A stretch of DNA of 64,000 bases from Peronospora farinosa. Lineage: Eukaryota; Oomycota; Peronosporomycetes; Peronosporales; Peronosporaceae. Under the pieces are notes generated by a model, which was not told the origin of the DNA, searched no databases, and saw nothing but the letters and a program-made list of their open reading frames with translations. The stretch is taken from NCBI GenBank assembly GCA_947646735.1, contig CANTFK010000898.1:62001-126000 (forward strand), written 5' to 3'. Shown in pieces: positions 1 to 64,000 of the stretch. A program made the position numbers and the translations under genes. Each line of letters starts with the position of its first letter. The first letter of the stretch is position 1.

Positions 1-718
1 CAAGCAGGTCAACCTTGACGTCTTCGGTCCATCCGAAACCACACGACGCTTCCGCGAGGCTCACCGCGCGCAGAAACGTGCGCCCCCAGTCGAAGAACCC
101 GCTTCCGAGTCCGCGGTACAGCTCTGTACCATCGAACTTGCGTATGTTCAACTTACGCTGGCTTGCCGACGGCATCCCATATCCGTTGAGGCCCGGGCGC
201 ACATATGCTTGCGGTGGAGCGGCTTGTTGCGGCGTCGGTGAGGCTGCATGCGCCCGCGGATGTGGCGCATACGCTGGTGCGCGCTGCTGCGATGCTGCGC
301 GCGCGCGGGGTGGCTCGAGCGATGCGAATCTCGACGCGCTCATATCGGTCGCGCGTTGGTACTCGCGCGGCGCCGGTGCCTTCTCCTCCGCGTCTCCGAT
401 CGCGTCAATCGTCATCGGTCGACCGCGCATGTTGGCGTCGAGTTTCGAGGCGAACAGGCCGCTCTCCACGGCCCCGATCATGCGCTCCTCCTCGTCTCGC
501 ACTCTCTGCGACGTCTCGAGGCTCGCCAGTCGATCGGTGAGTGCGGCGAGCGCGGCGAGGATCTTATCGTCTCGCTGCCCGCTCTCGCAAGTGGGTCCAT
601 CGTTGACGACTGCGGGTGCGATGGGCGCACGCGCTGGCGATCCGCGTCCAGGCGAAGCTCGCGGGACACCCCCTGGTGTCTTCGTAGTCGGTTCGGTGGC
701 TCCGGCCATTGGGCTCAT
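1..718 (-). CDS. Copia-type gag, N-terminal part, runs off the left edge
   Basis: Read on the minus strand from the ATG at 718, the frame stays open for 239 codons to position 1. The start MSPMAGATEP is followed by a Pro/Ala/Arg-rich stretch, then a conserved block (SQRKLNIRKFDGTELYRGLG, then FFDWGRTFL and ASCGFGWTEDVKVDLL). The same block occurs in the Copia C gag at 55200-55360 ([20 protein letters not shown]), so this is the retrotransposon capsid region. Gag packages element RNA in the cytoplasm. No stop or frameshift is seen, unlike every other retroelement frame here. The C-terminal half, zinc knuckle and pol lie outside the window. The ATG overlaps the primer-binding site, as in the other two Copia copies, so the true initiator could be the second Met three codons later. 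Confidence 0.82.
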   Translation of the reverse strand, partial: MSPMAGATEPTTKTPGGVPRASPGRGSPARAPIAPAVVNDGPTCESGQRDDKILAALAALTDRLASLETSQRVRDEEERMIGAVESGLFASKLDANMRGRPMTIDAIGDAEEKAPAPREYQRATDMSASRFASLEPPRARAASQQRAPAYAPHPRAHAASPTPQQAAPPQAYVRPGLNGYGMPSASQRKLNIRKFDGTELYRGLGSGFFDWGRTFLRAVSLAEASCGFGWTEDVKVDLL

Positions 719-722
719 AACC
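710..722 (-). promoter_or_regulatory. Copia primer-binding site (half-tRNA initiator-Met type)
   Basis: On the minus strand the sequence GGTTATGAGCCCA overlaps the gag start. It is complementary to the anticodon stem-loop of eukaryotic initiator methionine tRNA (TGGGCTCATAACC in the yeast-like version). Drosophila copia and yeast Ty5 are primed this way, by an internally cleaved tRNA. The same motif occurs at 50087-50100 and about 54711-54723. Confidence 0.6.
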
Positions 723-1847
723 TACAGGCAAGATGCGTGTTGCGAGAAGGAAGCGGTAGGTTAACAATAAGATTCTGTATTGATACTTACTAGTTATCTC
801 TTCTGTCTGCCTCCTAGCCACTCGTTCTCCTAAATGTCTGTGCTCCAACCGCCTCAACGACAGATGGCTGCTGGCCAACTTGTCTGCTACCATCTTGCAC
901 TGACTATCTCTGACCGGATTGACGGCTGGCGCTAATCGAAATCATAATCTTCAACATCAACTTCCAACACTTTCTGCATCATGGACACCAGATGAGCTGT
1001 GCTTTATATCTATTGTAAGAGCACTGATGCCTTTGTTTCTAACCGTGGCCAACTGGTGTCCTATTGTTACAACTCAATGAATAAATTAATGCAGAGCAAC
1101 TTTCGACATTCCAGACTGAAATTATCACGTCGCTGTGTATGCTGTGGCATCGCGCATTGCTGTGGCTTTTTTCGCAACCGCCAACATTGGTCGCAAGCAA
1201 AATGTGAGTATAAGTTTAGCACCGAACCGCGTTTACACCCCGGCTTTTGGCACACTACCGCGGCTTTGTTGTGACTGACTGCATCATTGCCGCGGTGTCA
1301 TTTTAAAAATGTTGATATGGTGATCCTTTATTGCCAGCTCGCTCGTTAGAGGCTAAGTCATCCAGTCAGCAAGTAGACAAATGCGGAAACACAAGACGTC
1401 TCTCCGCTTATTACAGACAGTTATCCTAAATGTCTGGTTTCGTGATGTGCTGATAGTGGAGACTCATGCCGCACTTGTTGTTTAATTTTTCTTGGGTCTG
1501 TGTCAGTTCAACTCAGCCGAAATTGGAGTTGAACACTCGTACCCGACGAAGTGCCAGCTTTTTTTTGCTCCTAAACGATCAAGTGAGCAACTGTGGCTGC
1601 TTGGATACTCTGTGGGTTCATTAGTTGTTGGTGGTTGTGGAACCTTGTTTTAACGATTCTACAGAGGGTAAATGTCAACGTACATAAAGTCAAAAGTTGC
1701 TCGAGTATTTGTTTGGCTGCCCTTAGTACTCATAACGACACTAAGACGCACAATTGTCTGCTTCTTGTACGTCTTACTTGAGTTGCGTCGTATCTGTAGT
1801 ACCAGACCACCTGGCTTCGAAGATAAGTTCTGCGTCGAATGTTGCGA
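723..1847. other. Probable Copia LTR/leader followed by intergenic DNA
   Basis: The 5' LTR of the left-edge Copia should lie directly upstream of its primer site, that is to the right of 722 on the plus strand. No unambiguous TG...CA boundary could be fixed, and no second LTR is in the window. From about 1000 to 1847 nothing recognisable as a gene is seen. Confidence 0.35.
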
Positions 1848-3089
1848 CTAGCAAGATTTCACACAACCCGAGTCGGCCGACATGCAGACATTGCATATCT
1901 GCGAGCGGTATAACCGTCTGCACCCGAACTTGGCATCGGCACATATTTCACTGTTTTGGTGGCACGGAGGATTAATTGCCGTCAGCTCGTCTGCTGTGAC
2001 TAGTCGCCGCATGACTCCCCCATCACTAGTCGTCGGGTCCTCCGCAACTAGTGCGCTGTAAGCGGCTACGACTTTTTCTGCTCGCTCGGCATTGGCTTGA
2101 CTATCACCTGGATCGGCCCAAAAGTCGATCCCCTGAAGCCACGTAATCTCATCACCAAATACCATGACACTGAATTCTACCTCTCCAGCCTTGCAGAACT
2201 CGGAGTAGTTGGCATATGTGTTTCCTGTGTTCGGGTTAATCATGGAAGTGATTCTCACAACATCGTCCAACAAAATATAGCCCAGAATGTCGTACGAAAA
2301 TGTGCAGGTCACTCCATCTGGCTCTACTCCGGGAGCACACAAGCCACCTGCGTACTTCTTGCGACAAGACTCGGTCTTGTGATCCCAAAGCTCCTGAGGG
2401 CAACTATTAGGAAAAGAGAACCAGTAGTTGTGCGGGTACGGCGCGATAGCTTCATTATCTTGCAGCGTACTACCAACGCAGAAGCCCAAATCTGGCTGAC
2501 CTGCTGCTCCAATGTACTGGTTGCATTCATCGGAGAAGGAGCCATCTTCTTTGGGGTTACATCGCCCACCGTCCAGGGGCATGAATGGACAGTGCTCAAG
2601 GGCGAAGCTGTGCTCGTCCGTGGCATTAGCATAATATTCCATGGCAGCAATAGGCTGCACAACTGTCGTCTGGTAAAAGACGATGTACTTGATATTATTC
2701 TTGCGCTCACAGTTGTCAGTCACCACGGAAGCATTGATACACTCAGCCTGTACGTACTTAAGTGCACCTTCCACGGCTGCCATGTTGACTGTGTCAACAA
2801 CAGCACGGTATTTTTCGTCGATTGCATCGTAGTAGGACGAGACAAACCGCTGATAGTCGGTATTCCACACGGGCATGTCACCCTGGACACGGGCTTGCAA
2901 TGATGTCACCTTCCGAAATGGACCCCGTTCGGATTCATTGTAATCAGAAACATCGCTGGAGGAATTATACGATTTTGGAGCGCCTTGATTTCTACCCGAC
3001 ACCTTGCAGCAAGAAAGAGCGATAGTCGGGTACTTTGTCAATACTAGCGATGCATAGAGCACGAGACTCCATGTCGACAAAAGTTTCAT
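1848..3089 (-). CDS. Cys-rich secreted protein of unknown function
   Basis: Single-exon frame of 413 aa. It starts with a clear signal peptide (MKLLSTWSLVLYASLVL, hydrophobic to about residue 25), so the product should enter the secretory pathway. The mature part has more than 20 cysteines and several N-glycosylation sequons (for example NYS, NAS, NAT). The last 40 residues form a dense Cys cluster (CHQNSEICADAKFGC then CNVCMSADSGC). No catalytic motif or transmembrane segment beyond the signal was recognised, which fits an extracellular, disulphide-stabilised protein. The long plus-strand frame 2097-2903 is its antisense shadow. I do not recognise the family; conserved secreted proteins of this style are common in oomycetes, but a role in infection is only a guess. 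Confidence 0.75.
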   Translation of the reverse strand: MKLLSTWSLVLYASLVLTKYPTIALSCCKVSGRNQGAPKSYNSSSDVSDYNESERGPFRKVTSLQARVQGDMPVWNTDYQRFVSSYYDAIDEKYRAVVDTVNMAAVEGALKYVQAECINASVVTDNCERKNNIKYIVFYQTTVVQPIAAMEYYANATDEHSFALEHCPFMPLDGGRCNPKEDGSFSDECNQYIGAAGQPDLGFCVGSTLQDNEAIAPYPHNYWFSFPNSCPQELWDHKTESCRKKYAGGLCAPGVEPDGVTCTFSYDILGYILLDDVVRITSMINPNTGNTYANYSEFCKAGEVEFSVMVFGDEITWLQGIDFWADPGDSQANAERAEKVVAAYSALVAEDPTTSDGGVMRRLVTADELTAINPPCHQNSEICADAKFGCRRLYRSQICNVCMSADSGCVKSC

Positions 3090-5018
3090 CGTTATTGGTA
3101 AGATGTACTTGCGGACGGAGATGCTGAAGTGGTAATGAACTTCCGCCCTGCAAATTCTGTCATTTCATGAGAGCAAGTCGAATGGTTGTGCTTCGAAGAT
3201 GGAGTCAGCACGACGAGTAGGCAGAGTTGAAGCGTGACGTTGGATCACGACGGAGTTGATTTCAGATATAGGTGATGGGTACTGAGAGTCACTGGGAACA
3301 CATGGCGGGTTCCATGACACCAATATTTCTTTGTGATTCTCTATAGAAGTTGCCTGTCTGATCAAGTTTAAATCGAAGGTACTTATACTTGCCGTGTCCC
3401 AAAGTTCGACTTCAACACTGTGACCTGAACACCGTAGCCACACGCAGGCAACGAGACATTTGGCGCGATTGGAAAACGCACAGTGCGAGACTGGAGTTTC
3501 TGACAATCGACAAGATTCATGGCCAAATATTTACACCAAAAACATGGTTGTGATGTAGCAGAAGCACAAAGTGATGCTGATTTCTCATTCATACATAGGG
3601 AGCTGGTTCTTGTGGAAAGGTGCGTCTCAATCAGTCTTAATATTCCAACAGTTCTTGCACTACTAAGCAGCAGTACCGAGAGCCGAAAAGCATGAACATA
3701 CCATGGCGTTGTCAGTCGAAACGCATTGACATATCTGCTAGCATCATGACATTGTACGTCATGGTGCTTTCAGATATCTTAATCTTCTGGCTATGCTTAG
3801 TAATGAATGAAGCGTGTACTCTGAGCCAGAAACTAGTCGTTGAGATGTTCCTCGACAATGGCTATTAGCCAGGCCAAACAGAAAGAACAAGCAGATGCTA
3901 AAGGCAAAAAATGTATCGAAAGTTATAAGGTTGTAGACCAGTCTTGTAAATGCTAAAAATCTATCTACCAATGTAGTAATCGTAGCGAACACGATATATA
4001 ATGTGAGACTTAATATCGTGAACTTAAGATAAAATGCGATCCTGCTGTAGTGGTCGTGGAGAAAAGTGTTGCGTTGTCCGGCGATAGCCGTCATTTGGCT
4101 AGACTAGTGTTATCAGGGATGAAAAGGTAGCATCAACTTCGCGAAAAACCAGACGATACCATTGATGATTCAATGCCCCACACTAAAAGTAGAATCAAAG
4201 GCACGACCTTCTGTTTTGTAGCGGGTAGTGCTGTGATCTGAAATTGGAAAGTTCTGAGCAGGCATGACTCTCTTGTACGCATGAAACATCTCATCATACG
4301 TGAGCAAATACCCTTACGATGACCATTTATTTCACAGTAGCACCCAAAGAATTGGAATCTTTACGTGATTCCTAATAGCCCAGAAAGAATATTACAACTT
4401 TTGCCACCGATTGCTTCTGCTCTATAGATGGCCAAACGATGACGACGGTATTAAACTACTCCGATTCTGCTCGATGACGATGTCGAGAATGCAAAAACAG
4501 ATTATCAGCGCGACTGGTACCACCGACCTCGTACCCGCATACTGCTATCCTTATGAAACAAATTGACCGAATTAGTCATCTACGACGAGATTTCACTTTA
4601 AGACGCAGAGTAACAAGAGACAAGAGCACAGACACTAGCAGCAACAAAAGCACGTCATGTAGCAAAGGTGTTGCTGTTTATCGCCCTGGATCGCCCTTGA
4701 TGAAGCAGTCATAAATATTATCATTTCAATCCATGTCGAGAGACGGGGACCCGAAATCTCTTCATAATCAGTAGGTTTCGTATTTTTATAGGAAGTATAC
4801 AAGGTTTTGCAAGCGTCAACATTGAATCGCCACAGTTACTATGGCTTAATTTCGCTAGTATTTTTGCTGTCGTGTCAACCTAGATTAGGCATCCAATCGC
4901 GACACGACATCCTAAACGCGACCTGTTAAACCTATAACCGGTATATGATATCAGTATACCGGTAAACACCTGTCACATTGAGTTTTCGAAACGTCTTGCA
5001 AGTCACATTTTCTCTGCC
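3090..5018. other. Intergenic region without a supported gene
   Basis: About 1.9 kb between the divergently placed secreted-protein gene and the first C2 gene. Short frames here (for example 3759-4094 minus, hydrophobic) lack recognisable domains or supporting introns. The last 100 bp before 5019 is the likely promoter; it contains repeated accggta/taccggt blocks around 4938-4965. Confidence 0.5.
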
Positions 5019-6445
5019 ATGGGTCAAACTTCCAGCACTAAACGTCTTCATGGTTCAACGCACTCGACCCCCTCATTGTTCCCATTACCATCGGATGAAT
5101 CTGATTTACCTGAAACTGCTGTACTTGATGTGGAACTAGAAATTGTGTCTGCTAAAGTGCGAAAATGATATAAGAACCAATTTAACTTCATGTGCTGCTG
5201 CTGAAATTCCATTGCACTGATTAATATCTTTCTCTTCTCGTTACTACATAGGATATTATTGCAGGAGATTATTTAGGTGTTACGGCGTTAATGAAAGGGC
5301 AATTGTGTTCAAGTGACGCTTACGTTGTGATTGAAGTTGACGGCCAAAGAGTGGCCTGGACTCACCCTGTCTTTTCTACGCTGGAACCTATTTGGAACGA
5401 AAAGTTTTTCTTTAAGAATATCCAGCCAGATTCTATGTGTAGATTGTCCCTGTTTGACAAAGACGTAAATGCTGACGATGAGTTGGGGGAGACGCGCTTT
5501 ACTGTGGTCAATACGAATGGCACGAGGTCGACGTTTGAGCTGGCTATCTCGCTTAATGAAAGAGATGCCGGTACTATTGTCGTCAAGGTTGTTAATCTAG
5601 AACGACTATTGAGCACATATGGAGTCTGATTGGAATTATGGGTGGATGTGCTTTTTTTGTAGGTCAAGTCAAATCCGGTGTACCCTGAACGTGGTTCTTT
5701 GTTCCAAGAGTATGGCCCTGTGCGCTATTCAGTACACTCGAGTGTGACGGCTGGACTGATGACCATGTCATTTTCAAACGATGCCAAAGTGGAGTCTTTG
5801 GCATATCACATTCAGCTGCACAATATCTCGCAATTCTTGTCCAAGGACCACGAGTGGAACAAGAACTACCCTACAATTCAGCGCATTTTCTCGCCAAGCT
5901 ACCCCGAGTCATTTGTACTACGTCAAGCAATATTGGCGCAGCATGCTTTAATCTACACACACGGCCCCAGCAACACAAAATACGGTTCTATTTTGTCGCC
6001 TGTCGAATTCTTCAAACTTATTCACGGTGGCAGACGCCAAGACAAACCAGTTCTATTCACTTACGTCATAACTAAGAATGGCTGGTATTTTTCCGAGACA
6101 GGTGCAGCATTTTTCAAGGACATGTTATCGAAACACATGTTGCACTCGGGTGCTGCATTATCAGTGTTGTAAGTCAATCTTGTGTTATTCTTGTGTATAT
6201 GACTCATACTAAGCTATTTCGTTATCAGGTACGCTGGAGAGTTCCGTGTTGATAATTCTCTGTTTGGTGAGCCAAAGCTCGTTATTGACAACGATAGTGG
6301 CACGTACGCGCCGCCTGTGGCGGATCTACCGCTGTTAAAGGCGCTTATTGAGAACAACTTCCCAGGAATTGCAGTCGAGGCGTTGGGTCGCGAAGACGAA
6401 GACTTGCAGCGAAAGCGCAAGGAAATTCTGGATTTATGGATGTAA
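5019..6445 (+). CDS. C2-domain protein with N-myristoylation start, 4 exons
   Basis: Exons 5019-5156, 5252-5587, 5663-6168 and 6229-6445 join to 398 codons plus stop. All introns are GT...AG and 60-95 bp long, and every splice keeps the frame found in the intronless paralogue at 6697-7842. The protein begins MGQTSSTKR, a good N-myristoylation context (Gly2, Ser6). A C2-like beta-sandwich follows at about residues 36-160 (LDVELEIVSAKDIIAGDY, SSDAYVVIEVDGQRVAWT, LEPIWNEKFFFK, LSLFDKDVNADDELGE). The Asp residues of the last block sit where C2 domains bind calcium. The C-terminal 230 residues are shared only with the paralogues and are unassigned. Inferred role: a calcium-responsive, lipid-anchored peripheral membrane protein. 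It is convergent with its paralogue, 250 bp apart. Confidence 0.82.
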
Positions 6446-6696
6446 AGTATTCACTGCCGTATTGGATTTGCTTAGGAAGCTACTTACTGAAAGATTGAAC
6501 GTAGCATTGGCTTTAGTGACAACGTCTTGTCGATTGCCACGTACTTTATGTATCGAAAACAAACAAATGCGTTATAGAAGAAGAACAGCCTCATTTGTGG
6601 TAGATTAATGCTTGACAATTGGCAAGTTTTGCTCGACTAAGTATATGTATTGTCTGTAGTGCAATGCAAATGTCTTCGTCTCGGTGTATGATTGCT

Positions 6697-7842
6697 CTAC
6701 GCCCATGCGTCCAAAATCTTCTGACGCATTTGCTTTAGTTCCTCATCATTGCGGTCCTTAGCCTCCACCGAAATTCCCGGAAAGTTGTTCTCGAATAACT
6801 CTTTGAGTTTAGGCAGATCTTCCATAGGTGGGGCGTAGGTGCCACTGTTGTTGTCAATCACCAGCTTGTACTTCCCAAAGTGGCCCTTCTCAATGTGGAA
6901 CTCACCCGCGTACTTGACTGAAAACGCAACATTCGCGTGAAGCATGTGCTTGGAAAACATGTCCTTGAAGAAGGAAGCACCCGTCTCGGAAAAGTACCAG
7001 CCCGTCGATGTGATGGCGTACGTGAAGAGCACGGGTTTTTCCAGTCGCTGGCCGTAGTTGATCAGCTTAAACAAGTCCGATCCGTCCTTAAGCTTTCCGT
7101 ACTGTGTATTAGGTCTGTGTCGATAGATCAATTCATGCTCGCTAGAAATTGCCTTTCGCAGTGCAGGGGACTCTAGATGGTCGGGGGAAAAGATTTTCTG
7201 GATCGTAGGGTAATTCTTGTTCCACTCATGGTCGTTTGGTAGGATCTGCACGATGTTGTGCATTTGCAAGTGGTAAGCTGAAGCTTGAAGCTTGTCATCT
7301 TCCGTCAAAGAATGGGCAAGAAGACCCGATGTGATGCCTAAATGAGCCGAGTAGTGCACAGGTCCGACCTGCTGCAATTTGCCGTCGCCATTGATCTTGC
7401 TTATGTTTGACGTGACCTTAACTTCAATAGTACCGGCTTTCTTGCCGTTGCGAGTGATATGCAGCTCAAACATCGTCTCAACGCCATCCGTGTTGACTGC
7501 ATTGAATTGTGTCTCGCCCAGAGCATCATCACCGTCCATATCTTCGTCCAACAGATAGAGTTTGCACAGTGTGTCAGGTTTGACGTTCTTGAAAGAAAAC
7601 TTTTCATTCCACACGGGCTCGAGCGTGTGGAAAATGGGACGTGTCCAGGCCACTTTTTGACCGGCTACTTCAATGAGAGCGTAGGCGTCACTTGAAGCTA
7701 CATGGCCCTTGAGTGCGGCGTTCATGCAGAAATAGTCCCCCGCAGCGATGTCCTTAGCAGAAATGATTTCAAGTTCAACATCAAGCAGTTTATTCTCAGA
7801 CACAGAGGTCGAGGTGTGAGAGGAAGAGGAAGTTTGGCCCAT
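6697..7842 (-). CDS. C2-domain paralogue, intronless, myristoylation start
   Basis: 381 aa when started at the ATG at 7842 (MGQTSSSSH), matching the start of the neighbouring gene. An upstream in-frame ATG at 7944 would add 34 residues and bury the myristoylation signal, so it is not chosen. The C2 region follows at about residues 20-145 (LDVELEIISAKDIAAGDY, SSDAYALIEVAGQKVAWT, LYLLDEDMDGDDALGE). It shares the same unassigned C-terminal module (HEWNKNYPTIQKIFSPDHLE, GWYFSETGASFFKDMFSKHM, LVIDNNSGTYAPP) over its full length. It lacks all three introns of the neighbour, suggesting retroposition or intron loss after an inverted duplication. Expected role as for the neighbour: calcium- or lipid-dependent membrane association. 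Confidence 0.85.
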   Translation of the reverse strand: MGQTSSSSHTSTSVSENKLLDVELEIISAKDIAAGDYFCMNAALKGHVASSDAYALIEVAGQKVAWTRPIFHTLEPVWNEKFSFKNVKPDTLCKLYLLDEDMDGDDALGETQFNAVNTDGVETMFELHITRNGKKAGTIEVKVTSNISKINGDGKLQQVGPVHYSAHLGITSGLLAHSLTEDDKLQASAYHLQMHNIVQILPNDHEWNKNYPTIQKIFSPDHLESPALRKAISSEHELIYRHRPNTQYGKLKDGSDLFKLINYGQRLEKPVLFTYAITSTGWYFSETGASFFKDMFSKHMLHANVAFSVKYAGEFHIEKGHFGKYKLVIDNNSGTYAPPMEDLPKLKELFENNFPGISVEAKDRNDEELKQMRQKILDAWA

Positions 7843-7870
7843 TTGTAGATAGACAAGTGTGTGGTACGAG

Positions 7871-7886
7871 GCAAATTTGAAAGTGA
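7871..7886 (-). promoter_or_regulatory. Oomycete-type initiator (Inr/FPR-like) for the C2 paralogue
   Basis: The minus strand reads TCACTTTCAAATTTGC 29-44 nt upstream of the chosen ATG. This resembles the oomycete core promoter (a TCAYTYY initiator followed by a CAWTTT flanking element) and supports a transcript start just upstream of MGQTSSS rather than of the longer frame. Confidence 0.4.
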
Positions 7887-8345
7887 TGAATTTGAAAATA
7901 TTGTTGGAAGATCGCTCGGTCTTATGTGACACGAAAGTATCCATTCATTTAGATTGCGTTTAGTTATTGAAGGTACAGTACCAATTTAATACAATGGCTG
8001 CGTGAAGATGCAAGAGCAGAAAGAGCGAAAGTTTGTAGCCAAAACACGAATGATCATGTGTCCTGTCTGCTATATATACTTGTACACAATACACATTTAA
8101 TCGAGCCTTACAAGGTCAAAAATACAGTTGGCTGCAAATGCAGTGGTGATGCAAGTCCGACTTGTAAAACAAAGTCGGTCTGCTTGGATGACAAGGTCTT
8201 TGTAAGGTTAGATATTTGCTCATTGACTCCAGACTCAGCTGGTCTTAGCGATGTCTCATCATACAAAAATCAGTACATAAATTCAAATAGTGTCAGATCC
8301 CTTCGGTTGTATCACCACGTCAGACGCAAACCTATCTCTGTAACA

Positions 8346-8905
8346 ATGGCTAAGCATCTGCTTCAACTGCGGCCCGTGCCTAAAAATTCGATACCGAACG
8401 TCAAACTTGAGATCGTTTCCGCCAGTGGCATCGTTGTGAGGGACGACTTCGACACAAGGACTGTTGTAGCTTCAACCGACGTCTTACGCTCTCATTGAAG
8501 TAGCAGGTCGGTCATTGACGACAACAAAAAAGTGCAGCAGGTCGGACCCGTACAATCTTCGGTGTACCCGAGCTCCATCAACGGAATCGTCACGACACCA
8601 CCATCGACGACGAAAAGCACGAGTCTTAGTCTACCCGTGTAATACATTGCATGACATCTCGACATTCTTGCGGACGGACAACAAAATTAGAGCTATAGAC
8701 CCGTAAAGAAAATCTTTGTCGTACCATCCGGAAGCTTTGGTGGCGCGTAAAGCAGTGGTGTCGGAGCACCCATACAATTTACTTGTCCTTTTTCAGATGG
8801 ACAACGGTGAGATCAAAGAGTCGCAAGACTGCTTCAATTGGTTTCACTTACACTATTATTTGGCCACCAGGGTCCGACCAGAATCTACTTCTCCAATATT
8901 ATGAA
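8346..8905 (+). pseudogene. Decayed third C2-family copy
   Basis: Fragments in different frames align in order with the two C2 genes. 8346-8498 carries VKLEIVSASGIVVRDDF (compare VELEIISAKDIAAGDY). 8527-8560 carries the KVQQVGPVQ block (compare KLQQVGPVH). 8716-8904 carries YHPEALVARKAVVSEH (compare DHLESPALRKAISSEH). Stops and frameshifts separate the pieces, and the C2 calcium-loop region is largely deleted. It is a dead tandem relative of the flanking pair. Downstream, 8906-9700 holds no supported gene. Confidence 0.68.
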
Positions 8906-9705
8906 GACATTCCGGCTCTTACACACGCTTGTACATCCAGTCACAAGGATATTATTGCGACTACAGGTGGGATCAGACTCCTTAGATAGTGGATGACAAG
9001 GAATTATGTTATCAACAAAGAAGTATCCACTGCTACACGCCTGCACGCTAACTGAGTTGCACATTCGGCGAGTTTTAACACTGGATGACCGTATTCGGCT
9101 CCCACGAATGGGGCTGAATGCTTTCCACACGATTCCTAAACTGGGGCTATGGGCAACAGTCATACTGATGACAATTCCTATCTGCATGAAGCAGACATGA
9201 TGCAAACATCGGCCCAGCTAACGCTACGGAACGGACCGCATGTACTGAATACGTACACGTGGACATGTAGAAGCCAGGGGGTTACAGTAAGCACACTGAG
9301 TACGGGCGGATACCAAGCACGTGTTCCCAGACAACGCTGACATCGTTGGCCGGGCCTGAATACGAAGATGGTGAATAGCTTGCTCCGTCTCCGTAACCAC
9401 GCTCTAAATGTAGCGGAACAAAAGTATTCCTAAGCACGAAAGTACGTAGCAAGAGGTAGCAAAAGTTCAACAAAGTCTTCTTCACCAACTCTGAGCGGTC
9501 GCTATCAAGGAACAACGGAGAGATAGGGATGTGAGCAATGGCGTGTACCTCCGCCTAGCAACGGATATGCTCCAAACATTGTCGTCAACCCGTAGCCGGC
9601 ACTGCATAGCCCTCGTGAACGACAGGACTGCAAGAAGATCGGCGACACTGACCTTACCCAGTTTTTCACTTCAACTTTACCCATTTTCCTCATCAATCTA
9701 ATAAT

Positions 9706-9728
9706 TCCATCCATTTCAATCATTTTTT
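9706..9728 (+). promoter_or_regulatory. Possible Inr/FPR-like core promoter of the NAE1 gene
   Basis: The stretch with CCATTTCAATCATTTTTTC, 45-65 nt before the NAE1 start codon, resembles the oomycete initiator plus CAWTTT element. Similar pyrimidine/CAT-rich sequence also occurs just upstream, so the exact site is uncertain. Confidence 0.3.
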
Positions 9729-9772
9729 CGATAATTTCAGTGAAATTCAAGTTGAATTTTTATTAATTGACA

Positions 9773-11356
9773 ATGGGTGACAAGTATGACCGTCAACTGC
9801 GACTATGGGGTGCTGAAGGCCAGCGACGGCTCGCTAATACGCACATTCTTCTCATTAATTCGTGTGCTACTGGTTCTGAAGCGCTTAAAAATCTCGTATT
9901 GCCTGGTGTCCAGCGCTTTACGATCTTAGACGACCAGAGAGTGACGCAAGCAGACGCGACGAATAATTTCTTCGTCACTTTGGACTCTATAGGGAGCTCC
10001 AGAGCTGAGATTGTGACTAAATTACTACTGGAAATGAACACGGATGTGACTGGAGTCGCACGACATGCAAATGTCAAGCAGGTGCTGCAGGAGGAACCGC
10101 AGTATTTGGACCAATTTGATTTGGTCCTGGCTACACAATTGGACGAATTGGTCACGACTAAATTGGCCGAATTGTGTCTGATCAAAAGGCTGCCATTGCT
10201 GATAATCACATCATATGGATTTCTAGGCTCACTACGACTTCAAGTGGCTCAACATGCGATCGTTGACGCAAAATTGGACCCGCCACGACATGAATTGAGA
10301 CTTTCCAAGCCTTTTTCAACACTCCAGAAGTTTGCAGATACTTTTGACTTGCAGTCCATGTCAACTATTGATCATGCACATGTGCCATTTGTAATTTTGT
10401 TATTGCAGGCCATGAAAAAGTGGAAGGAGAATTATGATGGTCAATTACCCACCTCGTTCTTAGAAAAGAACGAGTTTAAAAAGAGTTTACAGGAAATGAC
10501 ATGGGGATCTTGGGGTCATGAAGTGAATTTTATGGAAGCTGCTGAAAATGCGTACATGGCATATGTACCTCCACAATTGCCAGAAGAAGTAGCGTCGGTT
10601 TTGGCTGCTGCTGCGTCGCATACTGTCTCGATAGAGGCTTTGGAGAAGACAAAAGATACGAAGGAGTTCTGGCTTTTGGCTCATGCTGTGGCCGATTTTA
10701 TTAAGCAGAACGAGGGGTTGTTGCCGGTGACGGGAGTTGTGCCGGACATGACGGCGTCTACGGAATGGTATGTGGCGTTGCAGGAACTGTATATGACCAA
10801 AGCCAAGGAGGACGCAACGAAGGTGCACCAGATTCTGCTCAACAGGATGTGCGATCTAAAACTCCCTCAAGACATGATCTCGTTCGATGCCGTGGTAGCA
10901 TTTTGCAAAAATGCCCCGAATATTGGCATGCTGGAGACACGCAGTGTGGCACAAGAGTACAAGCATGTCGACTTAATGGGCGTGGATCTGGAGGATGAGG
11001 ACAAGGAGCAGTCGCCTCTGATCTGGTATTTCATGCTCCGAGCGGTGGCTGCCTTCGCTTCTCAATTTAATCGTTACCCTGGCTCAGAGGATGCCGCTGC
11101 CACTCAAGACGGAGCATGGCTTGTGGCGAAGGCAAAGGCTTTGGCTGCGGGTAGCGACGTGGTGGACTGGATCACCGATGATCACGCATTAGAGATGACC
11201 CGGTCATGCCAGGTCGAGCTGCATAACATTGCCGCTGTGATGGGCGGTGTTGCTGCGCAGGAAGCTGTGAAGTTGATCACGCACCAGTTCGAGCCGCTTA
11301 ACAATACGTACGTATTTAACGGTATCTCGGGCGTGGCTGCAACTTACCAGCTTTGA
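9773..11356 (+). CDS. NAE1: NEDD8-activating enzyme E1 regulatory subunit (APPBP1/ULA1-like)
   Basis: Single exon, 527 aa, starting MGDKYDRQLRLWGAEGQ, the hallmark N-terminus of the E1-like regulatory subunits; the in-frame TTG at 9767 is not a start. The family half of a ThiF/Rossmann adenylation fold follows (INSCATGSEALKNLVLPGV, FTILDDQRV). The C-terminal end is also typical (SCQVELHNIAAVMGGVAAQE, AVKLITHQFEPLNNTYVF). Length matches the family (about 530 aa). By family knowledge it pairs with the catalytic UBA3 subunit to adenylate NEDD8 and pass it to UBC12 for cullin neddylation; it has no catalytic cysteine of its own. The frame is intact and there is no sign of decay. Confidence 0.95.
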   Translation: MGDKYDRQLRLWGAEGQRRLANTHILLINSCATGSEALKNLVLPGVQRFTILDDQRVTQADATNNFFVTLDSIGSSRAEIVTKLLLEMNTDVTGVARHANVKQVLQEEPQYLDQFDLVLATQLDELVTTKLAELCLIKRLPLLIITSYGFLGSLRLQVAQHAIVDAKLDPPRHELRLSKPFSTLQKFADTFDLQSMSTIDHAHVPFVILLLQAMKKWKENYDGQLPTSFLEKNEFKKSLQEMTWGSWGHEVNFMEAAENAYMAYVPPQLPEEVASVLAAAASHTVSIEALEKTKDTKEFWLLAHAVADFIKQNEGLLPVTGVVPDMTASTEWYVALQELYMTKAKEDATKVHQILLNRMCDLKLPQDMISFDAVVAFCKNAPNIGMLETRSVAQEYKHVDLMGVDLEDEDKEQSPLIWYFMLRAVAAFASQFNRYPGSEDAAATQDGAWLVAKAKALAAGSDVVDWITDDHALEMTRSCQVELHNIAAVMGGVAAQEAVKLITHQFEPLNNTYVFNGISGVAATYQL

Positions 11357-11478
11357 GTTGACCTTTTAGCTTAATTCAACATCAGTCAAAGACGTAGTAT
11401 AGGTACTAACGCAAATTAATACATCATCTATACGTCACACCATCGCAAAAGACGTTCTTGCTTTTTGTCACGACCGAG

Positions 11479-13544
11479 CTAAGCAAGACACGACTGGGCG
11501 TCGCGTTTCGTCTTCGATTTCTTTTTCAGTTTTTGGTTTTCAGGACTAGAACGTCGAGCTTGCTTCCCTGCATGTAAACTTGTTTGCTCATTTGTTGCAA
11601 AACTTGCTCGTTGGTCCTGTCCAGGTCTTTGTCGCTCTAATTGTTGTCGCTCCAGGACGCACCGCGGGCAAAAACATTTGAACTTGTACTCGCGTAAATT
11701 TGCTTCACGCGTTTGCACATCCATGTCAACATCGATGTAGCAGATACAGAGCTCCTCACCTTTTTGAATGTCACGGATAGCCACCACATGCGCGTCACCA
11801 TTCTTCGTGTAAAGCACAGTGCAGTTCGGGTCACAACTGTGATTCATCGTGCAAATGATTGGAAAGAGCGCTGTGCCTTCAATGCAAGGATAACCCAAAG
11901 GCATCAAGGGATCAAAGCCAGGATCCACTTCGGTGCCGTTCCTTTCCAGACGCTCCTGTACCTGCAGCAGCTGAATGCGCTCTTCCTCCCATTGTAGCAC
12001 GCGTCGTACGCTAGCAATCAGAGCCTGCTCCTCACTGTTTAATTGTGGTGACGTGCAATTGTTTTGGCCATCAGTTCCTGCTGCAGTCACTTCGTGCTGC
12101 ACGTCTGGATCCAGGATATCTATAAAGGCATGGAACGGATGGTCGATCTCCATACTTACGTTGTTCATTTCGAAGAGGCCGATCTGAGCAGTAAAAAACT
12201 CGAAACTCAAAAGACTTGAACAATGACGCCAGATTTCCTCCACCGTCACGTCACGTAGTTGGCCTTCACGCTCAAGTCGCACTAGGTTGCACTCTAGTGC
12301 GTCGATTAGTAACTGGTGTGTCATCGTTAGTACCTCCTGTAAACATTGCGCCTTCGTCGATCCATTTCCCAAGGTGCCACTAGTGTTTGCCATCCAATCC
12401 CCTTCCTTTTCCTTAGTTTGTGACTTTTCCTGTCGTAACTTGCCTGCTTGAGCGATAACACTTCCATTAGCCTTGGGCAAGACAGCTTTCTCTTCGTTAT
12501 CAATATCTTTGATATCATTAGGTGAGCCGTCATCGTAACTGCTGCTGCTATCTCCGCTGTCACTGTTTGTCTTCTCACTCTCACATGCCGTAATCTGACC
12601 CGACGTTTCCTCGCTATTTCGAAATTCACGAGGCAGTGATAAAGGTTCATCGTGCTCTACAACGACCACTTCCCACCACGGTTTCTTGTAAAACATGTCA
12701 ATGGGTTCACGTGCCTTGGCAATGTCTCGCCACACGAGATACCGCGAGAGTACACGGGCAATTACTTTTGCTGCAAGTAAAAAAATATCGTTCGTATGGC
12801 GTGTATGTTCTTGAAATGCACCCATTGCTGAGCACGGATCCTTCCGAGGACACAAAATGGCATGGAATTCATGAAGTGCTCGCATTAGACATAATTTTGA
12901 GCAATAGAGTTCACCACATGCACATTTTGCTCCTGCTTCTGCCATTCCACAACTTTGTGGGGTGATACGTAATAGTCGTAATGTTTCTTCCAGTGCATTT
13001 ATCGGTACTATATCCTTTTGTAAAGTAGTATTCCTTGTTGTCGAAAGTGTCTCTCCTTGATCTTGAAGTTGTGCATTAAAGCGTGTGACAATCTCATGCC
13101 ATTGATTTTGAGCATTTCCTACTAATGGCAAATAACAAAATTGACAGCATGGCAGTAGACTACGATTTTGTTCATGTTGCATCGCTACAAGAGGTGATTC
13201 CGTCCAAATTCTTGTAGCTTTTGGCAACTCTTGGTCAGCATAAATAGCTTTTCCCTTAACAGGTCCAGCATCACCACATACAATTGGTGCCTTTGCTTTG
13301 CTAATAACCACTTGAAAGTAAGTACTCGCTATTGGATCATTTGGACCATATGGTGCAGCGACACTTGAGTAACGATTGACTACATGTATGTATAGAGCAT
13401 ACAAAAAACAAGATTATTGAACAATTGGCCGACCTAGAGACGACATTCAGCCTACTTACGATCAATGCGGCTCTTGACATTATTTCGTGTCAAAGACTGA
13501 AGTCTCTTGTAAGGAACGGAATCAAGACCTACTTCCACGTCCAT
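11479..13544 (-). CDS. SMYD5-like SET/MYND protein, 2 exons
   Basis: Exon 1 is 13544-13460, starting MDVEVGLDSVPYKRLQ, with donor GTAAGT. An 80-bp intron follows, then exon 2 13379-11479, giving 661 aa. A split SET domain surrounds MYND-type zinc ligands: CCQFC near residue 103 and CACGELYCSKLC near 180, then HEFHAILC. The catalytic SET core TMNHSCDPNCTVLY lies near 535, followed by GEELCICYIDVD and a post-SET CFCPRC. Layout and motifs fit the SMYD5 branch of protein lysine methyltransferases acting on histones or cytosolic and ribosomal proteins. An acidic/Ser-rich insertion (about residues 275-345) and a basic tail (KKKSKTKR, possible nuclear signal) distinguish it from the divergent paralogue at 14540. 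Without exon 1 the frame would start at a weak internal ATG at 13404. Confidence 0.85.
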
Positions 13545-14539
13545 ATCAAGTGTTTTACACGACCAATCCTTTCAAAATGTGAGGAAATTCTTCGTTCCTC
13601 TTAATGGCTGCGAACGTCTTCGTCGAATGCTGAAACGGTATCGAAGCCAGTAGAATTCGGAAGAAAATGAAAAGTCGGACGCACATGAGCAGAAAAGAAG
13701 CAGGTCAGGAGATTCTAGATTTAAGAAACCTACAAAATTGTCATCTAGAACTTTGTAATTGACTGGCGAAAACGTCTTATTTTTGGCATAAAATTTAGTT
13801 TTGGACATGCAATTTGTTTTATAATGTCTGTAAAAACACGGCTACTACGGCTTATTCTACGTTGTCGTAATTTATTAAGTAGTCACAAGTACTGGCTGGC
13901 CCTTCATATCGTGCTGAGCCTACATGCTGTGACGTGAATGGTCCGACAATGTCCGACGCTACATAAACACTTAGTGGTGCTGGCCTAGTACGTCAGTGAT
14001 ATTGAAGTGATCCTACATTGTCGGATGCGAGAAAAGTGGTGTACCAGGTTAGCAATGCTTTTTCAATGGCCGTCGCAGGGCAAACAATGTCGACGTCGTT
14101 AAAGTTTTTGGATACGTACGTTATAGCTTGTAAAGAAAAGTACATGGTCCAATGGCAGCCACTTTCTTAGCTGTATCTATATTGGCAGAGGGGGCAAGTC
14201 GCCTGGTGAATGCACGGCGCAAGGTCATTAAGTCGGAGGCCCTAGTTTTTGTATCATTTATGTCGCTCTTTCGGTTGCCCCTTTCCCTCTCAATATCTAT
14301 ATTTAATATATCATCTTTTATATCCATTACATTATCCAAGTGTAACTTGCTGCAATTTCGACAAGTGATTGGAAAGGTGCGCGCACTGCGTCGTCGTCTC
14401 GACTGCTAACCAGTCAGTACTGATCTCTTATAGTTCGTCTCAGATATATCGATTTTATCATATAGATAACAAAACTGTACCCAGTCAGTCAGTCAATCAA
14501 TCATTCACCAAATCACCATCAAAGATCGAAAAGTCGTCT
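13545..14539. promoter_or_regulatory. Shared intergenic region of the divergent SET/MYND pair
   Basis: About 1 kb separates two paralogues transcribed away from each other, so it must hold both promoters. Short frames inside it (13572-13808 and 14121-14339, minus) show no domain and are not called. A CATT/CAAT-rich stretch at 14485-14510 may be the initiator region of the rightward gene. Confidence 0.4.
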
Positions 14540-16103
14540 ATGATTCAAAAGGATTGGCCACAAGTCGCTGCTTACTTTAAAGCACTGCTACAATCGCGTC
14601 TACACAGTCCACCAATATATTGTGGTCTTGCAGGTGATAAAGGCAAGGCCATGTATGCCGGGAAGGCACTCAAGGCCGGTGAACCCATTTGGACAGAAGC
14701 TCCGTTCGTGGCTATGCAGCACGAAGACAACAAGGAGTTTGTGGATTGCTGTGACAATTGCTTCGTGCCACTCATTGACAGTAAAATCTGCTGGGCACGC
14801 GTCGTGACCGGCAGTAGCAGTGAAGTTGAGGGCGAGGCAGTCCCTGCTGACGAGGCTGCGGCCAGCGAAGCAGATTTTGAAGCAGCCATCGCCTTTTTGC
14901 AAAAAGAAGGTGGCAAGAGTCCCGAAGAGAGCTACTTTTCTGTGTTTAAACTGGCCGAAAGTCAAGTGAAATGCAGCTGTGGAGTTGTATATTGCTCTGA
15001 CAATTGCAAACAGATTGCGTATGCGCAGCATCACGCGCTTTTGTGTCCACGTTCGGAGGAGCGAGAGAATGCAATGGGTCAATTCCTTAACCATACACTT
15101 GTGACCAATGAGATCTTCCAGCTCGCAGCTAAAGTCGTGGCAAAGATCTTATTGCTCTTTGTTGCAACGCAGGATATAGCACAAGCCAGACAACCCGTTG
15201 ATATCTTTTGCAAGTTGCCGTGGTGGGAAGTCATTACGTCAGAAGAAGATCTAGAAGATGGAGAGACATTGGAAGAATATCGGGACAAGTTTCGCTCGCT
15301 GCTCATGCAGACATACGACTACTTTATCAGCGGCTTGACGGAGAACCTTGCTCACTTGGAGACGCAGAACGAACTCAATGGTCTCACGGCAGATGCACTT
15401 CTTGTTTCGTGCAATGAAGTCTTGAGCGTCGATTTTTTCAGTCGTGTGGTGGGCATGTTCGAGATGAATAACATTAGTATGGAAATCGACCATCCATTTC
15501 ATGCGCTGAGCGAGGCGTTGAGTGAAGCCAGTCCTGAGGAGAAGAAGGACATGCCGCCAGTACTGGCCCGCGTTAAACTAGCACTTGAAAAGTTTACGGA
15601 AGAGCACAATCATCAATGCGACGAAGAACACGACGAATATGATGAGGAAGAGTGTAACGCAGTGGATGAGGACTTTGTGGGCGTGGAAGGCACTGCATTG
15701 TTCTCGGGTATATGCACAATGAATCACAGCTGTGATCCCAACTGCACAGTACTATACACGAAGGACGGAGCTGCTCACGTGTTCGCCGTACAGGACATTG
15801 CGGTAAGCGCGCGAAAGTTTTTGAGGTTTAATTTACAAATGGTCTGACTAGAGGTTGTTGAACAAACAGGAGGGCGAAGAGCTGTGCATCTCATACATTG
15901 ATGTGGACCAGGAAGTGGACGGGCGGGAGGAATGTCTTCGGTATGTATAATCATCTCGGCCAGTATACGTTTCGTTGTCGATATTGTCATAGACTTACTG
16001 ATGTCCCTTCATTTATTGCGTATTGGCGTTTGATGTCCGACCAAGCAGGGAGTACCAATTCGTATGTAATTGCGCCCGTTGTGAGGAAGAACGGAAAGCA
16101 TAG
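14540..16103 (+). CDS. SMYD5-like SET/MYND protein, 3 exons
   Basis: Exons 14540-15802, 15870-15940 and 16049-16103 give 462 aa; donors are GTAAGC and GTATGT, acceptors CAG. The start MIQKDWPQVAAYF is chosen because upstream in-frame codons contain only a TTG. MYND zinc ligands are CCDNC (near residue 70) and CSCGVVYCSDNC (near 145) with HHALLC. The SET core TMNHSCDPNCTVLYTKDG lies near 393. The two small exons add EGEELCISYIDVD and the post-SET motif CNCARC, so ignoring them would remove the catalytic end. It is a likely protein lysine methyltransferase of the SMYD5 type and a paralogue of the gene at 11479-13544, without that gene's acidic insertion. An Asp/Glu-rich loop lies before the SET core. 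Confidence 0.87.
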
Positions 16104-17026
16104 AAGATTGTCAAATAGGTGGCGGAGAGATCGTGATGGGCTAATTGATTATGAGTCGTTCGTACTGCCAAGACCCAAGCTCCCATGACATGACAATTGC
16201 GATTGTAGCACGTATCTTCGTTTTGCCCCAGTCGTGTATGCAGCTTACGATTCAACCCAATTCACTTTGTATAGCTTCCTGTTTTCTTAGGTGTAGACGC
16301 GTGTGGCTGTTTGTGCCGTCTGTTGTGTAAGAGGGAACGATAAAGTCTCCATTTAAGCCATTTGGCACATATGAACCGTAAAGTAAAATTCCAAGTTTAA
16401 AGGTTTAGTGGGACATTTGTCGAAGCGTTTATTGTCTGTACTTGGTATTGACGTTGTGCGGGTAAGAAAAGAAAGCGAGACTAGTGCAAATGATAGTAAA
16501 TGAGTATGTGGTAGACGGAGCAATTGTTAGGTGACAATTTGAGGTTTCGTAGATGAAACTAAACAAATGCGCGGCTGACCATTTCGTTGCAATTGTTCTC
16601 AGTGGCGGGAATGCCGGCCGTATTGATGCTTATTGAAGAGCTGTCTGTTTCGTCACGTCATTCCGTTCGATAATATTCACGATCCTACCGTTCTACTTAT
16701 GTATAGGTAGATCCGCCCTACTAAATGGAACAGGAATGCCTGAATTTTAATATATAGTGGTCACAACAAGCAGTGAGGTGGTCGTCATAAGGCGTAACGG
16801 TCTGGCAGACAGGAAAGGATGAGACAAGAATGATGCATTTGACGGTAACGGAGGCAAAGAAGAAAAATGGACGGTATCAATGACCCATGAACCAGCAAAA
16901 TGCCAAGCGTTACTCATGGCACGAACACTGTCTGAGCATTCGACAGTTTCGTCGATAATGGAAATGGAAAGTGATCATTGCCAACAGATTCTTATGGCTC
17001 ACTATGCATAATACACGATCCAGCTC
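16104..17026. other. Intergenic, convergent gene ends
   Basis: About 0.9 kb between the 3' ends of the SET/MYND gene and the dipeptidase gene. No domain-bearing frame, repeat or RNA gene was seen. Confidence 0.5.
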
Positions 17027-19024
17027 TTACGCAACCGCGTGGTAGCCCACACGGCGACCCGTCTTTTTGGCGAGAGATAGCATGGAAGCGCCCAGTACAG
17101 CGCCCATGATGACCCAGGCAAAGGCGATCGGGTAACTTTGTCCTTCCATCTGGACATGAGCAGGCTTGGCTGCCTGGCGAACAAAACCTTGTGTGGTCTC
17201 GCCTTCAACTCTCACGAGCTGCTGGTGCATGCTGAACTTGGGCATGAACGTATCGCCAGGCCACGTCGCGAATTCGCTGCCCTGCAACCACCAAGTTGGG
17301 TATCCAATTGACGCCTGTTGCTCCGGAGCCTCACCTGTCGTCATGTAGCCATCACTGTATTTGCCCACCAATGTCCATGCAAGTTGCCACCACTGTGCTA
17401 CAACGTGGTCGGCAAAATCATTGCTTTGATCATGAAAACGAGTCAATAGCTGGGTCTCACTCATGGTGGCCGAGTACCTCTCATCATGCACCTCCTTCTC
17501 CATTTTGCGACGCAGAGCAAAAGCTGCTTTCTGTAGTCGATGGATATTGCCGCGGATCTCAACACTCATAGCGTCAAAACGCAGTAGACTCCAGTTGTTC
17601 ACGAAGTTGAATGCCCACCAGGCAGACTGCGAGTGGAATTTGCTTTGTCGACCTAACAAGTACGATTCCGGGACAGTGCTCTGTGCGCAAGAGAACGGAA
17701 CAAAGACCGATCCGTGCGGGGCGCTCTGAGCGTACCATGCAACACCGCCAACAGCATCCGATCCCTTATGACTGCGAGTCTGAAGTACAAACGAAAATAG
17801 CGTGCGATACATCGAGATCGGGCGTTCCCAGCCGCCAGTGACACCTCCGGGGCTACCAGACCACCGCACAGGAGCTCCAAAAGGTCCAGCTGCCATGCCC
17901 TTGGTCATGTCGTATTGTGTGCCTTCATAGTAATCGCGAAGCAAATCCATGATCTGGTAAGTTTCTACTTGACGGTCGGGCTTGACTGAAAACGGATAGG
18001 TGGCGTACTGTGAAAAGCTCCCAAGACGAGCATCAAGCTGCAGCGACGGAGCGAGCACATTATACACACGCCAGACACGGCGCCCAGTGTACAAGGGACC
18101 TATGGCGTCTTTATCAGCAAAACCGTACGAAGCTGTAAAGTCGAAGGGTTTGCCCCCTTTCGGGTCCCACCAGCCCATTTCCTTAGCAAGCGAGACCACA
18201 TTAGTCGAAGCCATGAACCAGTCGGGCTGGCTCAGGTCAATCTCACGAATCGAAAAGCCATTCGCAATGACAGTTACATGTCCGTCTGGCACGCGCTGCG
18301 CTGCCCACACCGCACCGGTGTGGTCCTTCCCCGTCATGACGTGAAAAACCCAGACCTCACCAAGTTTATCGCCTACCACGAGGGCTTCAGCCGAATCGCC
18401 ATAGTCCGGTTTCGCCATATCACCGCTGTCTTCGCTGTAGAAGCCATAATTCTCAGCCAGTGTGCCCATGATATCAATTGCACAACGAGCAGTAACACAG
18501 CGTTCTAGCGCAACCTTCGTGAGTTCTGCAATGCCAAACAAGTTCTTGCCCCCAGGCACGTCAAGTGACCAGCCGACAGTTTTGGCCCCACAGGTGCTCT
18601 CGCCAATACTGAGCTGCACTTCATTCATCATTCCGTAATCCTGGTCAAAGTAAGCATACGTGTGCTCCACCTGCGGGATATAACCTATTGGTGTCGAGTA
18701 CTCTTGGGTCCTCCCAGTCTCTGAATCGTCTACAGGCTGGTAGTGAGCTCCTCGATCTGGTGCCACAACTCTCGGGTAACCACTGTTGATGTTGTAAACG
18801 GCACGCTTGCTACCCGGTTCGTGATCCTGTGCTGGGACGCGAACAAGACGGAGATCCGAGGCGCTGCCACCAGCGTCGTCCGTATGAGCGATCAGCGTCG
18901 AATTGTCTGTACTTGCGCCTTTCGTCACAGCAATAGCTGTGCATGCATCTACCTGGCCACGGTGCAGCGACATCGCTGCGACTGCAATTGCTGCAGCGCA
19001 AAGGTGCGTCCGGAAGGACATCAT
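17027..19024 (-). CDS. Secreted or membrane-anchored C69-family dipeptidase
   Basis: Single exon of 665 aa. The signal peptide (residues 1 to about 27) ends directly before the catalytic Cys28 in DACTAIAVTKGAS. This is the N-terminal nucleophile arrangement of family C69 (PepD/secernin), where maturation exposes the cysteine. Further family blocks are NSTLIAHTDDAG, MNEVQLSIGESTC, DSAEALVVGDKLGEVWVFHV and FMASTNVVSLAKEMGWW. A hydrophobic segment near residues 632-652 followed by KKTGRR predicts a single C-terminal membrane anchor, so the enzyme probably faces the secretory lumen or cell surface and cleaves dipeptides. Start: MMSF at 19024; the second Met is equally possible. The frame is intact. 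Confidence 0.9.
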   Translation of the reverse strand: MMSFRTHLCAAAIAVAAMSLHRGQVDACTAIAVTKGASTDNSTLIAHTDDAGGSASDLRLVRVPAQDHEPGSKRAVYNINSGYPRVVAPDRGAHYQPVDDSETGRTQEYSTPIGYIPQVEHTYAYFDQDYGMMNEVQLSIGESTCGAKTVGWSLDVPGGKNLFGIAELTKVALERCVTARCAIDIMGTLAENYGFYSEDSGDMAKPDYGDSAEALVVGDKLGEVWVFHVMTGKDHTGAVWAAQRVPDGHVTVIANGFSIREIDLSQPDWFMASTNVVSLAKEMGWWDPKGGKPFDFTASYGFADKDAIGPLYTGRRVWRVYNVLAPSLQLDARLGSFSQYATYPFSVKPDRQVETYQIMDLLRDYYEGTQYDMTKGMAAGPFGAPVRWSGSPGGVTGGWERPISMYRTLFSFVLQTRSHKGSDAVGGVAWYAQSAPHGSVFVPFSCAQSTVPESYLLGRQSKFHSQSAWWAFNFVNNWSLLRFDAMSVEIRGNIHRLQKAAFALRRKMEKEVHDERYSATMSETQLLTRFHDQSNDFADHVVAQWWQLAWTLVGKYSDGYMTTGEAPEQQASIGYPTWWLQGSEFATWPGDTFMPKFSMHQQLVRVEGETTQGFVRQAAKPAHVQMEGQSYPIAFAWVIMGAVLGASMLSLAKKTGRRVGYHAVA

Positions 19025-19529
19025 GAGTGTGAAATTTGATACGACTGAGGTCGTTTGATGCCGGCAAGCAAAAATAAAGTGTGAGAGCTTCCGACCAACT
19101 CGATCAGAATGCGATTCTGATCATAGCGCAAGTAAAGTTCGGAACGAACAGGCTCCATCATCCACCAACGATCTCCTAAAACTCTCTGCTGCCTTTCGCA
19201 AACCAAAACGCTGCAACGCCAACGTCTCTTTACATCAGCAGTAATTGGCATCGTATCGTATCTGTACAATCACGTGCGGGCTGTCTCGGCACAGCTTGTA
19301 CTGTAACGGTTGGGCGTTGAAGCGACACACATGTGACGTGGCATACGACTTGAAGCGACACACATGCGACGGTGAAAGCGATACATACGAAAGAGGGGCA
19401 TTTAAATTCAACGGATGAGTAACTGTAAGGTTTCTTGTACTGTACCGGGAGGTGAACATTGTCGCCTTAGGTAAGTCTTTTTTCACGAGCACAGGACCGT
19501 ATTGCAACTCTTCGTTACCGACTGAGACC

Positions 19530-19919
19530 TTACGGAACGTCGTTCCGCAAGAGTATTTGGCCCGACATGAAAAGTGCAGCAGCAGTGGCTAGTAAGGCGA
19601 GAAAGACGATTCCTGTAGGCTGCACGCCGTTTCACTCTTCGGCTTTTATCAAGAAGTTTTGAGTTTCGAGAAGAGAAGAGCAAAAGTGTCGAAAGAACGG
19701 ATAAGCTATGAAAGCGAGAACCGCTAAGGTCACCACTAGGCAAGCCGCAGTTTCACAGTGTCGAGTAAGTCCGATGGAGCTCAAACAGAGAAAAGCGAGG
19801 CAGGACTCTGCGGTAAGAGGATACAGATTGTGAGCTACAAGACGAAGACCTAGTCCGACTTGCGAGGTGACCCGGCCGCAATCGGATGTCGGTGAATCTT
19901 TCATTTGCTTGATGGACAT
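19530..19919 (-). pseudogene. Small membrane protein gene with one in-frame TGA
   Basis: From ATG 19919 (MSIKQMKDSP) the frame runs 95 codons to a TGA at 19634-19632. It then continues in the same frame for 33 more codons to a TAA, and that extension encodes another hydrophobic helix (GIVFLALLATAAALFMSGQ). Together the 129 codons would form a protein with about three transmembrane segments. The coherence of the downstream part suggests a recent nonsense mutation, a sequencing error, or readthrough. The family is not recognised. It lies upstream of, and on the same strand as, the dipeptidase gene, about 0.5 kb away. Confidence 0.45.
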
Positions 19920-20606
19920 TGCCACAACCACCTAAATCCAAGCACTCCCAATTGATACGCGTCACGTTTACAACAAAAAATGTGACTATCAACGCGAATT
20001 ACATTGTCCGTCACTTGATCGGTGTCGTCAATGCAAAGCGTCCTAACGCTGTAATGAAATTAATTGAGTTGGTTTCTTTACAAGGCACAAAATCAAGAAG
20101 TTATACAGTCTTTGTCTAAACTTCATTGATATTATTACTTAGCAAACTATTTAGTCTTCCAGCTTAAAGTCTCAGATAACGGCGTCGTAATGGTCGTCGT
20201 AAGACTAGCAAGTCGTCGCTGACTCATTCTACGGTATCACCACCCACTATAACATTCATGTTCGTGCACCGTGACACAAACGACATCAAGAAGTACGACT
20301 ACCTTTTTTATATCTCAAGTGCTCGAAAATTCATCAATGTTATCATCATACTTTTGTTAATCTGATAATGCAAAAGAAGAAAGAAGTAGATCTGATGCGC
20401 AATATATATAAAAATGTATCACTTGACAATTATGGTGATAAAGCTCTAATCTGAACTTTATGCTAAGAAAATTGCATTAGCCAGATAATTACCTAATTCG
20501 TGACAAAGTGCGACAGAGATACTGCAAAAATTGTGACACATTTTCGAAATATTGTGTTTTCACTTCCATTAAATTTCCAAAATTTTACGAAATAACAATC
20601 CGAAAA

Positions 20607-23600
20607 ATGACGTTAAATATGGTAATGCTACTCGTGTCTCTCATGACCAGCAGCCTCTTGCTCTTTATACTTTCGCGTCTCAGTATCACGACATTCAATT
20701 TCTCTTTTCTCTCCCTCACGTTTTTTTCATTATTACCGATGTTCGTATCCATTGATATTGTTACCAGCAATTGGGGGTGGGGGTTGTTTACGCAAGCGTG
20801 GAAATCAATCATTCGAAATTCTGATTCTCAACCGACAACCGACAAAATCATTTCTGATGACGCGCTTGTCGTCCTTCGAAATGAATTTCTTGAGACAATT
20901 AATGGGCGTTATTTACATGCCATCAAGACATCACGTAAGACTCGTCGATTGGATCAAAAGACTCATCGACCAGAAATTCTATCGTCCAGTACAAGTGGTA
21001 GTTCATTATATGAACAAGTTCATGGAACTTTACAAGATCATGCTTTTAATCGAACTGCACCCGTGTATTTTGTAGATTTAGTCACGGGTTCCTTCTTACG
21101 AGCAACACAACATCGAAAATTAGTTCTTACAAGTGAACCCAATACGTTGTGTCTCTTTCATTTAGAACGAGGAAAGACATATCACTGGGGATTTCGATCT
21201 GTAGTCACACAGAGATATATTGGCCAGAATTTGGTTCAGAGAATGGTGGTTGCTAGTAAAAAATTGCATGCGTGGGAATCATTTCGAGTGCTGCAACGAC
21301 CACAAGATAAAGGAAATGGAGCATGTAGTCCTCAAGTGTATCTCATTTTAGGTGCATCACGGTTTGGCAAAGGCATGTGGCTAGCCAACAAATTTGGATC
21401 CAGAAGCTTTGCACATCCAGTAGTGCCAACGAACAGAAACAATAATCTAAATCAGGAAACTGAAGAAGAATCGGAAACGGAACATGATCGCAGAAATCGG
21501 AAAGCATCTCGACAGCGCTCGCTATTCTTATCGAAGCAATTTGATCAAGCAATCGGGTTCGTGTATAGCTCAGATTTATCGGCATTGATGGCAGCTGCAG
21601 CAGAGGCTAAGTTGCAAAGGGAATCTTCATCGGCTTCACGTGCTTTTGCTAGAGCTCAGACAGCACCTTCTGTGATTGAAGGTGCCGTCCAAGCCAAAGG
21701 CACTAGGTTTCAGGCCCCATTGCTTGCGAGGTGGAATCTTTGCGATGTACGACTGCCGTGGCTTGAAGCTGTCGCCGATACATACTCGAATTCTGATCAG
21801 ATCCCTTCGTTCTTGGAAATACCAGAAGGAGAGATGATAGAGTTAACGACGACGACTATACCTGGTCTAAATGTGAATACATTCCTCGAAATGGTAGCTC
21901 CTCGCGCTACACGACTTAAGTGCAAGGTTGGTCGGTCACTGCTGGCTCAATCTGCACCGGCCGGAATCTCTGCAACCGCTGCATCAAAAAGAAGATCGAG
22001 CAGCGAAAAAAGACGTAGTGCTGACCTTCTACTCGACTGGCATTCTCACCCACACTTCGGACTGGTACGCGCACTCAGCTATCGCTCAGATGCTGGTGCT
22101 TTATCCAGCCAACTTGACAGCGATACGAGAGCTGCAAAAAGTGCGGCATCCAAAAACATGAAGGCAGTAACTATTGAGCAGTATCACTCTTGCATGGTTG
22201 ATGATGGCTTGTTGGATGACGGTGCTATAAATGAGTTACACACACCGGACAAGGCTGTGCTTCGATCTAAAATTTACACACTCAGTATTCCCTATAGCAA
22301 CTGTTTTTCAATTGAGGTGCTGGTGGACGTCGAGGATGTTCCGGTCTATCAGGATGATGCGGTGAACGATGCGACTTCGACTGCTTTCTTCGACAAAAGA
22401 ATCGACAAATGCAACTCGGCCTTAAAAATCAGGTGGCGTGCAGGCGTGATCTTCTCGCGGAACACAATGTTTAAGGCGCAAATCGAACGTGGAGCTTTGG
22501 ATGGGGTTCGTTGTGGTTGTGCATCGATATTGAAACTACTTAGAGACAAAGATACGAGACAACACTTTGCAACACCGGTTGTGCGACGTGGGTCTGTTGT
22601 AGACACTGAGTGCCCCTTTAGCGCTCCGAATACCGACATCGCTGCCGCATTGGCAGCGAATGATACGCTTGAGTCATCGTCCAGTCGAGGTCCGCAAAAA
22701 AAGTTGCGCGTAAAGCCGGATCTGGCATTCTTGCCGCGAGCTCTTGCACTTGAAATCGGGAAAGGACTCATGTCTGCTATTACTGATACAAGTTTGCTCT
22801 CCAACAATCTCAGTACCTTGCCCACTCAGCTTCCGTGGAGGCCATATAGCGGCGGGCAATTGTCGACACTTGGTTTTGTACCTCCGCACAATGTGATAAC
22901 TACAACTGCCACTCCTTTTTTCGAAAGCGTACCGGAAGGATTCGTGCAAGTGCTGGAAGAAAACATGGGTAGCAAGGTTACAGCATCGCTGTTTTTCGAA
23001 GCATTACTCTCAAACGCTTGTTCATTCTTCCGTCCTGCTCAAGCTGATGGTGGCAATATGGAGGTAGACATTAGCGCATGGCATGCCATATTATCGCCTA
23101 GACAGTCTCGTAATCGAACGAAAGGATACATTCGCAAACAGGTATTTCGAATGCTTCTTAGTGGAATTCCTGGAGTTCAAGTTGCTGATGTTGAGGATTA
23201 CCAGTACTATGCGCTGGTAAAGGCTCGAACCCAAGACTCGTTAACGTCCACTTCCGACCACGGAACTGATAGCAACCAGGGTGACAAACAAGGAAGTTTC
23301 GTACAAAATACCAGCGGATCTCAAATGTCGATGGGTCGGGATCAAATGCGTCCACCATCTGGCTTGACCAAGGATGCGAAAGCTCTTGAAATGAAGCCTC
23401 GTCGTATAAAATCCCAACGCCTTGAATTTGGTATGAAGCTTTTTGTGCCAGCATTGCCTGAGGGGTCCAACTATTCGGTACGTTTGTGTTTGCGTCATTT
23501 TGTATCTGAATTTTCTGACTGGACATTAAAATGTGCATGTGTAGATTGAAGTCTTGGCAATTGTAGAACCCGCAGATGATTACTCATCCGACAACCTCCT

Positions 23601-23919
23601 TCGCGTATTCTTTGCATCGCCCGTGCGGCATCAACAGTCCGAAACGCGTGGAAATGCTCTTGTTAATCCACATGTGGTTGCTGGTGTATTGCGCGGACTA
23701 AAGCAGATTTGGAAGCGTGTAGCGCAGACGATGGTCGAAATCTGCGAGGTCAACAACGACGACGTTGTGCCATTTAATCAACGTCAACACACCACACTTG
23801 AAGGACTGAACGAGCAAGAAATGTACCTGCTGCAACGATCACGAATGAATTCAAATTTGCCGACTCACGATGAATTGGCTTCGAAACTGATTGAAGCTAT
23901 TGCAGCAATGTACGGATGA
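20607..23919 (+). CDS. Large membrane-anchored protein, possible beta-trefoil and VASt domains
   Basis: Exon 1 is 20607-23477 (donor GTACGT); exon 2 is 23545-23919. The product is 1081 aa. The first ATG is at 20607; upstream in-frame codons have only a GTG. Residues 1-55 contain two hydrophobic segments, a likely membrane anchor. Residues about 150-265 (YFVDLVTGSFLRATQ, VVTQRYIGQNLVQRMVVASK, AWESFRVLQR) have the rhythm of a fascin-like beta-trefoil; this is a pattern judgement. The C-terminal 300 residues, split by the intron, resemble a VASt/StART-like lipid-binding fold (SVPEGFVQVLEENMG, YIRKQVFRMLL, YYALV, GVLRGLKQIWKRV). If correct, the protein could act at membrane contact sites. The middle is Ser/Arg-rich and unassigned. 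Reading exon 1 alone would end in a spurious intron-encoded tail. Confidence 0.72.
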
Positions 23920-25241
23920 GAAGTTTATCGTACAGTATGGTGTAATACTATTGTGTACGAACGCGTCGTTTGTTATTTTGTTAAGTTCGCAATTACTTTT
24001 AGGCTAGGCTGGCCTAGTACAATTAGGCCAGCTTCAACATGAATATTATAAGGGCGATATATATCATTCATTTTGGTACAACTACTGCATTTTTAGGCTT
24101 GTACACTGTCAAAAGGTAAGGACTATTGAAATTTTTTTTAACATGTACATGGCAACTTTCATGTATCACAAAGCTTAGAAATGTACTCACGTGCCGGATC
24201 CTAGTGTCGATCCTAAGTACATTGTTTTGTCGGTATCTTTGCGATCCGCAAGTCTCCAAGTCCAAGCTCCGGCATTGCCATAGGCACGTATAGCCTACAT
24301 TATGATAAAGTGAGAATGCTTGGTCAGTTTAATGGACAATGACAGGCTATTGCCTTAGAATTTACTTCTAACTCTAGCTAGAAATGCTTGTAGCCTACAT
24401 AAAATAGGACTCCATACATACTGTCAATTAAAATAAATAAAGCAAAACTTTTGAGAGGCATTCTAACCAATCGTACTCTAATGAAAATAGGGGAAGGCTA
24501 GTTAAAAGTGGGGGATGATTTGCACTCCCCTATTTAAACGTAAGTATACGTTGCCGAAAGTGCAAGAGGTGTTGTTAACTTTGTCGGGTAAAAAGCCGTT
24601 TTTACAACTTTGTGACATTGCGAGAGGCGGTGCCGATTCGAAAGCAACTGGTGGCTGTAGGAAGTGCAGATCAATACTTTCTTTCTGGCTGTCATGGAAG
24701 TCGTCGTGACTTTGCGCTCTAACTGGGCATCGAGATCTTCAAAGCCGAGGTCAAGCGCAAGTTAAAGACGACAGGCTATCTCATGTTCAATCTTTGCGCT
24801 TCTATTTCTACTAACTCAAGATCATGCATCATACAGTATGAATATGTCTTCAAATCAATTCATTCTCAAATTCAAGCTAAATGTATGAAAGTTTAAGAAT
24901 TCCTCAACTTTAACAAACAAATAAAATATATGGAGGAAATCACCTAATGCTTTTAAGCGTCCGTCAATCGCTCCATTTAATCATAGCCGCGTATTCATTC
25001 ACGTTATCAACACCTTTTTCCATCATTCATAATGAAACCGCATGATTGTTATTCTTATTTGCACTCAGCATAGAACCAGTGGCTTTTGTTTTTCTACACA
25101 TCTATCTATCTGTCACAAAGAGACGCGTACTGGATAATAAAGACAGTTTCTAGTAAACCGTCTCGAGTCTTTATATTTTTACAAAGACGACCGCCGGTCT
25201 CCCAACCAACTGGACAAATACTTTTTCTCTCTTTACAACAA
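23920..25241. other. Intergenic region
   Basis: About 1.3 kb, AT-rich, no supported gene. The phrase tagcctacat occurs twice (near 24290 and 24390). The weak frame 24515-24709 could not be matched to a family. Confidence 0.45.
24008..24032. terminator. Perfect 9-bp inverted repeat downstream of the VASt-like gene
   Basis: GCTGGCCTA and TAGGCCAGC are separated by seven bases, about 90 bp past the stop codon. It could form a hairpin in the 3' UTR. A role in 3'-end formation is only a possibility. Confidence 0.3.
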
Positions 25242-26348
25242 ATGAACCTCCAAGCTCTTTTTCTCGTGGCGTCTACCATTGCAATTCGTGCTACGGCTGA
25301 CTTTACCGTCACATCGAAACCGACCGAAGCCACTACTTCAAGCATAAAGAATGTAAAATTTGTAAAACAATGGACATTGACTGCTGCTACGACGGTCAAA
25401 AGTATTGATTCCATTGACTTGGATCTCGTTGGTCAAGTCTTTGTGAGCTATAAGAGTGGGCTGCCGAGTGGTGTACTTGGTTACGTAAACGTTTCGGGTG
25501 ACTCGCAATCCGTCGTCGATGCTGTTCTCGTGAGTAATGACGACGCTAATGACACTGACGACAAAGACGATGACAGTGATACTAAAGATAACACTGGCGA
25601 GCTACATGTGGGCATTGGAAGTAGTATTTCTACTACGCTCAGTGGGTACTTACTGACTGAGATTATTTTGGCTTCGACTGACGTCGTGACGGATGTAAAG
25701 AGCAAACAATCAGCTCAGGTCGTTATTGAAGAAGGCGTCCTGATGACGAGCAGCAAGACAGCGGAGCTGCAGATTGAGGCTAGTGGATCAAGTGCCGTGT
25801 ATGTATCGGCAGTTGGGACGGATGTGAGCGTGAACCAATTGCAGCTTGATACGGCGGATACTGCGAGTCTTCAGTTTAACGTCAAGAGCGTGTCCGTCAC
25901 GGATGAAGCTCAAGTCGAGTCGAAGGGATCAGCACGTATTGCGCTACTGGCGTCATCTATCAAGGCGGCAAAGCTCGAGTTGGACGCACAGGACACCGGC
26001 ACGATTTGCACCAGCGCGAAGGAGGTCACGGCCACCACTTACGAAGGTAAAGCCGCCAACAGCATCTCTATGCCCAACGCAACCAACAAGCAAGGGTCGA
26101 CTGGATTGCTCACGTGCGATGAGGCTAAGGTACCAGCCCGCGAGGCGACGTGCGTGTCAAGCACTTGCGCCGGGTCATCGACGTCTGGTACTACGCCTAG
26201 CAGTGGCGCGTCAACGTCTACTACGGCAACTCCTGGGACGACCAACGACGACGATACTGCCAGCGATGACACGAGCGCGGCTTTGACTCCGCAGCTGTCG
26301 GCGTTTGCTACTACTGCTATCGTTGTAGCAATGGCTAATCTTCTGTAA
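25242..26348 (+). CDS. Predicted GPI-anchored surface protein
   Basis: Single exon of 368 aa from the ATG at 25242 (MNLQALFLVASTIAIRATA, a signal peptide); an upstream in-frame ATG at 25086 would bury the signal. The body (about residues 30-300) consists of short beta-strand-like repeats (SGSSAVYVSAVGTDVSVNQL, SVSVTDEAQVESKGSARIAL) resembling a DUF2807/GIN-type beta-helix, with an Asp-rich loop (SNDDANDTDDKDDDSDTKDN). A Ser/Thr/Pro-rich stalk (about 310-345) follows, then a hydrophobic C-terminus with no cytoplasmic tail, the pattern of a GPI-anchor signal. Expected location is the outer plasma membrane or cell wall, perhaps in adhesion or wall structure. No enzymatic motif is seen. Confidence 0.78.
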   Translation: MNLQALFLVASTIAIRATADFTVTSKPTEATTSSIKNVKFVKQWTLTAATTVKSIDSIDLDLVGQVFVSYKSGLPSGVLGYVNVSGDSQSVVDAVLVSNDDANDTDDKDDDSDTKDNTGELHVGIGSSISTTLSGYLLTEIILASTDVVTDVKSKQSAQVVIEEGVLMTSSKTAELQIEASGSSAVYVSAVGTDVSVNQLQLDTADTASLQFNVKSVSVTDEAQVESKGSARIALLASSIKAAKLELDAQDTGTICTSAKEVTATTYEGKAANSISMPNATNKQGSTGLLTCDEAKVPAREATCVSSTCAGSSTSGTTPSSGASTSTTATPGTTNDDDTASDDTSAALTPQLSAFATTAIVVAMANLL

Positions 26349-26949
26349 GAAGAGGAACGTTTTGTCCATTTGCTTTCTCTTGTTTAACAATTGCTACGAT
26401 ACGACTTGATTAAGCAGAGACTAAAGAAACATGAAGCGTCTTGACACTTTTTCTTGGCACAAGCAGCACACTGTCATGGAAAATATAAATCACTGCATTA
26501 TTTTCTTCATTTTGTCTGCTCTTTCCTAAATTTTTAAATGACTTTAACCTATTATATCACTACTAACGGCCGTCATGTCGACTATTATGTAAATTGTATT
26601 GCGATAATAACGCAATAGAGTTACAGTCTTTATCTTTGAATTTATTGATGTGTGTTACACAAGTAGACAGTTATGGATTGCACATTCTATGGTGTGGTAC
26701 ACTTTCTTTCCTTTTATAATCTTTATTGAAACAAATCAATTTAGACGCCCGTCGCCAGACACCGTTCTCTTCTCTCGTTGTTGCTTTTGGCTCTCCTGTG
26801 CATCTCTAATCGCTGTACGTTGTTCTATCATACGTATAAATGTCTTCTCTACTATTACCCCTCGAATGTTGCTCTTAATCGGCGTCATATTCGCTTTGCT
26901 ATATCGGTTTTAGCATTTATCATCCCTCTGTCCCATTTATAGTGTCCCA
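26349..26949. other. Intergenic, promoter side of the TUTase gene
   Basis: 600 bp, AT-rich, no supported gene. CATTTAT-like pyrimidine-rich sequence at 26912-26943 immediately precedes the TUTase start and may hold its initiator. Confidence 0.4.
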
Positions 26950-29900
26950 ATGGCCCGATGGCCACAATCACCACGCTCGTGTAATAGTAACGCCGGGCGT
27001 TTTGAGCCGGACGCAGCAACCTTCCAGGATCTAGGCGCCTTCGACCCCAGTGCTTTCCCTAGCGGTAGTGGACAATTGAACGACAGTTTAGAGCTAAAAG
27101 GACTAGGACTGGGACATATGACGTCCCATTCGTCGTCTTTGGACGGCTCTTTGGGCCTCAGCATGGGTTCGAACCTTCATCAGCATCAGCCACCGTCTTT
27201 ATCTGTGGCGCCACCGTTACCGCCATCTTCTCCTCGTCTTCAGCAGCCAACAAACAACGTGGGAACTTTATACCATTTACAACATCAACACCAGCTTCAC
27301 CAGCAACAGGAATTTATAATGGATTCTGATTCAAGCTCTGGATTACAATCTTTGGCTTTTTTAGGAGGTACAAAGCGAAGAGGACAGATTAAAGAAGAGT
27401 TTGGACTACCATCTTCATTCCCTTTCAGTGGTGAACATACAAGATTATTGAAGACACAAAATATGGGGTCGTCAGATGCAGATGGACGTGGGTTTGACCT
27501 CTCTGATGCGGTGCTTAATATGAATTTGGGTGGCAAGACACTAGACAACAACGTCGAACGTAGAGTATTTGAAAAAAGAGGTGGATGGGACGAGATGTCT
27601 ACAAATCCTTCACCAGCGATGCCTTCGTCGACATTGCTGCGTGATCAGATGAATGCACAAATGGCTGCATTGTATCAACACGCAATGCCGTCGGGCAATG
27701 ATCGGTTAATGTTCCAATCTCCGCAGCATCAGCGGCAATCGTTAGCACAACCAGGCCATGACTTTTTGAGTGTGCAAAACTATGACAACAGTGGTAGTAA
27801 GTCTGGCTTTGAAGGGCGAGAGTTATACCCTTATCCGAATCTGAACATTTCTGGTGGCAACATTCCGTCACCAGCGTCAGGTAGAATTTCAGGTTACCCT
27901 ATGTCCAGTCTGAGTGATAATTCGGGTCATGGAGGCCTCGCACCTAAAATGTCGCCTTCACGAGGACATCACATGAGGAGTTTGACTCCATCGCGTACGC
28001 GCCGCTCTCCAGCAAAGCCATTGCAGCTTTACCATGAAAACACGGCAACAAGCTCAGTAACGGAAGGCCAGGGCAATTCAATTAATGTGTCACCAGAGGT
28101 GACAAAGCCTAATGACAACATTAAAGTACAAGTATCTCTCTTGGCGGAAGAATGCATTGTTGGGCGAGTGCTCCTTGTGGGACTTTTTCGCCTCGGACAG
28201 CCAACGAATGACAAGCCAATCTTTGTAAAACAAGTTCTGTTTGAAAACAAGTTACACCGTAATTTTCGCTACCTAAATACGCGTATCACATTCCGCGCCC
28301 CACGCTCTCCTGGTGAATATGAGTTTCGTGCGTTTGAAGACAAGGGCGGCTACAGCCATCAGCCTAATGGTAAACGCCAAAGTCACACGAGCGACGATCA
28401 ATCCGAGAGCCATCACCATAGCAAGGCATCGTACTCAAACGTGACAATCGCGCGTAGTAATCGGTTAAAGGTTTGCTTGGAGTACAGCCACTTCATCGAC
28501 GCGTTGCGTGCGACGCATGACAAGATTCAGCAAGGTGTGGTCGATGGTGATGCCGGGTTAGTGTTAAGTGCACTCCTTGCGTTTATGCGACTTGTGGACC
28601 AAGTAGAAACTGTTTTTCTTCACGGTCATGTTCTTTTGGGAGACCTGCTGGAGGCCTGTCTGCGCTTACTCAAGCGTAGTGCTGACGATATTGCACGTTC
28701 TTTCAGGGCAACCGAGACAATTCCGCATCCAATGGAGACTTTCCACGGCATGCTGCGCAACGTCTTAAATGCTGTTGAGGCCAATAGGTACGTAAGAGAG
28801 CTCGTGACAGATAACCAGCTTGCTGACATTGCTCGCGTTCAGCGTGAACGCTTTTGCCAAGTGAGTGGGCTCTACTTTGCTAACGATGGCGACCGTTGCG
28901 TCTTTTGGCGGAAGAACTATGGTTTTGTGCCGATTGAGAGTACGTTATTAGGTTCAGATGGCGACAATGAGGGTAAGATGCTACACACCGCTCCGTTCGT
29001 GACAAGGGTGGTGACTCGGTGGGTAGAACGGGAGGCGGCCGTTCTCATGCCAAACCGCACTGCATTTCGTTTGTCGCGTCAATCAATTTACGACCAAGTG
29101 CATGCTGAAGTTATTTCCAAGCTATCTTTCACGTGTGAATTGGACGTGTTTGGATCGTCGGCTAATGAATTTGGCAACGAGCACAGTGACATGGATATGT
29201 GCCTCGTATTGCCCGAAGCGAAGACCCCAACTGTGGAGGAGAAGCAACGTATGCTGCTGGAAGTTGTTGCACGCCTTGAGTCACGTCCAGACTTGTTCAT
29301 ATCTGTGGATACTACGCGCCTTACGGCGCGCATTCCAATCGTTATGTTCGTGTCACGCACATCTGGCATAGAGTGTGACTTGTGCGTCGAGAATCGACTG
29401 GCACAGCGCAACACTTCCTTGCTTCGTGCTTATGCTAGCGCTGATCCACGCGTGCGCATGCTGGCTTATGTGATTAAGCGCTTTGTAAAACAAAGGCGCA
29501 TGAATTGTGCCGCTGAGGGCACGCTCTCATCGTACGGCTATTTGCTCTTACTCATTCACTTTCTCCAGCGACAAAATCCTCCTGTGTTGCCTGTGCTTCA
29601 GGCCTTGCCCCCGAATTGGCCGAATGAACCTCGCGAGGAACTGCCAAGTGTGGTATGTCGTGGCCCAAGCGACGAATTGGATCCATCAACAAGCAATGAC
29701 ACCAGCGGCATCGAGACATACTTCTACGACCCGTTCGCATTCCGTGAACCGAATGAAAAGTTAGCTTCTTTGCGCAATTACTGTGCGCGCAACAGGCAAA
29801 CCGTCGGTGAACTATTGCTAGGTTTTCTTTGCTACTTCGGTTTGCAATTTGATGCCACGCGCGATGTTGTGAGTGTTCGTCGTCCAGATGCTGGTAATGT

Positions 29901-30261
29901 TACCAAGGACGAAAAGCGGCACACTTCCCAGTGGCGCTTTACGACGCGGTTGAGCATCGAAGATCCGTTTGAGGTGAGCTACGATGTGGCGCACGTACTC
30001 AAGGGCTCACGTGACAAATACATTCGCCAACAGTTTGTGCGAGCATACTTGCTGCTTATGGATGGCGCTATACAACATAAGAGCAAAGCTGAGGGGAATG
30101 ATAGCCCAAATGAGCAAGATGCCGAGGCTGATGACGAAGCTGTTGACCGGATCATGTCGATCGTGAACGAGCACGTTCTGGAGGTGCCTTTTTTGCAAGC
30201 ACCCTCTCACTCGATTTCACCTGTACCAATGCCAACGACACAGCAACATGACGGCTTTTAA
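26950..30261 (+). CDS. Terminal uridylyltransferase / non-canonical poly(A) polymerase-like
   Basis: Single exon, 1103 aa. Residues 1-380 are low-complexity (Ser, Gln, His, Pro; QHQHQLHQQQ) and probably disordered. The catalytic nucleotidyltransferase core begins near residue 733 with FGSSANEFGNEHSDMDMCL, containing the GS motif and the first two metal-binding Asp residues; the third Asp lies in IECDLCVEN near 807. RTLLRAY-type helices, KRFVKQRRMN and LSSYGYLLLLIHFLQRQNPP follow. A PAP-associated segment (VGELLLGFLCYFGLQFD) lies near 950. These are hallmarks of Cid1/URT1/HESO1-type enzymes that add U or A to RNA 3' ends in cytoplasmic decay or small-RNA turnover; U versus A cannot be decided from sequence. 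Start ATG gives MARWPQSP; a later Met is possible because the N-terminus is poorly constrained. Confidence 0.88.
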   Translation: MARWPQSPRSCNSNAGRFEPDAATFQDLGAFDPSAFPSGSGQLNDSLELKGLGLGHMTSHSSSLDGSLGLSMGSNLHQHQPPSLSVAPPLPPSSPRLQQPTNNVGTLYHLQHQHQLHQQQEFIMDSDSSSGLQSLAFLGGTKRRGQIKEEFGLPSSFPFSGEHTRLLKTQNMGSSDADGRGFDLSDAVLNMNLGGKTLDNNVERRVFEKRGGWDEMSTNPSPAMPSSTLLRDQMNAQMAALYQHAMPSGNDRLMFQSPQHQRQSLAQPGHDFLSVQNYDNSGSKSGFEGRELYPYPNLNISGGNIPSPASGRISGYPMSSLSDNSGHGGLAPKMSPSRGHHMRSLTPSRTRRSPAKPLQLYHENTATSSVTEGQGNSINVSPEVTKPNDNIKVQVSLLAEECIVGRVLLVGLFRLGQPTNDKPIFVKQVLFENKLHRNFRYLNTRITFRAPRSPGEYEFRAFEDKGGYSHQPNGKRQSHTSDDQSESHHHSKASYSNVTIARSNRLKVCLEYSHFIDALRATHDKIQQGVVDGDAGLVLSALLAFMRLVDQVETVFLHGHVLLGDLLEACLRLLKRSADDIARSFRATETIPHPMETFHGMLRNVLNAVEANRYVRELVTDNQLADIARVQRERFCQVSGLYFANDGDRCVFWRKNYGFVPIESTLLGSDGDNEGKMLHTAPFVTRVVTRWVEREAAVLMPNRTAFRLSRQSIYDQVHAEVISKLSFTCELDVFGSSANEFGNEHSDMDMCLVLPEAKTPTVEEKQRMLLEVVARLESRPDLFISVDTTRLTARIPIVMFVSRTSGIECDLCVENRLAQRNTSLLRAYASADPRVRMLAYVIKRFVKQRRMNCAAEGTLSSYGYLLLLIHFLQRQNPPVLPVLQALPPNWPNEPREELPSVVCRGPSDELDPSTSNDTSGIETYFYDPFAFREPNEKLASLRNYCARNRQTVGELLLGFLCYFGLQFDATRDVVSVRRPDAGNVTKDEKRHTSQWRFTTRLSIEDPFEVSYDVAHVLKGSRDKYIRQQFVRAYLLLMDGAIQHKSKAEGNDSPNEQDAEADDEAVDRIMSIVNEHVLEVPFLQAPSHSISPVPMPTTQQHDGF

Positions 30262-30448
30262 CATACTTGTCTCTTTGACCATCAACTATGCAAATTGAAA
30301 AAGCCTGAACATCATGCTTTGCGCTCGCGCTAAAGTTATTGTTACTTGATTCCTAACTTTTTGCATTCGTCTACTGCCTTGGACCGCGCCCTCTACAATC
30401 CTATGTGCATTTGTGCAACGTACGTAGCCACTCCAAAAAGCATCACAT

Positions 30449-33007
30449 CTAGTTGTTGTCTTTCACACACAGCGTCCACGAAACGACCAGCACTTCTTCA
30501 GTTCGCATGTACTTCATATGAACACTATCAGCCACGCTTACAGTGTACGTTTTTGCTGCTTGGACTACTACTTCGCGGAGATTCCAACCTAGTAACTACG
30601 ACAAAAAGATGTCATTACATCGTTAGTCCATTGTCCAATAGCTCAACCAGCTAAACATGGCAATGACTTACCTCCATACAAGCCTCCGCACGAAGGTCAA
30701 GCTCAACTGTGGGTGATTCAATTTTTACGCTGGTCTGCCCAACCAAAAGTGCAAAAGAGCACGGGCGAACGCCATCAAGTCGCTTCTCGAAGTTCGAGGT
30801 CGGGCCGGAGGACACACCGATCTTCTTCACAGACGGCGTAGATGACCACTTGGAAGCCGCTTTGCAGTCAATCTGAAGCAAGCTTTGGCGCATGTTCGAC
30901 ACAAGTTGCCACTTTACCCTCTGGGCTTCCGGCAGTGCATGCCGAGCTTCACGCTCTTGAAGCGCCAGTATTTCTGTCTGTTGTTTTGCTAGCGTCTGAT
31001 TTGCTTCCACCAGCTTCTGACGTAGTGCTGCAACTTCGTCGCTATCGGTAGTAGTGGATGCTACATGCAATGCTTCCATTGCGCTTGCGTGTGCTGTAGC
31101 GGATGATGCAGAATCCAACGATCGAACTTGCTCCTGAAATTTGTCCACGACTGCTTGTAATTGAGAAGTGTAAGTCGCCGTATCTCGCTTTTTTATCCGC
31201 TGCGCTACCATGATTCTTCCCAACTCATGTCGAAGAGCACGGCACTCGGCATAATAACGGTCCTTCTCCTCACTACTGACTCGCCATTCAGCCTGTGAGC
31301 CACTGGGAACCGAGGAGGATGGCGCGAAAGTGCTGGGCGGAACAGCATTAGAGCTACTGGATCCAAGAGCTGTTGCTCCCATCGTGAGAATGGACGCATC
31401 TGTAGGAAAATATGTCGAGTTCATGGGCTCCAATTTCAGCTGCACTTGCAACTGTTGGGCATCGTGAGGACCTGTGGCAGGGTTCGTGAAACCAGTAACT
31501 CCTTGATGGTTTGAGCGGTTCAGGTCATCTAAGCCAACGGTTGTACCTGTGTTGTTCGATACGCCGCCCAAATCCCCAGCAGAACCATTCTGACCATTTC
31601 CTAGACCTCCGGCCATCCGCGTCTCTAGTGCCATGGTCTTACTTGATAACACGTTAGCACTGTTGCTGCTATCAGACCCCTTAGTAACACTTCGACCAGG
31701 TCGTTTCATTCCGCGGTATGATGCTAAACTTCCAGCAGTTTGTCGAACTTTAAAACGTGCAGGGTCCAAACAAACAACGTCAGACACCATTAACCACAAA
31801 GTTATCGAGCTAAAACGTACAAGGGTTGCGGCGAAGTTTAAGTACAACCGAGTTGCGCGACGTCGATTTAAGCCGGCCAATAACCGTCGAAAATTGCAGT
31901 CCACGCACGGGCAGCCCTGACACAGCCACAAGAGTGTCGCCAACACAGATGCCGCTGTTGGCAGCAGGTGTATCCGGCGCAAGTCCTGTAATCTGTACGT
32001 GGTCATCCACGCATGCAAGTGTAAGTCCTAATCCGCCATTCCGCTTCGTGATCACACACTCGTACAGATCGCCAGACTGTGGCTCTTTCATAACTTTCTC
32101 ACGTGCTGCTGCGGCTGCAGCGGCCGCCGCCGCGGTCGAGCTTAACGTGTTATTGTTATTCTGAAGATGATGTCTGGCTTGCTGTTGCTGAGTTTGCGAA
32201 TGACCCGAAACAGGTACTGACGCTGCAGCTTCTTTTACGACAAGCTCCGGATTGGCATTATCCAATTTCTGCTTCTTGTACACTGCACCCGCTGCTGTTG
32301 CCATCTCTGCTTTTCTTCTCATCACTGCTGTTGTACCTATACCTCCAGGCTTCACACCCTGAAGCTCCCGTTTCACCGCTGTAGTCGCCGTCGTCGTCGT
32401 CGGTCTCGCAATGGCCTCTGAACTAGCTGTCATTGTCCCAGACACCATCGCATCTCCAAGAAGCGACAACGAAGCCACATCTCCAAAATCCGGCAAAAGC
32501 GACGTTGGTGGCGACAAGGCACGCATCATTAATCCAGGGGGTGGCTGCAACGGTATACCAATGGACGACGTCCCTCGTGCACTTGACCCCTGCGTCACTG
32601 CATCTCCTTGACTTACAAATGCTTCTACTGGTGGAATCAAGTCCATAATATTCTGCAAAAAAGCATGACAAATGAGTTTTTTTGTTTTGCTACAAGCTTT
32701 GTTTATCATCAATTAATGTCATTTTCATTTGCATTCAACGCACATCTGAAAGCTTTTTCTCATCCGAAACGACAGCAGCAATTTGATCGAGAAAAAAATC
32801 TGCTGCTGACTTGCTGCTTGTTATTGACGTCGTTGTTTCCGTCCCGCTAGAGGCCGTTGTTAAAGCTGCCACAAAATTGTCGTCAAATGCCAATTGGTCG
32901 AGTGCTTGACCAGCGCTGCTGCCATTATTACTCGAAGATACAAAAGAGACATCACTCTTTTCAATGATATTATCCACTGGCGTCTGCTGCTGCTGCTCGC
33001 CCGCCAT
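30449..33007 (-). CDS. PDZ and coiled-coil protein, 4 exons
   Basis: Exons 33007-32744, 32652-31821, 31747-30672 and 30595-30449 join in frame to 772 aa; donors are GTGCGT, GTACGT and GTAAGT, introns 73-91 bp. Start MAGEQQQQTP. The N-terminal half is low-complexity with a poly-Ala run and a basic patch (VYKKQKLD, possible nuclear signal). A PDZ domain lies at about residues 283-366, with the GLGL carboxylate-binding loop (RNGGLGLTLACVDDHVQITG) and AANSGICVGDTLVAVSG. A coiled coil follows at about 520-620 (EEKDRYYAECRALRHELGRI). The C-terminus (SFALLVGQTSVKIES, then exon 4 WNLREVVVQAAKTYTVSV) is unassigned. It is likely a scaffold binding the C-terminal tails of partners. Its 3' end is 188 bp from the convergent TUTase gene. 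Confidence 0.78.
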
Positions 33008-34014
33008 TGTTGACGTAAGTGTCGTCGCTCTGTTTCGATCAAGTTTTGAGACTTTGTACAGCGTCTAGAGAGCTTTACACAACGCAACAAACACGACCAG
33101 ACGTAGCAAAGAACAGTGAAAGAGTGTATAGTAGATACGAGAAGCGATCGACTCTTGTAGATACAAAAAGAGCGACGTACAGCACAGACAATATGCAAGA
33201 CTTTGCAATGGAATCCACGTCTGCCACCAACAATCGACTGATGCCGGTGGAGAATTGCGATTGGTTAATAATGATTTTTAAAGTTGTCTATGTGAGACTG
33301 TATACAAATATGCAAGATGATGACGTCAACTACTTGTATACAAACCTCTTTACTTCCCAATGTTACTTCACAGAAAATGACAATAAACTTGACCCGTCTT
33401 GAATGGAAAATGGAGCTACATCAACAAAAGTAACAGTCCGAGGAATGATGCAATAGGTGCTCGAGAAATTAGGTCGAAACCTAATCTTAAAGACGTCATT
33501 ACGACAGTTTCATATGTGACACGCATTCGAATCGTTGTGTCTTTGGTTTTATCTGCTGCATCGTCACCGAGTTCTGCGGCAGAATCGACATTATCTACGC
33601 CCAAAACTTTTAAGTTTTGCAACGCCTGGATTCTGCAATGCAGTTAAACATGGGCCTGATGTAAATGGCTTTTGTCGAACATGTATTATGATACTGCACC
33701 AAATGCAAAGCGGTAGTCGGCACTGCACCTCCCAGCATCTTCTCCGTAGAATTCATCACCCACCATCTGACACGCCATCAGAAAATTTGTTAGTGGAAGC
33801 TCTAATGGGAAGCGACCACGGGAAGCGCAAGGCACGACAGGTGCAGAAGCTGGTGCCTGGCACTATTGGATGGACAAAAGCACTGAGTCGCCAAGTGTCC
33901 AGCAAGGTTTCGCGAGAAGGGAGCGGCTCAGGGCGCAGCGAATATTCTGCAGAGCAAAGACAACTCCGGTCAATTCAATTTTTTGGTTGGATATAGCCTG
34001 GTCGACCACATGAC
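33008..34014. other. Promoter side of the PDZ gene plus unassigned decayed DNA
   Basis: The first few hundred bases must hold the PDZ-gene promoter. The plus frames 33019-33402 and 33535-33996 have no recognisable domain; the second may belong to the Copia remnant that follows. Confidence 0.35.
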
Positions 34015-35090
34015 ATGTTCCAAGAAGTTTACAAGATATACTCATCGGTGGACGTGCAACTTGCTGATGACATAGGAATCAAGACTAATGATATCGAGAC
34101 GTCATGCAAGCTCCACGTGGTTACAAGAGGGGCGTGCTCGCTTGAAGTTGTCGGGAAACTTGTTTTTGTTTGGTCGTTTTACCAAGGACGTTGGGGCCGT
34201 GCCTTTTAATGAGAAGGATGTTTTGCGAAAACAATTTTTCTAGGCGCTTGTGAAGGCAAAGGGGTTATCCAAAACTCTGCGTGACACCATTCATGTATGA
34301 CAAGAGTAATGTGGCAAGCTCGAATGATGGCGACGGTGACGTCGAAACTTTGAAATCTTCGACTTGGACACATCGGGTATCATACATCGCTGTAAACAGC
34401 ATCCAATACGGTTGGACGATGATTCATGCAGCTCTCTTTTTTTACTTGCCGAGAGAGCATCCGTTGCACAGATCCCACTGTTTTACCGAAGCCATGTCAA
34501 TGCCAACACCGTACGTGTTCTTGACAAAAACGGGTATACCGTATGTTTGGTTGTCACGCGTACGTTCACATACCAAATGAGAAGTCATCAAGTGAGACGC
34601 TCGGTCGGTTGTGCTTCGATCATCTCACAGCAATTTATATAATTGAGATGGAAAGCGGGCGTGTGCTAGTGAGCCACGACGCGCAGTTTATGGAAAATAT
34701 CTTCAATAGTGAAAAGTACAACTAATCTTACAGAAGGACGGTCGTCCAAGATGAAGAAGCACGAATTTTTGATATGTCGCAACTGGATAAAGATTAGATA
34801 GAAGAAGAAAGTACGCGGAGCGAAAACCCAAATTTGGCAGTTGTGAATGATGGCCAAGGGACATAGATGTACGGCTGCAAAGTTCACTTCGATCCGAGCA
34901 CTGCTCAATATGAAATTATTTGAAATTGATGCCAAGCACCGTTACACTGCATCAGATGGATGTCAAGACAGCATTCCTATACGGAGTTATCGACGAAGAT
35001 ATCTACACAATGCAGCCGGACGGGTATGTCAACGACAACATCCGAAGCTACGGGTGCAAACTGAAGCGGGCGGAAACTATATGGCTGAAA
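34015..35090 (+). pseudogene. Decayed Copia gag-pol fragment
   Basis: Several frames carry Copia landmarks in the right order. 34015-34209 has a gag-like piece (VDVQLADDIGIKTNDIE). 34540-34725 has the integrase C-terminal segment (GCHAYVHIPNEKS, then ESGRVLVSHDAQFMEN). 34940-35080 has the reverse-transcriptase segment QMDVKTAFLYGVIDEDIYTM and PDGYVNDNIRSYG. Stops and shifts separate them, and there is no LTR, zinc knuckle or catalytic DD motif, so this is an old truncated remnant. It differs in sequence from Copia C at 54479. Confidence 0.6.
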
Positions 35091-37042
35091 TAATAGCCGC
35101 GCATATGAGCTTGACCGCGAAAATTCTAATACCTCGTCGCGTAGGGCATTGAACTAGGAACATTGTTAAAGTAGCTGCATCAACTTGACCGGTTCTGCTA
35201 GCACCGCTCGATGCCAATGCCCATTGCTGCTTTCGGGCGTCTGAACTGTACCCCGGAAACCGTTTCCCACGTCCCGCTCCAGGATTGGCACATGTTCGGC
35301 CACGACCCATCGTAAGCATAAGAATCTCTGGGCGAGTTGCGCTGCCCTTCCTTCCCCATTGCCTTTCTTATTGCAGTGTGTTTCTGATTTGACCATTGTG
35401 CCTTTCGGTTTGTCCGTTGTTTGGTGTGCCCGTTTGCTTGATTTCGAACGTTTGGGCTTCTGTGGAGCATGCACGTCTAGCTGTGGCTGAGCACTAGGTT
35501 CGTGTTCCTTGCTCTCTCTCCTGGCCTTTCGTCACTGACACCTTGGCTGCCGCTTCATCTTGTGCTCTCCCGTTATTATCCGTTGATGCTGATATCCTCT
35601 TGACGGAGAGCTCGCCACTGTTGGAAGATGCAGAGGGTAAAGAGCGCCTTGTACGATAGTTCAAAACTTAGACTTCCCAGTTTAGACTTAAGAGCCACAA
35701 CGGCCAAGCAACAAAGGCCTCCAAGAGGCCCGCATATCGATGCTCTTATCTTGGGCGAAAAGTACGGGGCCAAGGTTGAAGGGGGAAGGACTTCTCTCCG
35801 CTGCGTCCGCCACGAGAGGCAGCGTAGCGTACGAACCTGACAGGTAGCAATAGGCACAAAGTCCCGAGGTGTGGGGCACGTCGACAGAGTCCTTTACCCA
35901 AGCATCAACAAATTCCTGCCCTTCTCCATTTCGCCTCCTAGTCGCTGGCCCGTTAGCCAACCGCAAATTTCGGTCTCTCATACCGAACTTCCTTAGAACG
36001 TGATTCCGTCCGTTCCGATTCAGAACCGGAGCGATAAGTCAGGCAAATCCGTCTGGGACAGCCTAATTAACACCCTATCTCACCTTCAAGGCGCCACTAC
36101 CTTCTGATGTCCTCGGGTTTGGCCAAACATTCCCTCGTACTGTTTATGTCAAAGTGTCCCCTCGTGAAGCCCGTCAGGTTGAGTCAGCAGAGTGAGCTAG
36201 TGCAAAGCAGAACGACGTAGTCATGGCAGAAGATTAGAAATTTCCTCCCAGACACAAGATTTTTATAGACCATCATCAAACCTTTGACTTTTTCAGCGCC
36301 CATCCGGATGATCAAGGGTTCGTGCCCCGCGACAAACTTTGTACGATTGTTATAAAAGTGTTGATCAGATGTGACGGTGTGTCCGCCGGGACAATTTTTG
36401 CGACGTCTCTTGTCAAGCAATACCTTTGGGTGGCAGCCAAGCATTGTAAAAATTATCGTCTGCGAGACACATGTCCCATGACAACCTGCTGCCTACCACT
36501 CATCACCGGAAGCTTAATAGGCTCTATACTTATACCGTGTATATTTACACTAGTATTCCATACTGAGCATGTACTGCATCAAATACGGTGAATTGACTTG
36601 GCAGTACGGCTAACATGCACGCATTATCGAGCAAGCACACACACGAAAAAGTAACAGTTTCGTCAGACAAAACTCACTTTTACAGATGTTTGACGGTCAA
36701 AGCCCATTCTGTGAACGAAAAGGGTTACGAGAAATGTTCCCTCGTTATTCAACGACACACTGATCTCGTGCGAGTCGTAATTGCGACATGTTTACGTATA
36801 AAAAGATAGGACGCATCTGTGACACCTTCATCCAGCTCTTTTTTCACTAAATTTAATCATTTAGCACCTATTTTATTGGCTTAAATCGTGTCATAAATGA
36901 CGAGACTGTCCCAATGAGAACACATGAGTGGCGTGCGCGATGTGGTTGTCAAAACCTCGATATGTCTTGTAATCCCACACACCTCATTCTCACATTTGCT
37001 TCAAGTACGACACTTCCCCTGCCACTCAATTCCCAATAGTCG
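35091..37042. other. Unassigned region, no supported gene
   Basis: Overlapping short frames on both strands (35166-35474, 35576-35857, 35688-35981 and 36184-36444, all minus) show no motif I recognise. GC content is higher at 35160-36000, and the many short frames suggest an old mobile-element relic. The final ~100 bp is the promoter side of the secreted-protein gene. Confidence 0.35.
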
Positions 37043-37765
37043 ATGAAGCTTTCTATTGGTATTATCCTTGCCGCCGTCGCCGTCTGCGGTTGCTCCGCAG
37101 TCTCTGTCCCAGCTGGCCCTGTTTCCAACGCTCACCTTCGGAAGCTAGAGATGTCCCCCATGGACCAAAACTCCGCACCTGCCCCTGGCATGCTCGAAAA
37201 TTCTGACTTTGTCGACCCTCAGAATCAGTCTCCCGAATTTAATAACTTCATCAACGTTAATCCTATTGATTTGACTGAAACCAACCACGGACCGATTGAC
37301 GATTATGGTCTGCCTAAGCCTTTTTCGCCAACCACCACGCCAACTACCTTGCCAATTACCACGCCAACCACCACGCCAATTACCACGCCAACCACCACGC
37401 CAACCACAACCACCTTTATTGTTCCCCAGAACCCCGAACCCCTACCCAATGCATTCGCTTCTCCTATGTTACCGAGACCTATCAGTGACTATTGCAGGAA
37501 GTGTCTTTTCGACCCTGAATCATGTTCGCAAACCACGATGCCAACCTCACCCACCTATAATGTTCCCTTGAATCCATCCCCTTAACCCGAAAAAGATGTA
37601 TTGGCTTCTCCCATGTTACCGGTACAGGCTGATAATGATTATCCTACCAACCCTGCATCAGGTCCGCCGCCTTTGAACGACGATGACATGTTAAATTCAT
37701 GTAATTGCTATACAGATCCTAGTTCAGATTGCTCACCGCAGGTGCTCAATCCGGCCGCTGCCTAG
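37043..37765 (+). pseudogene. Thr/Pro-repeat secreted protein, split by one in-frame TAA
   Basis: The ATG at 37043 opens a signal peptide (MKLSIGIILAAVAVCGCSAV). A low-complexity stretch of PTTTPITTPTTTP units (about residues 95-125) and a Cys-containing module (ASPMLPRPISDYCRKCLFD) follow. The frame ends at TAA 37583-37585 after 180 codons. It then continues without any shift for another 59 codons to TAG at 37765 and repeats the module (VLASPMLPVQ, then CNCYTDPSSDCSPQ). So the protein was probably longer, with two copies of a Cys motif. Both the 180-residue form and a longer form are conceivable. Function is unknown; secreted repeat proteins of this kind are candidate apoplastic or wall proteins. 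Confidence 0.6.
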
Positions 37766-38234
37766 AGCGTATGCTGCGTATGGATCCTATCAAGGTTGCG
37801 TCGTTTTGGATAATGTGTGCGGCAGCGACATTTTCTTTTTCGATAATGTGTGCGATTTTATCCGTGCTAGCAATCTTTAGAATCAAATCACGCTTACTGA
37901 CGATACTGGTGCAGAACGTTATTTCTTTAGCCCATCCAACGCTCACGGAATTTTTTGATTTTGCTCTTTGTAGCTGATGAATACCATGTGGATCGTAAAT
38001 GAATAAATACATTTTTCGTACTGGGTTGTATGTCACTTGTTTTGGAATTTGAATAATCAAGTTCAATTCGGTTACTATGGGTGCGTTAGAACCATCTCGA
38101 TTCCTATTTCGAATAAAGCCTTACAGACGGTTCGCAAGGTGCAGCTCAACCAAAAGCACTAGGTCAATCTCACCTCACGGGTTGTGACTTCCCCTCGCCA
38201 ACTATCGTGATACAACACACACCACTCCACTCGT
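37766..38234. other. Intergenic
   Basis: About 470 bp between the interrupted secreted-protein gene and the next relic; short frames only, no domain seen. Confidence 0.4.
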
Positions 38235-38348
38235 ATAAAGCTCAGCATCGGAGGTGCTATTGCTGCAGCCCTGGCAGCAATTATCTATGCAGCCACAGAT
38301 ACCATTATTGTCGATCCCGCCTTCCTTAAAGTTGAAGTAAAACAATGA
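38235..38348 (+). pseudogene. Relic of a secreted-protein N-terminus, start codon lost
   Basis: A 37-codon frame reads IKLSIGGAIAAALAAIIYAA and ends in TGA. It looks like a signal peptide starting with the same KLSIG as the gene 1.2 kb upstream (MKLSIGIILAAVAV), but its first codon is ATA instead of ATG. This suggests a dead tandem relative. From 38349 to 38907 no gene is supported. Confidence 0.35.
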
Positions 38349-38907
38349 CTCATATCATGTACACCGCTCTGAGCCAACCATCAATACTGGTAGTATAGGC
38401 AAAAGCAGCAACCACGTTGGTAAAAACGTAAAGACGCTTTTTTCTTCAATTGGGGCATGCGGTCAAATTGACCAGCACCCGATGCAATGCTATCATTGAA
38501 CTGGAAATCATCAATATCGACACTGATGATGAAAATCATATTTACAGCGCACAAAGTTTGTCATGATCGTCGGAGGAGACAACGACGCGATGGGAAGTTG
38601 TCGATATAGTACTAAAGATCAAGACCGTACGGAAGCGATTCATTGTGGTGAGCTAGGTAGGCACCAAAGAACGACGTCAAGTACCAGATCGATGATATTG
38701 TGACCTAATAGGCGCAAGACTTCATGGGATGTCCCGCATGAAGTTCTTTAGCGAGTTCAAGCCGTAGTAACTGAATCTCTCCGCTAGCTCTATCATGGGA
38801 ATATAGAGGCAGACCTGAAACATAATACTTTTGTGCTGCGAGACCGAGTTTCCCGCATCGGCTGGACAGGCTCGTACAGTTAAATCTTGAGTAACTCTAA
38901 TGAAACC

Positions 38908-39209
38908 CAGTTACATGTGCGCCGTAGCTTCAATCAAAATGAACCAAACCGCTGCGAAGGCATTGTGATGCAAGTCACAGGATAAATCAAAGGTACAGAA
39001 ATGAAAGACAAGTAAGGCTTGCACAAAAGTATATGACCCATCACTGGCCTGGCCGAACCAACAACTTTCTACAAAACGCAAGGCATTCTTGTGAAGATAC
39101 ACGGACACCCCAGCTGTGTGACCGACGATGAGCTCAAAGCTCTAAGGTGAACGTGAAAAGAAGGATGCGGATCGCAACGGAGACAGATTCGTCCACAGCT
39201 CGATTGCAC
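38908..39209 (-). repeat. Left arm of inverted repeat around DPH5
   Basis: The reverse complement of this ~300 bp matches 40857-41152 with scattered differences. Both arms contain the frame FVESCWFGQASDGSYTFVQ on one strand and the frame FYKTQGILV...VTDDELKALR on the other. The left arm carries extra stops, so it is a decayed copy. The original function of the sequence is not recognised. Confidence 0.75.
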
Positions 39210-39343
39210 TTTGTTTCCATCTTGGTTCCGTTCTGGATGGAGTTCCGATGATAGATGATAATATGATTACTTGCATGTATCTACTGCATGGAATAGAGGA
39301 GGAGATATACAAAATTAAGTGTGCTTGTCACCAACATCTCTCT

Positions 39344-40292
39344 CTATTTCTTTATGTAAAACTGCTTGAGCATCTGCAGTACAGCAACGTAACAAAAGAT
39401 CAGACCAAGCCATGCGTCCATATAACACCTTCACTCACCTCTTCCTCAAGCGGGTGCACTTCTCCAGTAATCGCAAGGCAGTGCAGTGGGGCGCCAAAGT
39501 CGACAGACAGTAGCTCCTCCATCGTACCAGCGATAATCATCTGGTCCTTCTGGCCAAGGCGAGCCATACCCACACACATCGTGTCCTTGGTGTACGCTCC
39601 GTCCTGACGTTTCTCCTCAATCTCAATGAGCTGCTCGAGCGCCTGATTCACTGTCATGAAGCGAGGTGGTAGGAACACAGTGCGACCGTGGCACATGGCC
39701 TCAAAGTCTGGCTCCTTCACCTTGATGTCCAGCAGACAGAGCGTGTGCATACCACCACGACGATTGTAGTGAATCTTGTCGTAAAAGCTGTCGGGACGCC
39801 ACTCATCACGGAAGAACGGGATGGACACGGTCTGTCCAAATGAGTAGAGCTGCAGACCACAAGCGCCAGCGGCACCCATGACGGAAGCGTTGTGAATGAT
39901 CTCTACTTTGATGTCCAGCTCCACGGCACGCAGAATCAGATCCGAGTGAGTCGTGGCGCACAGCGGGTCACCCACCACGAGAAACGCGACATCGTTATCC
40001 TTTGCATCGGCAAAGATCTGGTCAGCGCCAGTCTCCACGAGGTCTCGATCTGTAAGAATCACCTCTCGGCCGTAAAATTCTGCCTACAAGCAAGAAATTA
40101 AGGTGAAATTAGGAGTTAAGATGCGGATTTACAGGCCCTTTAAGTAGTATGTACCAACTTGTCGAGTTCTACACCCAGTACTGACGTATAATTCTCTAGA
40201 AAAACCTTCTTGGACTTTTTAATAGCATTCAAACCACGGAGTGTCACGTCCTGCTCGTCACCGAGACCCAGACCAACGACGAAGAGCACCAT
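39344..40292 (-). CDS. DPH5: Diphthine synthase (diphthamide biosynthesis methyltransferase)
   Basis: Three exons, 40292-40155, 40083-39439 and 39373-39344, join to 270 aa; donors are GTACAT and GTGAGT, acceptors TAG and CAG. Start [20 protein letters not shown] gives the N-terminal nucleotide-binding loop of the tetrapyrrole-methylase fold; the two in-frame upstream Met codons are not conserved. Family motifs follow: [53 protein letters not shown] and [18 protein letters not shown]. Exon 3 encodes only the tail MLKQFYIKK; without it the frame would run into the intron. The enzyme methylates the modified histidine of elongation factor 2 using S-adenosylmethionine, in the cytosol. It is intact and lies between the arms of an inverted repeat. 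Confidence 0.94.
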
Positions 40293-40856
40293 GATTGCCT
40301 GCCAATCAATCGATATGGTGATACACACAATGGGTACATAAAGTCTGACAGGTTTGAAATAAAAGAACGTAAGATAAGAAACGCGTCGGCTTAACTTAGG
40401 ACACAGGACGAATTTATGCAATATCGGCACTTGCTGCTTTCATTACTAGCTCCAAATGCTTGTGGTAGGTGTCCAACATACAGTTGCTCAAGTCCCGCTT
40501 GACTCAGGACCTTCACGGTATCAGAGTCTGCTTCAGGCTGAGGCAATTTGAAACGAAAGGACACGTTTTGTTTGAGCACGATATCCGCATGCAGACTGCG
40601 ACCGTCGTAGTAACTTGCAGTGCATTAATTGGCTGCTGTTCATATATATCAGCCGGAAAGAAAGCGGCACGCCGCAATCTTCGTGGTGCATGGATTGCAA
40701 GTAAAAGTTACCGAAGTCGCTCGCGAGGTATCACTGGTGTATGTGGTAACACTTGGCATCTCAATTGATGAATTGGATTTACTTTACGTAAGCGGCTTTG
40801 TTCTGCTGAACCCCGTTGGGGTCTTGTCCATTCAAAAGAGGATTAAGTTTGAAAAC

Positions 40857-41152
40857 GAATTGCAATCAAACTGTCGACGAATCTGTCTCCGTTGCGATTC
40901 GCATCCTTCGTACACTTCCACCTTAGAGCTTTGAGCTCATCGTTGGTCACACAGCTGGGGTATCTGTGTATGTTCACAAGGATGCCTTGCGTTTTGTAGA
41001 AAGTTGTTGGTTTGGCCAGGCCAGTGATGGGTCATATACTTTTGTGCAAGCCTTACCTGTCTTTCATTTCTGTTTATCCTGTGACTTGCATCACAATGCC
41101 TTCGCAGCGGTTTGGTTCATTTTGATTGGAGCTACGGCGCACATGTAACTGG
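40857..41152 (+). repeat. Right arm of inverted repeat around DPH5
   Basis: Matches the reverse complement of 38908-39209. On the plus strand it carries a 60-codon frame (HKDALRFVESCWFGQASDG, ending GATAHM); on the minus strand it reads FYKTQGILV and VTNDELKALR. It ends 13 bp before the Gypsy A LTR, so the LTR insertion may define this edge. Confidence 0.75.
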
Positions 41153-41165
41153 GTTACACGACAGT

Positions 41166-41763
41166 TGTAACATTATACCGAAAGTACATTACGGTTGAAG
41201 TTTCTATATTGCATATACCGTATTCTAAATACCGATCCTTTTTAGAAGGGGAATTATATATGGGTCATATAAGGTATCAGTAATACCTTATACTATCGAT
41301 ATTAGCTCCATAACTGATACAGTAGTACTAAGTACAACATACACTGAGGTTTGGAGGATTCCATATCTAGATACGAACGATGACATATTTTGATTATTAT
41401 AATAGTGATTAGTCTAGTGTAGGGTATCTCGAGTAGGATTGTTCATAGAATCTTAATGCATAAATAAAATCAGTTCTCCTTTAGAATTGAAGATCACAAG
41501 TCTCTCCAAGACTTGTTCTCTTGTGCATTGGTTCTCTAACCTTAAGCTATTGCTTGTAGACTAAAAGTCCCTCCAAGTTCTGTAGATAGGGTAGACTTCG
41601 TAGTCGTGTGCAATTAGTTCCTTAGAACATGGTGACTACTTAGTCGTTTTATTAGTTCCTTAGAGCATGGTGACTACTTAGTCGTTTAATAAAGTCTATA
41701 GATCTAAGAGGCTTTCAGCCTAAGAAGTCTTTCTCTGACTAAAGAGCTGTGTAGCTCCGCTAC
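41166..41763 (+). repeat. Gypsy A 5' LTR
   Basis: Begins TGTAACATTATACC and ends CTCCGCTACA (TG...CA, 598 bp). It is followed by TTGGTTGCACTTG, at the position of a primer-binding site, and 60 bp later by a gag start. An AATAAA at 41689-41695 could be the polyadenylation signal. No matching 3' LTR is seen in the window. Confidence 0.65.
41613..41688. repeat. Two tandem 38-bp units inside the Gypsy A LTR
   Basis: The unit ATTAGTTCCTTAGARCATGG plus 18 further bases is present twice, differing at two positions. Tandem units in the LTR promoter or leader region are common in retroelements. Confidence 0.75.
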
Positions 41764-42218
41764 ACTTGGTTGCACTTGTAGTCATTTCTAGACCTGAGTG
41801 TTGGAGACTGACCCTCTGTGAGGATGGAGAGTCAAAATCACCTCTCTGAGGCACAACGACTCGCACTAGATAAAATATCTGCATCTCTTAAGCCCGATCA
41901 AATCGAGGCTCTTTTTGCCCGGAGGTCTTTAATGCTCGCATTACGGCCTTCATGCGCTATGAGGCAATGCTGCTCGGGCAGGTCCACGACCAGGCAGCGT
42001 CAGCTGCGCCAACGCAATAGTGGTGAAGTACTTTCCGAAAATGTGAAGAACTCAGGGACAAGTTGGATGGAAGGACCCTGGGGCCGCTTACCAGGTAAAT
42101 GAACTGGAGAGAAAGGGGACCTAGGGGGTAAACGACCGTTAGTGGGGAACAATTTTAAGGGCCAGCAACGGGGAGATCAGGATCAAGGTAACAATTCAAG
42201 AGTACCGAAAGAAGTCGA

Positions 42219-42396
42219 CCCCGTCCAACATTGGAAGACCCGGTCCCTCATCGGTAGACCCCGGTCTCTCATCGGTCCCAATCCGGTAAACCTGGAACCC
42301 TCATCGGCAGACCTGGTCCCTTTTCGACTGACCCGGTCCCTTTTCGGTAGACCTGGGTCCCTCAGGGGTATATCTGGGTCCCTCATCGATTGTGTA
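42219..42396. repeat. Minisatellite of about 20-bp GACC(C)GGTCCCTC units
   Basis: About eight imperfect units of the form GACCCGGTCCCTCATCGGTA lie in direct repeat. They interrupt the gag region of Gypsy A. A comparable CCAGGGTACCAG minisatellite occurs at 53543-53695, followed by the same kind of leader. Confidence 0.75.
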
Positions 42397-42419
42397 GTGG
42401 AATAAATACCCATCACCGT

Positions 42420-42600
42420 CTTACACTAAAGGGGCGTTGAGAAAGCGCTCTTAAATAACTCATAAGTATAACTCTGTTTTATTTTTGATTTGTTTTAATT
42501 CGCAGTAAGTGCGAATATGTTCCCTAGCTCATGGGAACCACTCAATACATAAGTCAATTTATTATTGGCTAATTATTAAGTCTGTCACCCCAATAATATA
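42420..42600 (-). repeat. Fragment of a Gypsy B-type LTR, inverted
   Basis: This ~180 bp corresponds to the reverse complement of the Gypsy B LTR at about 50590-50766 (shared GCGAATATGTTCCCTAGCTC and the AT-rich TTATTATTGG block). It is also related to the solo LTR at 47121-47460. One end is missing, so it is a partial LTR embedded in Gypsy A. Confidence 0.65.
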
Positions 42601-43230
42601 ATGACGCGTGGCACAACTTCGTCACGCTCAAATAAACCTGTTTTGTCTTCCCACCTGTTCCGGGGTAGGGGTTTATTTTGCCCCCCCCCTGAAGACAGTC
42701 GTGTGGTCAGACAATCAAGTGAGAATAGAGCTCCAGGATATATTTGGCCTGTGGGTTCATCTCGAGTAGCACCCTTCCAAAGACCCGCTATCGGAAGCGG
42801 TCTCCCTCACCTCACGGTCCGGGAGCAAAGCAAAGGTCAGGCGGTTAATACCCCTGAAACAACAAGGAAAGACCAGGGACGACAAGATCCCTAAAGAATT
42901 CGGTTTGATGTTCGCTCTCGACAAGGTCGACCGTGCGGCCACCTACTGTCCTACTGAGTGAAGCAAATCCACTCGAGGCCCCCCAGGTCTACCTCTCTCA
43001 AGGCAGACGTCTACATTTCTCACCAAGTCTCCCAAGAGTGCAACCCGCAAGCCGACGGGTACACAAGGTAAGAGAAGGTCCATACGCGGCATCGAGGGAC
43101 CCATACGACAGTAAACAATCCGTGGTTTGAGTATCATCATACTATTCTAAGAATCTACTTCACCTCAAATAAATCCCGGTGCCTGTGCCCGAGTCAAAGC
43201 CAAAGGCTCGCCCACTCATTATAAACGGTT
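42601..43230 (+). other. Retroelement leader-like segment, paralogous to 53,900-54,400
   Basis: Contains the 20-bp block AAGCCGACGGGTACACAAGG at about 43049, also found at about 54311, with loosely similar flanks on both sides. It is non-coding in all frames. Together with the preceding minisatellite it looks like a duplicated element leader. Confidence 0.45.
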
Positions 43231-44049
43231 AAAACTTTGAGGGGAAAGAGGGAGAAAATCTTCTTCTCTGGATTCGAGAGGTTGAACTGGCAATGGATGC
43301 CGCCATGCTTGTCTCAGATAAGTAACGAGTTGCCCTCGCCATTTCTAAGCTCGGTGGAAGAGCTAGATAGTGTGCTCTAATGAGCGACGTCTCTGTAAAT
43401 GTTGCATTTCCCACGTGGGATATGCCTAAAAAGCAATTGACTTGCGTGTTTGCACCGCCTAATCAGGATTATCATGTGTGCTCACGCTTCTTAGCTACCC
43501 AACAGGGTAAGAAAGAATTATCGGACTATGTCCAAGTTTTAAGGACACTTATTGCTGCTATGCAGCAGGACCCTCTGACAGAGGAAGTCCGGGCAAACAT
43601 TAATATGGAAGGACTTCGTACTGGGGTCGCCAGGACAGAAGTTTTTCGTATCCAGTCTTCGACGTTTGAAGAGGCAGTAAGCATAGCGCTTAACGCTGAG
43701 CCCTAAATTTTCTCGCTATGGTCTACCAATATATAATATAAATGCCTCTAATAGGGCGGAACCCATGGACCTCAGCCACGCTGAAGAAGCTGAGCTACAA
43801 GGTGCAGAGCAGCAAAGTAACATCCGTAGATGTTACATGTGCGATAGCACTAGGCACCTCCGCTCTAGCTTTCCGTTGCAAAAGCAACGTCAGAATCGGC
43901 AGAGACGTAACCTTGCTACTAGCCAAAAGGTGAGCACGGCAGGGGAAAACGTCAGCTCCTAGTAGGCTCGGGGCGCCCTACTGGGGAAGATTTAAGCTCT
44001 ATAAAGCTTTAGGAGGTAGAGATAAACAGGGCTTATCCCCGGTGGCTCC

Positions 44050-45165
44050 GTGAAAGCTTCCATGGAACAGGAATACAATCCAGGCCTGTTGGTTGTGTCG
44101 GCAACCATTAAACATTTTGAGAAGCCATGGTCAATTCTAATTGACTCAGGGGCGTCAGGTAATTATGTTCGACGTCGTTCCCTTGAAGGGAGTCAGCTGT
44201 ATGCTGAGGCGCTAAAATCGCAAGAGGGTGACAGTATAACCGTGCGTCTCGCGACAGGTGTACGGGATACCGTTCCTTAAGTTCCGTTGAACTTAGGTGT
44301 AAAGGTTTTTGACTTCAATAGCGTTAAACACTGTCTTGTACGAGATTTGGACTCGAGATATGATTTTCATTCTCGGTATGGCCTGGCTGGAATGTCATTA
44401 GCCATGGATTGATTGGAAATTCGAAACCTAGGCGCAACGCGCAATGTTCCTAGCGAAGCTTTGGAGAGTCATGAACCCTTCGCTAAGAAACAGAAGCTCT
44501 ATTGGCGCGAGCCATTGACGGAGTCAGTTAGTGTGCTGGATATTGGAGTGTCTGAGTTGATAAACTCCAACGTCAACAATAATAGTGTCGAGCAGAGCTC
44601 AGTGACACTTAGTGGAACGGCACGTACTCCGTTAAGTGAAACACATAGTAATATTGAGACAATGGATGTCGGTAATGACATCGGCTCTCGTATAGAGAAA
44701 GTGAAGGTCGAAAACCTTGTTAGTGATATTGGCTGTAATAGCGGCTCACTGGATATCGATAATGACATCGACTCTCGTATAGAGAAAGTTAAGGTCGATG
44801 ACCTTGTTAGTGATATTGACCGTAAATACGACTCACTCGATGTCGGTAATGATATCGGCTCTCGTATAGAGCAAGCTAAGGTCGATGACATTGTTAGTGA
44901 TGTCACCTGCGATAGTGACTCACTGGATGTCGGTAAGGGACATCGGTTCTCGTAAAGAGCAGGTTAAGGTCAAGGAATATATCGACCTTGGGGATGATGG
45001 TATCTCAAGTACTTAAAAAGGTACGGTCTTGTAAATTAAACGGCAGCGTCGCCAAGTGTCGGCTACGAGACGCAAGGCGTCTATTTTATCACATGGTGAT
45101 GTCAGTGACCAGCTGTATATCCTGGTAAACGAAGTTGTGGTGAAGTCGATCGAAGAGTTTTGATT
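44050..45165 (+). pseudogene. Gypsy A protease and protease-RT linker, broken
   Basis: 44050-44280 holds the aspartic protease signature (LIDSGASGNYVRRRSL) in a short frame ending in TAA. The protein coding continues after two more stops as a hydrophilic linker at 44413-44955. That linker contains an 87-bp in-frame repeat. The order gag, protease, linker, RT is the Ty3/Gypsy order. At least four stops or shifts lie in the segment. Confidence 0.68.
44665..44925 (+). repeat. Three in-frame 87-bp units in the Gypsy A linker
   Basis: Each unit encodes 29 residues of the form DVGNDIGSRIEKVKVENLVS plus DIGCNSGSL. A fourth, truncated unit at 44926 carries a one-base loss that shifts the frame. The length is a multiple of three, so the repeat arose while the frame was still coding. 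Confidence 0.8.
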
Positions 45166-45181
45166 CACGGTGGGAAAATGA

Positions 45182-45733
45182 TTGGAGTGTGGACCACATA
45201 CATGGAATGGATCGATGATATGGAATTACACTTGGTTATACTATGGGCTCGATCAGGGTTTCTTGGATCGATCAATTGATCGTCAGGATTACTTGGTTAT
45301 ACTATGGGATCGATCTAATTTTATCAGGTCGATCAATCGATCGTCTAGGATTGTTACAGACCAAGTGAAGATTACGACTACATGTCGACCTTTTATGCTC
45401 GATCATGATTGTACCTACAACGATAATGGACTACGATCGATCTTACCTTGCGATTGTGACGATTGCCGATCAATCGCAACTGCGATCATAATCGGTTACA
45501 ATCAATTACATCCGAGATCGGGATCGCGATTGAGCCAATCGGCATGGATATAATTTCGGTCAGATTAACATGGATACATTTGCGATCAGATCGACAAATG
45601 CGATCACGATCAAGAAATACGATCACGATCAAGAAATACGATCACGATCAACAAGTCCGATCACGATCGACAAGTCCGATCACAATCGACACATGTGATC
45701 AGACGAAATGTCTGTGGATGAATTTTGTTAAGC
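45182..45733. repeat. GATC-rich block with ~19-bp tandem units
   Basis: By eye about 30 GATC tetramers lie in 550 bp, against an expectation of about two. The densest part (45590-45690) is a short tandem array of units like ACGATCACGATCAAGAAAT. It interrupts the linker before the reverse transcriptase of Gypsy A and codes for nothing recognisable. Confidence 0.7.
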
Positions 45734-45734
45734 C

Positions 45735-47120
45735 TTGAAAACTGGCGATCGATCCAATTTATTCGTCATTCGACCTAACCTCGAGTTGAACTCATCCTCG
45801 CTTGTCGATGAGACAGTCCTTGAAGATACAAAGGCGACACTTAGTGCAAGTAGTGGATCATTTATCTTAAAAAACCGGTCGGATCCCGACTATCTTTTAT
45901 TTAAGGAATTTCAGGACGTGATGTGCCTTGATCCACCGTCTGTTCTACCATCTGATAGAAGTGTAAGTCATGAGATTGACTTGGTTCCTGGAACCAAATA
46001 CTGCGTAACACGGCAGTGGCCTTTACCCAACGAACAGTGTGACGTCATTGACGAGTTCTTTCGTGCAAAGCACGCAGCGAGTATGGTGCGCGAGAGCAAA
46101 TCTACGCACTCGACACCCACTTCCTGTGTTAAGAAACCGAATTGTAAGTGGCGTATCGTCCATGCTTATAATATACTCAACGCAACCACTATACCTGCAC
46201 ATACGCCAATACCCAAAAAGGATGTTCTTCAGAACAATATGGTCGGTTGTACCATCTGCAGTGCGCTCGACTTAGTCGATGGTTATTACCAATTGCTTAT
46301 GCGAGCTAGCGATATTCCGCTTACTGCTGTTAGTTTTCCGAGCGTTATGCTCTAGGAGTGATTGGTGATGCCCTAGGGGCTGTCTTATGCTCCGGCTACG
46401 TTTAACCGTTTGGTGACGCAATTGTTTTGACCCCATCGAAGTTATGCACAGACGTACTTTGATGACATTTTTGTCCATAGTCGAGCTGAAAATGGGCGGT
46501 CAGATATTGAGAACCATATTGTTCATTTACGAGCTGTGCTCGAGTGCATGCGCACTAATAAACTATATGCTAATGCATCTCAGTGCATCTACGGTGCCGA
46601 AAAGATCCCCTTTCTAGGGTGGCTTCATTGGGAAAGCAAGGCCTCCGAGCGGATCCCGCCAAGGCCAAAGCCATAGTCGATCGTCTCTTCCACGGTCGCA
46701 GAAGGACTTGCGTAAGCGGCTTTGCTTGCCAAAAACTTGCATAAGTACAGCGAGAATTACACTGATATGGATCGTCCATTATCTAATTTCTAAAGAAAGA
46801 TGTGGAATGGTGTTGGCATGCCGAACGCGAGGATGCTTTTGAAGCGGTGAAGGCTAGCCTTCTTTATGCTCCTATTTTGGCTTTGCCAGACCCTGACCGA
46901 CCGTTTAGCGTCGTATGTAACGCGTCGGATTTTGCCATTGGCAATTCTCTGTTACAAGTAGATGATGAAGGTCGTGAGCATGTGATCGCCTTTGAATCTC
47001 GTCTGCTGAAAGCTGCCGAAAAAAACTTCCATTTTTAATGTTTTGTATGAATAATTAATGCTTTAAAATAAATCACCTTCAACTATTTTTTTTGATTCAT
47101 GACAACGAGCTACTTGCAAT
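45735..47120 (+). pseudogene. Gypsy A reverse transcriptase and start of RNase H, broken
   Basis: 45735-46355 gives the RT palm start (CVTRQWPLPNEQCDVIDEFF, KWRIVHAYNILNATT, LDLVDGYYQLLM). After a shift near 46350 the catalytic motif TYFDDIFVHSR appears at about 46452. The thumb and RNase H connection follow (46802-47038: FSVVCNASDFAIGNSLLQ). Frameshifts near 46350, 46615, 46680 and 46790 disable it. A small AT-rich insertion (about 47035-47093) and then the solo LTR at 47121 separate it from the rest of RNase H. Confidence 0.8.
46206..46842 (+). repeat. Segment duplicated nearly identically at 51931-52553
   Basis: By eye the two copies are almost identical for ~600 bp, including their stops and frameshifts. 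The only clear indel is 12 bp missing from the second copy near 51986. Beyond 46842/52553 similarity falls to roughly 90 percent. Confidence 0.85.
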
Positions 47121-47460
47121 TGTAACGGGGCTAGAACGTACCGTCCCTAGCTTACACGTGCGCTTGAGGAAGACTCAAGCCCAAGTAACAGGTATTAAGT
47201 AAATTTAACTCCGATTTTTATTTTTGTTTTAATTCGTACTAGTTACGAAGATTTTAGCCGTAATAAATACGACAGTGTTCTCGTCTTTCGGGAACCACAC
47301 AATTTCAGGTTAATCTATCATTGGTCCATATTGGGACTTAAGACCCCAATAATAAACCAATAATAAAATGCCACGCTGTGCCCGCTATTCGTGCCCAGCA
47401 CCTGTCTACATATGTAATTGACAATTTGTGTTAATTATGTGTGTAATGTAGCCCATTACA
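47121..47460 (-). mobile_element. Solo LTR inserted in Gypsy A RNase H
   Basis: 340 bp starting TGTAACGGGG and ending GCCCATTACA, flanked on both sides by GCAAT (47116-47120 and 47461-47465), a perfect 5-bp target-site duplication. Removing it and one GCAAT restores the coding context ELLA/MKYSPVKF, as in the homologous RNase H at 52760-52800. Its interior is related to the Gypsy B LTR in inverted orientation. It is the product of an insertion followed by LTR-LTR recombination. Confidence 0.88.
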
Positions 47461-49054
47461 GCAATGAAGTATTCTCCAGTCAAATTTAGAGTTTATCTGC
47501 TGGGCTCGAAGACTTTTGTGATCTATACCGATCATGCGTCTTTACGCACTGCGACTCAGTCGCCTCATCTCTCGCAGAGAATGGCCAGATGGCTGTCATT
47601 CTTTGCTGAATATAGCTTCGAGGTAAATTATAAGCCGGGCAAGCAAAATGCTTTGGCTGATGCGTTGTCACGCAGACCTGACTATGAGCTTGCTCATGTT
47701 ACGACGTTGTCGTCTTCTATCAGTGATCTCATTCGATCGGCGTATGCTAAAGATGATCACTGTATAGCGTTGCTACATGCTCTTGGCAGTGATGAGTTTA
47801 AAGACTCGGACATTAAATTGTCGGCACGATTACGTGCGAGCTTCCATCGATATTCTATCGATCAGGGGCTGTTGTACTATTGTACGGATGCTACGGACCC
47901 ACCGCGCATTGTGGTTCCTCATGATGAAGACCTGAAGTATCGTATCCTCTATGAGGTACATGACACCGCCATCGGTGGTCATTTAGGTCGTGAAAAGACC
48001 TATGGGGCAGTATGCCAACGTTGTTGGTGGCCCAAACTGTAGAAATGGGTAAGCACATATGTGCGTACGAGCTAAACGTGTCAACGGGTGAAATTCTCGC
48101 TGCATTCGGCGGCGCCTTTAACTAGTTTGCCTGTCCCCATTGAGTGTTGGGAGTCCATAAGTATAGATTTTGTGCTTCGCCTACCGAAAGATTTGCATGG
48201 CAATACAGGTATTGTGGTCTTTGTGGACCGTTTGAGCAAGATGGCTCACTTAGCTGCTGTGCCAGACTCGATCGATGGTGAAGGTATAACGGAGCTGTCG
48301 ATTGATCTTGTGTTGCACCAACATGGCTTGTCAGTAAAAATTGTCAATGACCGTGATCCACGTTTCACGGGTAAATTTGGAAATCCGTTTACCAGGTGCT
48401 ATGCACCCGATTGGACATGTCCACAGCATATCATCCGCCGACCGACGGTCAGACTGAACGCGTAAATCGCGTTGTTGAAGATATCCTCCGCAGTGTTTGT
48501 GCTTAAACCCCTAAGCGTTGGAGTTCTATGGTCCCTGTTATTGAGTTTGCACTCAATAACTTCTTGCACGCCTCTACCGGTTACACTCCGTTCTATGTGA
48601 ATGACCTCACACACCCACGCGTTCCGTTAACGCTACCACCGAGTGGTACAGGGATAGGCGAAAGAGAGGTTGCCGATCGGATTGCTGATGTCAGCCCTGA
48701 TACTGTTAAGAAACAGGTGAGCGCGTTTCTCGCAACGCGACTTAATGTCCTACGACAAGTGCGTGACGCAATGGATGATAGACAAGACAAACAGAAGGAA
48801 TATGCGGATGCTAAAAGCGAAATAGTATAACTTGTTAAAAGGTCGTAGACCAAGTCTTACTAAATGCTAAGAGCCTACGTACAAGTGTAGTGTCTGATGT
48901 CTTTAAAAAGAAGTTGCGTCCGTACTTCATAGGACCCTTTACGGTCGTGGCTAAGAAAGGCCTAGCGTATCCGCTTAATTTGCCGCGTAAATTGCGTACA
49001 CATCCCGTGTTCTACGTCGGCATGCTCAAACCATATCGGGATCCTCCCAAGTGA
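47461..49054 (+). pseudogene. Gypsy A RNase H and integrase, broken
   Basis: 47464-48042 holds the RNase H end (FVIYTDHASLRTATQ, MARWLSFFAEYSFEVNYKPG, NALADALSRRPDYELA) and the integrase zinc-binding region (HDTAIGGHLGREKTYGAV). 48088-48465 carries the integrase core (ISIDFVLRLPKDLHGNTGIV, VNDRDPRFTGKF). After a shift, HPPTDGQTERVNR is read near 48435. 48528-48830 and the stretch to 49054 carry the C-terminal domain (ALNNFLHASTGYTPFYVN, RPYFIGPFTVV, LRTHPVFYVGMLKPY). No chromodomain follows; the element stops abruptly at the Copia piece at 49058. Several stops and shifts make it inactive. Confidence 0.82.
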
Positions 49055-49057
49055 ACA

Positions 49058-50100
49058 TTAAGGAGCTTGCGCCGAGTTCATCGGCATTGTCGCGGGACGG
49101 ATGATCTGCACCAAAAGGTCAAGCTGACCCTCCGACAATTTTTTCGTCTTCAACCTCAATACATCTACCTCGCATGTATTTTGTTTATCTTGACCTCGCG
49201 AATTTTTCACCGCCTGCGCCTTCTTCTGCGGTTGTGTCGCAAAACATACGCGTGGCTTTTGTGATTCTCGTACCGCTTCTTTACAATCACGTTTGAAATG
49301 TCCTGTCTTGCCGCAGTTGTAACAAGACCTGGTGTCCTTCCTCTCTCCCCGTCCAATCGTATTCTTTCTCGCTTTGTCCACTTTTCTTGACCCTGCATAT
49401 TCTCCTTGTAGATACCCTCCATGTGAAAATCCCTTAGTTGACTTTCGAATTTGATACCTTGAGCTTGCTGCACGAATCTGCTCCTCCAACTCGTCCATAT
49501 CTTAGCTGGTGAATTTCCACACTAGTTCTGCGTTTGGATCAGTCCAAATTCTGGTATCGTGCTGGGTAGACTCTGTAGCGTATACATCATCATTGTCGTA
49601 AACGAGAGCTTGCTTCCATAATCCGCCAGTTCAAGCTCCTTGTTTTTCATCTGACGCAAATGATCCTCGATATCAATGTCAGTATTATATCGCATTCGGC
49701 GAAGCTCTTCTTCAAGACGTTGCACAGCGTGAAAAGTCGCAACTGTATTTGCTCGATTTTCAAACCGCTTGCAAAGTGTTGCAAACAGTGCACTTCCTGT
49801 CTTCTCCGTCCTATAGAGTTCCGCCAGATCTGGCGAAAGTGACATCATAATCTCTCGTCGAAGTCTTCTTTCAAGCTTTTGTAGCTTGGACTTGCCTTCA
49901 TCAGTTGAGAGATACTTCCGGCCGATATGACCGCATGCAACATCCCAAAGTTCTTGGTCGATGTCTTGTAGCGCCATCATCGCCATTTCCTTGTAGGTAT
50001 GCCAGTACTGACCTTTAAAGTTACGTGGCATGCCATCCTTTGAATACATCTTCACACCTTGTCCGCTATCCTGAGGAACCATAGTTGGGCTCATAACCCT
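49058..50100 (-). pseudogene. Copia gag (minus strand), truncated and frameshifted
   Basis: From about 50091 (MSPTMVPQDSG, at the primer site) a gag frame of ~190 codons runs to TAG at 49522 (NFKGQYWHTYKEMAMMALQD, ELYRTEKTGSALFATLCKRF). A second piece in another frame, 49498-49058, carries the nucleocapsid zinc knuckle CYNCGKTGHFKRDC and basic flanks. The protein differs from Copia C and the left-edge gag, so it is a third family. No protease or pol follows; it is cut off at 49058 against Gypsy A. Confidence 0.75.
50087..50100 (-). promoter_or_regulatory. Copia primer-binding site directly beside the LTR end
   Basis: AGGGTTATGAGCCC starts at the base next to the LTR terminus (ATATTACA at 50108-50101). 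It is complementary over 14 nt to the anticodon stem-loop of initiator Met tRNA, as expected for half-tRNA priming. Confidence 0.7.
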
Positions 50101-50483
50101 TGTAATATGCACTTGAGTCACACGATGCAATTTCGGAACTGTCGTTCATTTTTACCATACAACACAAGCCCTACTGTCCTAACATACATCTCTTCGTGGC
50201 CTATGCCAGTTGGCAAGTACAACCTGGGACTCTGCGTCAGCACGACTCCCCTCTCATACCTTCAACCATGAAGCACACCAACTGCCATTCACATGCCTTG
50301 CCATCCACTGCCAACTGCCAGCAACTTCCACTGTTCTTCAACTTATTCCAACACGCCTCTCTCGAGATATCCATCTCGCACATTTTCCCTTTGAACGCCC
50401 ATAAACTTGGACAACCGTGCAAGTTTCTCCACTCAGGTTTGACTCTGTTTCAGCGACTCGAGGCGGGAATTCATCGTCTGCAC
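50101..50483 (-). repeat. Copia 5' LTR remnant
   Basis: This non-coding 383 bp precedes the primer-binding site and ends in ATATTACA. Its upstream end is not visible; the Gypsy B LTR begins at 50484, so the Copia LTR was probably cut by that insertion. Confidence 0.5.
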
Positions 50484-50789
50484 TGTAATGGGGCAACCTA
50501 TTACATGAGTAGTTATAGGAATATTACATAATTACATAAGTAGGCATAGGGCAGTATCCGATTAGCGGATACTGCGCGTCATTTTATTATTGGTTAATTA
50601 TTTGGGTGCCAGACCCAATAATTAACCAATAATAAATTGACTTCCATATTGAGTGGTTCCCATGAGCTAGGGAACATATTCGCACTTACTGCGAATTAAA
50701 ACAAAACAGAGTTATATCTACGAGTTAATTAAGAGCGCTTCCTCAATGCCCTTTTAGTGTAAGACGGTAGCGGGTCCTTACCCGTTACA
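50484..50789 (+). repeat. Gypsy B 5' LTR
   Basis: 306 bp from TGTAATGGGGC to CCCGTTACA, immediately followed by CCTGGTAGCACTTCG (position of a primer site, similar to TTGGTTGCACTTG behind the Gypsy A LTR) and a gag ATG at 50816. Internal parts recur inverted at 42420-42600 and, diverged, at 47121-47460. Confidence 0.65.
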
Positions 50790-50815
50790 CCTGGTAGCAC
50801 TTCGTAGTCCTTCCA

Positions 50816-51930
50816 ATGAACAGATTCGAGATGAACATGGACGAGTCTTCGATGGCTTCAGCGGTCTCGCTGGAGCATTCTGACTTCTTACATCTCACAT
50901 CGATGGAGTGGCAGACACTACACCGCCTCGCGGCGGTGTCTGGTGAAACTATTGTGACGTCGCTGCTGAGCACAGCGACGTCCGATGATCAACGTGCCGC
51001 CATCCAAAACTTTATGGTGCGCGAGCTCGCCGAAGTGAATCGGCGAGTATTGACTCCCTCGCGCACTTTGCACCATGACGCTATCAAGATGGAGACGTCA
51101 ACGTACTCCGGTGATGGTCCGGATCGTCTCCCCCTTAATCGCTGGTTTCGCAAGGTGGATATTGCGATAGCGTCAAGATTAATTGACGCTCCGACGGCCA
51201 AGGTCAATTTCCTGTTGTCTCGTCTTGCTGGCAAAGCCAAGGAATGGGCTCTCGGAAAGCTCGTTGTAGATGGGTCGGCGTTCCCACGCTGGACGATATC
51301 CAGCGTGACTTACGACTGGCTTTCGAGCCTCCTCAAGATGAATCTCGCTTGCGTGCAGATTTCTTCTCACTCCGACAGGGCAAGCTGTCGATGCGTGACT
51401 ACGTGCAGAAGACACGTCATCTTGCTTCGTGCATCACCACGCAGCCAATTGACATGGCTTCACAAGTCCATGTTTTTATTAATAGTATGCAAGAGGGCAT
51501 GACGCGTTACTGCCTCACACGTGCTGAGCCAAAGTCCCTCGAGGATGCATTTGCCCTCGCGCTTCGTGAGGATTACACTGTCGCGTCGTCGTACCTGCAC
51601 GCAGCGTCACAACATCCCCGGACGTCTGGCCCAGAGCCAATGGAAATTGATGCAATCGAGTCCTCTCGTGGTCGCGGCAAATCATTAAGCCGCGAAATTC
51701 GCAATCATAACACGATAAAGTGTTTTCGCTGTGACAAGACAGGCCATCGTGCGGCTGCCAGTCGAGCACCTGCGCCGGTGACTATGAACTCAGCTGTCTC
51801 ACGAGGAGACGCTGTGTCGTCGGTGGTCCCGCCAAAAATGAGCATTATCAGTAGGCGCGGGGCACTCTACTGGCAGAAATGGAGCCCCGAGTACTCAGGT
51901 GGCAGCTCGGGCTCCTACTATACCTGCGCA
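50816..51930 (+). pseudogene. Gypsy B gag, frameshifted
   Basis: Starts [20 protein letters not shown]. Capsid sequence follows ([37 protein letters not shown]). It shifts frame near 51285 and continues in 51290-51780 ([54 protein letters not shown]). The zinc knuckle CFRCDKTGHRAAAS has lost its last Cys. After about 51780 the sequence no longer follows gag and joins an RT fragment near 51925. One frameshift in the capsid would inactivate it. Confidence 0.78.
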
Positions 51931-53300
51931 GACGCCAATACCTAGAAAGGATGTTCTTCAGAACAATATGGTCGGTTGTACAATGTACAGTGCGTCGATG
52001 GTTATTACCAATTGCTTATGCGAGCTAGCGATATTCCGCTTACTGCTGTTAGTTTTCCGAGCGTTATGCTCTAGGAGTGATTGGTGATGCCCTAGGGGCT
52101 GTCTTATGCTCCGGCTACGTTTAACCGTTTGGTGACGCAATTGTTTTGACCCCATCGAAGTTATGCACAGACGTACTTTGATGACATTTTTGTCCATAGT
52201 CGAGCTGAAAATGGGCGGTCAGATATTGAGAACCATATTGTTCATTTACGAGCTGTGCTCGAGTGCATGCGCACTAATAAACTATATGCTAATGCATCTC
52301 AGTGCATCTACGGTGCCGAAAAGATCCCCTTTCTAGGGTGGCTTCATTGGGAAAGCAAGGCCTCCGAGCGGATCCCGCCAAGGCCAAAGCCATAGTCGAT
52401 CGTCTCTTCCACGGTCGCAGAAGGACTTGCGTAAGCGGCTTTGCTTGCCAAAAACTTGCATAAGTACAGCGAGAATTACACTGATATGGATCGTCCATTA
52501 TCTAATTTCTAAAGAAAGATGTGGAATGGTGTTGGCATGCCAAAAATGAGGATGCTTTGTAAGCGGTGAAGGCTAGTCTTCTTCATGCTCCCATCTTGGC
52601 TTTTCCAGACCCTGATCGACCGTTTAGTGTCGTCTGTGACAAGTCGGATTTTTCCATTGGCAGTGCTCTGTTACAAACAGATGATGAAAGCCGTGAGCGT
52701 GTAGTCGCTTTTGAATCTCGCCAGCTGAAAGCTGCAGATAAGAACTATCCAGTTCATGACAAAGAGCTACTTGCGATGAAGTATGCCCTGGTCAAATTCA
52801 GAGTTCATCTGCTGGGCTCAAAGCCTTTTGTGATCTATATTGATCATGCGTCTTTACGCACTGCGACTCAGTCGCCGCATCTCTCGCAGGAATGGCCAGA
52901 TGGCTGTCATTCTTTGCTGAATATAGCTTCGAGGTGAAATATAAGCCGGCAAGCAAAATGCTTTGGCTGATGCGTTGTCACGCAGACCTGACTATGAGCT
53001 TGCTAATGTTACGACGTTGTCGTCTTCTATCATTGATCTCATTCGATCGGCGTATGCTAAAGATGATCATTGTATAGCGTTGCTACATGCTCTTGGCAGT
53101 GATGAGTTTAAAGAATCGGACATTAAAATTGTCGGCACGATTACGTGCGAGCCTCCATCGATATTCTATCGATCAGGGGCTGTTGTACTATCGTACGGAT
53201 GTGGCGGCCCTCCGCGTATTGTGGTTCCTCATGACGAGGACCTGAAGTATCGTATCCTCTATGAGGTACATGACACCGTCATCGAGCACTTGCTGTTAAT
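51931..53300 (+). pseudogene. Gypsy B pol remnant (RT, RNase H, part of integrase)
   Basis: 51931-52553 duplicates the Gypsy A RT segment with the same lesions. 52566-52937 carries intact-looking RNase H (FSVVCDKSDFSIGSALLQTD, HDKELLAMKYALVKFRVHLL, DHASLRTATQSPHLS), then a shift. 52963-53304 carries NALADALSRRPDYELA-like and integrase zinc-region sequence ending abruptly at EVHDTVIEHLLL. Protease and most of the RT start are missing, so the joint at 51925 is a recombination product. It is a non-functional mosaic. Confidence 0.78.
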
Positions 53301-53542
53301 TTAAAACGGCAGGACAAGGGTGCAAGGGGTCTTGCCGCAGTTAGGAAGACCAGCGCGCAGGGGACAGCTGTGAAGAAGTGCCAAAGAAATCAGAGCACAA
53401 AGGAAATAGAAACAGGAAGCAAGAAAATTCCCGGTCACTCCCCCGAGGGAGTGACCACAACACGGCCCCGCAGATCCACAACCTCACACCAGGCCCCAGA
53501 CTCATTAAGAATATTAGGACCCAGAAGTGCAGATCCACTACA
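53301..53542. other. Unassigned junction DNA after Gypsy B
   Basis: Purine-rich sequence of about 240 bp, no frame with a recognisable domain, leading into the minisatellite. Confidence 0.35.
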
Positions 53543-53695
53543 GGCCCCAGGGTCCAGGGTCCAAGGTCCCAGGGTACCAGAGTACCAGGGTCCAAGGTCC
53601 CAGGGTACCAGAGTACCAGGACCCAGGGCCCCAGGGTACCAGAGTACTAGGACCCAGGGTCCAGGGTACCAGGGTCCAGGGTACTAGGGTTTCAG
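53543..53695. repeat. Minisatellite of CCAGGGTACCAGAGTACCAGG-type units
   Basis: Alternating AGGTCCCAGGGTACCAG and AGTACCAGGGTCC segments repeat over ~150 bp; some reading frames give runs of QGPRVPEYQ. It occupies the same place relative to a leader-like segment as the minisatellite at 42219-42396. Confidence 0.8.
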
Positions 53696-53749
53696 AGCCC
53701 AGGGCCCAATGCCCGAGGATGCGACACGGGTATACGGAACCCCGAATGT

Positions 53750-54478
53750 TACAGAAAGTACAGGTACTAAGGAACTAGTTCTTCCTCCAAGAGTCGACAC
53801 GTGGCACTATCCAGAGCGAAGGGTTAGGGTTAGGAAAGAAAAAGTATACAAAGTATAAGATAAATAAACACACTCGAATTTGCTTTACACGTGACAACTC
53901 TAAGCGTCCCCTCCTACCTTCTACGTCGTTCCACCTCTTCCGAGCGGGATACGATTTGGCCCCCCGACGTCAGCAGGTGTTAGAAGGCACAAGCTACAAG
54001 GCACAAGCTACGCAAATTTAACCTCAGTATAGTTGGCCTGAGGTGTCAAGTAAGTGTCAAGACACCCAACACCCGCTACAGGTAGCGGTATTCCCTACTG
54101 GGAACAAGAGAAAGGGATCCAAGGACCACGAAACAGTTAGACACCGAAAGGGGTACATAGTATCAGGTGCATTGATCTCGACACAGTCGATTGAGCCCAA
54201 GAAACCCGGTCCCAAGGGAAGTATATCCACTCGGGGACCACCAAGTCCAAGTCTTATACAAATACCAAGTCTTTAAGTCTTCTGCGTCTAACAAGAAGCA
54301 AGACCAGCCAAGCCGACGGGTACACAAGGTGAGACCCAAGGTTGACGCGACACGGTATCGGGGTACCCCCTTCATAAGTCGGCAGTCTGGCGCTGTGTGT
54401 GTTTGTGGTTTTCTCACGTCGTTTGAGAATCCACTCCACCACGCCCCCTTCGACCAACCCAAGGTCGAAGCATGAAAC
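53750..54478 (+). other. Retroelement leader-like segment
   Basis: Shares the block AAGCCGACGGGTACACAAGG and dispersed similarity with 42601-43130. It is non-coding. It ends where the Copia C 5' LTR begins, so Copia C may have inserted into it. Confidence 0.45.
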
Positions 54479-54706
54479 TCTTAATTGAAGAATTGCACCT
54501 GGACACGAAAAGGTACGAGAGGCGGCTGGCGACACTGTTCTCCTAGCATGTAGATAGAGTAGACAAGGTGGTAGTGCAGCAACCAACCGATTGAGTGGAC
54601 AGGAAACTCACGGGGTGAGTGCAGCTTGGGGCACGCATGTGACCGGGCTGAAGGCAAGCGAAAACATAATGTCAGAATCCATTTAACAACAGTGTTAACG
54701 TATCAC
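54479..54706 (+). repeat. Copia C 5' LTR
   Basis: 228 bp matching 59253-59480 with about a dozen differences by eye. The first bases read TCTTAATT instead of TGTTAAAT, so the terminal TG is mutated. It is followed within a few bases by the primer-site-like GATTATGAGCCCA (54711-54723). Confidence 0.88.
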
Positions 54707-54717
54707 GAACAGATTAT

Positions 54718-56025
54718 GAGCCCAAGCGCCGATAACATCAACAACACCACCGACACGGCACATGCGCCGCCAGCCACCGGTCACGAAAGGGCCGTGACGG
54801 CGTCTGCCATGGTCGTTGACCCGCCAATCCACGAAGGGGCGCGGACGTAAATGAGAGGATTCTTAAGATGCTGATGGGACTAGAAGACCGCATGGAGCGC
54901 ATGGAGGCGTCCCAGATGCAGATTGACGAAAACGAACGACTCCGAGGAGCTATCGAGAGTGGACGTTTTACCTCTCTGCTCGGTCGCAACATGGGCAACG
55001 CTGACCCATTGCACCTGGACGCACTTGGGAACTTGCCACAGAGGCGACAAGTAGCGTCACCAGCGCATGCAGCGCACGTCGAGACGCTCGGGCCTTAATA
55101 CGTCGCACCGGAACCGCGACAGCGCTTTCCAATGCAGCAGGCGCCGCGGCAAGAACAGCAGGCGACGGGTCCTGCGCATCGAGTACCGGATGCGCGTCAA
55201 CGGAAGCTGAAAATCAGGAAGTTCGACGGTAGCGAGCTGTACCATGGGCTCGGCTCCGGCTTCCTTGACTGGGGGCGTACGTTTATCCGACAGATAACGA
55301 TGGTCCAGCACGCATGCGGCTTTGCCTGGTCTGAGGAAGTCAAAGCAGACTTGCTTGGACACTACTTGAGCGGTACCGCAGAACGCTACTACAAAAAGCA
55401 GCTTGAGGTGTGGTGGACGCAACTACCGACGCTAGACCACGTCATGGAAAGGCTCCTGCAGACTTTCAAGACCACGATCACGGCAACGCAGTCGATACAG
55501 CTCTTTACGGCGCGTAAAGACCCGAAGAGAAGCTGACCAGAGCACTATCTGTACTTGGTTGCCGTCAGCGACGCGTGCGGCGGTGCGGACCAACAGGTGC
55601 TCGACAACATCGTGCACTACGCGTCAGCAGACCTGAGCACAGTGCTCATGGCTAATTACGACAGCTCGCGGGTCGACCATTTGCGCCAAGCTGAGGAGCT
55701 CGCCCACTTCGCGCAGTCTGTGAAGGTCGAGTCGCGCAAGGGTCGTGCGCTCGGACGAGAGGTTGTGGCTCACGTCGACGAGGCCTCAACGAAGAAAGAG
55801 ACACGCACGTGTTTCGGGTGTGGCAAAGTTGGCCACATTAAAAGCGACTGTCGCAGCAAAGACAGGAAGAACCACGGTGGACGTCGTGATAGAGTTGGTG
55901 CAGATCTGGTTCTGGAAATCAACGACGTCGGAGGCAAGAACAAGAGCCCGACACCCAACGGAAAGAGATCGGACCTGGTCCTCGCTGGCGAAGATGCGAA
56001 CGACAAGAACTGTGAATAGATCTTA
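54718..56025 (+). pseudogene. Copia C gag and nucleocapsid, interrupted
   Basis: A short frame starts MSPSADNINNTT at 54717-54719. From 54850 on, the capsid is read in a second frame with TAA near 55099 and TGA near 55536, continuing in frame after each stop. Capsid block: [50 protein letters not shown]. Zinc knuckle CFGCGKVGHIKSDC lies at about 55809. The frame ends in TAG at about 56019, directly before the protease. It is the same family as the left-edge gag but clearly dead. Confidence 0.82.
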
Positions 56026-57812
56026 GACAGTGGATCAAGTCGACACCTCGTGAACAACGAAAGTCTGTCAGAGGATGTACGAAACTGCAGCCACGAATGC
56101 AACATACATTGTCGCTGTCAAAAGTTGTAAGCGTCCTACTATGTGTAATGGCAGATGGAAAGGAGCGCACGGTCAAGCTCACAGACGTTTACCTTGCGAC
56201 TCAACTCAAGCGCAACATTGTGTCGTACGGCAAACTCGAACTTAAGGGGTTCGGCCTTGTGTACGACGGTGCGACGCGCGCACTCGTCAAACGCAGCAAC
56301 AGGGAAGTGGCCTTCGACTTGACAATACTGAACAATGTACTCTACGTACAGACAGTCTCGCCATCCTGCGTTATAGGCACGCCAGCTGACGTTCTTATGG
56401 CGATCTTGTCCGATGAAGCTATGGCGGACTCAACGTCAGACACGCAAAGTGGGACTTTCACGTAATTTCACCAGCGGCTTGGAAATCTGTCGTATGACAC
56501 GGGGGAGCGAATGGAGAAGAATATCGCGTCAGGAATCAAACTTATGGACCGACGCAGTCTCACGTGTCTGTCGTGTGCCGAAGGAATGCAGACGAAGAAT
56601 GCTCAGTCGCGCAAAGACACTGGCATGAACTCGCCAATCGATAGGATTGGGGGGGGGGTCATCTGTTCGGACCTAAAGGGACCCGTGACGCTAAAAGACC
56701 GCCAAGAAAATTGATACCTTGTGAACTTTGTCGACCACAAGTCCAACTACTGCCGCGTGTTTCTGGCTCCTACAAAGGACCGCGCAGCGAAGAAGTTTGA
56801 ACAATTTCTAGTGTTTTTCGAAAGGCGATTCAATTGTCGAATTCACGTACTACGAACGGACGGCGGCGGCGAGAATCAGAACGTTGACCTGTTTTGTAAG
56901 CGCACTGTAGTCATGCGTCAAGTCTCAGAAGCGAGAAATCAAGTGTCGAACGGGAAGGCAGAGCGGATGCATCGGACGGTTCTTAACATGGCTCGATCCA
57001 TGATTTTCGCAAGTCGCCTCCCTTTGACTTTCTGGGGCAATGCCGTCAAAAACGCGGTATATATCTTGAACCGAAGGCCGACAAGCGCAAATCTGTGCCG
57101 CGCATCGCCACTACAGGTACTCACGGAGGTGGCCCCTGACCTACGCGACGTAGTTGTTTTCGGCTCGACCTGCACGGCCTACCGAGACCCACGCAAGGAT
57201 TCGCTCGCGCAGAGGGCACAAGTGGGTATCATCGTCGGGAGAAGTGACGAGACAAAAGGGTATCGAGTTTTTTTGCAGAAAGACAACATCTTGGTCGTCA
57301 CACAGCACGTGAAGAGCATTGAGACGCTTAGCGACGAGCAGAACAGTCAGCTCCAGCGAGCACTCGAATACGACGATCAAGACGCGCCAACTGCAGCTAA
57401 GGGAACGGAGTCTGCAGCGGCGTCAACGACATCACGCGCAACTGCATCAGCAACGATGCAAACAGCAACGACAGCTTTGAGCAGCGGGCGGCGAAAGACG
57501 AAGTCGTGGACGCGCTCGTCACACGGTACGCGCGGCGCGGCGAAGCGCGCGCAGAAAGCCGCGGCGCAGGAGGGGCCAGTAGGCAACACAAGCACCGTCA
57601 ACCACGTGTACGAGCGTGATCCGAAGAATTATGGCGAGGCGATGCGAAGCTCGAAAAAGATCGACTGGGAGAAAGCAATGCGCGAAGAATTGGAAGCGCT
57701 CGAAAGCAACGACGTCTGGCGCCTGATTAAACGTCCAAGAGAAAGCAATGCACTTCACACGAAGTGGGTGTACAAGACGAAGACGACTGCAGATGGAGAC
57801 GTCGAACTTTGA
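56019..57812 (+). pseudogene. Copia C protease and integrase, interrupted
   Basis: The protease signature LDSGSSRHLV follows the gag stop at 56025. After a shift, 56097-56465 gives the protease end and pre-integrase region (VYLATQLKRNIVSYGKLELK). 56511-56714 has the zinc-like CLSC segment. 56721-57812 carries the integrase core (FVDHKSNYCRVFLAP, VLRTDGGGENQN, SNGKAERMHRTVLNMARSM, LPLTFWGNAVKNAVYILNRR) with D, D and E positions visible. In-frame stops lie near 56463 and 56712. The RT begins at the end of this frame (EALESNDVWRLIKRP). Order PR-IN-RT-RH is diagnostic of Copia. Confidence 0.85.
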
Positions 57813-59150
57813 AAGAGCGGATCGTAGCGTGCGGGAACGAGCAAGTGTTTAGAGCTGACTATGTCCTCACATTTGCTGCTGTGATGGATATGTCGACCGT
57901 CAAAATTATCCTGGCTCTCGCGGCGACGTGGGGAGTAGGAGCAAAGCATGGCGATATACTAAACGCCTACGTGAAGGCAGACAAAGAGGCCGATCTGGAA
58001 ATCCTCCTGCAAGTGCCCAAGAGAATGGACGTGAGCGGCGACACTGTCAAGGAATTGGAAGCAACGAACGTGAGCGAGCTTGCGTTGCAACTTCGTAAGA
58101 GCTTGTACGTACTCAAACAGGCCGGCCGACTGTGGAGCCAATTGCTCCACACTCGCCTTCTCGACGCCGGTTTCCAGCAGTGCGAGTTAGACATGTGTCT
58201 GTACTGGAAGCAAGATGGAAGCGATCTCGTGGTGGTAGGGGTCTACGTTGATGACCTACTTGAAACCGGTACGTACGCGGCAGCGGTTAATCGTTTCTTT
58301 ACGAGTCTTGCCATGTCCATTAAGGACCTAGGTCCCGTGAACAATTTTTTGGGGATGCGAGTAGCGGTCGACGACGACGGCAGCTACGTGATCGACCAAG
58401 AAGGCGCCATAAGTGACCTCCTGAGAGAGCATGGACTCGACGACGCGAACTCAACACGCAATCTCATTGGCGCGAACTGCTACGAAGTCCCAACGACAGA
58501 TAGCGCGCTGCTGATCTCCGAAGAAGGTGGGAGCCCTAGCATCCGGAGCTTCCAGTCGCTCGTTGGCAGCCTACTGTGGGTGGCGCGCTGAAAAAGGCCA
58601 GAAATTGCGTTCGCTGTCCACAAGGCGACGCGCCAGCCGCGATTCCACGACTTCAAACTCGCGAAGCGCATTGCGCGATATTTGAAGGGTACCCAATAAT
58701 ACAAGTTACGTATGAAACCTACGAAGAATGCAGGCAAGTCGGTGACTTTGGAGTCGTACTCAGACGCAGACTTCGCTGCCGACAAGGCGGATCGGAAGTC
58801 GCTGACTGGCGGGGTCATTCGCCTGAACTGGATTGCAGTAAGCTGGACGGCCAAGAAACAAGGTGACGTCGCACTCTTCACCATAAAGGCGGAGTTTGTC
58901 GCAGCGTCGGAGCAGGCGCGTGAGTTTATTGGCATTCGACAGATGCTGTGCGAATTTGGGTTGCCACCCGGACTGCCGATAACGCTCCACGTCGACAAAC
59001 AAGCAGCTATCAAGCAGCTATGGCGAGTTGTCATCCCTGAAAGCCAAGCACATCGATGTGCGCCTCAAGTTTGTGCGTGATAACGCGCGACGTGGGCGCA
59101 GCACGTGCGGTCTGAGTCTCAGCTTGCAGATCGAATGACGAAGGACGTGG
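57764..59150 (+). pseudogene. Copia C reverse transcriptase and RNase H, interrupted
   Basis: 57764-58591 holds the RT palm (VKIILALAATWGVGAKHGDI, LRKSLYVLKQAGRLWSQLL, and the catalytic VGVYVDDLLETG near 58235). A TGA at 58591, in the usual LLWVAR-x-RPEIAF context, and a TAA near 58697 interrupt it. RNase H continues at 58712-59020 (SYSDADFAADKADRKSLTGG, EFVAASEQAREFIGIRQML). A shift near 59020 precedes a last piece (KHIDVRLKFVRD). Many of the lesions are consistent with single-base changes. Confidence 0.85.
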
Positions 59151-59243
59151 ATGCAACCATCTGGCTTCGCTGTGTGTGTTGATAAACCTCGAATAGAGGC
59201 AGAAGCCGAGAAGGACAGAAAGGCATACGGTGGTGCCGCAGCC

Positions 59244-59252
59244 GAGGAGGAG
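59244..59252 (+). promoter_or_regulatory. Copia C polypurine tract
   Basis: GAGGAGGAG lies immediately before the 3' LTR, where plus-strand DNA synthesis is primed. Confidence 0.65.
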
Positions 59253-59480
59253 TGTTAAATGAAGATTTGCACCTGGACACGAAAAGGTACGAGAGGCGGC
59301 TGGCGTCACTGTTCTCCTAACATGTAAATAGAGTAGACAAGGTGTTAGTGCAGCAACCAACCGATTGAGTGGACAGGAAACTCACGGGGTGAGCGCAGCT
59401 TGGGGCACGCATGTGACCGGGCTTAAATTAAGCGAAAACATAATGTCAGAATCCATTTAACAACAGTGTTAACGTATCAC
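59253..59480 (+). repeat. Copia C 3' LTR
   Basis: 228 bp starting TGTTAAATGAAG, aligned end to end with 54479-54706. No clear 5-bp target duplication was found outside the two LTRs. Confidence 0.88.
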
Positions 59481-59649
59481 AAAAAGAGACCCCAATACAG
59501 AATAGTATGGGCTATCCGGACGAACATTCGGTTGAAATACCGCCCGTCCATGGCACCATATCCATGACCGATTAAAGGATGTACAAGCCTTTCCAAAGAG
59601 GACAAGTATCAGGCCACTAGAGAAGTCTGAAATGTGCCGGCTGCCCTAT
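59481..59649. other. Spacer between Copia C and Gypsy C
   Basis: 169 bp with no recognisable feature. Confidence 0.4.
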
Positions 59650-60110
59650 TGTAATGGGGCACCCTCCGACTAAACTGATTACAGTATAGTCTACTTTTAC
59701 TGATTACATTGAAAGCAGGTGCCTCAATTACCTCTCTTACACAAGAGGAAGAGGAAGCTTTACTTCTAAACGATACGCTTAGAAGTAGAGGAAAAGAAAA
59801 ACTGTATTTAATATAGTTAACTATCTAATAAAACTAATCTGTTATAACCTATGTTAACTATATTAAACTACAACTATGTATGTTGACAACTTGCCCTCCA
59901 CTCATTGCGCGCGTCCATCGGTCATTGGTCAGCGCGTTGGTTGATATGATGGCCCATATCAACCAATGATACGGCATCTCCAACTTCAAGGAGATCTAGG
60001 AACAATATTATAAGAAAAGATAATATTGTCAAATATTATTAGTTATAATAATATTTTTATTGACACTTCATATAAGTGTCAATATTATGTAACGGGCTCA
60101 CCCCGTTACA
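59650..60110 (-). repeat. Gypsy C 3' LTR
   Basis: 461 bp from TGTAATGGGGC to CCCCGTTACA in plus orientation; read with its element (minus) it starts TGTAACGGGG. It is AT-rich with internal inverted repeats (TTGACACTTATATGAAGTGTC, and GTAACGGGCTCACCCCGTTAC near the end). The adjacent polypurine tract on the minus strand assigns it as the 3' LTR of the minus-strand pol. Confidence 0.72.
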
Positions 60111-60123
60111 TCACCTCCCTCTC
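60111..60123 (-). promoter_or_regulatory. Gypsy C polypurine tract
   Basis: The minus strand reads AGAGGGAGGTGA directly before the LTR start TGTAAC. This fixes the element's orientation as minus. Confidence 0.65.
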
Positions 60124-60207
60124 AACCAACAGTCACATTAGTGACTGTTTAGTGACTATGGGAAAGGAGCACTTGTTGAATTTTCTTTCATTCAACAATG
60201 TTACGCT

Positions 60208-62185
60208 ATGACAAAGTCAATGCGTGTCGCTGCTAAGGCAGCTAAGAGCTCGGCTGCACGTCTGTGTGCAGCCGCTACTGAGGCTTCACAGCCTCAGCCA
60301 GCTGACACTAATGCGTCTGCTGGATGTCAACATCAGCCTGAAACGCCTGTTGCAGGTTCACGTAGCGCTTCGCCACGCGAAGATGTTGACCCAGCGTTAG
60401 TCGTTGACTACTCTAATGAGTCGGATGACGCATCCGACTCAAAGTCACCTGTGTCACTCCCGGGCTCTCCCCGGGGTGATACCTCGTCGTCGAATGTTAC
60501 GAAGAGGGATCGTGGTACATTGAGTGAATCAATGTACCGTGAAATGTTCGGGTCGTCTGATGAATCACATTAGTGTCTGCTGGATGTCAACATCAGCCTG
60601 CAACGCCTGTTGCAGGTTCACGTAGCGCTTCGCCACGTGAAGATGTTGACCCAGAGTTAGTCGCTGACTACTCTGGTGAGTCGGATGACGCATCCGGCTC
60701 AAAGTCACCTGTGTCACTCCCGGGCTCTCCCCGGGGTGATACCTCGTCGTCGAATGTTACGAAGAGGGGTCGTGGTACATTGAGTGAATCAATGTACCGT
60801 GAAATGTTCGGGTCGCCTGATGAATTAGACGACTCGCCAAACGAGTCGAAGGATAGTGACTCGGGTGGGGACCGTAAGGGTGATGTCAGTGCTTCTACTG
60901 ACATTAATGCACGTGGTGTCGGTACTTCGGCTGACACTAATGCTCGTGGTGTCGGTACTTATGTTGAAACCACGCAGGAGGCTTTAGACCGCAACGTATT
61001 GCGTCTTGATCCTGATCGCAAGCCATGGATGCTACCTAAGCATCTGCTTGCGTTGGTCTGGAAAGACCAACGAACGGTTTCCCATACCGTTGTTTGATGC
61101 GTCAAAGCTTCATGGCCTTGACGCCAGTGCGAAGAACTTTTGCACTGAGAACGATTATTACATCGATGTGTTCCTTGAACATCGATGGTATGGCCCACAC
61201 AAGAAGCGTGAGGCTGACGCGTTCCTCCAATCTTGGAACGCGTTTATCCCCAAAGTTTTAAACGTTGGGAAAGAGGCTTGGTTTCAAAGACTGTTTGCTA
61301 TCCGCAATAAGTTTGAGAAACGAAGTACGTCCGGTGCATGCTATCGTTTGCACCGGTTATTTAGAGAGGAAGGCCTATTACGCCTCTCTTGGGGCGACCC
61401 ATGCCCGGGGTGACTGAGCACCTCGTCAAGAGCGCCTAAGGAGGCGTACCTCCTTACTGAGCCCTGGTGGAGGGCTCGCATCTCTTCTGAGATGAGTGAA
61501 GGGATTTCTACTTTGCAATCCCTTTACGAGCGCGCTGGGCGCTCGTTCTCCGATGGTCCTTCACCATCGGGTGTCCCTTGTCGTACTGTTCGACAAGGCC
61601 GGGAACGTCGGCCATCAGTTGGGCCCGAGGTTCCCAGCTATCCCTCAAAGGCGGATAGCCACGCCACCGGACGAGATAACTCGTCCGACGTCCCTTCACC
61701 TCGCGGTGCTTTAGTAAGCGTTCCACGAGGAAGCGCTTCCCACCATGGGAATCCACCAGCGGATGCGGTGGTGGAGTGAAAACCCTGTCCGATTCTTTCA
61801 TCGTACTTGGCTGCTGAGTTAGACGGGTTTGCCCGTGTAACTCGTGAGCTCCGTTGTGATGTTGATCACGAACGGAATAAGCGTCGCCGCTTAAAGGACA
61901 TTGTGCGACAGCTTGGGTTTGACCATGAGAAGTCTCGGGCAAACAATGCTGTCGCACTATTGGAGAATGAACGGCGGCTTCATTCTCTAAGTAACGAGCT
62001 GGCGACAGCTCGTCAGAAGATCGTCTAATATCATGGGAAGATCTCATCTCTACACGACCAGGTATCGAATCTGGTTCGTGACAACGAGAATCTGAAGGGG
62101 ATTCTTGAGAGTAATGGCTATCTTCGTCGTTCGAAGAATCCGCGAACTGAACGTACGGACGAAGACGTCCCACGTAAAACGTAGG
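60208..62185 (+). pseudogene. Long antisense gag-like frame in Gypsy C, interrupted
   Basis: Starts MTKSMRVAAKAAKSSAARL at 60208. A 260-bp tandem duplication shifts the frame, then it continues to 61097, 61006-61413, 61492-61779 and 61807-62185, with one shift near 61090 and isolated stops at 61413, near 61779 and 62028. Order of features: Ser/Asp-rich acidic region (SNESDDASDSKSPVSLPGSP); short ADTNARGVGT repeats; a folded-looking segment (WMLPKHLLALVWKD, FCTENDYYIDVFLEHRWYG, FLQSWNAFIPKVLNVGKEAW, CYRLHRLFREEGLLRLSWGD); a Ser/Pro-rich stretch; and a coiled coil (VTRELRCDVDHERNKRRRLK, LLENERRLHSLSNELATARQ). It could be a Gag-like structural protein. Its last ~680 bp lie opposite the chromodomain and linker of the pol on the other strand. 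Confidence 0.62.
60316..60835 (+). repeat. 260-bp direct tandem duplication
   Basis: 60316-60575 and 60576-60835 are nearly identical (both start TCTGCTGGATGTCAACATCA). The unit length is not a multiple of three, so the duplication itself breaks the antisense frame with a TAG at 60571-60573. Confidence 0.88.
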
Positions 62186-62512
62186 ATGCGTACGCATCCT
62201 GCGTGGCAACTCGATCGTGTATGCGTTGCCTAGGCGGCGCAGTACTCGAAACGGGCCGATGTACTTGGGCAACAATCCATTGCTGCCCACGTTAGTCACT
62301 ACATGTTTAGGTAGGTTTACTGTTGACAGTAAAACTAAATCACCTTCAATAAATGTCTGAGCATTTGCCCTTCCATTATTGTCTGCGTTTCGCTTTTGCT
62401 TATCCACCGCTTCTGCGATGGAGTCTTGCACGAAACGGACTACCGCTTCACGAGTCAGCAGGAAATCCTCAGCTGACTCTTTGCTTTTGGCTGCAGTGCA
62501 TTGTGAATGCAC
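61508..62512 (-). pseudogene. Gypsy C pol C-terminus with chromodomain
   Basis: Open for 334 codons. It contains the integrase C-terminal domain (FIEGDLVLLSTVNLPK, LLPKYIGPFRVLRRLGNAYT, MRTHPTFYVGRLRPYVQF), a Ser/Glu/His-rich linker, and a chromodomain (LVERLLKHREVKGRRTSYLV, RWRGYPPLRDSWEPRAQL) ending IAK*. The chromodomain marks a chromovirus and would target integration to marked chromatin. It is separated from the integrase core by a stop and a shift, so it is listed as part of a broken pol, though this stretch itself is clean. Confidence 0.82.
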
Positions 62513-64000
62513 TGCAGAGATATCGGTTGATAATTCAGCGATAACAGGACTGTTCTCTCTTGTGATACCTCGAACGATGCTGATATCTTCAGCATCGTTA
62601 TCAGTAAGAGCTTCATCGCTCTTACTTTCTTCCTCTTCACCGAGGTCGAATGGTACGACTTCGGTTACTTTCGCGTCGACTATAACGTCTTCGTCGCGTG
62701 ATGATCAAGAGCCAGATTGGTTCTCGCTCGAGCGAGTCTTTCCCCCCTCTAAATTAGAGTCATCCTCTACTAAGGTGGGGACACGTGGATGGCGAAGGCC
62801 ATTTACGTAGAACGATGTATGCGTCGTGGACGCATGCACTGAGTTGTTGATGGCGAATTCGACCATCGACAAGAACTCACTTCAACTCGGAAACGAGTGG
62901 ACGTACCCTCGAAGAATCTCTTCGAGGACGCGATTGGCGCGTTCAGTCTGACCATCAGTTGCTGGATGGTCACAAGTAGACATTGTGAGCCGTGTTCCAA
63001 GTGTTTGGAACACGGAACGCCAAAACTCAGCCGTGAACCGGGGGTCCCTATCGGACACAAGTTCACGGGGTAACCCGTGCAATCGAAAGATTGTATCGAT
63101 AAACACTCGAGCACAGCCCTCTGCTGTGATCGACTCAGGTACAGCAACAAGATGTACCATCTTGCTGAACCTGTCTACAAACACGAGTATACCATTATTC
63201 CCGTGAGCGTCTTTGGGAAACCCAAAGACGAAGTCCATTGATACGGACTCCCAGCACTCTGCCGGAACAGGTAGAGGCTGCAATGGTGCACGGAGTGAAG
63301 GACTAGGCTTCACTCGTTGACACACCTCGCAATCACGCACGTACTTGCGCACAAACTTATACTGGCGTGGCCAGTAAAAGTCGCGACTGACCGTGAGGTA
63401 AGTCTTCTCACGGCCGCGATGCCCACTTATTGGTGCATCGTGACATTCAAACATGATCCGTAACCTGTGATCATGTTGTGGCGGTACAACAACACGAGGT
63501 GTGTCGTTGTTGACGGCTGTGTAATACAGTAAGCCGTTCTGCTGGGTGTATCGATCGAGAGAAGATCGATACATGGCAGGCAAGCGCTTCTTAGCTTGCG
63601 TGGATGGGTCCTTGAGATACTCCATCAGGCGTACAAGATCAATGTTTTTGTGCGCATGCCCTTCTAATGTCGTCGAGTAAGCTTAACGACAATACGCTGG
63701 TACTCAGCGTGGCGACAGTGGTGTTTACATCACTGTCGGATTGCACAGTCGGCTCTAGGTCAGGCCGACGTGAAAGAGCATCGGCGACGACGTTAAGTCG
63801 TCCCGGCTTATACTCCACGGAGAAGTTGTACTCCGCGAAAAACGACAACCATCTCGCCATTCGTTGCGAGAGGTGTGGACTATTTACAGCCGTGGGTAGT
63901 GACGCATGGTCTGTATATACAATGAACGGTCTATCTCCTAAGAGATAGACGCGAAACTTAGCCAATGCATACTTCATGGCAAGGAGTTCCTTGTCATGCA
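62513..64000 (-). pseudogene. Gypsy C RNase H and integrase core, runs off the right edge
   Basis: 63977-63639 carries RNase H (FIVYTDHASLPTAVNSPHLS, RMARWLSFFAEYNFSVEYKP). One shift leads to 63625-62882 with the integrase zinc region (HDAPISGHRGREKTYLTV, CEVCQRVKPSPSL) and the catalytic core (VSMDFVFGFPKDAHGNNGIL, SDRDPRFTAEFWRSVF, DHPATDGQTERANRVLEE; D, D, E present). A TGA at 62882 and a further shift near 62705 precede the chromodomain frame. Only about three lesions in 2.5 kb suggest a fairly recent copy. RT, protease, gag and the 5' LTR would lie to the right of 64000. Confidence 0.83.

Follow-up and report, generated by a model that had tools for sequence, protein, structure and literature searches.

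The chromodomain Ty3/Gypsy retrotransposon described here is probably a three-gene ambisense element with a real antisense gene, whose product we propose to be a nuclear regulator. In this arrangement, gag and pol occupy the sense strand and the third gene lies opposite. It starts just inside the 3' LTR, crosses approximately 1.04 kb that belongs to it alone and continues into the 3' end of pol, where 677 bp are double-coded. A sequence-only reading of the same DNA had proposed that the element is ambisense and carries a long antisense gene on the 3' LTR side of pol, and we found the same arrangement in other element families.

A damaged copy of a young retrotransposon family

The window, which is the whole 64-kb stretch of DNA that was analysed (G000:C237:62001-126000), comes from a 46.85-Mb assembly of 274 contigs. 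Its minus strand encodes pol, as the sequence-only reading had stated, with matches to the end of an RNase H domain in a frame that continues past the window (63642..63998, PF17917), the integrase zinc-binding H2C2 domain (63302..63478, PF17921), the integrase core (62975..63244, PF00665), the SH3_Tf2-1 module of integrase (62150..62344, PF24626) and the chromodomain (61577..61729, PF00385). On the same strand, a polypurine tract (60111..60125) directly precedes a 461-bp LTR that begins with TGTAAC (59650..60110) and has a counterpart at the opposite end in other copies. The position of the tract identifies this left LTR as the 3' LTR, which agrees with the earlier reading, and the element therefore reads leftward.

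The antisense gene occupies 60208..62184 of the plus strand, as judged from the open frame and its relatives, and comprises 572 codons in eight other copies. Its single-coded part (60208..61507, plus strand) encodes an acidic, disordered N-terminal part and most of a conserved helical domain. Because pol stops at 61508, the remaining 677 bp (61508..62184) are common to both frames and encode the pol C-terminus on the minus strand and the antisense C-terminus on the plus strand. By transfer from copy L012, the helical domain (L012:1461-2063) lies at approximately 60960..61560 and a long coiled coil at approximately 61798..62112, both on the plus strand. The frame had been described as broken by a duplication and lesions, which we could trace to a direct duplication of 251 bp (60315-60565 and 60575-60825, together 60315..60825, plus strand) and three stops in the matched antisense stretches. 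The pol side of the copy is truncated as well: similarity to copy L022 stops at G000:C237:127649, and the 10 kb examined contained no second LTR. We conclude that this copy belongs to a young chromodomain Ty3/Gypsy family and is both broken and truncated, and the finding is therefore judged on the family instead of on this copy.

Elsewhere in the window, plus-strand pol remains with frame breaks lie just left of the Gypsy 3' LTR (56715-59240), which we take to be of Ty1/copia type from motifs such as YVDDLL, and both strands of positions 1-33000 contain several frames, each 300-1100 codons long. Scanning the 64-kb window for Rfam families and tRNAs returned no match.

A DNA search of the genome, with 208 first-look candidates, located the element at 40 places with 95-100% identity, the window's included. 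Other copies carry a second LTR on the pol side, and CCTGGTAGCACTT lies directly inside it in all 16 copies inspected; this sequence is the start of a primer-binding-site (PBS)-like site, next after the pol-side LTR in the element sense. A 13-base word from the site occurs 141 times in the genome, versus 4 times for a reversed control. The distance from outer LTR end to outer LTR end is approximately 8.2 kb (copy L012/L022). The two LTRs, the PBS-like site and the polypurine tract are present in other copies, the window copy lacking the 5' end, and the order of gag, protease, reverse transcriptase (RT), RNase H, integrase and chromodomain was found in other copies, with its 3' part in the window copy. 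From these sequences, we assign the family to the chromodomain Ty3/Gypsy LTR retrotransposons of a Peronospora-type oomycete.

The sense genes are of ordinary kind. Copy L022 contains a separate sense Gag frame of 407 codons that adjoins the PBS and lies upstream of pol, where the sequence-only reading had suggested looking for one, and this frame matches Retrotrans_gag (6e-13), Ty3_capsid (2e-7) and a CCHC knuckle (0.0016). Copy L025 contains a 1289-codon frame with protease, RT, RNase H and integrase. In this one 1289-aa pol frame, Pfam recognised RNase H through its RT_RNaseH models only, and a second RNase H was not detected with E values of up to 0.1. In several copies (among L001-L020), a single-base run of variable length splits the pol frame upstream of the SH3 module, and in others the frame is continuous, which represents either true variation or assembly error.

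Of 18 copies considered, 16 allowed comparison of the two LTRs over all or nearly all of their length, and these pairs are 96.1-100% identical; L009 lacked an LTR, and L005 is treated separately. In copy L005, whose LTR pair is 98.0% identical over 149 bp and 98.6% over 292 bp, the 5' LTR is split by the oppositely oriented copy L002 (G000:C42), which is flanked by a 5-bp repeat. This repeat is a target duplication, and the nested insertion therefore shows that the family moves; together with the LTR-pair identities, it indicates a young family that transposes. Copies L020 and L006 (G000:C25:95370-107289) resemble a tandem pair, having the same orientation, a spacing of 7.7 kb and one LTR common to both.

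The antisense frame as a protein-coding gene

The frame is open throughout in 8 of 20 copies examined (L002, L004, L005, L006, L011, L012, L017 and L020), and all eight have 572 codons, the same ATG and no indel. When the L012 protein was compared with the genome, 74 of 528 candidates were scored and yielded 87 match rows, of which at least 11 spanned no fewer than 587 of the 588 residues and contained no stop. Within the single-coded part (347 codons) of the eight open copies, this frame contains 0 stops, versus 6-41 in each of the other five frames. The same joint structure of antisense gene and pol was present in 20 of 20 copies examined (whole in 8) and in other families.

Relatives of the antisense protein are numerous. 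A search returned 191 homologs, and among the best 120 of these most were at 40-50% identity and none had a functional name. Close protein matches came from Peronospora effusa and P. farinosa; among the matches listed, a P. effusa protein has 79% identity over 91% of the query, a 529-aa P. matthiolae protein at 42% identity represents a cluster of 1335 members, and homologs from ENA contigs (P0005, P0006, P0007, P0011, P0019 and P0038) have 42-50% identity. A further protein search listed the best 120 of 144 matches. Profile scans of IMG/VR and GTDB contigs revealed no relatives outside Peronospora, and a search of PLSDB with one piece as query revealed none. The family's own protein and P0005, P0007, P0011 and P0014 are 42-53% identical to one another, which indicates an antisense protein family conserved over diverged element families and suggests that the gene does something useful for the element. 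Given the open frame in 8 of 20 copies, the contrast of 0 with 6-41 stops and the homologs at 42-50% identity, we conclude from the sequence evidence that the plus-strand frame is a real protein-coding gene and more than a product of chance.

Selection within the genome differed among parts of the gene. Across the eight open copies, pN/pS was 0.29 for residues 151-347, 0.55 for the overlap and 1.34 for residues 1-150; the sequence-only reading had proposed testing for ratios below 1 both outside and inside the overlap, which held for the second half of the single-coded part and for the overlap and failed for the first 150 residues. In three older copies, dN/dS by part ranged from 0.33 to 1.57, which has a near-neutral look. 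Copies L007, L010, L013, L015 and L019 have LTR pairs that are 99.4-100% identical, yet their antisense frame is broken or partial. These young copies may therefore mean that the protein acts in trans or is not needed for each jump, or alternatively their frames may reflect later damage or assembly errors. The P. effusa homolog P0001 has its own in-frame duplication of approximately 94 residues in the acidic part, which resembles the 251-bp duplication of the window copy, and the acidic region may be prone to duplicate.

A double-coding overlap across element families

The last 225 antisense codons lie opposite the pol C-terminus, and the overlap measures approximately 650-740 bp across families. 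Using proteins only, we asked whether one codon path could spell an antisense protein and a pol protein on opposite strands, and searched for the best path by dynamic programming across every offset in each of the three phases. The family's own pair fit at 445/445. Scores for other pairs were 421/433 for P0014 with P0126 (P. matthiolae), 420/433 for P0021 with P0126, 443/445 for P0011 with P0124, 483/491 for P0005 with P0123 and 380/391 for P0020 with P0132. Weaker fits were obtained for pairs that probably do not come from one copy: P0066 with P0129 (321/395), P0007 with P0122 (381/447), P0059 with P0137 (357/439) and P0116 with P0147 (224/241). Phase 1 was best in 10 of 10 pairs. Shuffling the pol tail (five shuffles per pair) gave at most 170-345 over the ten pairs, always below the real value, with 300-345 as the best of five for P0014 with P0126, P0011 with P0124 and P0005 with P0123. 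In windows of 100 residues, nine pairs were clear of the next placement (180-201 versus 143-150), whereas P0116 with P0147 was not (147 versus 141).

A wider scan, limited to phase 1, compared 32 pol proteins with an antisense set of the family's own protein and P0001-P0120. Twelve pol proteins, the own one included, reached at least 117/121, and the other 20 scored 94-111; next-best placements of the best pairs scored 86-94. Among the lower-scoring 20 are distant elements with no known partner and gene models whose tails are altered, and the distant-element proteins P0139-P0146 and P0148-P0152 scored 94-102/121 against the antisense proteins of the scan. The near-perfect fits in one phase indicate, at the level of sequence, that the double-coding overlap is common to at least five families: the own family, P0011/P0124, P0005/P0123, P0014/P0126 and, through a weaker pair, P0007/P0122. 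The double-coding overlap proposed by the sequence-only reading is thus not confined to the window copy, with 677 bp here and same-phase protein fits in other families.

To evaluate what pol by itself would leave open, we held pol fixed and let synonymous codons vary, with usage taken from 1283 codons. For six pol proteins, this model predicted 4.6-7.2 stops in the real antisense phase, with stop-free outcomes making up 0 to 0.4% of 3000 draws. We also imposed the pol residues of four other families on the own DNA with free synonymous choice, which gave an antisense identity of 0.20-0.23 (maximum of 400 draws 0.26-0.32), versus an observed identity in the overlap of 0.39-0.52. When every synonymous change was forbidden, the same null rose to 0.62-0.72, above the observed values, and the identity argument therefore rests on assumed synonymous divergence, which is likely at 54-59% pol identity.

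Conservation of the two frames was compared along the overlap in ten-codon bins. Across the chromodomain (L012 2070-2279), pol exceeds the antisense protein in conservation in 7 of 7 bins, and in the coiled-coil stretch (2310-2609) the antisense protein is better conserved in 7 of 10 bins, equal in 2 and worse in 1. Over the whole overlap, the expected anti-correlation of conservation was not found (r = +0.35). Among 40 variant overlap sites in the eight copies, which are too few to give power, changes silent in pol that alter the antisense protein numbered 13 versus 10.9 expected, and changes altering both proteins numbered 9 versus 14.9 expected. In the proposed element, a disordered antisense stretch would face the chromodomain and a variable linker of pol would face the coiled coil, a pairing through which both proteins could persist.

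Predicted anatomy of the antisense protein

AlphaFold2 modelled the whole antisense protein with a mean pLDDT of 61.5 and predicted a helix (residues 3-26), a disordered stretch (28-183), a helical domain (approximately 188-360), a disordered linker, a long helix (445-549) and a basic tail. The long helix, a predicted coiled coil of 105 residues, is mostly at pLDDT 89-96. When modelled alone, the helical domain reached a pLDDT of 82.5 and a pTM of 0.72, and comparison of this prediction with PDB structures gave no convincing match and no recognised fold. In an alignment of 22 proteins, invariant residues cluster in this middle domain; C306 is invariant, and C313 and C316 are nearly so. The part from residue 31 to the domain has a net negative charge, and the last 34 residues carry +3 to +5 (seven members). 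The same seven members contain no transmembrane stretch, with a maximum 19-residue hydropathy of 0.31-1.36, which speaks against an Env identity, and the protein is predicted to be soluble. Five antisense proteins reached no Pfam cut-off and had no capsid or CCHC match, and TRP28 (PF04195) was absent from their matches at E up to 1.

A candidate promoter between the LTR and the antisense gene

Between the LTR and the gene, approximately 20 nt before the antisense ATG, lies the initiator-like sequence TTTCATTCAACAAT. Its core TCATTC (60188..60193, plus strand) occurs in 15 of 17 copies, as well as in L041, an old copy, against a background of approximately 0.01 per 60 nt, and the copies share descent. 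In Phytophthora infestans, the initiator most often has the form TCATTCT, and start sites were inferred 32-144 nt upstream of the start codon (PMC3599244). Homologs mostly begin at MRCA, 12 nt further in than the ATG, and the distance from TTTCATTCAACAAT to the start would therefore be approximately 30 nt. We propose TTTCATTCAACAAT as a candidate promoter of the antisense gene, nearer to it than the 3' LTR, which the sequence-only reading had named as a possible driver.

A proposed mechanism and its alternatives

We suggest that the gene would have a core promoter of its own, located between the 3' LTR and the ATG, from which antisense transcription would begin, and that the protein would pair through its coiled coil and enter the nucleus by means of its basic tail. 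The acidic part and the helical domain would then regulate the transcription, silencing or integration of the element, as HBZ, with its acidic N-terminal part and coiled-coil C-terminal part, does for HTLV-1. The regulator step is proposed by analogy only, and the chain as a whole, from promoter through pairing and nuclear entry to regulation, is tentative and somewhat less likely to be right than wrong. That the lineage is truly ambisense, with an antisense regulator long kept opposite the integrase C-terminus and chromodomain so that this regulator and the domain that targets integration would evolve in one double-coded block, independently of Retand and HBZ, is in our estimate an evenly balanced proposition.

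Several other explanations deserve consideration. The antisense gene could be real while its protein is structural or particle-borne (e.g., a scaffold or an integrase partner) instead of a nuclear regulator, which we regard as unlikely. The gene could also be a captured host or foreign gene that is kept open mainly through selection on the opposite pol. Young copies with broken antisense frames fit such a capture, but the 347 codons with no pol opposite are still open and conserved, the identity persists over diverged families, and stops would have been expected opposite pol had the frame been free, which together make this explanation quite improbable.

The sequence-only reading described the plus-strand product as Gag-like, and its place beside the LTR and its acidic and coiled-coil parts are in keeping with that description. 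However, the element has an ordinary sense Gag after the PBS, and the five antisense proteins gave no Pfam match to a capsid or CCHC motif; the description was dropped, and we reject the antisense protein as Gag with very little remaining doubt. Similarly, antisense frames can stay open opposite coding DNA, and the long frame might be a by-product of codon bias opposite pol or reflect a chance joining of two elements. Over half of the gene lies outside pol, though, and the joint structure recurs in every copy examined and in other families, which leaves this explanation scarcely any probability. The ambisense element with a real antisense gene is therefore the explanation we prefer.

Comparison with known antisense genes and oomycete elements

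Chromoviruses encode gag, protease, RT, RNase H, integrase and a chromodomain, as does the oomycete element, and to our knowledge an antisense gene is no part of the described chromovirus plan. The oomycete group Chronos (PMC5348765), which occurs in Peronosporales and Pythiales and has a dual RNase H including aRNH, resembles the present family in the chromodomain after integrase at the 3' end of pol, but the pol described here has only an ordinary RNase H by Pfam. The portion of that source used here makes no mention of an antisense, opposite or additional open reading frame (ORF) for Chronos (PMC5348765). The P. effusa pangenome study reports a recent Gypsy expansion, with antisense genes unmentioned in the portion used (PMC11540230). 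The literature searched, whose coverage excludes most subscription journals, contained no antisense gene in an oomycete Gypsy element.

Antisense accessory genes have been described from plant Retand elements and from HTLV. Retand is also Ty3/Gypsy; the recent copies studied regularly carry antisense ORFs in the interval from pol to the 3' LTR, and a regulator is suspected (PMC11963269). The Retand elements have a non-chromovirus pol (PMC11963269), whereas the oomycete element has a chromodomain; 97% of Retand antisense ORF clusters contain TRP28 (PF04195), whereas the oomycete antisense protein has no TRP28 match; and the stretch of 3-6.5 kb between pol and the 3' LTR is absent from the oomycete element. 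The oomycete gene also overlaps pol by approximately 650-740 bp, and the main text of the Retand study mentions no overlap (PMC11963269). The genes for HBZ of HTLV-1 and for the HTLV-2 antisense protein start from the 3' LTR side, and HBZ regulates viral transcription (PMC3736048, PMC5797633). The present case differs in that we saw no sequence relation to HBZ, the element is an oomycete retrotransposon, and the gene overlaps the part of pol that encodes the integrase C-terminus and chromodomain. Our best guess is that the antisense protein would function in the manner of HTLV-1 HBZ or the antisense proteins of Retand; we saw no indication that it is homologous to either of them.

Another such case, unrelated to these and found in a chromodomain element from a different kingdom, would suggest that selection has favoured antisense regulators in LTR elements more than once. 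The in-phase overlap of approximately 650-740 bp in at least five families would be a well-supported long antisense coding overlap in eukaryotic DNA, which provides a case for studying how a single stretch can serve two proteins. Many "uncharacterized" downy mildew proteins, including clusters of 1335 and 524 members among others listed, would be recognised as retroelement products. What is new here is the same idea as in the known antisense genes, realised with an unrelated protein, in another kingdom and with a long, shared double-coding overlap.
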